Shown one piece after another: positions 1 to 52,595 of a stretch of 52,595 bases of DNA. Made by a program: the position numbers and the translations under genes. Position 1 is the first letter of the stretch; each line of letters begins with the position of its first letter. The stretch is from Candidatus Woesearchaeota archaeon (lineage in GTDB: Archaea > Nanobdellota > Nanobdellia > Woesearchaeales > UBA10216): contig NZCN01000002.1 in assembly GCA_002688315.1 (NCBI GenBank), positions 102,979 through 155,573 on the forward strand, in the 5' to 3' direction. The notes beneath the pieces were generated by a model, which saw nothing but the letters and a program-made list of their open reading frames with translations, made no database searches and was not told the origin of the DNA.

Positions 1-498
1 AATGTTTTCATTTTCGTTTCCGTTAATGTCATTATGGAAAAAAGCAAGGATTACAATATCAGGCTCTAATTTATTGTTTTGCAGATAAACTTTTTCTCTC
101 CATGTTTCGTAGCTTGGAACACCAACATTTATCACTTCATAATCAACCAGTTGTTTTCCCAGTAAAGCGCTGAATGTTTCTTCCTGCTCAACCCCTACTC
201 CTAATGCAAAAGAATCTCCTGCTATGAGTATCCTGTCTTTTTCTTTTTCTCCTATTTCTTCATTACGAAATCCCATGCTGTTTGTATTAACAGTTATCCT
301 GTACTCAGCAGGGCTTGCCAGTTCTCCTTCAAAATTAGGAACTAATTTATAGCAAAGTTGTTCGTCTTGCTCAAACATTCCTTCAGAATAGATGTAACAG
401 GCGCTGTGTGGCCCTGCCCTAACTGCGAATTCTAAAATGGCAAGCAACACTAGAAAAGTTAATGAAATCAATAGTATGTTTTTTATTAATCCTTTCAT
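1..498 (-). CDS. SGNH/GDSL-type hydrolase, membrane- or cell-surface-anchored (3' end cut by window)
   Basis: The reading frame runs from an ATG at 498 to the window edge, giving 166 codons without a stop. Residues 5-25 are a hydrophobic signal or anchor segment. After a linker with several cysteines the protein has the SGNH block I motif GDSFALGVGV, and near the cut end an HNDINGN stretch that fits the block III Asn. Family members are esterases, often acting on acylated glycans or lipids outside the cell. The neighbouring methyltransferase and glycosyltransferase suggest work on surface glycans, but that is inference. The catalytic DxxH block lies beyond the edge, so substrate and completeness cannot be judged. 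Confidence 0.75.
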   Translation of the reverse strand, partial: MKGLIKNILLISLTFLVLLAILEFAVRAGPHSACYIYSEGMFEQDEQLCYKLVPNFEGELASPAEYRITVNTNSMGFRNEEIGEKEKDRILIAGDSFALGVGVEQEETFSALLGKQLVDYEVINVGVPSYETWREKVYLQNNKLEPDIVILAFFHNDINGNENENI

Positions 499-587
499 TT
501 TTCTAAGTTTTATCTTCTAATATATAATTACTGCTGTTTTTTTCTGGAATAGTTTATTTTTTATATGAAATAAACTGCGCTTTTTAT

Positions 588-1349
588 ATGAGCAATATCA
601 AAAACCTGCAGAAAAACTGGGAAGGCTTTGCAAAAATAGATCCTTTATGGGCGATTTGTACGCATCCAGGTAAAATAAAAAATAAATGGTCTAAGGAAGA
701 TTTTTTTTTAACAGGAAAAATAGAAGTTGAAACAGTATGGAAGCATATCAAATCTTTAGGAACGCCTGTTGATACCAAACGCGCGCTTGATTTTGGCTGC
801 GGAGTGGGAAGGCTTACGCAAGCTTTTGCAAAACATTTCACTTCCTGCTACGGAGTGGATATTTCTCCAACTATGATTGAACTTGCTAACAAATATAATC
901 GCTATCCCAAAAAATGCCAGTATTTAGTTAACGATTCACCAGATCTTTCATTGTTCAAAGATAATTATTTTTCTTTTATCTATTCAAGCATTGTTTTTCA
1001 GCACATGCAGCCTCGCTATGCAAAACAGTACTTGAAAGAATTTGTTCGCATACTAAAGCCAGGAGGTTTAATGGTGTTTCAAATCCCTGACCATTGCAAA
1101 AGCAAAAGCTTTGAATTAAAAAACTTAAGCTTAAGAACGCTAATTGGAAAGCTGCTTGTTCCTTTAGGAATTGGATACAAGATGGAAATGCACTGCATAC
1201 CTGAAAATGTTGTAAAACAATTCTTAAGTTCTGAGCTCGTTATTGACGTTAAATTAGTTAATTCTGATATAAGTGAAAACTTTTGTTTTTTGAAAAGCGA
1301 GCCAGAAACAGGTTATGTTTTCAAGCAATATTATGTTAAGAAGCGTTAA
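588..1349 (+). CDS. Class I SAM-dependent methyltransferase
   Basis: The product is 253 aa. It carries SAM-binding motif I as LDFGCGVGR (about residues 67-75), followed by an acidic YGVDIS strand and the post-motif SIVFQHM and LKPGGLMVFQ segments typical of Methyltransf_11/25 enzymes. The substrate is not shown. It starts at an ATG without a clear Shine-Dalgarno site, and an AT-rich box (tttttatat, about 552-560) precedes it. It is transcribed away from the SGNH hydrolase and runs into the glycosyltransferase on the other strand, with which it shares a TTAA at the stops. The surrounding glycan-type genes make a small-molecule or sugar substrate plausible, without proof. Confidence 0.85.
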   Translation: MSNIKNLQKNWEGFAKIDPLWAICTHPGKIKNKWSKEDFFLTGKIEVETVWKHIKSLGTPVDTKRALDFGCGVGRLTQAFAKHFTSCYGVDISPTMIELANKYNRYPKKCQYLVNDSPDLSLFKDNYFSFIYSSIVFQHMQPRYAKQYLKEFVRILKPGGLMVFQIPDHCKSKSFELKNLSLRTLIGKLLVPLGIGYKMEMHCIPENVVKQFLSSELVIDVKLVNSDISENFCFLKSEPETGYVFKQYYVKKR

Positions 1350-2467
1350 AGTTCTTGATAAACTTTTATTATTTTTTTTGCGCTTTCTGCCCAGCTGAAC
1401 CTGTTAGCGTTTTGCAGTCCTTTTCTTTTCATTTCAGTTGCTAATTTTTTGCTTTCCAAAATGTTTTCAATGGAGTCAGCGTAACTTTGCACATCAAACA
1501 CTTTAACTAGCATTCCGGCTTTTCCAACAACTTCTGGCAGTGAGCCAGAGTTTGAAGCCACTACAGGACATCCGCATTTCATTGCTTCTACTGCTGGCAT
1601 TCCAAAGCCTTCGTAAAGTGCAGGAAGCACAAAAACATCTGCTGCATTGTAAAACAATGGAAGATCTTTTAAAGGAACATAGCCAGGCAGTATAACATCC
1701 TGTTCAAGGCCTAGCTTTTTTATGGTTTCAAATATTTTTTCGTGTCCATAACCTTTTCTGCCTACAAGTACAAACTTGTGTTTGATTCTTTTTTTCTTAA
1801 GCAATGCATAAGCTTTCAAAGCTGTTGGAATGTTTTTCTTAGCTTCCAGTGTGCTTACGCAAAGTATGAAATTGTCTTTTATTCCATACCGTTTAAGAGA
1901 TTCTTTGCATTTATTTTTATTAAGAAGCTTGAATATTGGGTTGATAGCATCATAAGCTACTTCTATCTTTTCAGAAGGAATTTTGAAATGCTTGCTTATG
2001 TCATTTTTTGAGTGCTCGCTTACTGCAAGTATTTTGTCAACATTCTTAACTATTCTGGGTATTAAGTATTTGAATGCAATCCTTACAGTTGTCTCAAAGC
2101 TTTCCGGATAGAATATTGGCGTGATGTCATGTAATGTTTGTATTGTTTTTCCTTTCTTGGTTGGCCAGATTTGCTTGAATGCAAAAGGCCCTACACTGCT
2201 GGTGTGATGCACTATGTCTAGGTCATATTTTTTCAGCTTTAGAGGCAGTGTAACAAAATTTCTTACAGTTGACAGCGGAAATGGTCCAGAAGGAATTATG
2301 ATTTCGTTTGCCTGCGAATAAATCTTATGGTTTTCTTTTTTTCTATGAACTAAAAAGTATTCGTTTTCTTTGTCCAGGTTTAAAATGTTTTTAACAATGT
2401 TCAGTGTATACGTTCCAAACCCCACCAGCTCAGTGTCAGTTTCGTCTGTTATTATCCCTATTCTCAT
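1346..2467 (-). CDS. GT4-family glycosyltransferase (GT-B fold)
   Basis: The product is 373 aa from the ATG at 2467; a TTG four codons upstream is less likely. The N-terminal half has the GxGTYTLN-type acceptor domain. The C-terminal Rossmann domain begins near FILCVSTLEAKKN and carries the EX7E motif EGFGMPAVE (E286 and E294), followed by GCPVVASNSGSLPEV, diagnostic of GT4 retaining glycosyltransferases that use nucleotide sugars. There is no signal peptide, so it acts at the cytoplasmic membrane face or in the cytosol. It probably contributes to a surface glycan or protein N-glycan, which suits the sequon-rich surface proteins further right, but donor and acceptor are unknown. Confidence 0.92.
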   Translation of the reverse strand: MRIGIITDETDTELVGFGTYTLNIVKNILNLDKENEYFLVHRKKENHKIYSQANEIIIPSGPFPLSTVRNFVTLPLKLKKYDLDIVHHTSSVGPFAFKQIWPTKKGKTIQTLHDITPIFYPESFETTVRIAFKYLIPRIVKNVDKILAVSEHSKNDISKHFKIPSEKIEVAYDAINPIFKLLNKNKCKESLKRYGIKDNFILCVSTLEAKKNIPTALKAYALLKKKRIKHKFVLVGRKGYGHEKIFETIKKLGLEQDVILPGYVPLKDLPLFYNAADVFVLPALYEGFGMPAVEAMKCGCPVVASNSGSLPEVVGKAGMLVKVFDVQSYADSIENILESKKLATEMKRKGLQNANRFSWAESAKKIIKVYQEL

Positions 2468-2504
2468 GTTATAAAGCAACTGGAAAGCGTTTAAAATTGT
2501 TTTG

Positions 2505-3626
2505 TTACAAAATTATCTCATATGCCATCCCGGCAACAAACATTAGAACCAGAAGAATGCTTATTATTTTGTTGTCTCCGATGCTGAACTCTGGCTTTCT
2601 TTGGCCAAGCTTTTTTGCATTATGGTGCATGAGTACTATCATTATGCCTTGCAAGCCACCTGCTACTCCTCCTGCTATTGCAAGCACCGGTATGAATTCT
2701 TTTATTCCAATAAGAAACGCAGCTATTGGGATAATTACTGCAAGCCCCCATGAAATGTTCTTATTAATATTATAGTCAAAATTGTACATTTGCTTCAAAG
2801 CAAGCCCTATTGCCAGGAAAGAAGTTGCCATTGCAAAGATTGCAAACAAGTTTGCTGCCAGCAATACTTGCGGCCCTAAAACTTCTCCAAGTTTTATTGT
2901 TGCTACCTGGCTTGTATCTGCGCCTGTTATCCCCACAACAGCTAATGCAAACAAAGCGTAAATTGTTAGAGGTATTATTCCTCCAATTATTATTGCTTTT
3001 TTTAGCAATTTTTTATTTTTCCCAAGCTCCTGGCTCATTTCAGGTATTGCAAGTGCTCCTGCAAATGCAAAAAGAACAACTCCGTAAGGAATAGCAATCT
3101 TGCTAAGGTCAAAAGACGATAAGTTTACTGGTTCAAAGCTTCCTGAAAAGAAAGCAATGAATGTTATTACTGCAACTATTGCTATAACAAAAAATGTGAG
3201 CACCATTTCAGATTCTTCCACTGCTTTCAATCCAAAGTAAACTATTGCTGCTGCTATTATGAAGAACAAAATGCTTGATGTAAAAGTGCTTAATGCTGTA
3301 ATGCTTGACAACGCAATTCCAACGCCTATTATATAAGCTGTTAGCGCACCATAGTTTAACAGAACCATGGAGAAAGCCATAACTCTTTTTCCGTTATTTC
3401 CAAGATAGCGTTCTGCATAGCCAGTGAGCTGGTGCTTGTCTTTAGTGCGCAGTACAACTTCTCCCAGGTAAAGATTAAGCAGGATGATAGCAACGCCTAT
3501 TATTATAATGTGGCCGACTCCAATAAATGAGCCTGCCTGAGCAACAACAAACGGTATTCCAAGAACACCTGCCCCAATAGTTGTTCCAACCAAGGTTGCT
3601 ATTGCTCCAAAGAAATTCTTTTCCAT
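2505..3626 (-). CDS. Amino-acid permease, aromatic amino acid/AAAP type
   Basis: The product is 373 aa with ten to eleven predicted membrane helices. It opens with the family signature ATLVGTTIGAGVLGIPF, in which the GTTIGAGVLG turn is the unwound TM1 of LeuT-fold carriers (Trp/Tyr permease, SLC38-like). Further conserved helices include FAFAGALAIPEM. It is expected to import amino acids by ion symport. That fits an organism with limited biosynthesis, although the exact substrate is not shown. It ends 37 bases before the glycosyltransferase start on the same strand, and the region 3640-3655 upstream contains a TATA-like ataatataaaa. Confidence 0.88.
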   Translation of the reverse strand: MEKNFFGAIATLVGTTIGAGVLGIPFVVAQAGSFIGVGHIIIIGVAIILLNLYLGEVVLRTKDKHQLTGYAERYLGNNGKRVMAFSMVLLNYGALTAYIIGVGIALSSITALSTFTSSILFFIIAAAIVYFGLKAVEESEMVLTFFVIAIVAVITFIAFFSGSFEPVNLSSFDLSKIAIPYGVVLFAFAGALAIPEMSQELGKNKKLLKKAIIIGGIIPLTIYALFALAVVGITGADTSQVATIKLGEVLGPQVLLAANLFAIFAMATSFLAIGLALKQMYNFDYNINKNISWGLAVIIPIAAFLIGIKEFIPVLAIAGGVAGGLQGIMIVLMHHNAKKLGQRKPEFSIGDNKIISILLVLMFVAGMAYEIIL

Positions 3627-3708
3627 AACACTGCCACTATTATTATAATATAAAAACTTACCCTTATCACAATCTTTAAATAAAGCTGTAAAAGTAACTT
3701 TGTAGTAA

Positions 3709-3820
3709 GGGAGCGTAGTACAATCTGGCTAGTATAGGGGCCTCCAGAAATTGGAGGGCTGAGTCGCAAGACGATGACTGAAGAAAGCCCTAGATCTGAG
3801 TTCAAATCTCAGCGCTCCCA
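3709..3820 (+). tRNA. tRNA-Trp (anticodon CCA) with a 38-nt intron
   Basis: The acceptor stem is GGGAGCG (3709-3715) with CGCTCCC (3813-3819) and discriminator A at 3820. The T arm is CTGAG-TTCAAAT-CTCAG (3796-3812). The anticodon stem is GGGGC (3737-3741) with GCCCT (3787-3791), and the loop reads C-T-CCA-G...A, giving anticodon CCA at 3744-3746. An intron separates position 37 (3747) from position 38 (3786), the usual site for archaeal tRNA-Trp introns. The gene lies directly upstream of the AlkD-like gene and is probably cotranscribed with it. CCA is not encoded. A class II tRNA reading is excluded because the other possible anticodon hairpin would lack T33. Confidence 0.88.
3748..3785 (+). 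other. Intron of tRNA-Trp
   Basis: The 38-base insert lies between tRNA positions 37 and 38. Exon bases 3742-3745 (CTCC) can pair with GAAG just before the 3' cut with one C-A mismatch, giving a relaxed bulge-helix-bulge rather than a perfect one. The inside holds GTC-GCAA-GAC, a GNRA-type hairpin, and box-like words CTGA, CGATGA and CTGA. Those words resemble the C/D guide carried in tRNA-Trp introns of Euryarchaeota, but the insert is too short for a full guide. The exact splice point may shift by one or two bases because of the A-rich flanks. Confidence 0.7.
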
Positions 3821-3833
3821 CTTTTCTTTTAAA

Positions 3834-4517
3834 ATGAAATACAACGAAATTGTCAAACAATTGGAATCTTTGTCAAGCCCTGAAAATCGGCAAGGCATGG
3901 CTCGCTTTGGTATTAACATAGAAAAAGCGTATGGAGTTTCAGTTGCTGATTTGAGAAAGCTTGCTCGCAAAATAAAGCACAATCATCTTCTTGCACAGCA
4001 GTTGTGGTCTTCAGAAATGCATGAAGCGCGTATCCTTGCAAGCATGGTTGATAAGCCTGAGCTTGTTACAGAAAAGCAGATTGAGCAATGGGCAAAAGAC
4101 TTTAATTCATGGGATTTAACAGACCAGTGCTGCCTTAACCTTTTCTCAAAAACTAAGTTTGCATACAAAAAATGCTTTGAACTAAGCATAAGAAAAGAAG
4201 AGTTTGTCAAGAGAACAGCTTTTGCCTTGATGGCATGCCTTTCTTGGCAAAACAAGCAAATGCCTGACAGCAAGTTTGAAAAATTCTTCCCTATTATAAT
4301 AAGAGAAGCAACTGATGAAAGAAATTTTGTTAAGAAAGCAGTTAACTGGGCTCTGAGGCAAATTGGAAAGAGAAACATCAGCTTAAACAAAAAAGCAATT
4401 GCTGCTGCCAAGAAAATCGAAAAGATAGATGATAAAACTGCAAAGTGGATTGCTAAGGATGCTCTCAAAGAATTAACTAGTGTTTCTGTTCAGAAACGAC
4501 TTTCTGACGCTCATTAG
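3834..4517 (+). CDS. AlkD-like DNA alkylation repair protein (HEAT-like repeats)
   Basis: The product is 227 aa from the ATG at 3834; an in-frame ATG at 3774 lies inside the tRNA and is not credible. The whole length is HEAT-like helical repeats. The residues that mark the DNA glycosylase AlkD family are present: the WDLTD block (W93, D94, D97), R127 in KRTAFAL, and W172 with R175 in NWALRQIGKR. Family members excise positively charged alkylated bases such as N3- and N7-alkylpurines without base flipping. The gene begins 13 bases after the tRNA-Trp 3' end with no Shine-Dalgarno site, which suggests a joint transcript freed by tRNA processing. Confidence 0.88.
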   Translation: MKYNEIVKQLESLSSPENRQGMARFGINIEKAYGVSVADLRKLARKIKHNHLLAQQLWSSEMHEARILASMVDKPELVTEKQIEQWAKDFNSWDLTDQCCLNLFSKTKFAYKKCFELSIRKEEFVKRTAFALMACLSWQNKQMPDSKFEKFFPIIIREATDERNFVKKAVNWALRQIGKRNISLNKKAIAAAKKIEKIDDKTAKWIAKDALKELTSVSVQKRLSDAH

Positions 4518-4540
4518 AGAATTTTAAAAAACATCAAAAC

Positions 4541-4550
4541 TTATAAATAG
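4541..4550 (+). promoter_or_regulatory. TATA box of the small cysteine-rich gene
   Basis: ttataaatag is centred about 28 bases before the ATG at 4574. That is the spacing expected for a leaderless archaeal transcript, and it favours ATG 4574 over the nearby TTG at 4571 and the out-of-frame ATG at 4561. Confidence 0.6.
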
Positions 4551-4573
4551 TTCTAATTCCATGAATGTAGTTG

Positions 4574-4861
4574 ATGGCGAAGAATATGTTTCTTTACAGT
4601 ATGATTGTTGTGGTGATAATTGCAGTTATATCTGTGACTTTTTTTATTCAAGGAAATTTTCAGCAGGAGTCTACGCCCAAATTTAATGATGAGGAGAGTT
4701 GTGATTCAACTAATCCTTGCCCTGAAGGAGAGCAATGTTATGCTTTCCCAGGAGATGATGCTCCTGTTTGTTTGAGTGGAGATCCTTGTGAGGAATGTGA
4801 TTCAAAGAATTGTGTGCTGGCAGAGTCAGACCCTCCTTTAGTAATCTGCCAGATAGTTTAG
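4574..4861 (+). CDS. Small membrane-anchored protein with eight cysteines
   Basis: The product is 95 aa with no recognised family. Residues 5-26 form one hydrophobic signal anchor. The remaining roughly 68 residues are acidic and outside the cell by topology. They carry eight cysteines, including CPEGEQC and CEEC, which suggests four disulfides in a compact knot. It starts at ATG 4574, one codon after a TTG that could also serve. The stop is two bases from the stop of the convergent DUF192 gene. No function can be assigned; surface protection, adhesion or inhibitor-like folds are all possible. Confidence 0.75.
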   Translation: MAKNMFLYSMIVVVIIAVISVTFFIQGNFQQESTPKFNDEESCDSTNPCPEGEQCYAFPGDDAPVCLSGDPCEECDSKNCVLAESDPPLVICQIV

Positions 4862-4863
4862 GA

Positions 4864-5289
4864 TTATTTTCTTGCTTTTGTTATTATTATGCTTTTTCCA
4901 TTTAGATGGTGAGTTTCTTTAACTCTGAGAAAAGTTATTTTATGCCCTACTTTTGTTTTTGTACTTCTTATCGTGCCTATTGGCAGCTCAATTGCATAGA
5001 GCGCTTTTCTCGTCGAAGAGTATGTGTCAAAAGGCCTTAAGTTTTCTTTTACATCCACAACTTGTTTTCTTTTGTTTACAAAAATTACGTCGATAGGGTA
5101 AAAAACAAACATCATGTGCAGGCTTATTTTTTCTTCTTTGTTAAACCTCAAAATTAAAGCTGCTTGCTCTGATTTTGAAAACATTAAGCCTATCGACCTG
5201 GTCAGCATAGAATTTGCAGTTTTTGAGCTGGTTGCTATGACTTTGTTTGTGGTCTCATTCTTTATAGGCATTTTTTTCACAGAAAGCAT
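4864..5289 (-). CDS. DUF192 family protein
   Basis: The product is 141 aa. It matches DUF192 (PF02643): a T-x-x-x-x-GLMF segment near residues 30-38, then the core LHMMFVFYPIDVIFVN, and a C-terminal half ending in the VGHKITF strand. The family is a small beta-barrel found in bacteria and archaea with no established biochemical role. Methionine 1 (5289) or methionine 7 (5271) could be the start. A TATA-like ttataa centred near 5309 on this strand would place transcription start close to 5283 and so slightly favours 5271. No signal peptide is seen. Confidence 0.85.
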   Translation of the reverse strand: MLSVKKMPIKNETTNKVIATSSKTANSMLTRSIGLMFSKSEQAALILRFNKEEKISLHMMFVFYPIDVIFVNKRKQVVDVKENLRPFDTYSSTRKALYAIELPIGTIRSTKTKVGHKITFLRVKETHHLNGKSIIITKARK

Positions 5290-5442
5290 TAGATTCTTTT
5301 AAAGTTTATAACTTTATGAACTTGTTATTAAACTTTTACATTTTTTATTACTATCTTCGAGTTGTTACAATGATTTAAATAGTAATTGTATCTTTTGTTT
5401 TTTCCTAAGCAAATGGGGCTGGCAGCATATACTAATTCGAAA

Positions 5443-5452
5443 CATTTAAATA
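5443..5452 (+). promoter_or_regulatory. Probable promoter (TATA box) of the large surface glycoprotein
   Basis: catttaaata, preceded by a purine-rich cgaaa BRE-like stretch, would start transcription near 5478. That leaves a leader of about 55 bases that includes GAGGTG at 5519-5524. This is unusual in a window where most promoters look leaderless. The 245 bases between 5290 and 5534 hold no gene that I can support. Confidence 0.5.
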
Positions 5453-5534
5453 TCAGCAAATTACAGAACTGTTGCATACATGATGGTATATCCCAGTATT
5501 CGACTGTTCATAGCGTATTGAGGTGTTCATTTTA

Positions 5535-8500
5535 ATGTTGAATAAAAAAAGAAGTGAGCTTTTACGTTTATTTGTTATTGTAGCCTTACTCGCTATGAGT
5601 GTTGGTGTAGTTCTAGTTTATTCCGCAAAAGTCGATTCCAGTTCTCAGCAAAGCAACCCTATATTTGTAAAAGGAGCTGACAATTCCAGTGTTAATTTCA
5701 CTATAACTGTTTCTTCTGGAAGCAATACTGTTAGGTATGTTGGCGTAAACAGGCCTGCAAGTTACTCAACCATAAACTGTCCTGACAGTAACCCTCCTAG
5801 TTGGACATGCAATAAAGCAAGTGCCAATCTTATAGCATTTACGAATAATGATGGTATAACTGCTGGAAATTCTGCACAATTCATGCTTAATGCAACTTCT
5901 GGTGCTACTTCAGGCAATGTTAGCTTCACAATAAACACTTTTGAAAACACTGCTGGAACAACTGCCCAAAACAACACCATAATGAACGTAACTGTTGACG
6001 ATGAAGCTCCAACAATAAGCATAGTTAACGTTACTTCAGGCACATTCCTTGTTACTAACTTTTCAAATAATAATACTTTCCTTCCAAAAAATGCTCTGAT
6101 TATTAATGCAACTGTGCTAAGCAGTATTGGTCCTGTTGCACAAGGAGGAGTTGCTCTTTATGTAAACATCACTAATGCATCCAGCCATGTAAAGTTCCAA
6201 CCAGTACTTCCGCACCCAACCCTTGCTGAAACATTCCTTCATCAAGTCCAAATGGAGAATACTACTGTAATTACCACTGTTGCAGGCAGGTTTAATGCTA
6301 CTATTCCAAGCAATCTCATTGAAAACGGCAGTATTGTTGCATTTGTTATAGTTGCAAATGACACTGCCGGAAATCTAAACGTAACTAACTATAGTCTTTC
6401 AGGTTACACTGAAAGTTTTATGGGCTTTAACGTTACTATTGATGATGCTGCCCCTCAACTTTCCATTGCTGGCTTTGATGATGCTTTCGACGCGCAGCCT
6501 GATAACATCACTACTTCCAATCAAACCCACAATTGGTCTATTTTTGTTGACAACTCAGGCGGTGCAGCAATACATTCGGTTTTCATGAACGTTTCAGGCA
6601 CACTGACTGAGATGGCTAGTGGCGGTCAAAACATCTATAATATATCAGAAAGATCCTTATGGAATCTAGGCCTAACCCAAGGAGACGTTAACTTAACAAT
6701 CAACTTCCTTGCAAACGACTCGGCGGGTAACTTGAACGACACCTTTACCCTTGAATTATTGGTTGATGACCCTGAAGTTAACTTCGCGGTTTTCTCAAAC
6801 GTAAGTAACAATTTCACTACTAATAACGTGACGATTATTAATATCACCTTTACACTTATTAACGGAACTATCAATTCGACCGGCGCTGTTGCAAATCAGA
6901 GTAACGTAACTATTCACGGTCCTAACGATTTATACTTCAACATGACTCGAGGAGGAGACGCTGGCGGAATTAGAGACAATATTGGTGCGGCCAATCAGAG
7001 TATCCATCATTCCACGTGGTTCTCTTCCATTGAAACCCTATCTAACAACGGTAGCACCTGGTCCAACCTTTCATCTCTGGGTTGCACGGATATTAGCGAT
7101 GATGGTGGAGTATGTCAACTGCAAATCGTCTGGAGTGATATATTCGGTAGATTAAATAATACCAATATTTCAATAACTATTGACAATCACCCCCCTAATA
7201 TTTATAACTCTTCACTTGATGGAGCATCTGACCAGAATGCAGTAGGTGTTCAAACAAATCGTATCGTTGTTGTTAAATCTACAGATCTCCTTAACATTAC
7301 GGTTAACGTGGAGAACAACGTTGAAAATGTACTTGTAAGGAATAATAGTAATAAAAACTCGGATCTACTAGCTAACAGCACCGTAATGGCTGCTGGAGGA
7401 GAAAGGAATTACAGCGCAGAGATAAGACCTGGTGAGTTCTGTGTTGGAGAGGGTGAATGTCTCATTACTTTCTATGCTAATGACAGTGCACTTAATTTTA
7501 ACCAAACAAACACTACTAATATCACAGTTATAGTTGACGATACCGCACCTACTGTAGGAAGATATGGTGGAATAGCAGCTAATACTGCGGTATCAGGATT
7601 CCTTATGTCAAACTTTTCCGGCTTAGATACCGGTGATAATATTCTCGCAGCAAATATTTCCGGTACTAATCAATCTACTTTCAGAGGTTTTACGCTAGTT
7701 GATGGTGGTGTACTAGTTAAAGGCTCCGCAATCTTTAACTTAACAGTAAACGTCTCTGATGAATTCACAAACGTTACTTTAGTTAGTGCTGCTAACTCGA
7801 CTTTCATGAATTTCACTCTAGGCGAGTCATCTGAACAATGGCATGGCGTTAACTCTTCTAACGAGTTATGTGGATTGACAGGAAATATTATTGAGACTAC
7901 GTGTTTACTTACATTTACTGCTAAAGACAACGTTAGTAATACGAACTCTACAACAACTCTTCTTTTGAGAATTGACAGCGAGGCGCCAAGAGTATCTAAC
8001 TTGACCACCAATTTAAGTTCAGCATTTACAAATGATCTTAGCAGAGAAATCAACTTTTCAGTAGATATAATAGATGCTAACCTTGGAGAGTTTAACGTAA
8101 CACTAAACGGAACGTCTCATGTTCAGATGAACAGAACCGACAGTTCAGAAAGTAACTCAACCAAAGTTAAGTATTGGGTTGTAACAACCTTAACAACATT
8201 AGGTTGTTCAGACGGCGCAGCATGTACTATAAGCATTACCGCCAACGATTCGGTAAATAATGTTAACGACTCAATAAACATACAAGTTACCGGCGACACT
8301 AGTGCTCCTGCTGTGCTCAGCAGAACAGCTAACGCAATATTCAAGACCGCAAACCCTCTGATACATGCAAATACTAGTGGTCCTGCAGACTGCAGATATG
8401 CCACTAATGGTCCAGATAACTATTCCCAAATGGCTAGTCAGTTTGATACTCAAGGAACCAAAAATAACTCTTTTGTAGCATCTAATCTACGAGATAAAGC

Positions 8501-8957
8501 TAATTACGCATATGATATTTCATGTGTTGACTTGAACGGCATCGCAGCAGCGGATTTGGTAGGAAACAAACAAGCCACGTTCGATGTAGACACAACCTCA
8601 TTGTGGAACATAACCATCGGCGCAACCGGCGCATTAAGCGCAACAGCGGACTATTTTACATTATCCAATAAGTTCTATAAGTTCGAATTGGTAAACACAA
8701 ATGTATTAACAACTACTTCCCTAAACGGCGGTACATTCAACGTTACCAACGTACTCGCATCAATTACAGGAACTGACGGCCCTGTAGGTGATAATAACAA
8801 TCTAAGCATATTATACGCTTACAATAGAACTGGTGATTCATGGACCTCTTTTGTTCCTGGTAGAACTTCAGGCAATGATTTCACTAATTTCACGTCTGAT
8901 GTAATGGATTACTACGTTAACTTATCAAACGCCAACGAAAGACTAGAAATCGGCTAA
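5535..8957 (+). CDS. Giant exported glycoprotein with about seven Ig-like repeats (S-layer-like)
   Basis: The product is 1140 aa. ATG 5535 is chosen over GTG 5523 because GAGGTG (5519-5524) sits ten bases ahead of it. Residues about 8-27 are a signal peptide or N-terminal anchor. The rest is Asn/Ser/Thr-rich with several dozen N-x-S/T sequons and consists of Ig-like repeats whose joints read [VI]DDxAP or variants (VDDEAP, IDDAAP, VDDTAP, IDSEAP, GDTSAP). Most repeats end with two cysteines 6-13 residues apart, probably a disulfide each. There is no C-terminal transmembrane helix, PGF-CTERM or sorting tail. It is best read as a major surface-layer or stalk glycoprotein; that is inference from composition and domain type. 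Confidence 0.85.
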   Translation: MLNKKRSELLRLFVIVALLAMSVGVVLVYSAKVDSSSQQSNPIFVKGADNSSVNFTITVSSGSNTVRYVGVNRPASYSTINCPDSNPPSWTCNKASANLIAFTNNDGITAGNSAQFMLNATSGATSGNVSFTINTFENTAGTTAQNNTIMNVTVDDEAPTISIVNVTSGTFLVTNFSNNNTFLPKNALIINATVLSSIGPVAQGGVALYVNITNASSHVKFQPVLPHPTLAETFLHQVQMENTTVITTVAGRFNATIPSNLIENGSIVAFVIVANDTAGNLNVTNYSLSGYTESFMGFNVTIDDAAPQLSIAGFDDAFDAQPDNITTSNQTHNWSIFVDNSGGAAIHSVFMNVSGTLTEMASGGQNIYNISERSLWNLGLTQGDVNLTINFLANDSAGNLNDTFTLELLVDDPEVNFAVFSNVSNNFTTNNVTIINITFTLINGTINSTGAVANQSNVTIHGPNDLYFNMTRGGDAGGIRDNIGAANQSIHHSTWFSSIETLSNNGSTWSNLSSLGCTDISDDGGVCQLQIVWSDIFGRLNNTNISITIDNHPPNIYNSSLDGASDQNAVGVQTNRIVVVKSTDLLNITVNVENNVENVLVRNNSNKNSDLLANSTVMAAGGERNYSAEIRPGEFCVGEGECLITFYANDSALNFNQTNTTNITVIVDDTAPTVGRYGGIAANTAVSGFLMSNFSGLDTGDNILAANISGTNQSTFRGFTLVDGGVLVKGSAIFNLTVNVSDEFTNVTLVSAANSTFMNFTLGESSEQWHGVNSSNELCGLTGNIIETTCLLTFTAKDNVSNTNSTTTLLLRIDSEAPRVSNLTTNLSSAFTNDLSREINFSVDIIDANLGEFNVTLNGTSHVQMNRTDSSESNSTKVKYWVVTTLTTLGCSDGAACTISITANDSVNNVNDSINIQVTGDTSAPAVLSRTANAIFKTANPLIHANTSGPADCRYATNGPDNYSQMASQFDTQGTKNNSFVASNLRDKANYAYDISCVDLNGIAAADLVGNKQATFDVDTTSLWNITIGATGALSATADYFTLSNKFYKFELVNTNVLTTTSLNGGTFNVTNVLASITGTDGPVGDNNNLSILYAYNRTGDSWTSFVPGRTSGNDFTNFTSDVMDYYVNLSNANERLEIG

Positions 8958-9000
8958 ACAAAAACTTTTTATTTTATTCAGTTTACATTGGGGTATATTC

Positions 9001-10140
9001 ATGGTTTCCGCTATAATCACTAATAATCGTAAAGTCTTAGCTATATCTATTCTATCACTAGTCTTAACACTTTCCTTGGCTTTATCAACCACCGCAGCCT
9101 TTTCTTGGTATGGGAACGTGACAATAGGCACAAATTCTACTACTGATGGTGCTAAAATTGGAGCTTATATTGGCAGTTCCGCAACTGCTAATGCAGTTCA
9201 AGAAGTTGGGGCTGGCAGTTTTGCAGACGGCCAATATGTAATTACTGCTGGATGTAGTGCTGGCGATGCTGTTTTCCTCAAAGTGTGGGGCATAAATGCT
9301 ACAGCAGGAATCTGTGAGCTTGGACCTGCTACAGGCAATAATTCAAATCTTTCCGTTTCTTTAGTAGCATCTGGCGGTTCTTGTACTTATAGCCAGGCTT
9401 GTTCAGACACTAACTACTTTTGCTGTTCTGGCTCTACTGAAGTTAATGACGGCTCTACAACAGGTGCTACTTGCAAGTCTACCTGTGCTGCTGCGACTAC
9501 TCCCACTAGTGGCAGTGGCAGTGGCGGAAGTTCAGGAGGTGGCGGAGGAGGGTCTGCTCTTAAGTCTGAATCGTCTACTCCTGTTACTATAAGCGGTTCT
9601 GGCAGTAAAGATTTATCATTTACAAAAACTGTTGATATTGCTGTTAGTAATGTAGAACTTACAACTACTGCAGCAGCAGCTATTACAAACGGCAAAGTTA
9701 CTGTCAAAGAGACTAAAGTTTCCAGCGGCATTTCTTCTGGTGTAGCAAAAGGCAATACTAAAGTTTACAAGTATCTTTCAATCACCAAGCAAAACATTAA
9801 GAGTGAGGATTTGGAAAAAGCCAAGATTACGTTTGAGGTTTCTTTCGGTTGGATAAATTCTAATAACATTGACCCTGATAGTGTTAAGCTTAACAGGTAT
9901 GTTAAGAGTGAATGGGTTACTTTAAATACAAAGCGTCTTGGCAAGGCTAACTCAAGAGGCTATGTATATGAGGCAGAAACACCTGATTTTTCCATCTTTG
10001 CTGTTTCCGGAGAGAAAAGACCTGATAAACTAACAGCTTTCCAGCTTATTGATATTATAGAAGCATTTTATGCTGACACATCGCCATATAACGCGTTCCA
10101 GGTTATAGATTTAATAGAGAAATTTTACGCTGATGCTTAG
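9001..10140 (+). CDS. Exported protein with PGF-pre-PGF-like domain and duplicated dockerin-like tail
   Basis: The product is 379 aa. A signal peptide covers residues about 10-33. The N-terminal domain (35-165) is Gly/Ala/Thr-rich with scattered cysteines including a CC pair. A Ser/Gly linker with six consecutive glycines follows (about 168-186). Residues about 190-335 match the PGF-pre-PGF domain: FGWINSNNIDPDSVKLNRY, then a strand ending in EAETPDFSIFAVSG. The last 34 residues hold two near-identical 14-mers, AFQLIDIIEAFYAD (346-359) and AFQVIDLIEKFYAD (365-378). There is no C-terminal membrane helix, so retention must rely on the tail or on a partner. The next gene is translated directly after it. 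Confidence 0.85.
   Translation: MVSAIITNNRKVLAISILSLVLTLSLALSTTAAFSWYGNVTIGTNSTTDGAKIGAYIGSSATANAVQEVGAGSFADGQYVITAGCSAGDAVFLKVWGINATAGICELGPATGNNSNLSVSLVASGGSCTYSQACSDTNYFCCSGSTEVNDGSTTGATCKSTCAAATTPTSGSGSGGSSGGGGGGSALKSESSTPVTISGSGSKDLSFTKTVDIAVSNVELTTTAAAAITNGKVTVKETKVSSGISSGVAKGNTKVYKYLSITKQNIKSEDLEKAKITFEVSFGWINSNNIDPDSVKLNRYVKSEWVTLNTKRLGKANSRGYVYEAETPDFSIFAVSGEKRPDKLTAFQLIDIIEAFYADTSPYNAFQVIDLIEKFYADA
10036..10134 (+). repeat. Duplicated 14-codon module at the 3' end of the gene
   Basis: Copies at 10036-10077 and 10093-10134 encode 14-mers identical at 11 positions, 19 codons apart. The pattern x-F-x-[LV]-I-D-x-I-E-x-F-Y resembles paired helices of dockerin-like tails, without the Ca-binding DxNxDG loop. 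The DNA copies differ at many silent sites, so the duplication is old and kept at the protein level. Confidence 0.8.
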
Positions 10141-10153
10141 GGAGGCTTTAAAA

Positions 10154-10822
10154 ATGAAGAAAATAACTAAAATATTTTTGATGATATTTGCTATTGTAAT
10201 TCTTTCAACGTCTGTTTTTGCTGCTTCTGTAAGCAGAAGCATGCCTGCTAGAGTTAGTCCTGGTGATGATATTAGCATGGTTTTGTCTGTAAGCGGAGCT
10301 ACTGCTGGTGAATTGTTCACTTTAAGAGACCAGGCTCCTCAAGGATGGAGAGTTGACGCATGGGATGTTACTGGCGCTGAAGGCGGCAAAGAAGCTGTTG
10401 AATACCAGTTTGTAGCAGAAGATAACAAGCACGGCTTTAGCTTTAATCCAGATTCTTCTAATGCTCAAATCACTTTTACAGTAAAAGTGCCTAACAGTGC
10501 TAATGGTGATTACAAATTTACTGCTGTTTACTTTGATAAATCAGGTTTTAACAATCAGGAAGCAACTACCACTGTCCGCACAATAACTTGCGGAGACAAT
10601 GTTTGCGAAGGAGATGAGAACTCAGACACTTGCGTGCAAGACTGTCCTCTTCCTCCTCCACCTTCAGAAACAGCTCCAACCACAGAAACTCCTGCTGAAG
10701 AGGAAGCCACTGGTGTCAGTACTGGAATGATTATGCTGATTGCATTGGTTGTTGTAGGAGCAGTTGCATTCTTCCTTTACAGCAAGAAGAAAAAGCCTGC
10801 AGCTCCAGCTCCAAAAGCATAA
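10154..10822 (+). CDS. Exported protein with cohesin-like/Ig-like domain, Cys motif, Pro-rich stalk and C-terminal membrane anchor
   Basis: The product is 222 aa from ATG 10154, ten bases after GGAGG (10141-10145), which follows the upstream stop immediately. ATG 10133 inside the upstream gene is rejected. A signal peptide ends near residue 24. Residues about 25-140 form one beta domain opening with SMPARVSPGDDISMVLSVSG and containing APQGW. That opening resembles domains that accompany dockerins or cohesins. A CGDNVC-x9-C-x3-C cysteine motif, a Pro/Glu/Thr stalk, a membrane helix (about 190-211) and a Lys-rich cytoplasmic tail follow. The tight coupling with the unanchored upstream protein suggests the two work together, this one holding the pair in the membrane. 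Confidence 0.82.
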   Translation: MKKITKIFLMIFAIVILSTSVFAASVSRSMPARVSPGDDISMVLSVSGATAGELFTLRDQAPQGWRVDAWDVTGAEGGKEAVEYQFVAEDNKHGFSFNPDSSNAQITFTVKVPNSANGDYKFTAVYFDKSGFNNQEATTTVRTITCGDNVCEGDENSDTCVQDCPLPPPPSETAPTTETPAEEEATGVSTGMIMLIALVVVGAVAFFLYSKKKKPAAPAPKA

Positions 10823-10840
10823 TTTTTTTTGTTTTTTTTA
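10823..10840 (+). terminator. Poly-T terminator after the surface-protein pair
   Basis: Two T-runs of eight bases each, separated by one G, follow the stop codon directly. Archaeal RNA polymerase terminates at such T-tracts without a hairpin. A TATA-like actatttaaac at about 10855-10864 then serves the subtilase gene. Confidence 0.6.
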
Positions 10841-10887
10841 TTGTTTAAAAATAAACTATTTAAACTACCTCTTTATTTTATTCATTT

Positions 10888-13800
10888 ATGAATAAAAAAG
10901 CGTTTCTGCTTGTTTTGCTGGCAATTTTCTTAATATTCGCTATCTCCAGTGCTTCGCAGAATGCCAAGGAAGAGAAAGTCAAGGTAATAGTTTACTTCAA
11001 AGAAGCTCCGTCTCCTGAACTGACTCCTTTTTCCACGCAATCTGCCCGTACAAGAACACTGTCTGTTTCTACTGCCAGTAATCTGCAGCAGATAAAGCGT
11101 GTTTCTGGCAATAAAATGGATGTAAAGCGCGAATTCAGTGTTTTAAACGGTTTTACAGCAGAAGTAGACCCTGATTATTATGAAATTTTAAAATCAAACC
11201 CTAATATTGAAGTACACAAAGATACATATTTCAATATTTCTTTGTCTGACTCAGTTGATGTTATTAATGCATCTACAGTATGGCCTCTTGTTTATAATGG
11301 CACGAATATTACCGGAGATGCTGAAACTGTTTGCGTTATTGACTCTGGTATTGACACAGACCATGCTAGCTTGTCTGGAAAATTACTTGGCGAAGCTTGC
11401 TTTTGTAAGGAGATTAATAAAGATGATGCTGATTGCTGTCCTAACGGGCAAGCTGTTGATTCAAGCTCAGAGGATGATTATGGCCATGGAACTTATGTTT
11501 CAGGCATTATTGCTTCACAACACGCTACATTTAAAGGAGTTGCTCCTGAAGCAAACATTCTTTCAGTAAAAGTTTCAAATGGCTCTGGTGCTGGAATTGC
11601 TTCTGACGTGGTTTTGGCAATGGACTGGTGTATTGCAAATGCAACTATTTACAATATTTCTGTTATAAGCATGAGTCTTGGCGGCGGTGGCTATTCCACT
11701 TGGTGCGATAACACAGATGCTAGTTTTTACAGCCGTCCTGTTAACAACGCTACTTTCCGTAACATCACTGTTGTTGCAGCTACTGGCAATTTAGGAAGCA
11801 CAACTGAAATTGCAGCTCCTGCCTGCATCAAAAATGTAACTGCTGTTGGAGGTTCTACAAAAACAGACGGTTTTTATACTAATGGAAACCGTAATGCTAT
11901 TACTGATTTGCTTGCTCCAGGCGTAAGCATTACTTCGCTTTGGAGAGGAGGCGGGACTATAACTGCCAGCGGTACATCTGCATCAGCTCCTTTTGTTTCA
12001 GGCGCTATAGCTTTGCTTAGGCAGTATTTCAGAGTTTCCCAGAACATTACAGCTAATGCCACTCTTCTTGTTGAAACTTTAAACACTACCGGCGTTGCTC
12101 TTGAAGATTCAGGAGGTTCAGGCCTTACTTTCAAAAGAATAAATGTTTATGATGCTTTGATTGATAATGATAATGATGCTCTTAACCTTACTTTTGTTGC
12201 CCCAACTCCTGCGAACAATTCAGTTACTTCAAATAATCATTCAATTTTTATCAACATTACAAGTTCTGAAATCATTGCCAACATTTCCCTTGAATGGAGT
12301 AATGGAAGCGTTGCAAATTACACTATGAATGGTTCTGGATTGGACTGGTTTATTAATTTCTCAACACCAGCAATCTCTAATGTTACTTATCGTGTCTTTG
12401 CTAATGATTCTGCTGGCAATAATGTAGTTACTGAAATGAGATATTTGAACATCAGCCAGACAACACCAAGCATACTTTCATTTTTTCCTTCTAATGCAAC
12501 AATAAACATCACAGAACCCAATAACCAAACTTTTAATTTAAGCTATAGTGATGCAGAAGGTGATTCTATTAATGTTACTTGGCTTCAAAACGGCACTGTT
12601 GTTTCTTATAATGTTGTTAACTTTACTTTTGTTGGAAATTTAACTGCTTCAAACGCAACGCGTAATTCCACTTATAACATTACTGCCCAGATTTCAGACG
12701 GGCTTAACATAACTTACATTAACTGGACGCTTACCGTCGAGAATAATGATGTTCCTATTCTTGGTTCTGTTGCAAACATTACTGTTAATGAAACAGACTG
12801 GATTAACATAACTTTGTCAGCTGCTGATGAAAGTGATTCGCTTAACTTCTCAATTAACAACACAAGATTTAATGCTTCTAACGCTAATAGCGTATCTGCT
12901 AACTTTACTTGGCTTGCTAACCTTTCTGATTCAGGCGTTTTCCAGATAAAGTTTAACGTGACTGATGGTGAAAACTCTGATACACGATTCTTCAATGTAA
13001 CCATAATTGACAGGCCTGACTTTGACAATGACGGAATTATTGACATAAAAGATAATGATGATGATAATGATGGTTTGGCTGATGGCCAAGATTCTATAAT
13101 TGGAAATTTAACTACGATAAACACTGTTACTTTATCTTCCCTTAACATAACTGTTAATGGCTCTACAAATTTTTCCCGCTTATTTACTGAATTTGTTTTG
13201 GTTAACATCTCTAACGGCTCTAGAGTGCTTGCAGAGTTTCCATGGAATTTTTCTGCTGCAAACTTATCCCTGAACTTTACTGTTGATACAGAAAACACTT
13301 CTTCCTCTGTAGGAAGTTTTCTCTTTAAAGGACTTTCACTTCCTCAAAACATAACTAAGAACATCACTGTTAGCAACTTTAACACATCTATAAACTCTGT
13401 ATGCATACATGATGCTGCCTTAGACAGCTTGAGCGGGATAAGCTTTAGCTGTAATTCGACAAATGAAGTTTTGTTAGCATGTCCTGGTGTTAATAGCAGT
13501 TATAACTGCAGTGTTGATGGAGACTTTTACAAAATCACTAACTTGTCTTTTAGCGGTGTTGTAGAGCAATGTTCAGACACTGATGAAGATGGCTATTATG
13601 CTGATACTTGCGGTTCTGGTAATGACTGCAATGAAGCTGATGCTTCTATCCATCCTGGAGCTACAGATACTTGCGGTAATGGAATTGATGAGGATTGTTC
13701 TGGATCAGATGCGGCTTGCCCTGCTTCATCATCCAGTACTAGCGGAAGCAGTGGTGGAGGCGGTGGAGGTGGCGGCGGAGGCGGTGCTTCACTAAAATCA

Positions 13801-14538
13801 GAAACAGTAACAGTGGATACAATACTTGCTGGTGGTACAGAAATTTTCTCTTTTACTAAATCAGATAGTTTTGCAGTTTATGAGGTTGCTCTTACTGTTG
13901 TTAATGAAAGTCTTGATGTTGGTGTTAGGGTTGCAGAAACTAAGCTTTCTAGCACTACGCCATTGCCTGTTTCAAAAGATGTAGGGAAAGCGTATAAATT
14001 CTTATCAATAAACAAACTGAACATTGGAGATGATGCTATATCTAAAACAACAATTAGGTTTAAGATAGAGCGTGAATGGCTGTCTAACAAGAGCATAAAC
14101 TCCGATAGTATAAAACTAACTAGATTTTCTAAACAAAAATGGGGCAAGCTGCCTACTTTGAAAATCACAACTGACGCAAAATATTCTTATTATGAAGCAG
14201 AAACTCCTGGATTTTCTATGTTTGCCATTACAGGAGAATTTGGAGATGAAATTGCATTGATGGCTGAAGATGAAAAAGTAAGTGAAGAGGAAAAAACAGA
14301 AGAATTACCAGAAGAAAAAAGTAATGAAACAGAAGAAGATGATTTAATAGCTGAAGAGCAAGGAAAAGGCTTTTTATATGGCTTGTTCAGCATATTTACT
14401 GGCAGAGCTGTAACAGATACGGGTGAAACATCAAAAATACTGAAATGGTTTTCAGCTATTATAGTTGTCATAAGCCTTATGGCTGTAATTTGGTGGAAAA
14501 AACAGAAAAAGCCTGAGCAGCCTCAATCACAAATGTAG
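10888..14538 (+). CDS. Cell-surface subtilisin-like serine protease (S8), multidomain and membrane-anchored
   Basis: The product is 1216 aa. Order: signal peptide (1-22); I9-like propeptide (about 30-110); S8 catalytic domain with D152 (VIDSGID), H200 (YGHGTYVSG), oxyanion N301 (ATGN) and S364 (GTSASAP); two or three Ig/cadherin-like domains rich in sequons; a thrombospondin-3-like Ca-binding run DNDGIIDIKDNDDDNDG (about 712-728); a MopE-like Cys/Asp motif (about 893-945); an 11-glycine linker; a PGF-pre-PGF-like domain (about 970-1117); an acidic segment; and a membrane helix (about 1186-1207) with a Lys-rich tail. The active site is complete. It probably processes surface proteins or degrades extracellular peptides, and the permease and site-2 protease in the window would suit peptide use. 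Confidence 0.93.
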   Translation: MNKKAFLLVLLAIFLIFAISSASQNAKEEKVKVIVYFKEAPSPELTPFSTQSARTRTLSVSTASNLQQIKRVSGNKMDVKREFSVLNGFTAEVDPDYYEILKSNPNIEVHKDTYFNISLSDSVDVINASTVWPLVYNGTNITGDAETVCVIDSGIDTDHASLSGKLLGEACFCKEINKDDADCCPNGQAVDSSSEDDYGHGTYVSGIIASQHATFKGVAPEANILSVKVSNGSGAGIASDVVLAMDWCIANATIYNISVISMSLGGGGYSTWCDNTDASFYSRPVNNATFRNITVVAATGNLGSTTEIAAPACIKNVTAVGGSTKTDGFYTNGNRNAITDLLAPGVSITSLWRGGGTITASGTSASAPFVSGAIALLRQYFRVSQNITANATLLVETLNTTGVALEDSGGSGLTFKRINVYDALIDNDNDALNLTFVAPTPANNSVTSNNHSIFINITSSEIIANISLEWSNGSVANYTMNGSGLDWFINFSTPAISNVTYRVFANDSAGNNVVTEMRYLNISQTTPSILSFFPSNATINITEPNNQTFNLSYSDAEGDSINVTWLQNGTVVSYNVVNFTFVGNLTASNATRNSTYNITAQISDGLNITYINWTLTVENNDVPILGSVANITVNETDWINITLSAADESDSLNFSINNTRFNASNANSVSANFTWLANLSDSGVFQIKFNVTDGENSDTRFFNVTIIDRPDFDNDGIIDIKDNDDDNDGLADGQDSIIGNLTTINTVTLSSLNITVNGSTNFSRLFTEFVLVNISNGSRVLAEFPWNFSAANLSLNFTVDTENTSSSVGSFLFKGLSLPQNITKNITVSNFNTSINSVCIHDAALDSLSGISFSCNSTNEVLLACPGVNSSYNCSVDGDFYKITNLSFSGVVEQCSDTDEDGYYADTCGSGNDCNEADASIHPGATDTCGNGIDEDCSGSDAACPASSSSTSGSSGGGGGGGGGGGASLKSETVTVDTILAGGTEIFSFTKSDSFAVYEVALTVVNESLDVGVRVAETKLSSTTPLPVSKDVGKAYKFLSINKLNIGDDAISKTTIRFKIEREWLSNKSINSDSIKLTRFSKQKWGKLPTLKITTDAKYSYYEAETPGFSMFAITGEFGDEIALMAEDEKVSEEEKTEELPEEKSNETEEDDLIAEEQGKGFLYGLFSIFTGRAVTDTGETSKILKWFSAIIVVISLMAVIWWKKQKKPEQPQSQM

Positions 14539-14547
14539 AAGAAAAGT

Positions 14548-14555
14548 TTATATAT
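14548..14555 (+). promoter_or_regulatory. TATA box of the Fn3 surface protein gene
   Basis: tttatata, preceded by gaaaag, is centred 30 bases before the ATG at 14582. The gene therefore probably has its own short-leader transcript despite the 43-base gap to the protease gene. Confidence 0.6.
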
Positions 14556-14581
14556 GATTTCTCCAATTTTTAAGGTTAAAC

Positions 14582-17113
14582 ATGAAAAAGACGGTGAGTT
14601 CGTTTCTATTAGTTACTTTAGTATTCATATCTACCTTGTTCTTGATAAACTTCGCTTTGGCTGACTTTTACGAGCTGGTGTCGCCTTCCAATAATACGTT
14701 TGCAAACCAGCAAAACAACAATTTCACAGTAAATGCCAGTTTTACAAGAAATAATTCCTTAACCAATGTTTCCTTGTGGTTAAGCCAGGCAGGAACGCTA
14801 AGCATTAACAGCACAAACCAGTCTGCTGTTGCTAACAACTCGCTCCAAAATTTCAGTCTCATACTAAACGAAGGCAAGTATAACTGGACGTTTTCTATCA
14901 CATTAAACAGTACTGATACGTTAATAAACGACACAAACTACACTTTGACTGTTGACCTTACATATCCAAATGTAAGCCTGCTGCTTCCTGCTGCTGGTAA
15001 TTACTCAAATGAGCTGCTTTTCAATTCTTCAGCTAATGATAGCTTGTCTGGTGTTGTCAATGTTTCTTACGGTTATGAAAAGCCTGGTAGTGCAATTGCA
15101 TGGATTAGCGACGGAACTTCAGTAACTGCTTGGAACGCTACCCTTGATACGACTGGTGTGGCTGATGGCAAGTGGAATATTACTGTTAATGCTACTGATG
15201 AGGCTGGCAACCAAAATGTAACAGTAAACATTACTGAAATTATTATTGATAACAATGTGCCTAACGGCACTATTTTAATTCCGATTAATAACTCAAATAT
15301 TTCAAGCAGTGTTTACATAAACACATCAGTAAATGACAGTGGAACAGGAGTAATGGCTGTTGCTATTGGTTACCAAAACACCTCTTCAAGCCTTACCTGG
15401 GTTAATGCCACTGAAGACGGTTCTGGCGGTTGGAACGCTACCATAAACATTTCAAACTTTGTAGAGACTGTTTACAACTTAAGCATTAACACCACTGATT
15501 TCAGAGGCAATAGCACTGTTAAATACAACATTACTTTTTTCACTTTTGACACAACTCCTCCAAAGCTTGCTCCTACTGCGGTATTTGCAAATACCAGCCG
15601 TAATAACGGTAACATTAACATTACTTGGACAGAGCCTAGTGATGAGACTGCCGAGAGCTATATTGTTTACAGGTTTAGGTCTAACATTACTACGTTTAAT
15701 AAAAGCTTGACCAACATTACAGCTAATCGTGTTCCAGAAGGAACTGGATTCTTCCTGGATAATGGAACTACTGGCGATAACCGATCTTTTTATTGGTATA
15801 GCGTAGTTGCTGTAGACAATGCCGGAAACCTTAATACATCTAATGGCGCAGCTAATCTTTCTTTAAATGCCATTAATGTTTCTGTTAACGATTCTGTTAT
15901 GCCAAAATCACCTGCTAACCTTAACTATAGCGCCACAAATGCTGGCGGTATTACCTTACATTGGCTTAACGTAACTCAGGATGTTCCAGGCGACCCTGAC
16001 GGTTATAACATTACCTTTAGGGTTTACAGAAGCAATGCCAATGTTGTTGTTAACTTAAGCAAATATTCTTACGTTAATCTTAGCGATACCAATGCTGGAA
16101 TCACTAGGCAGATTGGCGAAGTCATAACTACTAACTCAACATCGTTTTCCGTGACAGCTAACGGCTCTTACATCTTTGTAGTAACTTCTGTCGACGACAA
16201 CGGCAATGAAAATAAGAGTCATGATAACTCTGTTTCTTCTCCGAATATACTTAATGTAACTATAAGCATAACTTCTGATGGTAGTGATGATGATTCCTCT
16301 TCAAGCAGCTCTGGTAGCGGTGGTGGCAGCGGAGGTAGTGGCGGTGCAGCTGCTGATCCTAATGCTGGCGTTAGCCAATCTCGTTCCTGGGACGTGATTG
16401 ATGCTGGCGCTACTGCAACATTTAAAGTTACTAAGACAGGTATTCCGATTACATCTTTAAAGTTTAAAGTTACTGAAAAAGTTGAGGATGTTGAGATTAC
16501 TGTAACAAAGCTTTCAAAGAAGCCTTCCAATGTTAAGACTGATTATGGCGGAAAAGTTTACAATTACATTTCCATAGTCAAGCCAAACCTTAAAGATACA
16601 GCCATTTCATCAGCAACTATTGACTTCAAAGTTGAGAAAAAATGGCTTGAATCAAATAGTGCATCTTCCAGCGACGTTGTCTTTCTAAGATATAACAGAA
16701 ACGAGTGGAATGAACTTTCTGTTAAACATGTTAAGTCAGACGATACTCATTACTTTTATGAAGCTGAATCTCCTGGGTTTTCCACGTTTATTATTGGCCT
16801 GAAAGAAGTTGAAACTGCAGCATCATTGAATGAGTCTGGAGAATCAGACACTGGCACTTCAGATGACGGAACAATTGAGGATAATGAAACTGGCAGTCCT
16901 GAAGATGAAAAAACTCAAAAAGGAAAAGCTTTGCTTTACACGGCAATTGCTATAATCGCAATAGCTGTTATAGGAGGAGCTTTAGGATTTTTCTACTACA
17001 GAAAGAGCAAAGGCGCTCTTGGCAGCTCAGAAGACTCTGATTCTGATGATTCAGAAGAAGAGGAAGAAAAACCAAAAGAAGATAAAAACAAGTCAAAAGA
17101 CGAAAATACGTAG
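14582..17113 (+). CDS. Membrane-anchored surface protein with Ig-like, fibronectin III and PGF-pre-PGF-like domains
   Basis: The product is 843 aa. After a signal peptide (1-28) come Ig-like repeats with joints VDLTYP, IDNNVP and FDTTPP, then a clear fibronectin III module opening near NINITWTEPSDE (about 335-440) and a second Fn3-like stretch. A Ser/Asp/Gly linker (about 563-590) leads to a PGF-pre-PGF-like domain ending EAESPGFSTFIIG. A membrane helix (about 781-806) precedes a strongly acidic cytoplasmic tail with Ser-Asp-Glu runs. Sequons are frequent. Domain type suggests adhesion or a structural envelope role. The shared linker and domain tie it to the 9001 and 10888 products. Confidence 0.88.
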   Translation: MKKTVSSFLLVTLVFISTLFLINFALADFYELVSPSNNTFANQQNNNFTVNASFTRNNSLTNVSLWLSQAGTLSINSTNQSAVANNSLQNFSLILNEGKYNWTFSITLNSTDTLINDTNYTLTVDLTYPNVSLLLPAAGNYSNELLFNSSANDSLSGVVNVSYGYEKPGSAIAWISDGTSVTAWNATLDTTGVADGKWNITVNATDEAGNQNVTVNITEIIIDNNVPNGTILIPINNSNISSSVYINTSVNDSGTGVMAVAIGYQNTSSSLTWVNATEDGSGGWNATINISNFVETVYNLSINTTDFRGNSTVKYNITFFTFDTTPPKLAPTAVFANTSRNNGNINITWTEPSDETAESYIVYRFRSNITTFNKSLTNITANRVPEGTGFFLDNGTTGDNRSFYWYSVVAVDNAGNLNTSNGAANLSLNAINVSVNDSVMPKSPANLNYSATNAGGITLHWLNVTQDVPGDPDGYNITFRVYRSNANVVVNLSKYSYVNLSDTNAGITRQIGEVITTNSTSFSVTANGSYIFVVTSVDDNGNENKSHDNSVSSPNILNVTISITSDGSDDDSSSSSSGSGGGSGGSGGAAADPNAGVSQSRSWDVIDAGATATFKVTKTGIPITSLKFKVTEKVEDVEITVTKLSKKPSNVKTDYGGKVYNYISIVKPNLKDTAISSATIDFKVEKKWLESNSASSSDVVFLRYNRNEWNELSVKHVKSDDTHYFYEAESPGFSTFIIGLKEVETAASLNESGESDTGTSDDGTIEDNETGSPEDEKTQKGKALLYTAIAIIAIAVIGGALGFFYYRKSKGALGSSEDSDSDDSEEEEEKPKEDKNKSKDENT

Positions 17114-17119
17114 CTTTTC

Positions 17120-17701
17120 CTAAATTTCCACAATAACTCCTTTAGGCCCTGGATTAATCAGCAGGCACTTTCCAATCTTATCTTTTAATCCCTGTGTTTC
17201 ATGCAAATGTCCGCAGACAGCTAATATGGGTTTCTTCTTAACAATGAATTTGCGGTAGCTTTTATTGCCGTGGTTTGCCCAGATAAAATCAAGTTTTGTT
17301 TTGTGAGGTGGCTGGTGAGTGATTAGCACTACTTTTTCTCCTTTATTGAACTTAAGCTTTGCTGCAAACTTGTCAAAATCTTTGCTATCCAGTGCAAATC
17401 CTTCTCCGCCATGCCCTACAAAAGCATAATCACCTTCCCTGCGCATTTTTTTATGAATAAAGCTAATGTTTTTCATTTTTTTTGTCATTGTAGCTACATT
17501 AGAAGCTCCTTCATGATTGCCATGCACTAGCAATACTTTTTTTCCAAACGAGTTAAGCTTTCGCAATACTTTCCTCATTCCGTCTTCAAAATACGTAAAA
17601 TCACCGGCACAAACAAGAAAATCAGCTTTTTTTGCTTTCTTTTCAAGCGCTTTCAGTGCCTTATCATCGTTATGAATATCTGAAAAAACAAGGAGTTTCA
17701 T
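17120..17701 (-). CDS. Calcineurin-like metallophosphoesterase
   Basis: The product is 193 aa. All metal-binding motifs are present: D8 and H10 in FSDIHND, D34 in CAGDFTYF, GNHE (N62, H63), the histidine in VLITHQPPH, and CGHLHETQG near the C-terminus. Length and motif spacing fit the small YfcE/MJ0912-type archaeal phosphodiesterases. The physiological substrate cannot be read from sequence. There is no signal peptide, so it is cytosolic. It converges with the surface-protein gene, six bases apart. Confidence 0.9.
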   Translation of the reverse strand: MKLLVFSDIHNDDKALKALEKKAKKADFLVCAGDFTYFEDGMRKVLRKLNSFGKKVLLVHGNHEGASNVATMTKKMKNISFIHKKMRREGDYAFVGHGGEGFALDSKDFDKFAAKLKFNKGEKVVLITHQPPHKTKLDFIWANHGNKSYRKFIVKKKPILAVCGHLHETQGLKDKIGKCLLINPGPKGVIVEI

Positions 17702-17740
17702 TATACTGTTTCCTTTTATCTAATATTTAAATTTTTGCAG

Positions 17741-18919
17741 TTACGAAGCGCTGTAATAATCTTCCAGTACAATCCTGTCAATGTTGTCTAAGTCTTTTAC
17801 TATGAATATGCGTCCTTTGCCTGCTTCTGCTAATTTTTCTGCTATTTCCTGGCCTTCTTTCTTTAAGTTTATTCCAATGACAGATATTGTTATGTTTTTG
17901 CCAGCAGCAATTGAAGCTGCTTCCAAAGCATCGGTTTCAGGAGTTTCTCCTGAGGTAGGCATGGCATCTGTTATCATTATAAGATGCTTTGTTGCTTCTT
18001 CTTTTGGAAACAGGTTTATAGCTTCTTTTATTGTTGCTGCCATGTTTGTTTTTTCTTTTGCAACAACACTGGTTATATTATTTAGAAGCCGTTTAAAATC
18101 CTGCGTAGGCGCAATTTTGCCTTTAACTTCTTTTCCAAAGACTACCAATCCGACTTTGTCTTTTTCTTCTATTGCTTTATACGCTAAGGCGATGCCTGCT
18201 TTCTTGCATTGTATTAGTTTGCGTCCTTTCATGCTTCCTGAAGCATCTAAAGCATAGATGATATTGCGTTTTCCTTTGCTTTTTCTTTCAAAAGCAACTA
18301 AATCTTCTTTTTGAATTTCTGAATGCTGCCTTCTTACAGCAAGCTTTACTGTTTTCCTTACAGCAATATCCCTGTACCTGCCTTTCCTGAATTGTTTAAT
18401 GTCTTCTTTCATGCCATGACTGTAGCTTTTCTTGTGTTCGCGTTCGCCTAGCAAGCCGCGAGCTGCAAGCTTGTCAAGCTCTTCTGTATACATGATTATT
18501 TTTGACAGTTTCATTGCTTTTTCTGTTATGTTGCCTTCTTTGTCAATCACCCCTTCCTGCTTTAACCTGTTTAGTTTGTCTTTTATCCTTTTCTTTAGTT
18601 CCTGTTTAAACTCGCCAATGTGAAGATTTCGTTCAATAGTTTTTTCTCCATACCCGGAAACTTCCTGCAAAAAACTTTCTCCGTAAATGTTCTTGGCCAT
18701 TTTGTAATTTGTAACTAATTTATCAAACAACATATCAGGAGTAAACGCAGAAATGCCAGTGTTAAGCGCAGAAGTTATCAGTTTGCCATCATTGATAACT
18801 TCTTCATCACTATCAAGAACACTTCTCATTAGTCTCTTTTCTTCAGGGTCGCTTCCTAACTTGCCGGAAATCTCATCAATGGGAGTTACTTCATCAACAT
18901 CTCTGCTACCGGTATTCAC
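17741..18919 (-). CDS. VWA-domain protein partner of a MoxR-type ATPase
   Basis: The product is 392 aa. The C-terminal von Willebrand A domain (about 215-390) has a complete MIDAS: DASGS (D225, S227, S229), a downstream Thr near KEKTNMAAT, and ITDAMPTSG. The first 200 residues are helical and charged without a known domain, like the N-terminal part of CoxE/YehP or chelatase subunit D proteins. Its start overlaps the end of the AAA+ gene by 14 bases, so translation is coupled. Such MoxR-VWA pairs act as chaperones that insert metal or remodel a target complex; the target here is unknown and no cofactor enzyme lies alongside. Confidence 0.88.
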   Translation of the reverse strand: MNTGSRDVDEVTPIDEISGKLGSDPEEKRLMRSVLDSDEEVINDGKLITSALNTGISAFTPDMLFDKLVTNYKMAKNIYGESFLQEVSGYGEKTIERNLHIGEFKQELKKRIKDKLNRLKQEGVIDKEGNITEKAMKLSKIIMYTEELDKLAARGLLGEREHKKSYSHGMKEDIKQFRKGRYRDIAVRKTVKLAVRRQHSEIQKEDLVAFERKSKGKRNIIYALDASGSMKGRKLIQCKKAGIALAYKAIEEKDKVGLVVFGKEVKGKIAPTQDFKRLLNNITSVVAKEKTNMAATIKEAINLFPKEEATKHLIMITDAMPTSGETPETDALEAASIAAGKNITISVIGINLKKEGQEIAEKLAEAGKGRIFIVKDLDNIDRIVLEDYYSAS

Positions 18920-19907
18920 CGCTAGCTGCCCCGAATTTTTCCTCTATTTCCTGCTCAAGAAATTCTTTTGATGTTTCAGTGTATTTCGCAGAAGGTTTTA
19001 ACTCTATGCGGTGTGCAAGCACAGATATTAAAGCGTTTTTAATATCTCCAAGTTCAACTTTCTTGCTTTTTCTTATCAAGGCATTGGCTTGAGCGCGCTC
19101 ATACAAGCCTATGCTTGCCCTAACGCTTGGAAATTTCTCAAGATTGCTATTATCTCGTAAGCTCCTGACAAATTCAATCATTTTTGTAAGCAGTTCGTTA
19201 GGAAACTCAGCAACTTTTTTGCTTTTCTCAACAATTATTTGCTTTTCAGTTTCAATCTTTTCAGGATATGTCATGTAAACCAAATCGCACCTGTCAAGAA
19301 AAACATCAGATAAGTTTTCTGTTGTTTTATCGTACGGGTTGAGTGTTCCTATGAAGATAAAATTTGCTTTAAAGTCAATGTTGTAGCTGCCTATTGTTGC
19401 TTTTTTCTCCTCGAGAATCTGCAATAGCGAGTTTTGCAGTTTTGCAGGGCATCTGTTAAGCTCATCAAAAAACAACACGCCATTGTTAGCTTTAAAAATC
19501 TTCCCTGGAGTGAACGCTTCCACACTGCTCGCACCAAACTTAAGCGCTTTTATAGGGTCTATGTCTCCAAGCAAGTCTTCAGATGTTAAGTCAGGGCTGC
19601 CCTGAATTCTGATAAATCTGCTGCTGCCGCTTATTTTTTTCTTTTCAACTTTTTTCCCTTGTTTGCAAGAAGGACAAATAGATAAATCTTCACTGCAATT
19701 ATATCCGCAATCATTAACTGTAATCTCTGGCAGTAATTTTGCAACATTCTTAGCTAATGTTGTCTTGCCAATTCCAGGAGAACCAACTATTATTACGTGC
19801 CTTCCCATAAGCAAGGCTGACTTTAGCTGTTGCTTTGACTCATCCTGTCCTAAAATGTCTGTAAAAGTATTTTCCTGCAATAATTTTTGGTGTAATTGTT
19901 TTTCCAT
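18906..19907 (-). CDS. MoxR/magnesium-chelatase-type AAA+ ATPase with zinc-ribbon insert
   Basis: The product is 333 aa from ATG 19907; a GTG four codons upstream is less likely because a TATA-like tttttaaag (about 19933-19941) predicts transcription start near 19911. Walker A is GSPGIGKT (residues 42-49) and Walker B is GVLFFDELNR, followed by sensor-1-like IGTLNP and a conserved DRCDL. Between them an insert carries four cysteines (C67, C71, C78, C81; pattern CX3CX6CX2C), a probable metal site. Together with the downstream VWA gene it should form a hexameric ring that remodels or metallates a client protein. Confidence 0.9.
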   Translation of the reverse strand: MEKQLHQKLLQENTFTDILGQDESKQQLKSALLMGRHVIIVGSPGIGKTTLAKNVAKLLPEITVNDCGYNCSEDLSICPSCKQGKKVEKKKISGSSRFIRIQGSPDLTSEDLLGDIDPIKALKFGASSVEAFTPGKIFKANNGVLFFDELNRCPAKLQNSLLQILEEKKATIGSYNIDFKANFIFIGTLNPYDKTTENLSDVFLDRCDLVYMTYPEKIETEKQIIVEKSKKVAEFPNELLTKMIEFVRSLRDNSNLEKFPSVRASIGLYERAQANALIRKSKKVELGDIKNALISVLAHRIELKPSAKYTETSKEFLEQEIEEKFGAASGEYR

Positions 19908-20020
19908 GGAATAATACACTTGTTATTGCTTTAAAAAACTAACTAATGCAACAATGATTAAACCACAATTTTGTTGAATTTTAAAAAGCCAAACTATAAT
20001 CCTTACTTCTTTAAAAAATT

Positions 20021-20030
20021 TTATAAATAA
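20021..20030 (+). promoter_or_regulatory. TATA box of the PEBP lipoprotein gene
   Basis: ttataaataa is centred 26 bases before ATG 20051, so the transcript should be leaderless. A short inverted repeat CTGCT-gtt-AGCAG (20034-20046) lies between TATA box and start. The divergent region 19908-20050 holds no other gene. Confidence 0.6.
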
Positions 20031-20050
20031 TAGCTGCTGTTAGCAGTATT

Positions 20051-20596
20051 ATGCGTTGGTTTTTCGTTTTATTAACAGTGTTGTTGGCAGCGTGCACAAC
20101 AGCCACTACTACAACTACTGTCAATGAAAAAATCCAAGAAGATGAGGTGATTAGTATGCCATTAAAATTGTCAAGCTCTGCATTTGAGAATAATCAGGTT
20201 ATTCCAAAGAAGTTTACCTGTGATGCTGAGGATGCTAGTCCTGAGCTTAACATTGAAGGTGTTCCTTCTGAAGCAAAATCACTTGTCTTGATTATGGATG
20301 ATCCTGACGCGCCTCCAAAAGTTTGGGAGCATTGGACTGTCATCAATATTCCTCCGACAACTACTACCATTCCTGAGAATAGCGTGCCTGGAACACAGCT
20401 AACAAACGATTTCAGCAAGGTAGAATGGGGTGGCCCTTGCCCTCCGCCTGGAAAAGTTCATCATTACCAGTTTAAGCTTTATGCTCTTGACATTGAGCTT
20501 GACCTTGAATCTTCAGCAACAAAAACTGATGTCGAGCAGGCAATGAAAGACCATATACTTGAAGAAACAGTGCTAGTAGGAACGTACGAGAGGTAA
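20051..20596 (+). CDS. PEBP (YbhB/YbcL-type) lipoprotein
   Basis: The product is 181 aa. A short hydrophobic leader ends in the lipobox-like LLAAC (C15), followed by a Thr-rich spacer, so the protein is probably lipid-anchored outside. From about residue 36 it is a standard phosphatidylethanolamine-binding protein of the bacterial/archaeal Raf-kinase-inhibitor-like branch: CDAEDASPELNI, the DPDAP ligand motif, HWTVINIP, and GPCPPPGKVHHYQF. The ligand is unknown; family members bind phospholipid headgroups or inhibit proteases. Its last 24 bases overlap the convergent DUF460-like gene. Confidence 0.9.
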   Translation: MRWFFVLLTVLLAACTTATTTTTVNEKIQEDEVISMPLKLSSSAFENNQVIPKKFTCDAEDASPELNIEGVPSEAKSLVLIMDDPDAPPKVWEHWTVINIPPTTTTIPENSVPGTQLTNDFSKVEWGGPCPPPGKVHHYQFKLYALDIELDLESSATKTDVEQAMKDHILEETVLVGTYER

Positions 20597-21082
20597 GCTT
20601 TCTTCAATCATATTCACGGCTTTCTTAATACTAATCTTTTTTGTTATTACTATGCTTTTAACTTCTTCAGAAAGTTCTTGTTTGCCTTCTTTTATGAGAG
20701 CTTTGTCAATTCTTTTTAGAAGAGCTTCGTATTGCTTGTAAGCGATAAAAGCTGCAGCAAGTGCGTCTTTTTGATGGGCATTTTTTGCGTCAAACCCTTT
20801 TGTTACAGCATTTTTTTCTATTCCAGAAAGATCATAATCAGGAATTGCCTTGGTAGCTCCTGTTTTTGCTGCAAACTTACTGACCATTTCAGGGCATTTT
20901 CTTCGGTCAGTCCCTACAATTAATGGAATGCCTTCCTGATGTGTTTCTCTGACTATGGAATCTAGTTTCAGTTGTTTAGAAGACTTTAATGTGATTAACT
21001 GGCCGTCAATGCTTAATATTGCATAAGCTGTTGTAGTTCCAGGGTCTATGCCTATGATTAGTTGTTTTCTATAACCAGTCAT
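20573..21082 (-). CDS. DUF460-like protein with RNase H/RuvC-like fold
   Basis: The product is 169 aa. It opens with IIGIDPGTTTAYAILSIDG, the first acidic strand of the RNase H/RuvC superfamily (D12), continues through VGTDRRKCPEMV and ends its core with AHQKDALAAAFIAYK, typical of the archaeal DUF460 family. The usual DUF460 protein is longer, with a C-terminal helical region. Here only about 50 helical residues follow, so this is a short version. Nuclease activity is predicted from fold only. It lies downstream of corA with a 14-base overlap, so both are on one transcript. Confidence 0.8.
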   Translation of the reverse strand: MTGYRKQLIIGIDPGTTTAYAILSIDGQLITLKSSKQLKLDSIVRETHQEGIPLIVGTDRRKCPEMVSKFAAKTGATKAIPDYDLSGIEKNAVTKGFDAKNAHQKDALAAAFIAYKQYEALLKRIDKALIKEGKQELSEEVKSIVITKKISIKKAVNMIEESLPLVRSY

Positions 21083-22049
21083 TTTTAATGAAGTTAGTAA
21101 GTGTCATGCTTGTTATTACAATCATAACTCCCATTATTATGTAGAAGCCGTATCTGTGCTCTGCGAATGGCAAGTAAGCTAAGTTCATCCCGTAAATGCT
21201 GGCTACCAATGTTGGTATAAGAAGCAAAGCTGCATAGGACGTAAGTTTTTTTACAACCACGTTCAATTCGTTTGCAGTTGTTACTGATATGTTGGATATT
21301 GTTGTTGAATAGACGCTAAGTACATCGCTTACCATATCTTTTTGCGTTGATGCTAAATCAATCTGATGGAGGAACGTCTCGTGTATGTCCACCAAAAGAC
21401 GCTCGCTTTCTTTGTCTATCTCTATTTTTGCCACGCCTATTCTGATTAATGATAACACTCTTGTTGTTGCCCAGAATTGCCTGCTAAGCCTGAAGAGCTG
21501 GTTTTTAAGTGAAAGTATGTCCTCAGCTCTTACTCTTGCTTCCTTTAGATTAACTCTTGTTGCTTTTGCTTCTACATCTTTTATTCGCTGCTCAAAGTTT
21601 CCTAAAACTTCATAATTTTCATCAACATCCTCCTTAAGGAAATTATAGAATATGTGCCCAACGCTTCTCACTTCTACTTTTTCAAAGCTTTCACCAATGT
21701 CTTCTATTATCTCGTCATAAAAGTCTGAAGGTTTTGAGGCAGAAACTATAAGCGTCCTGTTAGTTAAAATAAAGAGCAAGTTTGTGTAGCCAATGCTGTT
21801 TTTCTGAGCGTATGCTGTTCTCATCACAAACTGAAAAGGTTTTGTAATGTAACGTCTTGAGTGAGGCTCTTTCATGTAAGTCTTTAATGGCTCAGAATCA
21901 AACTTGAAATCTTTAGTTATCTTTCTTATTTCATCATTTGTAGGTCTTGTCAGAAATATGAGTAAGTACTCTCCTTTTCTAGGGGTTTTGTAATCTAGCT
22001 TAGCCCCTTTTTTTACTTTCCCTGCCTTAAAAGTTAAGTGCCTTATCAT
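21069..22049 (-). CDS. corA: CorA-family divalent cation (Mg2+/Co2+) transporter
   Basis: The product is 326 aa. The soluble N-terminal domain (about 1-260) has the long stalk helix around VLGNFEQRIKDVEAKATR. Two membrane helices close the protein, the first ending in the signature GMN of SIYGMNL, the second followed by a short basic tail. CorA forms a pentameric Mg2+ channel in the cytoplasmic membrane. The gene precedes the DUF460-like gene and overlaps it by 14 bases. The region 22050-22126 upstream is shared with the divergent reductase gene. Confidence 0.93.
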   Translation of the reverse strand: MIRHLTFKAGKVKKGAKLDYKTPRKGEYLLIFLTRPTNDEIRKITKDFKFDSEPLKTYMKEPHSRRYITKPFQFVMRTAYAQKNSIGYTNLLFILTNRTLIVSASKPSDFYDEIIEDIGESFEKVEVRSVGHIFYNFLKEDVDENYEVLGNFEQRIKDVEAKATRVNLKEARVRAEDILSLKNQLFRLSRQFWATTRVLSLIRIGVAKIEIDKESERLLVDIHETFLHQIDLASTQKDMVSDVLSVYSTTISNISVTTANELNVVVKKLTSYAALLLIPTLVASIYGMNLAYLPFAEHRYGFYIIMGVMIVITSMTLTNFIKNDWL

Positions 22050-22126
22050 GAACTACCAGTCGATTACACGTTATTTAAAGTTATCTAAACAAAACAATTA
22101 AAAAAGCCTCTCTAACATCTTTTTGT

Positions 22127-22810
22127 ATGATTGAAGCTGTTGTGAAAGAAGTAGAAAAAATAACTCCTAGCGTTGTAATAGTGAAGTTAAGCTTTAACGG
22201 AACTCCATTCTCTTTCAAAGCAGGCCAGTTCATACAGATACTTTTAGAGAAAGAAGGAAAAACCATCAGAAAGCCTTATTCTATCTCTTCAAATCCCAAA
22301 ACTAAAGATAGTGTTGAGTTTTGCTTGAAAATCGTTCCTGGAGGTTTTGCTTCAAATTATTTAGCAAGTCTTAATCCAGAGCATAAGTTAAGCGTAGAAG
22401 GCCCTTTCGGCCATTTTACCTTGCAGGAAGAAATCAACAATGATGTAATTTTTGTGGCTACAGGCACTGGAATTTCTGCTATAAAACCAATGGTTGAAGA
22501 AGCTTTGAAAAAAAGTTCTCATGATGTTTGGCTTTTCTTTGGTATCAGAACAGAGCAGGATATAATTTATAAGAAAGAATTTGAAAATCTAGTTGAAAAC
22601 AAAAAATTCCATTTTATTCCTGTACTCAGCAAATCAGATAATCCAGAATACGAGCACGGCCATGTTCAGGATGCTTTCAAAAAACTGATTAAACAGAACA
22701 ATCAGGACATTTACATGTGCGGGCTTGCTTTAATGGTCGACGAAGTCAGACAGCTATGCAAAGAACTCGGTTTTCCTGACGAAAAAATCCATTATGAGAA
22801 GTATGTTTAA
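22127..22810 (+). CDS. Ferredoxin-NADP+ reductase-like FAD/NAD(P)-binding oxidoreductase
   Basis: The product is 227 aa. The FAD-binding barrel carries RKPYSISS (residues 48-55) for flavin binding and GGFASNYL for the pyrophosphate. The Rossmann half has ATGTGISAIKPM (111-122) for NAD(P) and the DIYMCG strand near the C-terminus. The end HYEKYV is typical of plant-type FNR relatives. There is no 2Fe-2S domain, so it passes electrons between NAD(P)H and an external carrier such as ferredoxin or rubredoxin. It precedes RtcA by five bases in a likely operon, although no functional link is known. Confidence 0.88.
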   Translation: MIEAVVKEVEKITPSVVIVKLSFNGTPFSFKAGQFIQILLEKEGKTIRKPYSISSNPKTKDSVEFCLKIVPGGFASNYLASLNPEHKLSVEGPFGHFTLQEEINNDVIFVATGTGISAIKPMVEEALKKSSHDVWLFFGIRTEQDIIYKKEFENLVENKKFHFIPVLSKSDNPEYEHGHVQDAFKKLIKQNNQDIYMCGLALMVDEVRQLCKELGFPDEKIHYEKYV

Positions 22811-22815
22811 TTCCT

Positions 22816-23910
22816 ATGATTCAAATAGACGGTTCATTCCATGAAGGAGGCGGTCAGATATTAAGGACAGCTTTAGGTCTTTCTGCCTTGACAAAGCAGC
22901 CTTTTGAAATAACTAACATCCGCAAGAACAGGCCAAAGCCTGGCCTGCGTTATCAGCATCTTTCATGTGTGAAAGCTGTAGCAGAGCTTTGCAACGGAAG
23001 TTACGAAGGCGCAGAGGTTTCTTCTACTGCTGTTAAGTTTTATCCTCGCAACATTAAATCCAGAACTTTATCTGTTGACATCGGAACAGCAGGCTCAATC
23101 ACGCTACTGCTGCAATCACTAATTGTTCCTGTTATCTTCGGGGACAAAAAATTCAGGATTAAAATAACCGGAGGCCCGGACTCTCCTTTCAGTCCTCCTT
23201 CAGATTATTTTGCTTATGTTCTTATTCCCCATCTTAAAAAATTCTGCGATGTCATAGACTATAAAGTTATAAAACGCGGTTTTATCCACAAAGGTGGAGG
23301 AAAGACAGAGTTATTTGTAAAGCTAAAATTTCCAGTAAGTAACTACAGCAGCTTTGAAGAATTTACAACTGAATTGCAAAAAAATACTGCTACTAAGATA
23401 AATCTAGCAAATCAAGGCAAACTTCTGCAAATAAAAGGAAGCTCTATTGCTTCTAATGATTTGCAGAAAGCAGAGGTTGCTGAAAGGCAGGCAAAAGCTG
23501 CTAAAATGGCGCTAACAAAATTAAATGTTCCAATAAACATCAGCACTAACTATTCTGATTCACTTTCAACTGGTTCTGTTATTACTCTTTGGGCTGTTTT
23601 TTCTGATTCAGATGAAGTTTCCCAAATTAATCCAATAATTCTTGGCAGCAATTCTTTAGGAGAGCGAGGTAAGAGAGCAGAAGACGTTGGCAAAGAAACA
23701 GCTTTGCAGCTACTAAATGAAATTAATTCAAAAGCTCCTGTTGACAAACACTTAGCAGACCAATTGCTTCCATTTCTCGCACTCACAACAGGCCAAGCCA
23801 AAGTTTCTGAGATAACTCCGCATTGCCTTACGAACATTTACACTATTGAAAAGTTTCTAGGCAAATGCTTTGAAGTGGATAAAGAAAATAAGATTATAAA
23901 ATCTGCTTAA
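22816..23910 (+). CDS. rtcA: RNA 3'-terminal phosphate cyclase
   Basis: The product is 364 aa, the normal RtcA length. It opens with IDGSFHEGGGQILRTALGLS, then RPKPGLRYQHL, GTAGSITLLLQSL, and the catalytic histidine H312 in DKHLADQLLPF, the nucleotidyl-accepting residue equivalent to H309 of the E. coli enzyme. It converts RNA 3'-phosphate to 2',3'-cyclic phosphate using ATP. It follows the FNR-like gene closely and shares TTAA with the stop of the convergent coiled-coil gene. No RtcB ligase is in the window. Confidence 0.96.
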   Translation: MIQIDGSFHEGGGQILRTALGLSALTKQPFEITNIRKNRPKPGLRYQHLSCVKAVAELCNGSYEGAEVSSTAVKFYPRNIKSRTLSVDIGTAGSITLLLQSLIVPVIFGDKKFRIKITGGPDSPFSPPSDYFAYVLIPHLKKFCDVIDYKVIKRGFIHKGGGKTELFVKLKFPVSNYSSFEEFTTELQKNTATKINLANQGKLLQIKGSSIASNDLQKAEVAERQAKAAKMALTKLNVPINISTNYSDSLSTGSVITLWAVFSDSDEVSQINPIILGSNSLGERGKRAEDVGKETALQLLNEINSKAPVDKHLADQLLPFLALTTGQAKVSEITPHCLTNIYTIEKFLGKCFEVDKENKIIKSA

Positions 23911-25073
23911 GCTAGCATAGACAGTTTTAAGTCTGATTCGAGTTCGAGAACTTCGTATTCGAGTTTTTTGTTTTCTTTTGTTGATGTGCCTATTACTTCC
24001 AGGCCTGTTTTTATTTCTTCCACAAGGTGTTTTGCTTCTTCTTTCTGGTTTTGCTCGATTGCTTTGCGTGTTTGCTCAATTAAGCCTTCAATTTTTTCTT
24101 TTGTGTATTCTGTATCAAGTTCAAGCTCAGGCATTCCAGCTTCTTCATTATATGCGCCTTCGTTGTATGTAACTGTTTCTTCAATTTTTCCGTGTTGCTC
24201 CAGCAATTTCTCGAATTTCTCTTTTTCAATAGTTCCTTTTTCTTTTATAAGCTTGTACCGCTTGTTTGTAAGCTCTATTCTTTTTTTGTTTATGTGTTCT
24301 TCTTCCAATTCAAGCAATTGTTCTTTTTCTGCAATTTGTTCCTCTCTTTCTTCAAGTGTTTCCGGCTTTTTTATAATTTGTTTATGAGTGATTTTTTTTA
24401 TTGCTTGCTGTATTTCCATACTTTTTTCATTTTGCAAATTCTCATGCTTTTCTTCATGAATTTTCGGGATTGCTTTTTTTATTTTTGTTTCTTGCTTTAC
24501 ACTCTTTTTCTCTTTACGCTTCTCATGTTTTTTGTGATTGTCTAGTATCTTGAGAGTATCTCGCTTGCTTTTTGCAATTGCAAGTTCTGATGCTAGCTGA
24601 ACATCGCCAATTATATCGCGAATCCACTCAACTATGTCGTTTTTTTCTTTGTGCTGTTGAAATACTCGGCTTTTCATTGTTTTGAAAGCTTTAGTAAGTT
24701 CTTCAACGCTTTTTACAACTCTTCCGTCGTTCAGCCATAGCGCAAGTTCAGGCTCTATCTTTTTTGTATGGCCTGAGCCAGTATCTTCAAGAATATAGAT
24801 TTCTTCTTCTTTGAAAGGCGTGATTGGCTCTTCAATTGTTTCTGCTTTTACTTCTTTCTTTAGCTCTTTTTTAGCTTCTTTTTTTCCAAACTTGAAAAAT
24901 CTCTTAATCCCTTTACTTTTAGGTTTTTGTTCAACTTCCATTAATTCGCTTTCTTTGAATTCAGGCAGTTCAGGAAGCTCTTCAAGAGGGTCTGGGAGCA
25001 TGATTGTTTTGTTCTCTCTTAATTTGCGCCTTTTCGTGCTCGTACTAGAAGCAAGTGTTTTTTTCTTATCCAT
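23907..25073 (-). CDS. DUF5752-like domain protein with long charged coiled coil
   Basis: The product is 388 aa, very rich in Lys and Glu. Residues 1-100 are basic, then acidic and probably disordered. Residues about 113-175 match the DUF5752 pattern: LNDGRVVKSVEEL, then FQQHKEKNDIVEWIRDIIGD and LASEL. From about 175 to 345 there is a long heptad-like coiled coil and a helical C-terminus with two further predicted helices. There is no signal peptide or membrane segment. The function of DUF5752 is unknown; a structural or scaffolding role in the cytosol is possible. It converges with RtcA at a shared TTAA. Confidence 0.78.
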   Translation of the reverse strand: MDKKKTLASSTSTKRRKLRENKTIMLPDPLEELPELPEFKESELMEVEQKPKSKGIKRFFKFGKKEAKKELKKEVKAETIEEPITPFKEEEIYILEDTGSGHTKKIEPELALWLNDGRVVKSVEELTKAFKTMKSRVFQQHKEKNDIVEWIRDIIGDVQLASELAIAKSKRDTLKILDNHKKHEKRKEKKSVKQETKIKKAIPKIHEEKHENLQNEKSMEIQQAIKKITHKQIIKKPETLEEREEQIAEKEQLLELEEEHINKKRIELTNKRYKLIKEKGTIEKEKFEKLLEQHGKIEETVTYNEGAYNEEAGMPELELDTEYTKEKIEGLIEQTRKAIEQNQKEEAKHLVEEIKTGLEVIGTSTKENKKLEYEVLELESDLKLSMLA

Positions 25074-25207
25074 AATTTATTCCCCTTTTTTCAACTTCTT
25101 ATGCTGTATTACTAGTATTTAAAGTTTATTAGATTGTTACGCATTGCTGATATCAATAATAATTTAAATAATAAAAGTTAATGGTAGTAAAAAACTTGTT
25201 TTTAACC

Positions 25208-25606
25208 ATGAAATGGAAGAAAGAAATTGCTAGGGACATATTAGCTCTTGGCGGGCTGCCTTTCTACTTTATTGTGCTTATTAGGGCAATTATTGGCGAC
25301 TATAACCTTTTTGTTTACCAATTATTGATGGCTATTGCAGTGCTTTATATTCTGTACTTCTTTGTTAAGCAAGCAAATCTTCATATTGCTCGCGGCTTCA
25401 TAGTGTCTGCCTTCACCAGCTTATTCTATAAAGAAATTATATTTACAGTATTTGCGTTCTTTTTGTGGCTTGCTGCTCTGGCATCGCTTTTTTACCTGAA
25501 AACTAAACCTGCTAATATTGTTAAGGGAATCATAATTGGAATTATCAGCGCTGTTGTTGCTTATTATTCTTTAACTAACTTCTTAAATTCTCCAATAACT
25601 TTTTAA
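25208..25606 (+). CDS. Small polytopic membrane protein, unknown
   Basis: The product is 132 aa from ATG 25208. An ATG at 25181 is in frame, but a TATA box atttaaata (25162-25170) puts transcription start near 25192, so the shorter form is preferred. It has four to five hydrophobic helices (about 10-28, 33-52, 62-100 as two, 105-125) with a basic N-terminus. No motif is recognised. It is followed after 23 bases by the zinc-ribbon/aEF-1beta pair and may share a transcript with them. Confidence 0.75.
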   Translation: MKWKKEIARDILALGGLPFYFIVLIRAIIGDYNLFVYQLLMAIAVLYILYFFVKQANLHIARGFIVSAFTSLFYKEIIFTVFAFFLWLAALASLFYLKTKPANIVKGIIIGIISAVVAYYSLTNFLNSPITF

Positions 25607-25629
25607 ATACCTTTTAAACACGTTTCTTC

Positions 25630-25797
25630 ATGGCTGAACAAGTATGCATTAGTTGTAAGAGAAACGTTTCAAACAAGAGCGTAGCTCGTTTTCCATGCCC
25701 TAGCTGTGGTAAAACTGAGATTGTTAGGTGTGGTGACTGCAGGGCAAACGCGATTGCTTACGAGTGCAAAGACTGCAAGTTCAGAGGTCCTAATTGA
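25630..25797 (+). CDS. Small zinc-ribbon protein, HVO_2753-like
   Basis: The product is 55 aa. Four CxxC knuckles are visible: CISC (6-9), CPSC (23-26), CGDC (34-37) and CKDC (46-49), giving two zinc sites. Pattern and position next to aEF-1beta match the conserved archaeal zinc-finger protein that usually accompanies the aEF-1beta gene, often described as a nucleic-acid-binding Zn ribbon. It starts at ATG 25630 with no strong Shine-Dalgarno site, and the next gene follows after six bases. Confidence 0.9.
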   Translation: MAEQVCISCKRNVSNKSVARFPCPSCGKTEIVRCGDCRANAIAYECKDCKFRGPN

Positions 25798-25803
25798 TGC
25801 AAA

Positions 25804-26079
25804 ATGGCCACTGTTGTTGTTACACTTAAAATAATGCCTGAATCTGTTGATACTAATCTTGAAGAATTGTCTGCTTCTGCTACTGAAAAAATAAGCGCTT
25901 TTGGCGGTAATGTTGGAAAGACAGACACAGAACCTATTGCTTTTGGCCTCAAATCTTTGCTTTTAATGTTTTCAATGCCTGAAGAAAAAGGCAGTACAGA
26001 AGACCTTGAGAAGCAAATCTCTGAGCTTCCAGGTGTTAGAGGCGTTCAGGTTATTGATGTGAGAAGAACTGTTGGTTAA
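25804..26079 (+). CDS. Translation elongation factor aEF-1beta
   Basis: The product is 91 aa, the normal length for archaeal EF-1beta, the nucleotide exchange factor that regenerates GTP-bound aEF-1A. It has VVVTLKIMPES at the start, the central PIAFGLKSLLLMFSMPE strand, and the C-terminal VRGVQVIDVRRTVG that closes the alpha-beta sandwich. It is cotranscribed with the zinc-ribbon gene. Its TAA lies within a TTAA shared with the convergent membrane protein gene. Confidence 0.96.
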   Translation: MATVVVTLKIMPESVDTNLEELSASATEKISAFGGNVGKTDTEPIAFGLKSLLLMFSMPEEKGSTEDLEKQISELPGVRGVQVIDVRRTVG

Positions 26080-26873
26080 TGCGATAGTAAGTTATTAAGC
26101 ATTCTGAGTTCGTCCTGCGTTATTGTTTCATTAGTGTATTTTTCTGCTAGTTTCTGAGCTTCTATTAGCTCTGCGCGCTTTTTCAAGTTGTGGTATATTC
26201 TAAGCAAGTCATCATAATGTTTGAGTTTTGCGTCTTCTTCAAGCTCTAAAAATGCTTGTCTTGCAGCAGCATAAGTTTGATTGGCTTCTTCATACTGCTC
26301 CATGTTTATGAGTTTTTTTGTTTTGTTTATCATGCCTGCCATTTGATTTCTGTTAGAGAATTTTTCATATCCTATCCTTGCAGAAATTACTAAGACAACA
26401 ATTCCTATCAGCCAGAACAATATGTATGTTGCTGATGTTTGAAGTACATTTACTGCTCCGTCAACACCAGCCACTAAGCCAGTAATAGGCGAAAATCCGG
26501 TTTCTTTAGTTTCAGCAGAACCGCCTTTTGTTACTAAAACTTCATTTTTTTCCTCGCAGGAATGGCCAGTGCACGCTTTTATATTATACTCGTAAGATGT
26601 TCCAGGCTCCAGTCCTACTAGCTCTTTTCTGAATTTTGTTGCTTCTTGAAATGCAATGTTCTCATCATTTATGTTTAACACTGATATGGTTTCTATCTTT
26701 GTTGACCATGTTATTATTGCTCTTGTATCATATACTTCGATACGTTCAATTTCAAGGTTTATAGAATCATCAGAGAATGTTAAAAATCCTGTAAGAGTTC
26801 CGCTTGATATTAAGAATGTGATTAGAAAAACAGAAGTTATTGTTAATAAGATGATCCAATGACTTGATTTCAT
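26076..26873 (-). CDS. Two-pass membrane protein with an extracellular Fn3-like domain and helical cytoplasmic domain
   Basis: The product is 265 aa from ATG 26873, preceded by GAGGG; an upstream TTG is rejected. A membrane segment lies at 5-30. Residues about 40-117 look like a fibronectin III sandwich: IIEV/ITWSTK at the start and the LEPGTSYEYNIKACTG loop near the end, with a CTGHSC pair. A second helix (about 148-166) returns the chain to the cytosol. A long helical C-terminal domain with TPR-like spacing (EQYEEANQTYAAARQAFLELEE) follows. The layout suits an outside-in sensor or an envelope-to-cytosol linker. No known family is recognised beyond the Fn3 module. Confidence 0.8.
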   Translation of the reverse strand: MKSSHWIILLTITSVFLITFLISSGTLTGFLTFSDDSINLEIERIEVYDTRAIITWSTKIETISVLNINDENIAFQEATKFRKELVGLEPGTSYEYNIKACTGHSCEEKNEVLVTKGGSAETKETGFSPITGLVAGVDGAVNVLQTSATYILFWLIGIVVLVISARIGYEKFSNRNQMAGMINKTKKLINMEQYEEANQTYAAARQAFLELEEDAKLKHYDDLLRIYHNLKKRAELIEAQKLAEKYTNETITQDELRMLNNLLSH

Positions 26874-26957
26874 TTTATTCCCTCTTTTAACCAAACCCTG
26901 CTATCTATTTTTATAAATCTTTCTATTTATTGACAAAGCGCTTAAAAAACTAAAAAT

Positions 26958-26965
26958 TTATATAT
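26958..26965 (+). promoter_or_regulatory. TATA box of aIF5A
   Basis: ttatatat is centred 26 bases before ATG 26987, with an A-rich BRE-like taaaaa upstream. It is one of the clearest leaderless promoters in the window. Confidence 0.7.
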
Positions 26966-26986
26966 CCCTCAATAACAGAAATTTTT

Positions 26987-27388
26987 ATGACAACGAAAAG
27001 CGTTGGTGCAAACACTCTTAAGAGCGGTTCTTATCTTGTTATGGAAGGCGCTGCCTGCAAAGTGGGCAATATTCAAATTTCTAGGCCTGGAAAGCACGGC
27101 CATGCTAAAATGCGAATTGAAGGCGTTGGAATACTTGACGGAAAAAAGCGCATAATTGTTCTGCCTGGCCATGACCATGTGGAAGTTCCTGTAATCGAAA
27201 AAAAGACTGCTCAGGTTCTTTCAGTACAAGGCAATACTGCGAATGTAATGGATTCTGAAACTTACGAAACTTTTGACATCAAAATACCTGAAGAATTAAA
27301 GGCAGACTGCCAAGCTGGTGTTAACGTGCTTTACTGGCAGGTTCTCAACGACAAGATTATGAAGCAGGTTAAGAGTGGCGAGCAGTAA
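26987..27388 (+). CDS. Translation factor aIF5A
   Basis: The product is 133 aa. It has the SH3-like N-terminal domain with the exposed loop RPGKHGHAK, in which K36 is the hypusine or deoxyhypusine site, and an OB-fold C-terminal domain. The factor binds between ribosomal P and E sites and relieves stalling at prolines and other poor substrates. Modification needs deoxyhypusine synthase, which is not in this window. The gene has its own strong TATA box and is followed 32 bases later by L40e. Confidence 0.97.
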   Translation: MTTKSVGANTLKSGSYLVMEGAACKVGNIQISRPGKHGHAKMRIEGVGILDGKKRIIVLPGHDHVEVPVIEKKTAQVLSVQGNTANVMDSETYETFDIKIPEELKADCQAGVNVLYWQVLNDKIMKQVKSGEQ

Positions 27389-27420
27389 ACTATATAAACC
27401 TCTACCAAGCTCTAAATCTC

Positions 27421-27582
27421 ATGGTAAAATTCCCAGAGTCTGAATCGCGTTTTTTCAGGAATACGTTTGTTTGCCGTAAATGCAAGTCTAAAATCAGAGC
27501 TCCTAATCTCAAGGTTATTCAAGGCAAGGTAAAGTGCAGAAAGTGCAAAGGCCAGGCTTTAAGGCCTATAAGAAGGAAGTAA
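27421..27582 (+). CDS. rpl40e: Ribosomal protein L40e
   Basis: The product is 53 aa. It follows the archaeal L40e pattern: FPESESR at the start, then two CxxC pairs (C18/C21 and C39/C42) for one zinc, and the basic LRPIRRK tail. The loop between the cysteine pairs is longer than in many archaeal L40e, so the assignment rests on the flanks and spacing. It belongs to the large ribosomal subunit and lies downstream of aIF5A. Confidence 0.88.
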   Translation: MVKFPESESRFFRNTFVCRKCKSKIRAPNLKVIQGKVKCRKCKGQALRPIRRK

Positions 27583-27648
27583 TCTGGCTTCTGATTCCAT
27601 TCTTAATAACGATAGTAATTAATAGTAGTTGTTATTGAAAAGATTAAA

Positions 27649-28836
27649 ATGACTGATGCTTTTGTTGATTTTTTTCTTCGTAACAAATTTGTAATCCTTT
27701 TTTACTTAGCTGTTGTATTGTTTGTTTTTCTTAACAGAAAAAAGTTTAATTTCTATTTCAAGATAATTGCTTTGTACAGGACTAACTGGGGCATTAAATT
27801 AATGGACAAGCTTGCTGAAAAATATCGCGAGCCTATCAAGCTTTTTGGATACATTAGCATTGGCGTTGGCTTTATAGGAATGTTTTTCATTGTTTTTGTT
27901 CTGATTCAGAGCATTTACACTCTTTTCACAACTCCAAATGCGCCTCCTGCGCTTACTCCTATACTTCCCGGTGTTCATGTTCCTGGAGTTCCTGAGTCTT
28001 TGTTCATACCTTTGGTGAAGGGAATTATTGCTATTTTCATTGTTGCTGTAATCCATGAGTTTTCCCATGGTGTTGTTGCTAGGGCGCATAACTTAACGAT
28101 TAAAAGAACTGGCATTGCAATTATAGGGCCGTTTTTTGCTGCTTTTGTAGAGCCAGATGAAAAAGAGCTTAAGAAAAGAGATGACATTACAAATTATTCA
28201 ATGGTTGCAGCAGGTCCTGTTTCAAACATTGTAACTTTTTTTATCTTGTTCCTGCTTATTTCTTTTGCAGTATCTCCTGTTATTAACTCAATCTATTCTC
28301 CTTCAGGAATTTCATTTTCTTCAATAACTGATGACTCGCCTGCAGCTAATGCTGGTTTGCAGACAGATGTTACTTACACTATGATAAACAACCAAAGCGT
28401 TACATCTCTTGCGGATTTTTTGAGAGCGTTTGAAAACATAAAGCCGAATGATGTAATGTCCATAAGTAATTCTGAAAATACTTACTTTGTTGAAACAGGC
28501 ACTAATCCAGATGACAACACAAGAGCTTACCTTGGTGTAAATATTTATAACCGTTTAGCTGGAGATACTACAACATCTTTCAAAATCGTCTCATGGTTTA
28601 CTAGCTTGCTGTCTCTCATTGGCATCTTAAGTTTAGGTATTGGAATTGCAAACCTGCTTCCTATAGGGCCATTAGATGGCGGAAAAATGCTTCAGCAGGC
28701 TCTCCACAAAATAAGAGGAGAGAAAAAAGGCAATAAAACTTTAGTCCACCTAAGCTTGTTCTTCCTTCTTGTTATTCTTCTGCTTTTAACCCCTATCTTC
28801 AGGGAAACTGCTAAGTCTATTTTTGGGATTTCTTAA
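27649..28836 (+). CDS. Site-2-protease family (M50) membrane metalloprotease with PDZ domain
   Basis: The product is 395 aa. The zinc site HEFSH (H136, E137, H140) lies in a membrane helix, and the third ligand is D343 in NLLPIGPLDGGKML. Between them is a PDZ-like domain opening DDSPAANAGLQTD. There are about six membrane segments. S2P enzymes cut transmembrane segments of anchored substrates, often in signalling after a first cut outside. The window encodes several single-pass anchored proteins and a surface subtilase that could supply substrates or the first cut, but no link is shown. Confidence 0.94.
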   Translation: MTDAFVDFFLRNKFVILFYLAVVLFVFLNRKKFNFYFKIIALYRTNWGIKLMDKLAEKYREPIKLFGYISIGVGFIGMFFIVFVLIQSIYTLFTTPNAPPALTPILPGVHVPGVPESLFIPLVKGIIAIFIVAVIHEFSHGVVARAHNLTIKRTGIAIIGPFFAAFVEPDEKELKKRDDITNYSMVAAGPVSNIVTFFILFLLISFAVSPVINSIYSPSGISFSSITDDSPAANAGLQTDVTYTMINNQSVTSLADFLRAFENIKPNDVMSISNSENTYFVETGTNPDDNTRAYLGVNIYNRLAGDTTTSFKIVSWFTSLLSLIGILSLGIGIANLLPIGPLDGGKMLQQALHKIRGEKKGNKTLVHLSLFFLLVILLLLTPIFRETAKSIFGIS

Positions 28837-28860
28837 ATCTAATTTTTGAATATCCGAAAG

Positions 28861-28870
28861 ATTTATATAT
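28861..28870 (+). promoter_or_regulatory. TATA box and BRE of the Doc-RHH operon
   Basis: atttatatat, preceded by the BRE-like ccgaaag, is centred 30 bases before ATG 28896. The predicted transcription start falls inside the operator palindrome and gives a leaderless or nearly leaderless toxin mRNA. Confidence 0.7.
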
Positions 28871-28873
28871 TAG

Positions 28874-28895
28874 TTATACACACTAGTGTGTATAA
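28874..28895 (+). promoter_or_regulatory. Perfect 22-bp palindromic operator of the toxin-antitoxin operon
   Basis: The half-site TTATACACACT is followed without a gap by its exact reverse complement. The element ends on the base before the toxin ATG and covers the predicted transcription start. RHH antitoxins bind such palindromes to repress their own operons, so this is the expected autoregulatory site. Confidence 0.82.
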
Positions 28896-29246
28896 ATGTT
28901 AACAAAAAACGTTGTTAGGGATTTGAAAGAAATAAACAGAAATTTTGCTAATGGTGTGATAGTTAACAAAGGCAGTTTAGAGTTTGCTCTTAATGCTGCA
29001 AGCAAAAGCAATGATTGGCAAGAACAACTTGCTTATATTGTTAGAGCCCTTCTTTGCGACCACATTTTTGTTGATGGCAACAAGAGGGCAGCTGCTGCTT
29101 ACATAATGGCTATGCAAAAAAGACTGAAATACAGATACGATTCATTTAAGATTGACAAGCTGGTATTAGATATAGCCAGGAATAATATTGCTGATGTTAA
29201 AAAAATCAGGAGGAGGATTCAAAATGCAACACCCAAGCATATTTGA
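28896..29246 (+). CDS. Doc-type (Fic fold) toxin
   Basis: The product is 116 aa, close to phage P1 Doc (126 aa). The catalytic loop HIFVDGNKRAAA (H56, F58, D60, N62, K63, R64) matches Doc (HxFxDxNKR) rather than AMPylating Fic proteins (HPFxxGNGR). Doc phosphorylates EF-Tu and blocks translation; in an archaeon aEF-1A would be the analogous target. The helical flanks look intact. The gene stands first in the operon, and its last 23 bases overlap the antitoxin reading frame. Confidence 0.87.
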   Translation: MLTKNVVRDLKEINRNFANGVIVNKGSLEFALNAASKSNDWQEQLAYIVRALLCDHIFVDGNKRAAAAYIMAMQKRLKYRYDSFKIDKLVLDIARNNIADVKKIRRRIQNATPKHI

Positions 29247-29475
29247 TAAGGAAGTGCTAGAGCTTGCGAAGAAGCTGCCGAAGCAAACACCAGAGCCTTT
29301 CAAAGCTCTGGAAGAGTATGACCGCACGCACAAACTGCGTAGGTGGGATAACAAAGTCAGGGTTAACTTTACACTGGATCCTAAGACGTATAAAGAATTT
29401 AAGCGTTATTGTGAGAAAAAAGGCTATAAGATGAGCACGTTAGTTGAAAGACTTATTAAGAAAACTGTTAAATAG
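29224..29475 (+). CDS. Ribbon-helix-helix antitoxin partner of the Doc toxin
   Basis: The product is 83 aa from ATG 29224, ten bases after a strong AGGAGGAGG ribosome site inside the toxin gene. The first 40 residues are acidic and helical with FKALEEYDRTHK, likely the toxin-neutralising part. The C-terminal half, VRVNFTLDPKTYKEFKRYCEKKG, has the strand and two helices of an RHH DNA-binding fold. Placing the RHH domain at the C-terminus is less common for antitoxins. It should dimerise on the 28874-28895 palindrome and repress the operon together with the toxin. Confidence 0.82.
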   Translation: MQHPSIFDKEVLELAKKLPKQTPEPFKALEEYDRTHKLRRWDNKVRVNFTLDPKTYKEFKRYCEKKGYKMSTLVERLIKKTVK

Positions 29476-29496
29476 TGGCTTTCGATTCTTTTCCTT

Positions 29497-30189
29497 ATGA
29501 TTTCAGTAGTTTTAATTGAGCCTCACGTTTCTGGTAATATAGGCAGTGTTGCAAGAGCTATGAAGAACTTTGGCTTGAAGAATCTTATTTTGGTTAATCC
29601 TAAATGTGACCATTTGAGCGGGGAAGCCAAAGCAAGAGCAAAGCACGCCAGGCTAATCTTGAAAAATGCAGTTATAGTGAAGAAATTTAGTAATTTGAAG
29701 TTTGATACGCTTGTAGCAACAACTGCTTCTCTAGGCCGCGATTATAATGTTGCCAGGCTTCCATTAACTCCTGAACAGCTTGGTGAAAAATACATTGAGT
29801 TGAACAAAAGCAAAACAGCTTTGGTATTTGGCAGGGATACTACTGGCTTGACAAACTCTGAAATTCTGAAGTGTGACTTTGTTGTTTCTATCCCTGCTTC
29901 AACTAACTACAGTGTTCTCAACATTTCGCATGCTGCTTCAATAATATTTTACGAGTTGTCCAAGAAATCAAGAATAAATAAGATAGGAAATTTTACTGCT
30001 GCTACATCCAAAGAAAAAGATGTTATAATGAAGTTAATTGATAGTCTTCTCAGGCAGATGCCTTTTCATTTTGATACAAAGCGAGAAACTCAAAGAAGAA
30101 TCTGGCGCAGACTAATCGGAAAAGCAATGCTTTCCAGAAGGGAAGCGTTTGCTGTTATTGGCTTTCTGAAGAAAATAAAGTTAAGATGA
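29497..30189 (+). CDS. trmJ: tRNA 2'-O-methyltransferase TrmJ-like (SPOUT)
   Basis: The product is 230 aa. It starts ISVVLIEPHVSGNIGSVARAMKNFG, the TrmH/TrmJ substrate-binding block, and carries the knotted SAM site motifs LVFGRDTTGLTNSEI and SIPASTNYSVLNISHAA. A C-terminal helical extension of about 70 residues is typical for TrmJ, which methylates the 2'-OH of tRNA position 32. A tRNA-Trp gene is in the same window, but the enzyme is expected to act on many tRNAs. It overlaps the convergent regulator gene by nine bases. Confidence 0.9.
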   Translation: MISVVLIEPHVSGNIGSVARAMKNFGLKNLILVNPKCDHLSGEAKARAKHARLILKNAVIVKKFSNLKFDTLVATTASLGRDYNVARLPLTPEQLGEKYIELNKSKTALVFGRDTTGLTNSEILKCDFVVSIPASTNYSVLNISHAASIIFYELSKKSRINKIGNFTAATSKEKDVIMKLIDSLLRQMPFHFDTKRETQRRIWRRLIGKAMLSRREAFAVIGFLKKIKLR

Positions 30190-30498
30190 CTTTTTATCAA
30201 AGTACTCTTTAACAACTGGAAGTCCTGCTGGCTTTGCAGTTTCTCCTAGGGAATAATAAATGCGTTCAACTTCTCCTCCCCAGCTGTAATTGCCTTTTTC
30301 CTTCTTTATTTGCGCTACTTTAAGCTCTCGCGTATCAACGCCTTTTTTCAGGTTGTAATAGATTGCCCGCATAGTCACTTTTGGAAAGATTTCCTTGTAA
30401 ATAGCGTAGATATTGTAGCCGTGAGCCTGTTTAGCATAGTGCAATATCTCCACAATATTCTGCCTTATTTTGCTTCCTGCAGGTCTTCCTCTTGGCAT
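30181..30498 (-). CDS. Winged-helix DNA-binding regulator (archaeal PadR-like), unknown target
   Basis: The product is 105 aa from ATG 30498; a TTG three codons upstream is unlikely. It begins with an AT-hook-like PRGRPAGSK, then a winged-helix-like region: IRQNIVEILHYAKQAHGYNIYAIYKEIF and VTMRAIYYNLKKGV, reminiscent of PadR-type helix-turn-helix. The C-terminal part contains YSWGGEVERIYYSLG, possibly the wing. It is divergent from the DUF5679 gene across a 152-base AT-rich gap that contains several TATA-like sites, so it may regulate that gene and itself. Confidence 0.72.
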   Translation of the reverse strand: MPRGRPAGSKIRQNIVEILHYAKQAHGYNIYAIYKEIFPKVTMRAIYYNLKKGVDTRELKVAQIKKEKGNYSWGGEVERIYYSLGETAKPAGLPVVKEYFDKKSS

Positions 30499-30587
30499 GA
30501 ATATCAATCGAACTAGCTAATATAAATATTTTGCTATATTGAAAAGAATTGTTTTTATATATGAAAATAGAGATATTCAAGAAAACC

Positions 30588-30645
30588 TTTATATAGTACA
30601 CAACCTATTTTCCTATATAAATTATTAAAACACGCTTCGAGGTGG
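30588..30645 (+). promoter_or_regulatory. Promoter and ribosome site of the DUF5679 gene
   Basis: tttatatag (30588-30596) would start transcription near 30618, leaving a leader of about 33 bases that includes GAGGTGG (30639-30645), five bases before ATG 30651. A second TATA-like word at 30613-30622 would start too late to include the ribosome site. The rest of the gap (30499-30587) is AT-rich with a weak inverted pair GAATATC/GATATTC (30499 and 30572). Confidence 0.55.
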
Positions 30646-30650
30646 ATTAA

Positions 30651-30797
30651 ATGGTACAAGGAAGATGTATGAAATGTAAGAAACAAGTTGATATTAAGGA
30701 TGCAAAGGAAGTTATTATGAAGAACAAAATGAAGGCTATGAAAGGAACCTGCGGCAAATGCGGTACAAAAGTCTTCAGAATTGTTGGAAAGGCTTAA
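30651..30797 (+). CDS. DUF5679-like zinc-ribbon protein
   Basis: The product is 48 aa. It reads MVQGRCMKCKKQV at the start, then KMKAMKGTCGKCGTKVFRI, with CxxC at C6/C9 and C34/C37 as one zinc site. This matches the small DUF5679 family common in archaea; its role is unknown. A strong ribosome site precedes the ATG. The 3' end is built into a palindrome that probably acts as terminator. Confidence 0.85.
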   Translation: MVQGRCMKCKKQVDIKDAKEVIMKNKMKAMKGTCGKCGTKVFRIVGKA

Positions 30798-30819
30798 GCC
30801 TTTCTTCTTTTTCTTTTTG
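30787..30819 (+). terminator. Hairpin plus T-tract terminator overlapping the DUF5679 stop codon
   Basis: GAAAGGCTTAAGCCTTTC (30787-30804) is a perfect 18-base palindrome containing the last codons and the TAA. It can fold as a six-base-pair stem with six-base loop and is followed by TTCTTTTTCTTTTT. Hairpin-type terminators are less usual in archaea, but the T-rich tail alone fits archaeal termination. It also separates this gene from the convergent SIS gene. Confidence 0.6.
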
Positions 30820-30821
30820 AT

Positions 30822-31715
30822 TTAGCCTAATGGCTTTATTTCTTGTTTGAATATTCTTGAAGCATTTTTTGTATATGCAAAAATGTTTTTCTTAAAATAT
30901 GGCGGGTTTTGTTTTTGTATGTGGCCGATAAAGTAGTAGCTTATTGCCATTACCGTAGCAGGTCCTGCCCATTTTGGCAGGCTAATATTCAATCTTTTCT
31001 TTCCAAAATCCTTGTTGTCATAACCTATGCTCAGGAAAAACTCTCGCTCAGCAGGCACAACAGTTTTTGCGTGCTTTGTTTGTTCTGGAGTGAAAACCCG
31101 CCCTGAAATTTTTGGGCCAAACAGCTCATCAAACTTTGTTGCAAGCATTTCCCTGATGTTGTCAAACTCTGTTGGCAAAATGATAAAATAAGCGTCGTAC
31201 TTTCTAAGGTTTTTAGGAATAACAGCATCAACACTTTTCTTTATGTGTTCAAGAATTTTTTTTGGGTTTTCTTTTGTTTTTGCCATTATCATACTCATAT
31301 AAGTTGAAGTATTGTAGGTGTACGGTTCAATGTTTTTCGGAAAGACAAAAGTCTTATCAGCGTGTTTTCTTGCAGCTGCGTCCTTATTGTTAGTGAGCAG
31401 CCTAACTTCAATTCCTTTTTTCTTTAGTTCCTTTGCAATTATAGGAGCGTGTTTTCCTCCTGATGCTGAAATTAGTATTGCTCCGTCAATTTCTTTCACT
31501 GTTTTGAGTTTTTCCTTGTAAGTTCCTTCATCAGCAAATACAGCATCAGAATCTTTAAGAATAATCCTGCCTGTAACAGCTGCATTGCCGCTCCCAACAA
31601 CCAAGGGTCTTTTATAGTTGCCTAATGAGAGCTTTGGCAAGCCTTTCTGTATGAACAAATCTAATGCATATATCACGCATTCATCTAAGTCGATTAGTTT
31701 AGCGCCAAATGTCAT
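30822..31715 (-). CDS. SIS-domain (sugar isomerase fold) protein
   Basis: The product is 297 aa. It has LVVGSGNAAVTGRII as the first SIS loop, AILISASGGKHAPIIAKELKKKG as the second, and VRLLTNNKDAA as the next strand, typical of SIS proteins that bind phosphosugars. The remaining half (about 150-297) is unusual for this fold and ends in PAEREFFLSIGYDNKDFG. Isomerase chemistry is not established; it may sense or isomerise a sugar phosphate. No sugar pathway gene is adjacent. It is divergent from the CapA gene. Confidence 0.78.
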   Translation of the reverse strand: MTFGAKLIDLDECVIYALDLFIQKGLPKLSLGNYKRPLVVGSGNAAVTGRIILKDSDAVFADEGTYKEKLKTVKEIDGAILISASGGKHAPIIAKELKKKGIEVRLLTNNKDAAARKHADKTFVFPKNIEPYTYNTSTYMSMIMAKTKENPKKILEHIKKSVDAVIPKNLRKYDAYFIILPTEFDNIREMLATKFDELFGPKISGRVFTPEQTKHAKTVVPAEREFFLSIGYDNKDFGKKRLNISLPKWAGPATVMAISYYFIGHIQKQNPPYFKKNIFAYTKNASRIFKQEIKPLG

Positions 31716-31823
31716 ACGTCTTTTCTTGTGGTTATTTTTTATAAATCTTATGTTTTATTTTTCTTTTTTTCCATGATTCGCATTCCATCGGGATACTGAG
31801 CTTTACAGCTAATTTCTGACAAG

Positions 31824-31833
31824 GTTTTTATAG
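31824..31833 (+). promoter_or_regulatory. TATA box of the CapA-like gene
   Basis: gtttttatag is centred 27 bases before ATG 31856, giving a leaderless transcript that also covers NucS. On the other strand a TATA-like atttataaa near 31738-31747 serves the SIS gene. The middle of this 140-base gap has two CTGA words (31796 and 31816), but no convincing gene. Confidence 0.5.
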
Positions 31834-31855
31834 CTGCTTTCAATACAGTTTTTTT

Positions 31856-32905
31856 ATGAATTTTTTTTATTTCATAATTATTTTAATATCTGTTGTTGTT
31901 ACTGATTGCACTATGCCACAACCTCAAACTGAAACTTCATCTTCAAACAATACGTTGCTTATTGGCCTTACAGGAGATGTAATGCTGGGCAGATTGGTTA
32001 ACGAACAGATTTCTGTTGCTGGCTACAAGTATCCTTGGGGTGATATGCTGTCGCTGCTGCAAAGCACTGATGTTAACCTTATTAATCTGGAAACCACGTT
32101 AACAACTAGCAACAAAATAGTTCCCAAAGTGTTTAACTTCAAAGCAGACCCGGATAAAGTTCAAAGCTTGCTGGATGCAAGGATAGATGTTGTAACTATT
32201 GCTAATAATCACATCCTTGATTTTTCTGAAGAAGGATTAATAGAGACGATTTCCGTGTTAGACAAGGCAGGAATTAATCATGTGGGTGCGGGCGTAAACA
32301 TCTCAGAAGCAGCAACTCCTGTTATTATCACAAAAAATAATATAAAAATAGGGGTTCTTGGCTATACTGATAATGAGCCAGAGTGGGAAGCTAATGATAA
32401 GCCAGGCACTGCTTATGTTTCTGTTGGCGATATTGCAAAAGTTGAGAAAGAAATAAAAAAATTAAAAGAGAAAGTAGATATTGTTATTTTCACAATTCAT
32501 TGGGGTCCTAACCAACGCAAAAAACCAACTCAGACGTTCATAAACTTTGCTCACAATGTCATTGATGCTGGTGTTGATATTTTCCATGGTCATAGCGCTC
32601 ATATTTTTCAGGGAATAGAGGTTTACAACAACAAGCTTATTCTTTACGATACTGGTGATTTTGTTGATGACTATTATGTAACGCCTGAATTAAGAAACGA
32701 CCAGTCATTTTTATATCTGATAACTGTTGACAAAAATGGAATCAAAAAAGTACAGCTAGTTCCGGTTTTAATCTTTCGCATGCAGGTAAACAAAGCAACT
32801 GGAAACGATTACGAAGAAGCAGTCAATAGAGTCAAAAAAATATCTAAGGAATTTGGGACAAGCGTAAAAGAAACTGACGAAGGAGTTTTTGTTTCATGGA
32901 AATAG
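31856..32905 (+). CDS. CapA-family (PGA_cap) metallophosphatase-like protein, exported
   Basis: The product is 349 aa. An N-terminal hydrophobic segment ends at a cysteine (C18), possibly a lipid anchor. The domain motifs follow: IGLTGDVMLGR, NLINLETTL, TIANNHILDF, and later HWGPNQ and HGHSAHIFQGIE, the metal-binding set of the poly-gamma-glutamate capsule protein CapA. The family acts in polymer or nucleotide phosphate chemistry at the surface, but substrates vary widely. Its last ten bases overlap the start of nucS, so the two are cotranscribed although functionally unrelated. Confidence 0.88.
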   Translation: MNFFYFIIILISVVVTDCTMPQPQTETSSSNNTLLIGLTGDVMLGRLVNEQISVAGYKYPWGDMLSLLQSTDVNLINLETTLTTSNKIVPKVFNFKADPDKVQSLLDARIDVVTIANNHILDFSEEGLIETISVLDKAGINHVGAGVNISEAATPVIITKNNIKIGVLGYTDNEPEWEANDKPGTAYVSVGDIAKVEKEIKKLKEKVDIVIFTIHWGPNQRKKPTQTFINFAHNVIDAGVDIFHGHSAHIFQGIEVYNNKLILYDTGDFVDDYYVTPELRNDQSFLYLITVDKNGIKKVQLVPVLIFRMQVNKATGNDYEEAVNRVKKISKEFGTSVKETDEGVFVSWK

Positions 32906-33627
32906 ACTCAACAACTTTTAACGCAGCCTTAAACAACGGTAAGTCAATAATTTTGAGCTGCAACTGCTCGGTAAACTATTCTGGCAGGGCAGAAAGTTTT
33001 CTTGCAGACGGCGACAGGATCATAATAATAAAATCTGACAAAACTCTTCTTATCCACCAGCCGCAAGGCAGCAATCCAATTAATTACATGAAAGAAGGCG
33101 CTGCTCATAAACTGCTGCAGAAAGATGGCAATCTTGTTCTTAGCAGCAGTAATCTTGCGCTAAAAGAATATGTTAACATAATCCTAAATAAAATCCATTC
33201 ACTTCAAATACTAAACTTGACTGATAACCAAAAAATTCAGTTAACAGGTTCTGAAAAAGATATGTCTGATATGATTTACAACAATCCTTCTCTTATTAGC
33301 AAAGATTTCAAGCCGTTGTCAAGGGAAGAACACACTAAGTACGGCTTCATAGATGTTTTTGGCCATGACAAAAATAATACTTTGGTTGTAATTGAATGCA
33401 AGCGCTATTCTGCTGACTTTAATGCTGTTGACCAATTGCTAAGATACATTAAAAAAATCAAAGAACTCAAAGGCATTAATAATGTTAAAGGTATAATCGC
33501 TGCTCCAAAAATTTCAGATAATGCTTTGCAAATGCTCCGAGACCACAACTGCGAGTTCCGCTCAGTAAACCCTCCGAAGTATCTGGAGAAGTATGACAAG
33601 CAACAGCAGAAGCTTGATTTTTTCTAA
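32896..33627 (+). CDS. nucS: Endonuclease NucS/EndoMS
   Basis: The product is 243 aa. The N-terminal DNA-binding and dimerisation domain is followed by a RecB-like nuclease domain with D153 (GFIDVFG), E167 and K169 (VIECKR), matching the catalytic residues of Pyrococcus NucS. The C-terminus QQKLDFF is a PCNA-binding (PIP-like) motif, a shortened QxxLxxF form ending at the last residue. NucS cuts both strands at mismatches and acts in a mismatch repair path independent of MutS/MutL. The ATG overlaps the end of the capA-like gene by ten bases. Confidence 0.95.
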   Translation: MEIDSTTFNAALNNGKSIILSCNCSVNYSGRAESFLADGDRIIIIKSDKTLLIHQPQGSNPINYMKEGAAHKLLQKDGNLVLSSSNLALKEYVNIILNKIHSLQILNLTDNQKIQLTGSEKDMSDMIYNNPSLISKDFKPLSREEHTKYGFIDVFGHDKNNTLVVIECKRYSADFNAVDQLLRYIKKIKELKGINNVKGIIAAPKISDNALQMLRDHNCEFRSVNPPKYLEKYDKQQQKLDFF

Positions 33628-33629
33628 CT

Positions 33630-34595
33630 TTACATACTATCCAGTATCTCGTGCGCGTTAACTGCAGCCAAATTCTTTCTTAATTCGTTCCATTTGTTTC
33701 CTGCAGTTGCAAACAGCTTTGCTTTCACATAATCTGTTTCCCTATCACTAACCCGAGCAAGCTTATCTGCGAGAATTAGTCCGTACGGATAGCCTGGGAA
33801 TGTTAAATCACGGGAATTCTCTTTCAATTCAGCTATTGTTTCTTCTATTTTTTCCTTTTGCTGGTTATGAATCTCTGTCCTGAACACATGGCTGCTTTTC
33901 TCATGCATTTTTGCAAAAAGCATCTCTGCTTTATGGTGTTCAGAAGCTATCTCAGCAACAGGATAATAATACCAAGCTCCATTTTTATCTTTGCTGTCAA
34001 GCATTGCTGCAAACGAGCTTCCTTTTTCTGTGGTTAGTGTTGTAGTTTTTGCAACTGCTGCAATTGTTACTTTTTTCTTAGAAGCTTCAAGGTACAAGTC
34101 ATCAAAATGCTGTTTTTCAATGTCATTTTCAGCTTCTAAAGTGCCGTCAAGGAAAACAACAGCTCCTTCACTTAACATTTCGCTGGCAAATTTTATTTCG
34201 CTTGATTTGCGAATGCTATCGCATAGTTTAGTTAAGTCACGCCCTTTCACTTCTGTTTCTTCCCCATCATCAGTGTAAATCTTTGCTTTAACTTCTTTAT
34301 CTTCAGCTATTGCCAGAACGTAAAATTCTCGCTTTCTGTTTTTAATCATTTTATTGTTTTTCAGAACAACAGCAGCGTTTCTCATGAGCTGCAAACTTAG
34401 CCCAGGCGCACTCACCAATTCAGAGTTCCCTCCGTCTACAAAAACTATTGTTTTACCACTGCTACTGTTGCTAATTTCCTTAAAATTATTCAAAGAGAAT
34501 TTAACAGGTTTGTAATGTCTGTCATTGAAAACAGCATGGTTTCCTTCTGCTTTTTCAACTCTTTTGCTTACTTCTTCTATTATTTCTTTGAGCAT
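33630..34595 (-). CDS. nurA: NurA-domain nuclease
   Basis: The product is 321 aa. It carries the NurA motifs: FVDGGNSEL (first acidic residue D54), VVFLDGTLEAE (second acidic), KTTTLTTEKGSSFAAM (the K/S loop), and TFPGYPYGLILADKLARVSDRE with NAHEILD at the end. NurA is a 5'-3' nuclease that resects double-strand breaks with the HerA ATPase and Mre11-Rad50. HerA is not adjacent, which is unusual. It converges with nucS, two bases apart. Confidence 0.88.
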   Translation of the reverse strand: MLKEIIEEVSKRVEKAEGNHAVFNDRHYKPVKFSLNNFKEISNSSSGKTIVFVDGGNSELVSAPGLSLQLMRNAAVVLKNNKMIKNRKREFYVLAIAEDKEVKAKIYTDDGEETEVKGRDLTKLCDSIRKSSEIKFASEMLSEGAVVFLDGTLEAENDIEKQHFDDLYLEASKKKVTIAAVAKTTTLTTEKGSSFAAMLDSKDKNGAWYYYPVAEIASEHHKAEMLFAKMHEKSSHVFRTEIHNQQKEKIEETIAELKENSRDLTFPGYPYGLILADKLARVSDRETDYVKAKLFATAGNKWNELRKNLAAVNAHEILDSM

Positions 34596-34792
34596 CTTTT
34601 GTTCTCTTAACTTTTTCCCGATTTCTTTTCGGTAAAGTCAACTCGCACATGTTTTCCCTATTCAATTTTTCTCTTCTCCTCTAAAAAGTTAAGGAGGAGA
34701 GAAAAATTAGTAACATGCGAAATAAACGTTGCCACAACAAACTCGACATCCCATCAGAAAACTTAATATAGCTATAGCTTATATTTTTTGTT
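34596..34792. other. Intergenic region with an imperfect long hairpin
   Basis: The gap between divergent nurA and the DUF1461 gene contains two arms, 34666-34681 and 34694-34706. They pair over 13 bases with a three-base bulge and a 12-base loop; the core is TCTCCTC/GAGGAGA. No gene longer than about 20 codons fits here. A TATA box for DUF1461 is at 34762-34771. Confidence 0.55.
34762..34771 (+). promoter_or_regulatory. TATA box of the DUF1461 gene
   Basis: cttaatatag is centred 26 bases before ATG 34793, so the transcript is predicted leaderless. It is followed by the palindrome TATAGCTATA (34768-34777). Confidence 0.55.
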
Positions 34793-35431
34793 ATGAAGTT
34801 AAGCAACATGCAGCTTATATTATCCACTGCAGCGGTTTTTGTGATTGTTATTTTTTTCGGCAATTTTGTCTTTTTGCTTAACAACCATGATTACACTTCT
34901 GAATTTCAAAAACTCAAAGTAAATGAAACCATTGCTAATAACGTTGTTGACTTTGTTAACGGAAAATCTACTTTAAGCTCTGAATTTAATTCCCGTGAGT
35001 CATCCCATCTTGAAGATGTAAAAAATCTTTTTACAGCAATAAAACGTTTCTATTACATTTCATCTCTGATATTATTAATAATGTCAATTTACTTATTTAC
35101 AATTAAAAAATTCAATCAAATAATACCAAAATCACTTATAGTTTCAGGCGCTGCTTCGCTGCTATTGCTGTTCATTATTTTCTTACTCTCTTTTAGCTTC
35201 ACTGAAATCTTCAATTTAATCCATAAGCCTTTTTTTGCTTCAAACACCTGGATATTTCCTGCAGATTCTTTACTAATAACTACTTTTCCTGAACAATTTT
35301 TCAAAGACTTTGCAAAAAACCTTTTCCTTTTGATATTTGTTAATTCAGCAGTATTTCTTGGAATTGGCTTGTTTATCAGAAAAAAATTTAAGCAAAGAAA
35401 TAAAACATATCCTGATGATTATCCCTCGTAA
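34793..35431 (+). CDS. DUF1461 family integral membrane protein
   Basis: The product is 212 aa with four membrane helices (about 8-28, 85-105, 115-140, 180-200). It has the DUF1461/TIGR01906 signature: a FH/LIHKPFFASNTWIFPADSLL segment followed by TTFPEQFF. Bacterial Lit, a lipoprotein intramolecular transacylase, belongs to the same superfamily. Whether the archaeal protein has acyltransferase activity is unknown. It overlaps the next gene by 17 bases. Confidence 0.8.
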   Translation: MKLSNMQLILSTAAVFVIVIFFGNFVFLLNNHDYTSEFQKLKVNETIANNVVDFVNGKSTLSSEFNSRESSHLEDVKNLFTAIKRFYYISSLILLIMSIYLFTIKKFNQIIPKSLIVSGAASLLLLFIIFLLSFSFTEIFNLIHKPFFASNTWIFPADSLLITTFPEQFFKDFAKNLFLLIFVNSAVFLGIGLFIRKKFKQRNKTYPDDYPS

Positions 35432-35801
35432 TTGTAATTTCTGCGGGTTGTGCTGCGCTCTTACAGTAAAACTTACTGAAAAAGAAATTAAAGATATTGA
35501 ATCACTAGGTTATAACCGCAAGGATTTTACTGAAGAAGACGAACCAGGAAGCAAAGTAATAAAGCGTCCTAACAGTTGGTGTTATTTTCTTGAAAGCAAA
35601 GACAATAAAGGCACTTGCAAAATCTATGAGAAAAGACCGCATCGCTGCAGAGAATTCCCAGACAAAGAACTCTGCGATTTGAAGGATAACGTAATCTTCA
35701 ACGACATGTCAAACAAGCACCCAAACGTAAAGCTGCTATGGAAACGAGCCCCAAAGAAAAACGACCCTCTGCCTAAGAAAGAACCTGAGTTTCCTGTCTA
35801 A
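35415..35801 (+). CDS. YkgJ-like cysteine-cluster protein
   Basis: The product is 128 aa from ATG 35415; earlier in-frame starts lie inside the membrane protein gene. Near the N-terminus it has C-x2-C-x2-CC (C7, C10, C13, C14), followed further on by GTCKIYEKRPHRCREFP, the YkgJ/CxxCxxCC pattern that probably binds an Fe-S cluster or zinc. No enzyme activity is known. It is translationally coupled to the DUF1461 gene, and its stop codon lies in CTAA shared with endonuclease Q. Confidence 0.85.
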   Translation: MIIPRNCNFCGLCCALTVKLTEKEIKDIESLGYNRKDFTEEDEPGSKVIKRPNSWCYFLESKDNKGTCKIYEKRPHRCREFPDKELCDLKDNVIFNDMSNKHPNVKLLWKRAPKKNDPLPKKEPEFPV

Positions 35802-37060
35802 AAAAACTCTCCCAGTCCTTTCTGTTGTTTTACTTTGATTTCTTCTTTTACTTCTTCAACAGCTTTTCCTAGGATTGGAATACCATATTCCCCGTCATAT
35901 CCAGGCTTTACTTCAATTTTTCCTTCTCTGTTAGCAATTATCGCAGCAGCTAATTTTTCATCCACGACTTTTTTCAATTCTTCTTCAGAAACATTAAGCA
36001 AAATATTAAACTCGCTTCCAAACTTCTCAATCAATAGATTGTAAACAGCCCATGTTTTCTTGGTTGCAAGAGAACCTCCATTAAGCGCAACTATTATCTC
36101 TGTAAGTGGTATCAGCCTCTTAAAAGGAATTGCTCCTTCTGGCTTAAACCCTTCCTCTCTGTCTGCAAGTTCCTCAACCCTATTCAATACACCAATTGTC
36201 ATCTCTTTTTTGCATGCAGGACAAATCTTATTAACTTTTGCGGATTCTTCTGGACTCATAACAACATTGCAATTTCTGTGCCCGTCAAAATGATATTTTC
36301 CATAGCCAGGGTCAACTTCAATTGTTTCCACAAAACCTTTTCTTTCTCTTATAGCAGCCAATATATTTTTGTAATTCAACTCATCCATCTCAAACACATT
36401 AGCTTCTCGTCCCATTCTCCATGGCCAGAAGCTGTGCAAATCTGAATTAGATGTGAGCGTAATGTTATCCAGTGCACTTATTCGCCAGTTCATTTCTGGA
36501 TCAGAACTCATACCAGTTTCTATGGAATGGATGAGCTTAGTTTTTTCCTCAAAGCACTCTTTCAGCGAATCGAAGCCTGTTTTTGAACCTAGTAACCCAA
36601 AAAATGGCGTCCAAATATGGGCTGGAATTACTTCAATATCTGGACTTATCTCATTCATTTTCTCAACTAATTCAATACTGCTAAAACCAAATATTGGCCT
36701 GCCGTCGTAATCAATCCTTCCTTTGCTGAGTAGAAAATCAGTTATTTGCTTGACGATTTCCAAGCTAGGCGCATACAAAAGATAATGAATCCTTCGTCCT
36801 TTTCCGCCTTGCGTATAAACCAATGCAAGTTCTGTCTGCAAAACAAAAGGAAATCCATTGCTGCTTTTCAGAATTCCACTTCCATCTTCTTTTAAATTAC
36901 TCTTAATTTCTTGTATCCATTGCGGATGCGTGAAATCACCAGTACCGAGTAAATTTACTCCTTTTATCCTTGCATACTTCTCCAAATTTTCCAAGTCAAG
37001 AGCTTTACTTGTAGCTCTTGCATATTTGCTGTGTATGTGCAAATCACTTATTATCTTCAT
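35798..37060 (-). CDS. endQ: Endonuclease Q (PHP-type nuclease)
   Basis: The product is 420 aa. The PHP domain opens with DLHIHSKYA (D6, H8, H10), and GTGDFTHP follows near residue 39. A zinc finger CNVV...CPAC is embedded at about 262-283. The C-terminal helicase-like part is short. The end QKGLGEFF (413-420) is a perfect PIP box. EndoQ cleaves DNA 5' to deaminated bases (uracil, hypoxanthine, xanthine) and binds PCNA. Its last four bases overlap the YkgJ-like gene; the M23-like lipoprotein gene stops five bases before its start. Confidence 0.93.
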   Translation of the reverse strand: MKIISDLHIHSKYARATSKALDLENLEKYARIKGVNLLGTGDFTHPQWIQEIKSNLKEDGSGILKSSNGFPFVLQTELALVYTQGGKGRRIHYLLYAPSLEIVKQITDFLLSKGRIDYDGRPIFGFSSIELVEKMNEISPDIEVIPAHIWTPFFGLLGSKTGFDSLKECFEEKTKLIHSIETGMSSDPEMNWRISALDNITLTSNSDLHSFWPWRMGREANVFEMDELNYKNILAAIRERKGFVETIEVDPGYGKYHFDGHRNCNVVMSPEESAKVNKICPACKKEMTIGVLNRVEELADREEGFKPEGAIPFKRLIPLTEIIVALNGGSLATKKTWAVYNLLIEKFGSEFNILLNVSEEELKKVVDEKLAAAIIANREGKIEVKPGYDGEYGIPILGKAVEEVKEEIKVKQQKGLGEFF

Positions 37061-37064
37061 TTAA

Positions 37065-38309
37065 CTACCTCACATAAATCTCTGCATTCTCAGTAAATTT
37101 GGTTACTCGCGAAGCAGTTTTTCCTGGAAACGCTTCAAACTTTATTTTTCTGTCTTCCAGCATTTGAACAAGCACAATTCCATTAACATTTTCATAATTT
37201 TTAGCTTTAATGCCTTTTGCCAGATAGCTCCAATCCCAATCCTTGTCTCCATCAAAATATCCAGAGCTAACTAATTCATACTTTACCAAGCCATCTTCAA
37301 CAGAAACTTCAGCAGGGTCAGGTTTATTTCCTTTTATTGAAGACTGTTCAGGCTCGCCATTATACTCTCCCATGGAAATGACAATGTTTTCCGGGTCTAT
37401 GTAATCGTAGGCAAAACTTATTGAATTTAACTCTCGGCTGCGTGAATCTTCTCTAATCTTGTCAAGCGCATTTTCCTTAATCCAGGTTCCTACTAATCTG
37501 CCATCAACATCATAATCGATTTTTCCTGCTATTGGTTCTTCTGTCCTAAGGCTTATCTCTTTTAGTTTGCTTTTTATTGGCTCATTAAAATATTCGTAAG
37601 TGTTCGGAATATGAGTTTTCCATGCTTCTGAAACATAGTATTCAGGAGTTATGAAACCTGTTAAAGTAAATTCAGTATCAACAATGTTATAGTCAATGTT
37701 AGTATAATACGTGCCTATAACTTCTCCTGCGTCTACTGGAACTCGAACAGATGAATAACTGCCAGGTTCTGGCGCAACTGCAGCAAGCTTTGGTGACAAC
37801 GTAGTTGTATGAATGAAAATGCTTGAGATAGTACAAGTGTGTTCAATCACAAGCCTGAAATCGTTTTCTATCATTTCTCCTGAATCAATATCGCGCCATG
37901 GTCCTTTCATGTTTTGAATTGAAGTAACATATCCGCTTGCAGGCGAGTAAACATCTACTGGCTCTGCATTTCCCATGGCTTTGAAGTAGTGGTGGTCAAC
38001 AGGAGTTACATGGCTTCCACTCATAAGACCCAATGGCTCAAAATATGTTGTTCTCTCCAAATCTACAGGAGGATAATCAAAAGAAATCTTGCTTCCTTCA
38101 CACTCTGCTGGTTTTTGTCTTTTATCGCTAGCTTTAATTTCAGTTTTCTTTTCTTCTATTTTCTCTTCATTCTCAGCAGTTTCGATAATTTCTTCAGAAT
38201 TAGCTTTTTCAGAAACTGTTTCTTCAGGAATTGCATCTTCAGCATTACAACCGTTTATAAGAACAGTTAATAATACAAATAACCCAAGAATATAACTCAT
38301 TATTCTCAT
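37065..38309 (-). CDS. Exported lipoprotein with degenerate M23 peptidase-like domain
   Basis: The product is 414 aa. ATG 38309 is preferred because a TATA box (38332-38341) is centred about 27 bases ahead, giving a leaderless mRNA. A hydrophobic leader ends at LINGC (lipobox), then a Glu/Lys-rich spacer. The domain (about 95-225) resembles M23: HVTPVDHHYF as H-x-x-D, VYSPASGYV as V-x-A-x-x-G, and LVIEHTCTISSIFIHTT as the H-x-H strand. The usual final H-x-H pair is altered, so activity is doubtful. The rest is beta-rich without a known family. It precedes endQ by five bases on the same strand. Confidence 0.72.
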   Translation of the reverse strand: MRIMSYILGLFVLLTVLINGCNAEDAIPEETVSEKANSEEIIETAENEEKIEEKKTEIKASDKRQKPAECEGSKISFDYPPVDLERTTYFEPLGLMSGSHVTPVDHHYFKAMGNAEPVDVYSPASGYVTSIQNMKGPWRDIDSGEMIENDFRLVIEHTCTISSIFIHTTTLSPKLAAVAPEPGSYSSVRVPVDAGEVIGTYYTNIDYNIVDTEFTLTGFITPEYYVSEAWKTHIPNTYEYFNEPIKSKLKEISLRTEEPIAGKIDYDVDGRLVGTWIKENALDKIREDSRSRELNSISFAYDYIDPENIVISMGEYNGEPEQSSIKGNKPDPAEVSVEDGLVKYELVSSGYFDGDKDWDWSYLAKGIKAKNYENVNGIVLVQMLEDRKIKFEAFPGKTASRVTKFTENAEIYVR

Positions 38310-38320
38310 TGTTAAAATCA

Positions 38321-38349
38321 GCAACAATAGTGATATATAAATTTGTTGC
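38321..38349 (-). promoter_or_regulatory. Promoter of the M23-like lipoprotein flanked by an inverted repeat
   Basis: GCAACAA (38321-38327) and TTGTTGC (38343-38349) form a perfect inverted repeat around the minus-strand TATA box atttatatatc. A regulator bound there would block TBP. The arms are seven bases with 15 bases between them. Confidence 0.55.
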
Positions 38350-38405
38350 AGTAATCTGTTTCAAAAAACAAAGGTTTTTTAAGTGAAATTAATCTTAGTG
38401 CTGTT

Positions 38406-39368
38406 ATGCTCCCTGTATTTATTTGGATTGCTATTTTTATAGCGAGCTTAATTGTTTTAGTTAAGGCTTCTGATTACTTTACAGATTCTGCTGAAAAGAT
38501 AGGGCTGTATTTTGGTCTTCCAGCCTTTATTGTTGGAGTTACTATTGTGGCAATTGGAACTTCTTTGCCTGAACTTGTTTCATCTATCTTTGCTGTTCTA
38601 AACCACTCTTCTGAGATAGTTGTTGGAAATGTTGTTGGTTCAAACATAACTAACATTTTCCTTATCTTAGGTATTGCCGCTATTATTGGCAAGAAAGTTA
38701 ATGTTACTTATGAACTCATTCACGTTGATTTGCCAATGCTAATAGGCTCCTCATTTTTACTCACGTTAACTATTTGGGATGGTGTTTTTACCTTGCCTGA
38801 AGCTTTGTTATGCATTAGCGGTGTTTTTCTTTACCTTGTTTACACTCTGAGTATTGAAAAGAAGCATAAAGATACTGAAATTAAAAAAGAAATGAAAGGG
38901 TTTCTTAAAAAAAGAAAAAAATTGGACTGGAAAGCTTTGATTGTTCTTGTTGTCAGTGTTTTTTTCATTTACATTGGCGCAAATTATACTGTTGAATCTG
39001 TAATTAACTTATCTGAAGCATTAAGCATAGGCAAAGAAATAATCGCAGTAAGCGCTGTAGCTTTAGGAACTTCACTGCCTGAATTAATGGTTACTGTTTC
39101 TGCAGCAAGAAAAGGAAAGCCAGAGATGGCTGTTGGAAACATTTTAGGTTCAAACATATTCAATTCTTTTGCTGTAATGGGAATCCCTGCTTTGATTGGA
39201 ACTTTAGTTATCCCTTCCAGCATACTAACCTTTGGCTTGCCTATGATGCTGGCAGCAACTTTACTATACTTTTTCATAACGCAAGACAGAGAAATCACCC
39301 AATGGGAAGGCTGGATGCTTGTAATCTTTTACGTTTTCTTCATTGGAAAAGTGTTCAGCTTCTTTTGA
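38406..39368 (+). CDS. Calcium/sodium antiporter (CaCA, YrbG-like)
   Basis: The product is 320 aa. Both alpha repeats are present: GTSLPELVSSIFAVL followed by GNVVGSNITN, and GTSLPELMVTVSAARKG followed by GNILGSNIFNSF. About ten membrane helices surround a charged central loop (about 155-180). It exchanges Ca2+ for Na+ or H+. The stop is seven bases from the stop of the convergent SDR gene. Confidence 0.93.
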   Translation: MLPVFIWIAIFIASLIVLVKASDYFTDSAEKIGLYFGLPAFIVGVTIVAIGTSLPELVSSIFAVLNHSSEIVVGNVVGSNITNIFLILGIAAIIGKKVNVTYELIHVDLPMLIGSSFLLTLTIWDGVFTLPEALLCISGVFLYLVYTLSIEKKHKDTEIKKEMKGFLKKRKKLDWKALIVLVVSVFFIYIGANYTVESVINLSEALSIGKEIIAVSAVALGTSLPELMVTVSAARKGKPEMAVGNILGSNIFNSFAVMGIPALIGTLVIPSSILTFGLPMMLAATLLYFFITQDREITQWEGWMLVIFYVFFIGKVFSFF

Positions 39369-39375
39369 GAAATTT

Positions 39376-40065
39376 TCACCCATCCGGCTTCCATTTTGCG
39401 ACTGTTACGTTCTTACCGTTATGATTGCTATGAATGAGCAGTGATACTGCAGCAGCAACTTCTCTGATATCTGTATACTTGGCTCCTTTTGGCTTTACAA
39501 CGCTTGTTTTCAAAATACCTGGGCTGACCATGTTAACAGTAACTCCCTTAGGAGCCGCTTTTGCAAGCGCTTTTGTTAACAGCCACACTCCTGTTTTGCC
39601 AATGTAGTAAGGTGTTGTTTTGTCAGGCACCATCATTTCTGTGCAGCCAACACTTCCAATGTTCACTATTCTTCCTCGCTTTTGCTTTTTCATTATCTTA
39701 ATTGCTTCCTTGCTGCAACTAAAAACAGTTATTGAATTATTTTCAAACATATCTTTAACTTCTTTAGAAGTAGTCTTTAGCAATGGTTTATACAAGAAAT
39801 CGCCAATGTTATTCACCAAAACATCTATTCTCCCAAACTTCTTTTTAGCAGCAGTTACTAGCCTTTTAACATTCTTTTCATTTGTTAAGTCTCCTTTAAC
39901 ACAAATGCAATCGCCGTTAATTTTCCTCAATTCTTTCAATGTCTTAGCAGCTTCTTTTCTGCTTTTGTTGTAATTGATTGCAACAGCATAACCTTCGTTA
40001 GCAAGCATTAACGCTATTGCTTTCCCTAAGCCACGAGCCGCGCCTGTTACAATTGCCCCTTTCAT
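39376..40065 (-). CDS. Short-chain dehydrogenase/reductase (FabG-like)
   Basis: The product is 229 aa from ATG 40065; a TTG five codons upstream is rejected. It has TGAARGLG (7-14) for NAD(P), NNIGD, the catalytic Ser in VNIGSVG, and YYIGK (Y-x3-K). The C-terminal PG motif VNMVSPGILKTS is intact. The 20-residue segment after it is shorter than usual and ends in GKNVTVAKWKPDG, which matches the FabG tail. The substrate is not known; no fatty-acid genes are nearby. An archaeal lipid or quinone carbonyl is possible. Confidence 0.88.
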   Translation of the reverse strand: MKGAIVTGAARGLGKAIALMLANEGYAVAINYNKSRKEAAKTLKELRKINGDCICVKGDLTNEKNVKRLVTAAKKKFGRIDVLVNNIGDFLYKPLLKTTSKEVKDMFENNSITVFSCSKEAIKIMKKQKRGRIVNIGSVGCTEMMVPDKTTPYYIGKTGVWLLTKALAKAAPKGVTVNMVSPGILKTSVVKPKGAKYTDIREVAAAVSLLIHSNHNGKNVTVAKWKPDG

Positions 40066-40085
40066 GCAAATCGAAAGCAACAGTA

Positions 40086-40095
40086 AAATATATAA
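40086..40095 (+). promoter_or_regulatory. TATA box of the 40123 membrane protein gene
   Basis: aaatatataa is centred about 32 bases before ATG 40123, consistent with a start at 40117-40123 and a leaderless or very short-leader message. Confidence 0.5.
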
Positions 40096-40122
40096 AGCTG
40101 CTGTTTTGCCGTATGTTAAGTG

Positions 40123-40821
40123 ATGAGAAAATTCTCAACTTCAACTAAATTGTTTTTCGCTTTTCTTTTTGTAGCTTTAGTGTTTGTAAGCACAAAAATT
40201 AACTTTGCCCAGCTTGTTGGACAGGAAAATCAGTTCTTTACTGTTTTCCAGTTCTTCGGTCCAATTGCAGGAGGAATATTGGGAAGCTTGTTCGGAGCTT
40301 TAATTGTTTTAACTGCTCTCACCACTAATTTTATTGTGAATCTGGTTAATAACAGCAGTAGCTTTGAATTAGTAACACTACTTCGTATTCTTCCAATGGT
40401 GTTTGCAGCATATTACTTTGGCACCAGAAGAAAACACATTTCACTTGTTGTTCCACTTATAGCAATTGCCTTGTTCGTAGCTCATCCTGTCGGTCAGCAA
40501 GTCTGGTATTTCACTCTGTTTTGGACGATTCCAATTATTGCTAAATTCTTCCAAAAAAGATTATTTTTGCGCAGCTTAGGCGCAACTTTCACTGCTCATT
40601 CAGTTGGCGGCGCTATCTGGATTTGGACAGTTCCAATGGCACCAGAAGCATGGATTGCATTAATTCCTGTGGTCATAATTGAACGCCTCTTATTTGCTTC
40701 TGGAATCTCAATATCATTCGTTGCAGCAAACACTCTTTTAGCAAGAGTAGAATCAAAAGTTCCTTTCATTTCGATTGACAAACGCTATATTTTTTCAAAG
40801 CAAATCTTTAAGAATTTTTAA
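40123..40821 (+). CDS. Polytopic membrane protein, possibly ECF-type transporter S component
   Basis: The product is 232 aa from ATG 40123; GTG 40120 is the alternative. It has six to seven membrane helices. FFGPIAGGILGSLFGALIVL and AHPVGQQVWYFTLFW resemble helices of substrate-binding ECF S components, but no diagnostic AxxxA or known vitamin signature could be confirmed. It converges with folC at a shared TTAA, and no ECF ATPase or T component is in the window. Function unknown. Confidence 0.62.
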   Translation: MRKFSTSTKLFFAFLFVALVFVSTKINFAQLVGQENQFFTVFQFFGPIAGGILGSLFGALIVLTALTTNFIVNLVNNSSSFELVTLLRILPMVFAAYYFGTRRKHISLVVPLIAIALFVAHPVGQQVWYFTLFWTIPIIAKFFQKRLFLRSLGATFTAHSVGGAIWIWTVPMAPEAWIALIPVVIIERLLFASGISISFVAANTLLARVESKVPFISIDKRYIFSKQIFKNF

Positions 40822-42023
40822 GCTTCTTCATTAAACCACAACTCCCTAGCTTCTCCTATAGCAAACAGGCTTCCTGTTACTAAAACTGTTTCGTCTTCTG
40901 CTTCTTCAATCGCTTTATTCACAGCTTCTTTTACGTCTTCAATTACTGTTATGTTCTTATTGTATTTTACAACTTCTCTCTCAATCAACCCGCAGTCCAT
41001 TCCTCTGTATTTTGCTTTTGTGATTATGATTTTCTTAACATGCGGTAAGATAAATTCAGCAACTTTTGTTATGTTTTTTTCTTGCGACATTCCTATTACC
41101 AATATAACTTCTTCATTCAAACTACTGAGAAAATTCCCTAGCTTCTCTGCTCCGCTTGGATTATGTGCTCCATCAATTATTACTCTAGGATTTTCTTGCA
41201 TGACTTCCAGCCTTCCTGCCCATTTGGTTTCAGCAATTCCTTTGCTAATTTGCTCGTCGCTAATATCCTTATTATGTTTTTTCAGAGCTTTCAAAGTTTC
41301 TACAGCAATTGCAGCATTTCTTTTTTGGTATTCGCCCAACAATCCTATTTTTCCTTTATAATTTTCTTTGACAATCATAACTTTATTATTCCTGCTTTTT
41401 GCAATCTCAATCAATTGTCTTCTTATCTTGTCATCATCCTCTCCAATAACAGTGATTCCTCCTTTTTTCACTATTCCTGCTTTTTCTTCAGCTATTTTTT
41501 CTTTTGTATCTCCTAAGAATTTCTCGTGTTCCATTCCAATATTTGTTATCACGCTAACTAGTGGCTTTTCTATGGTATTTGTCGCGTCTAATCTGCCTCC
41601 TAAGCCTACTTCAATCACCCCAACATCACAATTCTTCTTTTGAAAGTAAAGGAAAGCCATTGCAGTTGTAAACTCAAAGTAAGTAGGCTGCCCTTTCATT
41701 TCATCTGCAGCTTTTTTCACTTCAACAAACACTTCTGCCATTTCCTCTTTAGAAACCATTTTTCCATCAAACTGAATCCTCTCCCTAAAATCCTGCAAGT
41801 GCGGACTCGTATACATTCCAACTTTATAACCTGCTTTCCTCAGCACCGAGTCAATCATTGCAACAACAGAGCCTTTCCCATTTGTTCCTGCCACGTGAAT
41901 TGTAGAGTATTTATTTTGAGGATTGTCAAGTAAACCACATAATTCTGTGATGTTCCCAAGCCCTAGTTTCATTCCATAGAATTCAAGTTCATCAATGTAT
42001 TGGCTTGCTTGCTTGTAGTTCAT
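40818..42023 (-). CDS. folC: Folylpolyglutamate synthase/dihydrofolate synthase-type Mur ligase
   Basis: The product is 401 aa from ATG 42023, two bases after the PolB stop; upstream in-frame starts lie inside polB. The ATP-binding loop is AGTNGKGSVVAMID, followed by TSPHLQDFRERI, VGLGGRLDATN, and the C-terminal Mur ligase domain with IIDGAHNPSG. It adds glutamate to folate or a folate-like cofactor. The 3' end overlaps the convergent membrane protein gene by four bases. It is cotranscribed with polB, an unusual pairing. Confidence 0.92.
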   Translation of the reverse strand: MNYKQASQYIDELEFYGMKLGLGNITELCGLLDNPQNKYSTIHVAGTNGKGSVVAMIDSVLRKAGYKVGMYTSPHLQDFRERIQFDGKMVSKEEMAEVFVEVKKAADEMKGQPTYFEFTTAMAFLYFQKKNCDVGVIEVGLGGRLDATNTIEKPLVSVITNIGMEHEKFLGDTKEKIAEEKAGIVKKGGITVIGEDDDKIRRQLIEIAKSRNNKVMIVKENYKGKIGLLGEYQKRNAAIAVETLKALKKHNKDISDEQISKGIAETKWAGRLEVMQENPRVIIDGAHNPSGAEKLGNFLSSLNEEVILVIGMSQEKNITKVAEFILPHVKKIIITKAKYRGMDCGLIEREVVKYNKNITVIEDVKEAVNKAIEEAEDETVLVTGSLFAIGEARELWFNEEA

Positions 42024-42024
42024 T

Positions 42025-44379
42025 TTACCCAAAAAAAGTTTCCAATTTGCTTTGCTCGCGCTCTTCAAGAAGTTCCTGGCTGTCATAGCCTATGACTTCC
42101 AGTATTTTGCCTACTGATGGCACAACTTGATTTGCAACATAATATTCTGCGTCATACTCTCCTTCATTGATTTCTTCTGGAAGCTTTGACCTATCTCTAA
42201 TCACGCCTTTGCCTTCCAAAACAACATATCTTATGCTTGTTCCAGGCCCTACTTTTTGCCCTTGCGCTTCCATTTTTTTGGCAATGGCTACATGCGGCGG
42301 AACATTAGCATAGCTTTTCAGTTCTCTTGTTATTTGTGTTTTTATTACCACTTTTCCTGTTGGGATTTTCTTAGCTCGCAAATCTTTGATAATTTCTTTG
42401 ACGTATTCAACAACTTCTTCTTTTTTCTCTCCGCCAAGAATCATTTTCAAAACTTTTTCTTGTGTTTCTTTTGCAACTAATGATAAATTCCTTCTTACAG
42501 TTTCAAAGCCTCTTACTTTCATCTTCCCTGCTTCATCCATTAGGGCATATCTTTTCTTAGCTCCGCTTTCACTTCCTTTTGCAGCAACAAAAATTCCTGA
42601 TTTGTAGAAGTTTTCAAATTCAAGCTCCATTATTCCCGGCAGGTTTTGATTAATCTCTTCAACAAATTTCATTGCTTCTTCCTGCTCTTTCCCGCTTAAT
42701 GCCAAGAATATGGAATCTGTATCGCTATAAAGCACCTTCAATCCAGCATCTTTAGCTTTGTTAATTACTTCTTGTATGTGATGTCTTCCATAAGCAGTTA
42801 TTGCTTTAGCACAGTCAATGTTATACCATCTTGCTCCGAAGAATCCATAATATCCATAAATTGAGTTTGCAATTGTTTTCAAAGCCTGCTGTCTTGCTTC
42901 AAGCGTTTTATCTTCTTCTGATTTTTTTGCTATTTCTTTAACTCTTAATCTTCTCTGTATTACATTATCTATGACTGTTGAAATAAATCCTTTTTTTGCT
43001 TTGCCAAAGCTAACGCCTTTAAGCACTCCATCTTCGCTGTCTTGCCCGTGGATTATTGTATCAGGAGAAATGTTATGCGCAGAAATAATAGTTGGATACA
43101 GGCTTCTGAAATCAAACACTGCAATGTTTTCGTAAAGCCCAGGTGTTGGCTCATAAACATAACCGCCTTCATAGCTTTCCATTCGTCTTTTGCGTTCTTC
43201 CCCAAATTCAGGTCTATTTGGCGCAAGTTCATTAAATTCAGGTGCTTCTTTCATCAAATACCATTCAACCAGTTGCGAGAAGCTCATCCTGCTTAATTCT
43301 GCTGGAGTTAACCCAATCATTTTCGTAAACTCTATTATGTTCGGCATCAGTTTTACGCATAAGTCATAGGTTAGCTTGGCATCCTGCAAGTTATACTCTG
43401 CAAACTTTTCAAGCTCTCCGTTTTCTTCATTCCATGCAGTATAAAGATTCTCTAAGTCAACTTCTACTTTCTCTTCGTCTAAAAGCTCTTTTGCAACGTC
43501 ATTAAGCTTAAAACTGGTGAACGTAGTTCTAAAAATTCTTTTTACAAATCTGAAAACATCTATGTGTGCTATTCCTGTTATTTCTGTTAAAGGAATCTTT
43601 CCTTTCTTCATTTTCATCTCCGAATTATCCAATCCAACATTCAGCTTTATTTTGTATTTTTCTGCTCTTGCTTTTATGCATGGCAAGTCAAACCCGTCAG
43701 AAAAATAGCCTGTCAGAACATCAGGTTTGTACTCTTCCATAATCTGCTGAAATCTTTCAAGTAATTCAACTTCGCTGTCAACAACTTCCAAATAATCAAG
43801 CTTATTGTCAAAGTGCTTCCATGTGATAACTTTTTGAAATCCATCCCCATAAATTGCAATCATTATTATAGGATCATTTTCAGGAACTATCTCTTTGCCA
43901 AACTGAGCTAGTGTTTCAATGTCAACAGAAAGAACTTTAAGTTCAGGTATCTCATCGCTAGCATGGATTATTTTAGCAGCTTTAAAAACATCACATTTAT
44001 AGTTGCTGTCAATAAACTCGCCTTCTGCTTCATAACTTAACAAAGGAATTATTTTGCGGTCAATTAAATATCTTCTGGTGAATGGTATGTCTGCCTCAAG
44101 AGTCTTAAACTTACCTCGAACAATAGGAACATCTGAAGGAAATTTAACAAAGACTTTCTTAGCTTTTATTTCTTTTCCTAGAAACTTTTTCTTATGCTCT
44201 TCAACTTTTACAATTTTTTCATCTTCTGCTTTTTCATCCAGCACCCAAAAATAAGGCTCAAAATCATCAACCTGCACGCATATTTGCTTTTCATTACTCT
44301 TTCCGTAAAGCTCAACAATCGGTTTGCCATCTATTGTTTTGTACGCTATTTCTACTGGGTTAAATCTTATTTTTACCAT
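42025..44379 (-). CDS. polB: Family B DNA polymerase
   Basis: The product is 784 aa, normal for archaeal PolB. Exonuclease motifs are complete: Exo I SVDIETLAQ (D153, E155), Exo II YFSDGFDLPC, Exo III YNLQDAKLTYD. Polymerase motifs follow: A DFRSLYPTI (about 420), B KTIANSIYGYYG (about 500), C YSDTDSI (about 555), then KKRYAL. The C-terminus QSKLETFF (776-783) is a canonical PIP box for PCNA. It is the main replicative polymerase candidate and proofreads. It overlaps nothing at its start; folC follows two bases after its stop. Confidence 0.97.
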   Translation of the reverse strand: MVKIRFNPVEIAYKTIDGKPIVELYGKSNEKQICVQVDDFEPYFWVLDEKAEDEKIVKVEEHKKKFLGKEIKAKKVFVKFPSDVPIVRGKFKTLEADIPFTRRYLIDRKIIPLLSYEAEGEFIDSNYKCDVFKAAKIIHASDEIPELKVLSVDIETLAQFGKEIVPENDPIIMIAIYGDGFQKVITWKHFDNKLDYLEVVDSEVELLERFQQIMEEYKPDVLTGYFSDGFDLPCIKARAEKYKIKLNVGLDNSEMKMKKGKIPLTEITGIAHIDVFRFVKRIFRTTFTSFKLNDVAKELLDEEKVEVDLENLYTAWNEENGELEKFAEYNLQDAKLTYDLCVKLMPNIIEFTKMIGLTPAELSRMSFSQLVEWYLMKEAPEFNELAPNRPEFGEERKRRMESYEGGYVYEPTPGLYENIAVFDFRSLYPTIISAHNISPDTIIHGQDSEDGVLKGVSFGKAKKGFISTVIDNVIQRRLRVKEIAKKSEEDKTLEARQQALKTIANSIYGYYGFFGARWYNIDCAKAITAYGRHHIQEVINKAKDAGLKVLYSDTDSIFLALSGKEQEEAMKFVEEINQNLPGIMELEFENFYKSGIFVAAKGSESGAKKRYALMDEAGKMKVRGFETVRRNLSLVAKETQEKVLKMILGGEKKEEVVEYVKEIIKDLRAKKIPTGKVVIKTQITRELKSYANVPPHVAIAKKMEAQGQKVGPGTSIRYVVLEGKGVIRDRSKLPEEINEGEYDAEYYVANQVVPSVGKILEVIGYDSQELLEEREQSKLETFFG

Positions 44380-44423
44380 GCTCGAAAAGAATTTTTGTAA
44401 TTATTTAAAGGTTTGGCTAGGAT

Positions 44424-44690
44424 TCAATTCCTAATTTCATCTATCTTATCCCTTCTTTCTTGGTTAAGGTAATACTTAAAACCATACTTCTTGGCTTTTT
44501 TGCATAAAATTTTTTGTTTAACTAAGGCATCGGCTACTACTAAAACTTTGCCTTTGTCATCAGAAGGAAAACCGTCTTTTAGTTCATCTTCGTATAAGGA
44601 ACCTTTGCCCCAGCAGCCTAGCTTGTAGAGTTTTATGATTAAAGATTTTGATATTTGTATATATTCGCTCTTAGTTACTTTTTTTGTCAT
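44424..44690 (-). CDS. Small basic protein, unknown
   Basis: The product is 88 aa with no recognised domain. It opens with KVTKSEYIQISKSLIIKLYKLG, contains CWGKGSLYEDEL and a C-terminal KKYGFKYYLNQERRDKI. It is helical and basic, which would suit a nucleic-acid-binding or ribosome-associated protein. The predicted wHTH-like helix pair is uncertain. It is divergent from the wHTH gene at 44827 across 136 bases. Confidence 0.62.
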   Translation of the reverse strand: MTKKVTKSEYIQISKSLIIKLYKLGCWGKGSLYEDELKDGFPSDDKGKVLVVADALVKQKILCKKAKKYGFKYYLNQERRDKIDEIRN

Positions 44691-44770
44691 AAATCTAATT
44701 AAACAATTCTTATATTTAAACTTTCATTAAATAAGGTTCTAACTTTGTCCCATATAGTTCATAATCGAAA

Positions 44771-44799
44771 ACTTTATATAGTTGAATCACCGCAACTAT
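44771..44799 (+). promoter_or_regulatory. TATA box and inverted-repeat operator of the wHTH gene
   Basis: The TATA box actttatata (44771-44780) is followed by ATAGTTG (44778-44784) and CAACTAT (44793-44799), a perfect inverted repeat of seven bases with eight between. It lies between TATA box and predicted start (near 44802), where a repressor would act. The wHTH protein encoded downstream is the natural candidate, so autoregulation is likely but inferred. Confidence 0.58.
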
Positions 44800-44826
44800 T
44801 TTTAACAAGAAGATGAATTTTTTAAA

Positions 44827-45159
44827 ATGTTACAAAAATCTTTATTTTTAAAAGCGTACGGCGACAGTCCTATACTTAGAGTTCTTGATTTTTTAGTAAC
44901 ATTCCAAGACTATGATTATTCTATGAAAGATATTGCGAAAAATGCAAAGATAGGCTATACCACGTTAAAGTTATTCTGGAAGAATTTAGTTGATAGAAAG
45001 ATGATAAAACAAACAAGAGTCGTTGGAAAAGCTAAAATGTATAAATTAAACACAGATAACCCTGAAATTAAAGAATTTATTAAGCTGTATTGGCTAGTTA
45101 TCGATAGAGAAACTGATAGACTATTAAAGAAAGAAAAAGAAGTTACTGTTCAACATTAG
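44827..45159 (+). CDS. Winged-helix transcription regulator (ArsR/MarR-like)
   Basis: The product is 110 aa. Residues about 15-75 form a winged helix: ILRVLDFLV, then YSMKDIAKNAKIGYTTLKLFWKNLVDRKMI as the HTH, and VVGKAKMYKLN as the wing. The C-terminal 35 residues are helical and may dimerise. Small regulators of this type are frequent in DPANN genomes. An inverted repeat at 44778-44799 in its promoter suggests it represses itself. Confidence 0.8.
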   Translation: MLQKSLFLKAYGDSPILRVLDFLVTFQDYDYSMKDIAKNAKIGYTTLKLFWKNLVDRKMIKQTRVVGKAKMYKLNTDNPEIKEFIKLYWLVIDRETDRLLKKEKEVTVQH

Positions 45160-45263
45160 TATTCCTTCTCAACCACAGCTTTCAAGAATTTTCGAAGTTA
45201 TTTAAAGGTTTAGCATTCAAAAAATGAAAAGATTTATATGCTTTAAATAGGATATGGTAAACA

Positions 45264-45689
45264 ATGACAAAAACAATTATGCTTGCTTTGTTACTGGTAT
45301 CAATGCTTATTTTATACGGTTGTACATCCCAAGAACTTGTTACGCCTGAACTTATTCTACCCGAAAAATGCACTTTCCCTGTCCAGATTGCTTGTGTTGA
45401 TTTCGATGTGACCAAAGACTCTATAGCAATAACTGTTTTGAATGGTGCAGGAAGAGATATGACTATTAAAAGCGTCACGTTTTCAGGAGATGCTGTTGAT
45501 GGATGTGTGGTGGAAAGAGAAACACCCATCGCAAATAGAGAAGAAGCTACTTTTGAAGCAACGAATTGCAATATTGAACCAAGTAGAAAAGGTAGAGGGG
45601 TATTTCCAATGGATGTAGTATACTTCTGGGATGAAGATCCTACCGCAGAACATTCACTTTATGGTGAAATGTTAGCAAGTGTTAGATAA
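45264..45689 (+). CDS. Lipoprotein of unknown function
   Basis: The product is 141 aa. The leader ends in LILYGC (C20, lipobox), so the protein is lipid-anchored. The mature part is a small beta domain with four cysteines (CTFPVQIAC and VDGCVVE, later ATNC), containing ITVLNGAGRDMTIKSV, like Ig or small C2-type sandwiches. No family is recognised. TATA box gatttatatg at 45231-45240 gives a nearly leaderless mRNA. Confidence 0.7.
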   Translation: MTKTIMLALLLVSMLILYGCTSQELVTPELILPEKCTFPVQIACVDFDVTKDSIAITVLNGAGRDMTIKSVTFSGDAVDGCVVERETPIANREEATFEATNCNIEPSRKGRGVFPMDVVYFWDEDPTAEHSLYGEMLASVR

Positions 45690-45741
45690 CAAATAGAAAA
45701 CAGAAGTAGTTATTTGTAAAACAAAGCGAGGTATTTTGAAA

Positions 45742-46299
45742 ATGACATCCCAGCATTTTGAGCAGAGAGTTGGTGTTTACGTTGATGTGCAGAACATGTA
45801 TTATTCTGCCAAGAATTTGTATAATGCCAAGGTTAATTTTGCAAACATTCTGAAGGCAGTGGTTGGTAAAAGGCGTTTAGTTCGGGCAAATGCTTATGTG
45901 ATTAAGGCAGATATTGAGGAGCAGGACAAATTCTTTAACGCGTTAAAGCAGATGGGTTTTGAAGTTCACTCCAAGAACTTGCAAACTTTTCTTGGAGGCG
46001 CAAAAAAAGGCGATTGGGATGTTGGAATAGCAATGGACATGATTGAACAGTCTCAAAAACTTGACACTATTGTTCTTGTTTCCGGTGATGGTGATTTCCA
46101 GCCTTTGCTTCAGCATTTAAGAAGAGCTGTTGGCTGCAGAGTTGAAGTGGCAGCATTTGGAAAGTCAACTTCCAAGAAACTCGGAGAAGAAGCAGACAGC
46201 TTCCTTGACTTAGATAACCGAAGATTTTTGATAACGCCTACGAGAAGAGCAGCTTCCTCGCCGCCTGGAAGAACCCCTTCAAGTGCTAAAACTCGATAA
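45742..46299 (+). CDS. NYN-domain (LabA/DUF88-like) PIN-fold RNase
   Basis: The product is 185 aa from ATG 45742, nine bases after GAGGT (45728-45732); TTG 45736 is too close to that site. Conserved acidic residues of the NYN/PIN fold are visible: GVYVDVQNMYY near the start, KKGDWDVGIAMDMIE, and VSGDGDFQPLLQHLRR. The C-terminal 25 residues are Ser/Pro/Arg-rich and disordered. The family acts on RNA, probably as an endoribonuclease. A YbjQ gene follows 14 bases later. Confidence 0.9.
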   Translation: MTSQHFEQRVGVYVDVQNMYYSAKNLYNAKVNFANILKAVVGKRRLVRANAYVIKADIEEQDKFFNALKQMGFEVHSKNLQTFLGGAKKGDWDVGIAMDMIEQSQKLDTIVLVSGDGDFQPLLQHLRRAVGCRVEVAAFGKSTSKKLGEEADSFLDLDNRRFLITPTRRAASSPPGRTPSSAKTR

Positions 46300-46313
46300 A
46301 CAGCTTATCCAAA

Positions 46314-46631
46314 ATGATATACGTTACAACCTCCGAAATTCAAGGAAAGAAAATTGTCAAAACTATTGGCGTAGTGAAAGGCAGCAGTGTTCGCGCTAAA
46401 TGGTTTGGCGCAGATATTATTGCAAACATAAGGAATGTTTTTGGTGGAGAAATAGTGGAATATTCTAACTTATTGGATCAGACAAGACAGAAAGCTATTG
46501 ACCGTATGCTTGAGGATGCAAAGGCAAATGGCGCTAATGCTATCGTAAATGTCCGCTTCGCGTCATCCCAAATTGGCCAGCAAGCTGCAGAAATATTAGT
46601 TTACGGGACAGCAGTTGTAGTTAAGCTTTGA
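46314..46631 (+). CDS. YbjQ/UPF0145 family protein
   Basis: The product is 105 aa with the full YbjQ (PF01906) pattern: VTTSEIQGKKIVKTIGVVKGSSVR, then NLLDQTRQKAIDRMLEDAKANGANAIVNVRF and YGTAVVVK at the end. The fold is a pentameric alpha-beta domain sometimes called heavy-metal-binding, but no function is proven. It overlaps the convergent zinc-ribbon gene by 11 bases. Confidence 0.9.
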   Translation: MIYVTTSEIQGKKIVKTIGVVKGSSVRAKWFGADIIANIRNVFGGEIVEYSNLLDQTRQKAIDRMLEDAKANGANAIVNVRFASSQIGQQAAEILVYGTAVVVKL

Positions 46632-46773
46632 ACGTTTTCTCAACGTCTCGTTCTATGATAATGTCTCCTGTATAGCCGCACTTGTCACATTTGTATCTGT
46701 TCCCTGTTATTCCTAGCGTGCGGTCCATGCCTACGTCAGTTGATCCGCATTTAGGGCAGGTTTTTATTTTCAT
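46621..46773 (-). CDS. Small zinc-ribbon protein, unknown
   Basis: The product is 50 aa and carries two CxxC pairs, C6/C9 (CPKCG) and C29/C32 (CDKCG), with the DIIIERDVEK tail, resembling the transcription-factor-type zinc ribbon. It starts at ATG 46773, whose ATGA overlaps the upstream membrane protein stop by four bases, so translation is coupled. It is the last gene in a likely L10e operon. Confidence 0.8.
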   Translation of the reverse strand: MKIKTCPKCGSTDVGMDRTLGITGNRYKCDKCGYTGDIIIERDVEKTFKA

Positions 46774-47309
46774 TTGACTTTCTTATAACCCAGCCATATC
46801 AGTACAGCTAATGCTATTCCTAACAAAATAAATCTGTAAATGTTTTGCAAATGTTCCCAGTAGCGCATGCTTGCAATTATCAATCCAAGTATTCCGCCAA
46901 GCAAGAACCCGGTTGATACTGCTTCTACTTTAATCATTATCCCTGCTGCGAGTGCAGCAACTGCTACTATCAGTAATGCCGCAAACACATTGCCGTCATG
47001 AACCTTTCTTACAGCGTCGTACTCTACATTGCAGGTTTCACAGTAAGCTTCTGTAGCGCAGCCTCTGCTGTCGTATTTGTACGCTACATGCCCTACGTCT
47101 TTAGTGCATTCGTTTTGCAGTTCCTCGCTCGCTTCTATTGCTTCGCATTCCTGCGCTGCTATCTTTAGCGGTTGTGCTCTTTGGAATTCATCGCAGTAGT
47201 CAGAATACTCTGGTCCTGGGTAGAAAGTTGCTACTCCGTAATTCACAAAAAGGTTGAAAACAATAGCTATGGCAACTGCTATAACCCATTTCTTAATCTT
47301 GTTGGTCAT
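46770..47309 (-). CDS. Membrane protein with a cysteine-rich extracellular loop, unknown
   Basis: The product is 179 aa. One helix lies at the start (about 8-28), then an extracellular loop of about 80 residues with seven cysteines (including YCETC), and three C-terminal helices (about 108-178). No family is recognised. Topology suggests a surface-exposed disulfide domain held by four helices. It overlaps the upstream gene by 17 bases and the downstream one by four, so it is in a compact operon behind L10e. Confidence 0.75.
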   Translation of the reverse strand: MTNKIKKWVIAVAIAIVFNLFVNYGVATFYPGPEYSDYCDEFQRAQPLKIAAQECEAIEASEELQNECTKDVGHVAYKYDSRGCATEAYCETCNVEYDAVRKVHDGNVFAALLIVAVAALAAGIMIKVEAVSTGFLLGGILGLIIASMRYWEHLQNIYRFILLGIALAVLIWLGYKKVK

Positions 47310-47703
47310 ATAGTCTCAATTCTGTTCTTTGAAGGTTCCTTATTAAGTCAAGGTAACCCGAAGAGCTTTTATTGTTTTTTATTTTTTGTGCTTTGCTGTG
47401 TAATGTTCTGAAGAAGTCAATAAGCATAGCTCTTGTTTTTTGTTCGTTTTCCACAACCACTTCAACATCTATCAATGATTCGCCATCAAATTCAAGAACA
47501 TTGTTTTTCTCGCTTATAATTAGCTCGTTCATTAGTTGCAGTGCAAGAACATTTGCGTCTCCAAGCTTTGTTGTTCTGGTTATCTGCTTGCTTTTGTTGC
47601 TTTCATAAAATATTCCCAGAACTGCCATGTTATCCATTGGCGAGAAAGACTTAACTATAACTTTCAGCAAACTAACATGTGCGGTCTTTAAGCTCTGTTC
47701 CAT
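47293..47703 (-). CDS. Conserved-type hypothetical protein, unknown
   Basis: The product is 136 aa. It is soluble and helical-beta, with LKVIVKSFSPMDNMAVLGIFYE at the start, FDGESLIDVEVVVENE in the middle and a long C-terminal helix SSGYLDLIRNLQRTELRLYDQ. No domain is recognised. It lies 47 bases downstream of L10e and overlaps the membrane protein by 17 bases, so the three small genes and L10e are probably one transcript. Confidence 0.65.
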   Translation of the reverse strand: MEQSLKTAHVSLLKVIVKSFSPMDNMAVLGIFYESNKSKQITRTTKLGDANVLALQLMNELIISEKNNVLEFDGESLIDVEVVVENEQKTRAMLIDFFRTLHSKAQKIKNNKSSSGYLDLIRNLQRTELRLYDQQD

Positions 47704-47750
47704 TAACTCTTTTTTTGAATTTAGAGTTTAAAAACTTTTCTTTCGATAAA

Positions 47751-48296
47751 TTAATTGCTTTCTGTTTTTTTAGAAACAGGTTTTTCCTTATTGATTTTTA
47801 TCGTGAATCCGCATGGCATTTTTTTGGTTGCTCTCTGCAGGGCTTTTCTTGCTATTTCAAGATTAGCTTCGTTTACTGTTACTGTAAACAATTTTTCTCC
47901 TTTTTTAAGCTGAAGCGCAACTCCTATTGGCTTTCCGAAGCTTTGTTTCATTCCTGTGCTTACACGGTCTGCTCCTGCGCCTGCTGCTAATGGGTTTTCT
48001 CTCAGAATGTGGTATGGGTATTTTCTTATTCTGAAAAAGAATTTTCCAGGAACGTTTTTCTCAAGCCATCGTAGGCTGGTCATTCTTGCTGATTCTATTG
48101 CTTCCTGTCTTATCTGTACAGATGCTTTTGAAACCAAATCTAGGGAGTATTTTCGTTTTCTTTCCTCTCCCATGTTAAATCTTACGATTTTTCTAGCAGG
48201 GGTAATTCTAATGAATGACTTTTTTCTGAATTTCGAAATCCTCGTATAGGGCCTTTCAATGCGTATGTAAGCCCTTGATCTTCTCATCTTTGGCAT
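47751..48296 (-). CDS. rpl10e: Ribosomal protein L10e (uL16)
   Basis: The product is 181 aa, a normal length for archaeal L10e. Key segments: RPYTRISKFRKKSFIRITPA at the start, IRKYPYHILRENPLAAGAGADRVSTGMKQSFGKPIG in the centre (the loop at the peptidyl-transferase approach), and the C-terminal KALQRATKKMPCGFTIKI. It belongs in the large subunit near the A-site tRNA. It leads an operon of three small unknown genes and is divergent from RibL. Confidence 0.97.
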   Translation of the reverse strand: MPKMRRSRAYIRIERPYTRISKFRKKSFIRITPARKIVRFNMGEERKRKYSLDLVSKASVQIRQEAIESARMTSLRWLEKNVPGKFFFRIRKYPYHILRENPLAAGAGADRVSTGMKQSFGKPIGVALQLKKGEKLFTVTVNEANLEIARKALQRATKKMPCGFTIKINKEKPVSKKTESN

Positions 48297-48388
48297 AATA
48301 TACTGGCATTTGGAAACAGTTTAAAAATGTAACGCTTTTGCTGTTTCTACTAAAACTATTTAATACAGTATAAACCTGTTTTTTGACT

Positions 48389-48799
48389 ATGAAAAAAGTA
48401 ATGTGTTTCGGCACTTTTGATGTGTTGCATAAAGGACATGAATTTTACTTAAGAGAAGCTAAGAAATTAGGAGACTTTTTAGTAGTTGTAGTGGCTTTAG
48501 ACTCTACTGTTTCTGAAGTTAAGAATAAGCTTCCTAACAACAACCAAGACACTAGACTTAAGAATTTGCAGCAGTTAAATATAGCAGATAAAGTAATCTT
48601 CGGCAATCCTGGAGATAAATTAAAAATTGTAGAGGATGAAAAGCCAGACATTATCTGCTTTGGCTACGATCAAAACTCGTTCACAAAAGACGCTAAGGAA
48701 AAACTGCAACAGCGAGGATTAACTATTGAGATAGTAAGACTTGAAGCTTATCATCCAGATAAGTATAAGAGTTCTTTAATTAGAGAGTCTTCTGATTAG
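48389..48799 (+). CDS. ribL: FAD synthase RibL-like nucleotidyltransferase
   Basis: The product is 136 aa from ATG 48389; TTG 48383 is less likely. The nucleotidyl-transfer motif is GTFDVLHKGH (residues 8-17; H14 and H17), followed by LGDFLVVVVALD and a FGYDQN segment. This combination matches the archaeal RibL group, which adenylates FMN to FAD, rather than glycerol-3-phosphate cytidylyltransferase (RTEGISTT-type motif absent; the matching tail is YKSSLIRE). Its last 20 bases overlap the convergent Nudix gene. Confidence 0.86.
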   Translation: MKKVMCFGTFDVLHKGHEFYLREAKKLGDFLVVVVALDSTVSEVKNKLPNNNQDTRLKNLQQLNIADKVIFGNPGDKLKIVEDEKPDIICFGYDQNSFTKDAKEKLQQRGLTIEIVRLEAYHPDKYKSSLIRESSD

Positions 48800-49211
48800 C
48801 GTACTTTTTAACAAACTTATCAGCTTTTTTCAGCAAGTTTTTTGCTGTTTTGAAGGTGGCTTGCTTAGCAGCTTTATCAAACTCCAGCCATTTGTATTTT
48901 TCGTGTTCAGAACTCAGTTTTATTTCTTCAGTTTCTGTTTCAGCAAGAAGAAAAACAACTTCTTTTGCAATTTTTTTTCCGTTTTTAGTGTAAAAGTAGC
49001 TTATTCTTTCCCTAAAGCCAGGGATAATCTTCAGGTCAATAAGTCCTGCTTCTTCTTCGGCTTCCCTTACTAATGTTTCCTCTTCTTCCTCACCAGTTTC
49101 AATATTACCTTTCACATAATCCCAATGTCCTGCTCCATAAAGTAATAAAAGGTATTTTATTCTGCTGTTTTCTTTCCTGTATATTATAGCTCCTGCAGAC
49201 TTTTCTTGCAT
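48780..49211 (-). CDS. Nudix hydrolase (Ap4A-hydrolase-like)
   Basis: The product is 143 aa. The complete Nudix box runs from G35 to L57: G35-x5-E41-x7-R49-E50-x-x-E53-E54-x-G56. The substrate loop HWDYVKG ahead of it is typical of asymmetric Ap4A hydrolases. It should cleave dinucleoside polyphosphates or other NDP-X compounds and keep the cytosol clean. It converges with ribL by a 20-base overlap. Confidence 0.92.
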   Translation of the reverse strand: MQEKSAGAIIYRKENSRIKYLLLLYGAGHWDYVKGNIETGEEEEETLVREAEEEAGLIDLKIIPGFRERISYFYTKNGKKIAKEVVFLLAETETEEIKLSSEHEKYKWLEFDKAAKQATFKTAKNLLKKADKFVKKYANQKTL

Positions 49212-49249
49212 ACGTTTTGTATAGATTTTTTAGCTTAAAAAGTTAATTG

Positions 49250-49636
49250 TTAGAACACAGCGCGAGGCATTACTATTTGAGTAACAGTATATTGTGCATT
49301 TAAAGCAGCGTCTGACACATAGTACCTAGTTTTTCTTTTTTCCACTAATCCTTTTCTTTGCAAATCATCAATGAATGCCCGTTTTTCATCTGAAGGAATT
49401 GGTGTTGTTTTAATCATGTCTAGCCATTTATAAGGTATACCTATTCTTGGAATATTTGCCAGAAATCTTGCTTCACTCACTCCTATCTCAACAGTATTCT
49501 CAAGTCTTTTTCCTTGAATTTTCACCATGCCGCCGAATTCCATCAAGTTAAGAAAACCTGGAAGAGAGTCGTAACTAACTGGTTCTATCTCTACTTGCGA
49601 ACTCTCTGCAAAACCGCTCATTGGTGCAAATGGCAT
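49250..49636 (-). CDS. Hypothetical protein, unknown
   Basis: The product is 128 aa with no recognised family. It has no signal peptide. The central part reads NIPRIGIPYKWLDMIKTTPIPSDEKRAFIDDLQRKGLVEKRKTRYYVSDA, which could be a winged-helix-like module (helix, turn, helix, then the RKTRYYV wing). The gene lies 38 bases ahead of the Nudix gene on the same strand. Codon use looks like its neighbours. A transcription-related role is only a guess. Confidence 0.6.
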   Translation of the reverse strand: MPFAPMSGFAESSQVEIEPVSYDSLPGFLNLMEFGGMVKIQGKRLENTVEIGVSEARFLANIPRIGIPYKWLDMIKTTPIPSDEKRAFIDDLQRKGLVEKRKTRYYVSDAALNAQYTVTQIVMPRAVF

Positions 49637-49721
49637 GTAAAAAGGTACTAGAATTTGATTTATTAAGCTTTCTGTAGCGGCAAACCATAACTTTAAATAA
49701 CTCCTTTTTTAGTTAGTTTTC

Positions 49722-50570
49722 ATGACTGAAATTACTCTTGGTGGGCAGGCTGTTATTGAAGGGGTGCTGATGCGCACTAAAACACATTACGCAATAGCTG
49801 TTAGAGATGACAAAGGCAAGATTATTGTTAAGAAAGAGCCGATTAATACGTCTTCTGAAAAATTTAAGATTTTAAAGCTTCCGTTTCTTCGTGGTGTTCT
49901 TGCATTGTATGATACGTTAATTCTTGGATTTAAGGCATTGATTTATTCTGCTCACATTTCTGCCGGAGAAAAAGAACGATTGAGTAAAAAAGAAATGGCA
50001 ATTGCAATATTTTTATCAGTTATTTTAGCTGTAACTATCTTCATAGCTCTGCCTTTTTTCTTTGCTTCGCTTGCAACCAAAGAAAATTTGCTGTTCAATC
50101 TTATTGATGGTGTATTAAGGCTGGTTGCTCTTTTCGGCTATCTTATAATCATCTCTTTGTTTAAGGATGTTAGAAGGCTTTTCGAGTATCACGGCGCTGA
50201 ACACATGACTATTCACGCTTATGAGCATAAAAAAGAGCTAAGCTTTAAAAAAATTGAAAAGTATAAGACAATGCATCCAAGATGCGGAACAAGCTTCTTG
50301 TTAATAGTTGTGGTATTGAGTGTTATTGTTTTTTCTGTAATCACAGCTGATAACTTTTTAGTTAAGTTTCTTTCCCGTCTCATGCTTTTGCCTGTAATAG
50401 CCGGTCTTTCTTATGAAATTCTGAAATTCAGCGCTAAGAATATTGACAGTTACTTTGTCAAACCGCTTACTTTTCCTGGAATATGGCTTCAGTACATAAC
50501 AACAAAGCGCCCTGATAAAAAGCAAATAGAAGTCGCTGTTGCTGCTTTAAAAGCTCTTGTTAAGAATTAA
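49722..50570 (+). CDS. DUF1385 family membrane protein
   Basis: The product is 282 aa. It opens with GGQAVIEGVLMRTKTHYAIAVRD, then LPFLRGVLALYDTLILGFKAL, and carries RRLFEYHGAEHMTIHAYE, the most conserved DUF1385 block with two histidines, and LKFSAKNIDSY. Four to five membrane helices are visible. In bacteria this family often sits beside release-factor genes; the function is unknown. A TATA box at about 49690-49700 gives a leaderless transcript. The stop shares TTAA with the convergent zinc-ribbon gene. Confidence 0.92.
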   Translation: MTEITLGGQAVIEGVLMRTKTHYAIAVRDDKGKIIVKKEPINTSSEKFKILKLPFLRGVLALYDTLILGFKALIYSAHISAGEKERLSKKEMAIAIFLSVILAVTIFIALPFFFASLATKENLLFNLIDGVLRLVALFGYLIIISLFKDVRRLFEYHGAEHMTIHAYEHKKELSFKKIEKYKTMHPRCGTSFLLIVVVLSVIVFSVITADNFLVKFLSRLMLLPVIAGLSYEILKFSAKNIDSYFVKPLTFPGIWLQYITTKRPDKKQIEVAVAALKALVKN

Positions 50571-50752
50571 TTTTGCCTTTCTTCCCTTTCCTGGACGTCT
50601 GAGCTTACTTCTTCGAGATAGTCCTGCGCGCTTTTTACCTGCTCTAATGTTTCAGGCTTATTGCAGTAAGGGCAGTTTTTAGGAACCTTTTCAGCAGATT
50701 TAGGGCTAAACCTGTATTTGCAGTTATTGCACTGATAACCTTGGCTTTCCAT
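50567..50752 (-). CDS. Small zinc-ribbon protein, unknown
   Basis: The product is 61 aa. C8/C11 (CNNC) and C27/C30 (CPYC) form one zinc site of rubredoxin-like type (YQCNNCKYRF, then NCPYCNK). The C-terminal 30 residues are acidic and helical. It lies downstream of L15e by 45 bases on the same strand. A link to translation is possible, but its function is unknown. Confidence 0.8.
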   Translation of the reverse strand: MESQGYQCNNCKYRFSPKSAEKVPKNCPYCNKPETLEQVKSAQDYLEEVSSDVQEREERQN

Positions 50753-50797
50753 TGCATTTAGTGCCTTTTTAAATTATAAAAAAGTTGTGTTAAAGAA

Positions 50798-51397
50798 TCA
50801 GTATCCGTAACTTCGTCTCTGTTTCTTGTACTTTCTTTTTACGTTTGCTGTTCTGCTTGGTCTCATCTTTTCAGCGCCTTTGCCTTTGTAACGCAGCCCT
50901 CTGCTTTTTCTTCCTGCAGATGTTAAGCCTCGAAGAACTCTTGCTTTCTTTCTCATAATCCAGCTGAGATTTTTGTCAGCAGCTATTTCAGGAATGCTGC
51001 GGTCAACAAGTATTACTTCATGCCAATAGTGTCTTCCGTCTTGCCCTAAATAATAAGAATTCAGAACTTCCATGTTAGGATATTTGCTTGCAGCTCTTTC
51101 CTCGCTAACTGCACGGTAATTCTTGTCTAGTATTTTTACCTGCCTGGCGTGCTTGCTTCTTCTTCCGCCTTTTATGTCCGGTCTTTTTCTGCCGCCTCTG
51201 TCTACTCTTTGTCTTACAATTATGATTCCTGATTTTGCTTTGTAACCTAAACTTCTGGCTCTGTCAAGTCTTGTTGGCTTTTCAACTCTTACAGTTACCG
51301 GCTCTTTTCTCCACTGGATTCTTCTTTCTCTATCTATGTTAGTGGATTCTTTTGTCGGCTTTTTCCAGAGATTCCCTAAGTGTTTATATAAGCCCAT
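50798..51397 (-). CDS. rpl15e: Ribosomal protein L15e
   Basis: The product is 199 aa, the full length of archaeal L15e. It starts MGLYKHLGNLWKKP and has RARSLGYKAKSGIIIVRQRV, GGRRSKHARQVKIL and NSYYLGQDGRHYWHEVILVD, with the basic C-terminus LTSAGRKSRGLRYKGKGAEK and a YKKQRRSYGY end. It is part of the large subunit. A TATA-like gcttataaaag (about 51421-51431) on the minus strand serves it. Confidence 0.97.
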   Translation of the reverse strand: MGLYKHLGNLWKKPTKESTNIDRERRIQWRKEPVTVRVEKPTRLDRARSLGYKAKSGIIIVRQRVDRGGRKRPDIKGGRRSKHARQVKILDKNYRAVSEERAASKYPNMEVLNSYYLGQDGRHYWHEVILVDRSIPEIAADKNLSWIMRKKARVLRGLTSAGRKSRGLRYKGKGAEKMRPSRTANVKRKYKKQRRSYGY

Positions 51398-51470
51398 GTT
51401 AGTCGTGAGAACTTTGGCGCTTTTATAAGCTTTGTTATTTTAAGAACGTTAATTTGTTTCAGCACAATAT

Positions 51471-51480
51471 TTTTATATTA
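51471..51480 (+). promoter_or_regulatory. TATA box of the isomerase gene in a divergent promoter region
   Basis: ttttatatta is centred 25 bases before ATG 51500, giving a leaderless transcript. The 102-base gap to L15e also holds the minus-strand TATA box near 51426, so the two promoters sit back to back. Confidence 0.6.
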
Positions 51481-51499
51481 TCTGACATTCCTTTTTTCT

Positions 51500-52489
51500 A
51501 TGCAAGCAGAGTCTTATCTTGAGATTGTCAAGAATCTTGCCGGTCAGCTGGAAGAAGCGTCTTCTTTTGAGGTAAGCAAACTTCCTGTAGGGCATTTCAA
51601 TAAAATAGTTGTAAGTGGAATGGGCGGCAGTTCTATTGTTGGAGGCATTTTGCGCGCTTATCTGCATGAGAAATGCAAAATACCGCTTTTTTTAAGCAGA
51701 GGTTATTCACTGCCTGCGTTTGTTGACCGCAATACCCTTATATTTTCAATTTCTTATTCAGGAAATACAGAAGAAACTTTGAATATGCTTAAGCACGCAT
51801 TCCGTAAAGGCGCTGCTTTGGTTGGAGTTACTTCAGGCGGCAAGCTTTTGCAGAAATTTATAGAGCAAAATTTGCCTTACATTAAGATTCCTGGTGGTTT
51901 GCAACCAAGAGCGACTTTGGCTTATCAGATAGTGCCTATTCTTAAAGTTTTAAACAAGTTAAATATTATTCCTGACAGTTCTTCTGATATTAAGAAAACA
52001 GTTGCTGCACTCAAAAACACAAAATATGAGGAAAGCGCCAAATCACTTGCTGGAAAGCTTATTGGAAAGATTCCTTTAATCTACGCGTCTGACCAGTTTT
52101 TTTCAGTTGCTTACCGCTGGAAAACCCAGTTTAATGAAAACTCAAAGATTCATGCTTTTACTCATTATTTTCCAGAGCTTAATCATAATGAACTTGTTGG
52201 ATTTACTAATATAAATGCAAACTACCATATTATAATGCTGGAAGACGAGTCTGATCATCCAAGAATTAAAGCAAGGATGAGGTTAACTCGTGAAATGATA
52301 TCTAAGAAAGATGTTCCTACAACACATATTGTTATTAAGGGAGATAATGTTCTTACACGGCTTTTCTCAGCTATTCATATAGGGGATTTGACAACAGTTT
52401 ATCTTGCGCTTTTTACAAACACAGACCCAGAACAAGTCGAGCTACTGACTACTTTAAAAGAGCGGCTTGGCAAAGTCCCTCATCTTTGA
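51500..52489 (+). CDS. Bifunctional phosphoglucose/phosphomannose isomerase
   Basis: The product is 329 aa, the usual length of the archaeal SIS-type enzyme. The first SIS loop is SGMGGSSIVGG, the second SYSGNTEETL, and the catalytic Glu/His region is FPELNHNELVGF. It interconverts glucose-6-phosphate, fructose-6-phosphate and mannose-6-phosphate, feeding glycolysis and the mannose used in surface glycans. It is divergent from L15e; a cut reading frame follows eight bases later. Confidence 0.94.
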   Translation: MQAESYLEIVKNLAGQLEEASSFEVSKLPVGHFNKIVVSGMGGSSIVGGILRAYLHEKCKIPLFLSRGYSLPAFVDRNTLIFSISYSGNTEETLNMLKHAFRKGAALVGVTSGGKLLQKFIEQNLPYIKIPGGLQPRATLAYQIVPILKVLNKLNIIPDSSSDIKKTVAALKNTKYEESAKSLAGKLIGKIPLIYASDQFFSVAYRWKTQFNENSKIHAFTHYFPELNHNELVGFTNINANYHIIMLEDESDHPRIKARMRLTREMISKKDVPTTHIVIKGDNVLTRLFSAIHIGDLTTVYLALFTNTDPEQVELLTTLKERLGKVPHL

Positions 52490-52497
52490 TAACTCAA

Positions 52498-52595
52498 ATG
52501 ACAACTCCAACTGCAGAACCATTAAACACAGGACGTATGCCTAATACAATAGGTACTTATGCTGATTTTGAAGGACTTCTTGCGCGAATTTACGT
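52498..52595 (+). CDS. Start of a cut gene, unknown
   Basis: A reading frame opens at ATG 52498 and continues without stop for 32 codons to the window edge. It begins MTTPTAEPLN and has no recognised motif in the visible part. No Shine-Dalgarno site is obvious, but it starts eight bases after the isomerase stop, so it may be cotranscribed. It could be a real gene or chance; the length seen is too short to tell. Confidence 0.45.
   Translation, partial: MTTPTAEPLNTGRMPNTIGTYADFEGLLARIY

Follow-up and report, generated by a model that had tools for sequence, protein, structure and literature searches.

A 38-nucleotide tRNA-Trp intron of a Woesearchaeal archaeon is probably a half-size box C/D guide for its own tRNA

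Introduction

In Haloferax volcanii and Pyrococcus (sR50), the intron of tRNA-Trp carries a guide RNA that has been described with C/D and C'/D' boxes directing the modifications Cm34 and Um39; the H. volcanii Trp intron is 103 nt long, and a median of 65 nt was given for Trp introns (PMC2584109, PMC4090602, PMC7994747). Sulfolobus, Haloferax, and Thermococcus have been reported to carry Cm34 in their tRNA-Trp (PMC7668247, PMC2584109). The Haloferax intron has been reported to act in trans, and the choice between cis and trans action in vivo has been called open (PMC7994747, PMC2584109). The circular Trp intron was reported to be abundant in Thermococcus (PMC9014305).

Archaeal C/D RNPs have been reported to need both the C/D and the C'/D' motif (PMC8413462), a need that is also stated in the titles of 2003 papers cited by PMC3608112. 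In Haloferax, the Trp intron and the methylations guided by its C/D boxes were found to be dispensable (PMC4090602). Given these two reports, a natural half guide poses a testable problem. The titles and opening lines of abstracts that we surveyed mention neither a half guide in tRNA-Trp introns nor Trp introns of Woesearchaeota; the original guide papers (PMC92551, PMC275556, PMC2441990) may note a one-motif form.

Here we describe a tRNA-Trp intron that is 38 nt long (37 to 57 nt in relatives). It shares with the Haloferax and Pyrococcus guides the gene, the 37/38 site, the putative C34 target, an intronic guide, and a D'/C' element. Compared by description, it differs from them in having one motif and no guide to position 39, which is a G. 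With archaeal two-guide box C/D sRNAs it shares the N+5 rule, a D'/C' pair with tandem G.A, and presumably the same proteins. Unlike them, it contains a single motif, and its C'/D' element is a kink-turn (k-turn) with a capped stem and a 3-nt bulge, not a k-loop. A likewise short, C/D-like intron of a DPANN tRNA is that of Nanoarchaeum equitans tRNA-Met, which is 66 nt long, for which box D and a variant box C were indicated, and for which a C/D role was postulated (PMC3491384).

Results

The tRNA-Trp gene and its intron

The window is a 52,595-nt stretch of contig NZCN01000002.1 of Candidatus Woesearchaeota archaeon, the genome of which (912 kb) is 99.7% complete. A tRNA covariance search placed a tRNA-Trp at exactly 3709-3820 (50.1 bits, above the cut-off). 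This tRNA-Trp(CCA) gene lies on the + strand and specifies a 112-nt pre-tRNA with a single intron. ARAGORN with bacterial settings detected no tRNA in the window, and Rfam at gathering thresholds gave no match in it. The features of the gene are as follows:

3709-3747, + strand: exon 1, with anticodon stem GGGGC, loop CTCCAG ending at G37, and C34 at 3744 (exon-model alignment)
3748-3785, + strand: intron of 38 nt at 37/38, sequence AAATTGGAGGGCTGAGTCGCAAGACGATGACTGAAGAA
3751-3757, + strand: guide TTGGAGG, which pairs with CCTCCA (31-36) of exon 1, with a possible U-G pair to G37
3759-3762, + strand: box D' CTGA (sequence and relatives)
3763-3772, + strand: capped C-stem GTC-GCAA-GAC of the k-turn, the stem of which is also paired in relatives
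3773-3777, + strand: C' box core GATGA, with bulge L1-L3 = G3773 A3774 T3775 and tandem sheared pairs G3776.A3762 and A3777.G3761
3778-3781, + strand: second CTGA, the box D of the first-pass annotation; it shares bases with the splice-motif GAAG and is not conserved as a box
3780-3783, + strand: GAAG, 3' strand of the central helix of the splice motif, which pairs with CTCC (3742-3745) except C34 x A3781
3786-3820, + strand: exon 2 (covariance search and exon-model alignment)

The first-pass annotation had reported a 38-base tRNA-Trp intron at 37/38 and a GTC-GCAA-GAC hairpin, and both were recovered at 3748-3785 and 3763-3772, respectively. It had named boxes and had not named the guide TTGGAGG. 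The guide ends one base before the CTGA at 3759-3762, and the fifth base 5' of this box D', G3754, pairs with C34, as expected from the N+5 rule of box C/D guides. The intron combines position 37/38, antisense complementarity to C34 at N+5, and a k-turn-capable D'/C' element, which are among the features of a tRNA-Trp intron C/D guide.

A Trp_Tyr_perm gene (PF03222; 2505-3626, - strand) adjoins the tRNA gene in divergent orientation. Near tRNA-Trp, a start motif resembling that of this gene was seen at 10 of the 18 loci checked, all of them of the same family (including L003, L004, L007, L009, L010, L011, L014, L017, and L019). At these loci, tRNA-Trp would neighbour the gene of a likely aromatic amino acid transporter. 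On the other side, the longest open reading frame of a DNA_alkylation gene (PF08713; 3774-4517, + strand) begins within the tRNA, and the likelier start is the ATG at 3834.

The element recurs in long tRNA-Trp introns of the order

Relatives of the gene were sought by a DNA search of 59 relatives and with an exon-only tRNA-Trp covariance model, which holds no intron information, in 240 genomes of the order and 236 of the phylum. From the matches listed, which covered part of the total and of which those with introns were favoured, 99 distinct Trp genes were tabulated; they are a set of inspected genes and not a census. Duplicates (L054, L075, L121), genes with other anticodon loops (L079, the second match of L055, L140, L146), and two genes from outside the order that failed the CTCCA filter (L123 and L136, loop TTCCAG, which also reads CCA) were excluded; one of the latter two has no intron, and the other has a short intron lacking the element. 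Of the 99 genes, 56 carry introns of 37-57 nt (median 46), 7 carry introns of 13-31 nt, and 36 have none at 37/38. All 56 long introns among these matches come from the same order. The short introns, mostly from other orders, are ordinary bulge-helix-bulge (BHB) introns at the same tRNA-Trp site and contain neither guide nor k-turn element. The intron of L010 also carries the motif; its gene escaped the exon covariance model, probably owing to an interrupted T arm.

A loose motif comprising guide, D', stem, and C' was present in 51/56 introns, compared to 0.0015 occurrences per dinucleotide-shuffled intron, and a strict motif in 45/56, compared to 0.0003. Among the 56, the guide of L080 is one base off register, and mismatches in the guide or a changed box are seen in L004, L013, L101, and L115. 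In 20,000 dinucleotide shuffles of the 38-nt intron itself, CTGA, GATGA, and CTGA occurred in this order in 0.37%, TGGAnnnCTGA in 0.94%, and guide, CTGA, and GATGA jointly in 0.02%. It had been suggested that related introns of unrelated sequence without C/D words would speak against a C/D origin. Introns of this kind do exist in the 13-31-nt class, but not as a rule among the long introns, 51 of which keep the motif.

A pattern scan for guide, D', and C' matched 179 of 352 genomes of the order, and the same pattern read backwards matched 3 of 352; of the genomes with a completeness of 90% or more and a contamination of 5% or less, 107/180 contained the pattern. These counts err in both directions: the pattern misses variants, such as the element carried by G001, G002, and G004 of the same family, and in at least one of the 179 genomes (G021) the match is not tRNA-like. 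The element is also present in the Candidatus Woesearchaeota records JAHFTU010000042.1, DUGG01000067.1, and JACPBY010000005.1; other records of the order that carry it are titled Nanoarchaeota or Woesearchaeota.

Inserts elsewhere in tRNA-Trp also seem to be present, in the D loop (L003, L007, L009, L011, L014, L017, L019, L094, L110, L119) and in the T arm (L004, L005, L010, L013, L014, L017, L019, L111, L192). Relatives seem to have up to three introns per tRNA-Trp gene, and L094, L110, L119, and L111 have such an insert and none at 37/38. Three genomes (G031, G069, and G126; loci L067, L074, and L073) apparently contain two tRNA-Trp-like genes, one intronless and one with the half guide, as judged from the pattern match.

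Covarying pairs fix the guide register and a kink-turn

All five guide pairs 32-36 were kept at this same register in 48/55 parsed introns, including the one described here, and four of them in 5 more. Guide position 2 is C when nt 31 is G (27 introns) and G when nt 31 is C (10 introns), giving Watson-Crick pairs in 37/51; permutation of labels gave a mean of 21.3 and a maximum of 32 in 20,000. Pairs 1, 2, and 3 of the capped stem were formed in 51/51, 48/49, and 35/38 introns, respectively, pairs 2 and 3 by several pair types. By inspection, GNRA and UUCG tetraloops often cap the stem.

Pairing between the first D' base and the second base that follows GATGA (pos6) was seen in 36/54 introns (A-T in 23, T-A in 11, C-G in 2), whereas the permuted mean was 19.1 and the maximum 31 in 10,000. 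The neighbouring register D'1-pos7 gave 20 pairs against 14.7 expected (515/10,000 as high), and the remaining registers were near expectation. These permutation tests do not remove all shared ancestry; the pair changes occur across several families. The D'1-pos6 covariation fixes the register of the k-turn: D' (nUGA), the capped C-stem, a bulge (G/A/T)-(A/G)-U, G-A sheared with the GA of D', and D'1-pos6 as the NC-stem pair. Thus, judged from covarying pairs, the fold is a kink-turn. In the gene described here, D'1-pos6 is a mismatch (C3759 x T3779), and the pair is formed in 2/13 of the CTGA-type introns to which it belongs. An alternative reading of the hairpin, in which tandem G.A pairs lie flush with the stem without a bulge and hence without a k-turn, was ruled out by the D'1-pos6 covariation and by the full GATGATGA in Altiarchaeales. 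Of the boxes proposed in the first-pass annotation, CTGA as D', CGATGA as C', and CTGA as D, the words themselves are present, but the register differs, with GAU inside GAUGA forming the bulge.

The intron contains one motif only

None of the 56 introns contains GATGA upstream of the guide. CTGA was found anywhere after C' in 12/56 introns, in 7 of these within CTGAAG of the splice motif. It follows C' directly in 5/56, namely in the gene described here, in three others of its family, and in L092, and in this position leaves no room for a second guide. The CTGA at 3778-3781 is present as a word, but it recurs too rarely for a conserved box D and overlaps the splice-motif GAAG. No guide to position 39 with its own box D was found, base 39 being G in this tRNA, and the intron lacks the joint C/D and C'/D' motifs of two-guide archaeal C/D sRNAs. 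The absence of GATGA upstream and the immediate box D in 5/56 argue for a one-motif half guide.

We consider it unlikely that the intron is instead a complete two-motif guide, the second C/D motif of which is degenerate or comes in part from the exon or from the intron's 3' tail. The second CTGA of the intron would fit such a guide. In addition, the 3' segment after C' scored a mean of 9.8 against nts 21-31 of its own tRNA, compared to 8.1 when tRNAs of other genomes were assigned by permutation (maximum 8.6 of 300), and such tail pairing fits a second guide or a closing helix. However, the same tails scored 8.6 against nts 1-11, which served as control stretch, and relatedness is not removed from either score; the tail pairing is at most a lead. 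The lack of GATGA upstream of the guide in all 56 introns and the scarcity of CTGA after C' also speak against a second motif; for box C, exon sequence was inspected by eye.

Free-standing trans guides of the form GATGA-N2-9-TGGAGNNCTGA were found with this narrow pattern in 3 of 45 genomes (G034, G099, G167). Only G167 among them is without a half guide, and G167 also has no Nop5; this pattern thus gives no sign that intronless genomes have relocated the guide. A recurring candidate for a canonical C/D sRNA, TGATGA(R)GTTATTCCC...CTGA...TGATGA, was detected with the exact pattern in 4 of 40 genomes of the order:

G099:C9:16251-16282, canonical C/D sRNA candidate
G049:C38:1762-1794, canonical C/D sRNA candidate
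G037:C1:290740-290771, canonical C/D sRNA candidate
G031:C2:502148-502180, canonical C/D sRNA candidate

In this exact-pattern search of 40 genomes, the genome described here had no TGATGA..CTGA..TGATGA candidate. The contig of the G099 candidate also bears Nop5 and fibrillarin.

The guide hairpin and the splice motif require the same anticodon-loop bases

The C-A mismatch that had been noted in the central helix of the BHB was confirmed: CTCC x GAAG forms 3/4 pairs, with C34 (3744) facing A3781. The splice motif is thus not a canonical hBHBh', having a mismatch at C34 and, by inspection, no intron-side helix. The splice-helix strand reads G[A/T][A/G]G in 35/56 introns, in which it forms three pairs, counting G-U, and leaves C34 mismatched, indicating that the mismatch is a family trait; C34 is paired in the 19/56 introns of a 'GG' type, and 2/56 are of neither type. 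The last six bases of the 'GG'-type introns (n = 19) gave 4.11 of 6 pairs with nts 24-29; this pairing was discounted, as permuted tails came close at 3.85 (27/2000 as high).

Both the guide hairpin and the splice motif use CUCC (32-35) of the anticodon loop and are therefore mutually exclusive. In folding energies calculated without protein, the minimum-energy fold keeps at least 4/5 guide pairs in 38/55 introns, and the unconstrained fold lies below the splice-motif-constrained fold in 50/55.

Alpha-4 splicing endonucleases are generally regarded as strict. Broad specificity has been reported for the (alpha-beta)2 and epsilon-2 types, and alpha'2 enzymes were described as canonical in their specificity (PMC12397907). 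The relaxed splice motif had been taken to imply an endonuclease of broad specificity, a conclusion that does not follow from our data: the C34 mismatch recurs in 35/56 introns, and catalytic EndA (PF01974) is encoded by one gene per genome in 40/40 genomes, in a search that a PF01974-divergent beta subunit would escape. The EndA gene of the present genome is in two pieces at contig ends. The EndA of the sister genome G002 is a single unit of 175-176 aa with an N-terminal and a catalytic domain; its best sequence match is 3iey_A, which has a partner chain, 3iey_B, followed by 5x89 and 1a79. By this comparison, G002 EndA looks like the homotetrameric, single-subunit type.

The half guide co-occurs with genes for C/D RNP proteins

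In 165 genomes of the order, Nop5 (PF01798) was detected in 74/76 half-guide genomes and in 60/89 others (Fisher 2e-7), the 89 including genomes in which the pattern misses the element. Class-level genomes outside the order are omitted from this comparison, and G291 is without intron status. When Nop5 was permuted within families, 97/20,000 permutations were as extreme. The status of 16 added half-guide genomes (including G142, G168, and G181) derives from the pattern match alone, and G031, G069, and G126 were counted as half-guide genomes by a pattern match away from the best tRNA-Trp hit. Of the 76 half-guide genomes, the two that lack Nop5 have a completeness of 75% and 76%. In family f25, Nop5 is absent from 14 of the 19 genomes tested and present in its two half-guide genomes. 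Genomes with short introns lack Nop5 in 5/5 cases outside the order and in 1/2 inside it.

Among 40 genomes searched, fibrillarin scored above the cut-off in 23/23 half-guide genomes and in 0/10 genomes without Nop5, G267 having a weak match below the cut-off. The genome described here encodes Nop5 and fibrillarin, the latter with the motifs YQDIAQ and AVKSRSID, which we take to be the active-site region. Its Nop5 (L219/L242) lacks approximately 22 residues of the central region in comparison to 3id5, and PF01798 is interrupted or late-starting in several relatives. A shortened Nop5 coiled coil might bear on half-guide assembly.

The k-turn might only recruit L7Ae for shaping of the pre-tRNA or for splicing control, with no guided methylation. 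The mutual exclusion of guide hairpin and splice motif and the folds favouring the guide would suit such a role, but L7Ae has been described as a universal archaeal protein (PMC5539422), yet the element tracks Nop5 and fibrillarin. Moreover, the spacing is exactly N+5 to the base at which other archaea methylate their tRNA-Trp (PMC7668247, PMC2584109). An L7Ae-only function is, in our judgment, rather improbable.

One-motif introns occur outside the order

The core of guide, D', stem, and C' was also found in tRNA-Trp introns of Altiarchaeales (L176, L178, L179), Diapherotrites (L205), an archaeon (L189), and MAGs labelled 'Euryarchaeota' (L191, L200). These introns are 63-79 nt long, except that of L205 (183 nt). 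The three Altiarchaeal introns contain the full GATGATGA. They were found by the pattern, which matched 44 stretches; 19 archaeal ones among these were read. Upstream of the guide, GATGA is absent from the outside-order introns returned by the scan. As these introns are also one-motif, the single motif does not reflect local decay.

Bacterial matches and the Hadesarchaeal L204 were rejected as chance-like, since the tRNA-Trp model did not match where the pattern did. In two Nanohalarchaeota (L173:5296-5390 and L197:6464-6563), the 5' half of a tRNA-Trp was seen together with guide and D'/C' element, and no matching anticodon 3' strand was found within 260 nt; these may be split or long-intron tRNAs.

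The first-pass annotation had left the choice between a decayed remnant and a minimal half guide. A remnant of a full two-motif guide that is now functionless would account for the missing box C and box D, for the mismatches of L004, L115, and L013, and for the 36/99 distinct Trp genes without a 37/38 intron among the matches listed. Nevertheless, the sequence, the register, and the covarying pairs are kept in many families, the element co-occurs with Nop5, and even the larger introns that the scan found outside the order lack GATGA upstream of the guide. Decay is thus very unlikely. The minimal half guide is upheld by the C34 guide at N+5, D', C', and a covarying k-turn stem across many families, and is also backed by the co-occurrence with C/D RNP genes. 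Finally, the need to pair with CUCC in the splice motif could by itself produce GGAG, as in the short introns L137 and L138 of other orders, but it is exceedingly improbable that the words are due to chance or are a by-product of the splice motif, which uses a separate 3' segment, the full motif occurring in 0.02% of shuffles of the intron versus 51/56 relatives.

Discussion

The comparison of sequences suggests that the intron is probably a half-size box C/D methylation guide for C34 of its own tRNA. According to this proposal, the 5' segment TTGGAGG would pair with bases 31-36 in and next to the anticodon loop, either in the pre-tRNA or from the excised linear or circular intron. The D'/C' element would fold into the capped-stem k-turn, to which L7Ae should bind. 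L7Ae would then recruit Nop5 and fibrillarin, leading to 2'-O-methylation of C34, five bases from D'. Because the guide pairing excludes the splice motif, C34 should be methylated either before splicing or by the excised intron acting in trans. We infer an order in which methylation comes first and the intron departs afterwards, in cis or in trans. One Nop5 dimer could hold two introns or pre-tRNAs together; alternatively, a single half-RNP may be active.

More tentatively, and with slightly less than even confidence, we propose that a natural one-motif C/D guide serves the formation of Cm34 in tRNA-Trp of Woesearchaeota, Altiarchaeales, Diapherotrites, and some 'Euryarchaeota'. This guide might work either without a symmetric two-motif RNP or through two pre-tRNAs or introns that share a Nop5 dimer. 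It could be an older form that preceded the two-motif introns of Haloferax and Pyrococcus.

With a 112-nt pre-tRNA carrying its own 38-nt guide, nature would provide a very small system for testing whether 2'-O-methylation in archaea depends on two symmetric motifs. Such introns may be overlooked by software that looks for a strict splice motif or for a guide with four boxes. For the organisms themselves, the half guide could explain why the intron persists in reduced DPANN genomes and why it is absent jointly with Nop5 and fibrillarin.

Follow-up and report, generated by a model that had tools for sequence, protein, structure and literature searches.

Cohesins and dockerins have also been described from archaea, and these versions bind (PMC9012536), while in the S-layer of Sulfolobales the unanchored SlaA is held by the membrane-bound SlaB (PMC10903991). 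The window analysed here, i.e., the whole stretch of 52,595 nucleotides from a Candidatus Woesearchaeota archaeon, encodes a neighbouring pair of exported proteins, termed T and B in the following, that probably forms a dedicated, non-covalent plug-and-socket anchor of the cell surface. To our knowledge, almost nothing is known about the surface attachment of proteins in DPANN archaea, and the lineages concerned are uncultured.

Gene layout of the pair in the window

The sequence-only reading of this locus had described two open reading frames in a translational-coupling layout (9001-10140, 379 aa, and 10154-10822, 222 aa), and both are found as it had them, with a GGAGG motif right behind the TAG stop of T and the ATG start of B 13 nt past this stop. 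The features are as follows.

9001..10140, + strand: tail protein T, exported, unanchored, 379 aa, carrying a PGF-pre-PGF domain and, at the C-terminus, the doubled tail
9634..10011, + strand: PGF-pre-PGF domain (TIGR04213), T residues 212-337, 81.7 bits versus a cut-off of 28
10036..10077, + strand: tail repeat 1, AFQLIDIIEAFYAD, T residues 346-359, predicted helix
10060..10062, + strand: Glu354 of T in repeat 1, column with Arg/Lys in 14/17 other tails
10093..10134, + strand: tail repeat 2, AFQVIDLIEKFYAD, T residues 365-378, predicted helix
10117..10119, + strand: Glu373 of T in repeat 2, column with Arg/Lys in 15/17 other tails
10141..10145, + strand: GGAGG ribosome-binding site, abutting the T stop (TAG)
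10154..10822, + strand: anchored partner B, 222 aa, with signal peptide, beta-sandwich domain, Cys-rich stalk, membrane helix and basic end
10220..10585, + strand: nine-stranded beta-sandwich domain in B (residues 23-144; AF2, Foldseek), proposed socket
10325..10327, + strand: Arg58 of B, column with Glu in 16/17 other B proteins, proposed tail contact
10589..10645, + strand: Cys-rich stalk motif of B, CGDNVCEGDENSDTCVQDC, kept with the membrane helix in the fused relative L028
10721..10777, + strand: membrane helix at the C-terminus of B (residues 190-208; 19-residue hydropathy 2.66)

T starts with an N-terminal hydrophobic segment and a Cys-containing N-terminal region, followed by a Gly-rich linker, the PGF-pre-PGF domain, which clearly passes the curated cut-off, and a 40-residue end; in accordance with the earlier description, a C-terminal helix is absent. 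The two 14-mers noticed in this end (AFQLIDIIEAFYAD and AFQVIDLIEKFYAD) are indeed identical at 11/14 positions, above the maximum of 6/14 obtained by shuffling the tail (300 trials) or of 7 by shuffling the whole of T (60 trials). In B, the expected N-terminal hydrophobic segment and C-terminal helix are both present, and a Pro/Glu-rich stretch lies between the CGDNVCEGDENSDTCVQDC stalk and the membrane helix. Tail and beta domain occur in one copy each in the genome of the window (0.91 Mb, 99.7% complete), the named GTDB relatives of which are groundwater Candidatus Woesearchaeota. A search of Rfam over the window gave zero matches.

Directly upstream of T, a 1144-aa giant protein with many N-glycosylation-type Asn motifs is encoded (5523-8957, + strand), and the same position is kept across most of the family. 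Neither a Pfam/NCBIfam match nor a C-terminal membrane helix was found in this protein, which may belong to the surface coat. Behind B follow a subtilase (PF00082; 10888-14538, + strand) bearing a PGF-pre-PGF domain and a membrane helix of its own instead of the tail, and another PGF-pre-PGF membrane protein (14582-17113, + strand) extending the surface-protein cluster.

Linkage of tail and partner across genomes

Profiles of the tail (36 positions) and of B were run over the 353 genomes of the order, and the matches were read in their gene context. With strong tails defined by E below 1e-12, the tail profile returned 16 of them in 15 genomes. Strong matches to the B profile were obtained in the same 15 genomes and, in addition, in G141 and G146, where the gene upstream of B ends in a diverged doubled tail. 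All of the resulting 18 tails, from 17 genomes, terminate a gene that is directly followed by B; the linked pairs share ancestry and are, hence, not independent observations. The association of the 14-mer pair with a neighbouring anchored beta-domain gene, put up as a check in the sequence-only reading, consequently applies to 18/18 canonical tails, the remote tail-like end of G406 apart (see below). Homologues of T lacking a B neighbour also lack the canonical tail. Within the family, full homologues of B were found in seven further genomes, with a tailed same-strand gene directly upstream in 7/7 cases. In G248, the pair of tailed gene and B gene is present twice, one pair adjacent to the other. 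Of 19 pairs (including that of G353 described below), 18 have a spacing between T and B of -4 to +13 nt, and the remaining one has 70 nt.

The order-wide search also gave weak tail matches in G021 and G210, which were taken to be chance. A B-like beta domain with Cys stalk is also part of a 420-aa protein in G213 (L087, 5815-7077), with no tailed gene adjacent, and a search for B in viral contigs found none. L102, a contig of 3850 bp that is assigned to Candidatus Diapherotrites and is probably mis-binned, carries a B gene with near identity to the one in Woesearchaeota genome G005.

Outside the order, the profile built from the 18 tails gave one weak match, in G353 (E 6.7e-4), and the gene directly downstream of this tail is B (B profile, E 1.7e-42), complete with stalk and membrane helix. 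An extended tail profile then picked up G387 (E 4.7e-6) and G406. A search by the tail alone has thus predicted two further linked B genes, those of G353 and G387, while no B was found on the 11.8-kb contig carrying the tail-like end of G406. In G387, a single B-like gene (E 1.8e-8) lies between two tailed ones (L176, 13203-14245 and 9679-13167), suggesting that two plugs share one socket. The weak tail matches of the class search, such as those in G384, G527, G580 and G595, are located inside unrelated enzymes or short frames instead of terminating a surface protein, and they were rejected as chance. A distant case is G171 (L089, 2924-5584), where a calcium-loop-like stretch, GDTNNSECIDIDE, stands ahead of the first tail helix, a B-like gene adjoins, and T itself gives a weak match to Pfam cohesin (E 0.0023). 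Because its B-like protein does not have a membrane helix, G171 was kept apart from the other pairs; its tail is a possible link between the present tail type and true dockerins.

Topology and cargo

The topologies of T and B are complementary. Beyond the N-terminal 55 residues, a 19-residue stretch with a mean hydropathy above 1.59 is found in 0/18 T proteins, whereas 18/18 B proteins end in a 19-residue stretch with values between 1.86 and 3.58. Tail motifs on proteins that carry their own membrane anchor, which would have spoken against the earlier reading, are accordingly absent among the canonical cases. In G137, G143 and G248a, a contig end truncates the T gene, so that the export signal falls outside the readable sequence. 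The tail is attached not only to short and giant PGF-pre-PGF proteins but also to an Ig-type giant without PGF-pre-PGF domain (L080) and to a 2741-aa subtilase (L083). Being found on unrelated types of cargo, it is a portable module.

Replacements at the same locus

Genus g10, which belongs to the same family, has conserved the order giant protein, T and subtilase, while order-wide profiles find neither B nor tail in it. Here, T has kept its N-terminal region and ends in a different module with a membrane helix and a basic end (5/5 genomes read). A second replacement is seen in G003 (L028), where T and B make up a single reading frame of 537 residues, in which the PGF-pre-PGF domain passes straight into a stalk and helix matching only positions 131-208 of the B profile. 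Searching this genome with the tail and B profiles found neither tail nor beta domain. In both replacements, tail and beta domain have been lost jointly and a covalent anchor is present instead, which argues that the two together act as the anchor and is the strongest evidence for this role.

Structure and family membership of the partners

The AF2 model of the B domain shows nine strands (pLDDT 94.5, pTM 0.85). With this model, Foldseek ranked the CLIPPER/DUF11 structure 9ifr first (TM 0.73/0.73), and the top eleven matches include the Archaeoglobus fulgidus cohesin 2xdh (TM 0.60/0.55) and the cohesin 4uyp (0.64/0.56), in a broad Ig-like field in which other Ig-type folds equal or beat the cohesin scores. 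The label cohesin-like given to B in the sequence-only reading holds at most for the fold: neither B of the window nor any of 13 members matches Pfam PF00963 (cohesin). The domain does show the CnaA-like nine-strand fold of CLIPPER, and DUF11 (PF01345) stays below its curated cut-off, with a best E of 0.001 in 2/13 members and 17.9 bits versus 24.6 in G219. The B alignment (A5) contains no Lys column that is invariant or nearly so, and a conserved isopeptide bond is therefore not expected; among the CLIPPER domains as defined in PMC12617251, some also lack this bond. Matches of B to catalytic families were not obtained with Pfam and NCBIfam.

The pair of a same-genus relative, whose genes are in frame, was read through into one chain of tail, signal peptide and beta domain. 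In the resulting model, the beta domain is well folded and the tail consists of two helices (9-20 for repeat 1 and 28-40 for repeat 2). Type I dockerins possess two calcium-binding loops, each with a helix after it. The tail shares the tandemly duplicated helix with them (11/14 identity between repeats, two helices in the model). By contrast, an Asp/Asn-rich calcium loop is present in 0/18 tails, as the earlier reading had claimed for the window, and the only loop-like stretch is that of the distant G171. Tails of the window pair and of the A5 members do not match a dockerin family of Pfam. Likewise, sequence searches of the PDB with B, the tail profile and the G171 tail resulted in weak Ig-type matches or none, with zero matches for the tail profile at E 10.

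Charge states of tail and beta domain

Only two columns of the tail alignment are conserved as basic, and they occupy the equivalent position in each repeat. In the window, both are occupied by Glu (residues 354 and 373), against Arg or Lys in 14 and 15 of the 17 other tails, respectively. Among the conserved charged columns of B, only residue 58 is reversed in the window, being Arg where 16/17 others have Glu. The two same-genus relatives show the common charge state in tail as well as in B. Overall, reversals at conserved charged columns amount to 4/216 cells. The beta domain has three conserved acidic columns, and at this rate the chance that one of them is reversed is roughly 5%. The combination of Glu354 and Glu373 with Arg58 is, hence, suggestive of a charge swap, in which the tail residues 354 and 373 would contact residue 58 of B. 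In G141 and G146, on the other hand, acidic tail residues are accompanied by an unchanged Glu58, so that the argument is not general and the pattern could be due to chance.

Proposed mechanism and alternatives

According to the mechanism proposed, T would be exported without an anchor of its own and would carry as plug a hairpin at its C-terminus, made up of two short amphipathic helices that are nearly identical. This plug would dock onto the single beta-sandwich domain of B as socket, and B, whose stalk is rich in Cys and Pro and whose C-terminal helix holds it in the membrane, would thereby tether T to the cell surface. Translational coupling would provide both partners in one dose, in line with a putative 1:1 stoichiometry. 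The two-part anchoring device envisaged in the sequence-only reading is well supported by strict linkage, co-duplication, complementary topology, the portable tail and two natural replacements, whereas physical binding of T to B is what we infer from these.

Alternatively, the tail might be a self-association or lattice module of T, or bind another surface protein, with B being a co-expressed, independent stalk protein. Such a role could be expected from two-fold repeats, which often mediate dimerisation, and from tailed giants that could form a surface coat; moreover, no tail-B interface was seen in the read-through model, which came with neither contact nor error map and does not enter the case for docking. 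However, self-association would leave unexplained why tail and beta domain constantly occur together and are jointly lost, why every tailed protein is devoid of an anchor, and why the fused relative has retained just stalk and helix of B, and we regard it as rather improbable. The C-terminal position and fixed length of the tail and the synthesis of a membrane partner in fixed ratio would also fit a sorting or processing signal, with B as membrane receptor, chaperone or processing factor instead of a permanent anchor. Archaeosortase signals, though, contain a membrane segment and a basic cluster, both missing from the tail, and B has no catalytic family match, while one B per T and co-duplication fit a stoichiometric partner and not a catalyst, making this explanation highly improbable.

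A third reading, a true cohesin-dockerin pair by descent in which the dockerin has lost its calcium loops, concerns the origin of the system and is compatible with docking of T onto B. The nine-stranded sandwich, the cohesins among its best structural matches including archaeal 2xdh, and G171 with its GDTNNSECIDIDE loop, neighbouring B-like gene and weak cohesin match on T all point in this direction. Nevertheless, Pfam cohesin and dockerin matches are missing from the window pair and the A5 members, the top structural match is CLIPPER/DUF11, the tail has a period of about 19 residues and no loop, and the B-like protein of G171 is without membrane helix. Accordingly, common descent appears unlikely, albeit worth considering. 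Returning to T and B as plug and socket, it is reasonably likely that they represent a portable, calcium-free family of DPANN archaea, in which a doubled 14-residue helix tail on a CLIPPER-like domain tethers diverse cargo. Such a family would be distinct from cohesin-dockerin in sequence and evolutionarily interchangeable with a direct membrane anchor, and it may hold the main coat where the tail ends a giant protein. The module is small and testable, with domains of about 40 and 120 residues, and, thanks to the natural swaps at one locus, the case for an anchoring role can be made with unusual ease even in the absence of genetics. If true, it would reveal the anchored ones among the exported proteins together with their anchors, and the pair might provide a compact orthogonal docking tag.

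Comparison with known systems

In the literature searched, with most subscription papers outside its scope, no description of such a pair was found. The non-cellulosomal cohesin-dockerin systems of Archaeoglobus fulgidus and ANME (PMC9012536, 2xdh) resemble it in the short duplicated helical module on the exported protein, the nine-stranded sandwich on the partner and the predicted non-covalent linking of surface proteins. In contrast to them, T and B have neither calcium loops nor a dockerin or cohesin family match, and T has one dedicated partner next door, in single copy in nearly all genomes. With SlaA-SlaB (PMC10903991), the pair shares an unanchored outer protein and a membrane-anchored beta-domain partner with C-terminal helix. 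However, B has one beta domain on a short Cys/Pro-rich stalk where SlaB has three domains and a long coiled coil, and the tether proposed here is a defined doubled tail. The CLIPPER/DUF11 domain (9ifr, PMC12617251) is the best fold match of the B domain over both lengths and has the same type of protein location, but the B domain is below the Pfam cut-off, has no invariant isopeptide lysine and is a single, proposed docking domain, whereas CLIPPER forms a tandem stalk. Hence, the T-B pair would work like cohesin-dockerin or SlaA-SlaB and probably belongs to neither family; sequence matches to the cohesin, dockerin and CLIPPER families are absent or below the cut-off. Judged by its genes, it would be a variant of non-covalent two-part surface anchoring, with binding as the predicted part, and, if so, suggests a second, calcium-free solution to the problem solved by cohesin-dockerin and SlaA-SlaB.
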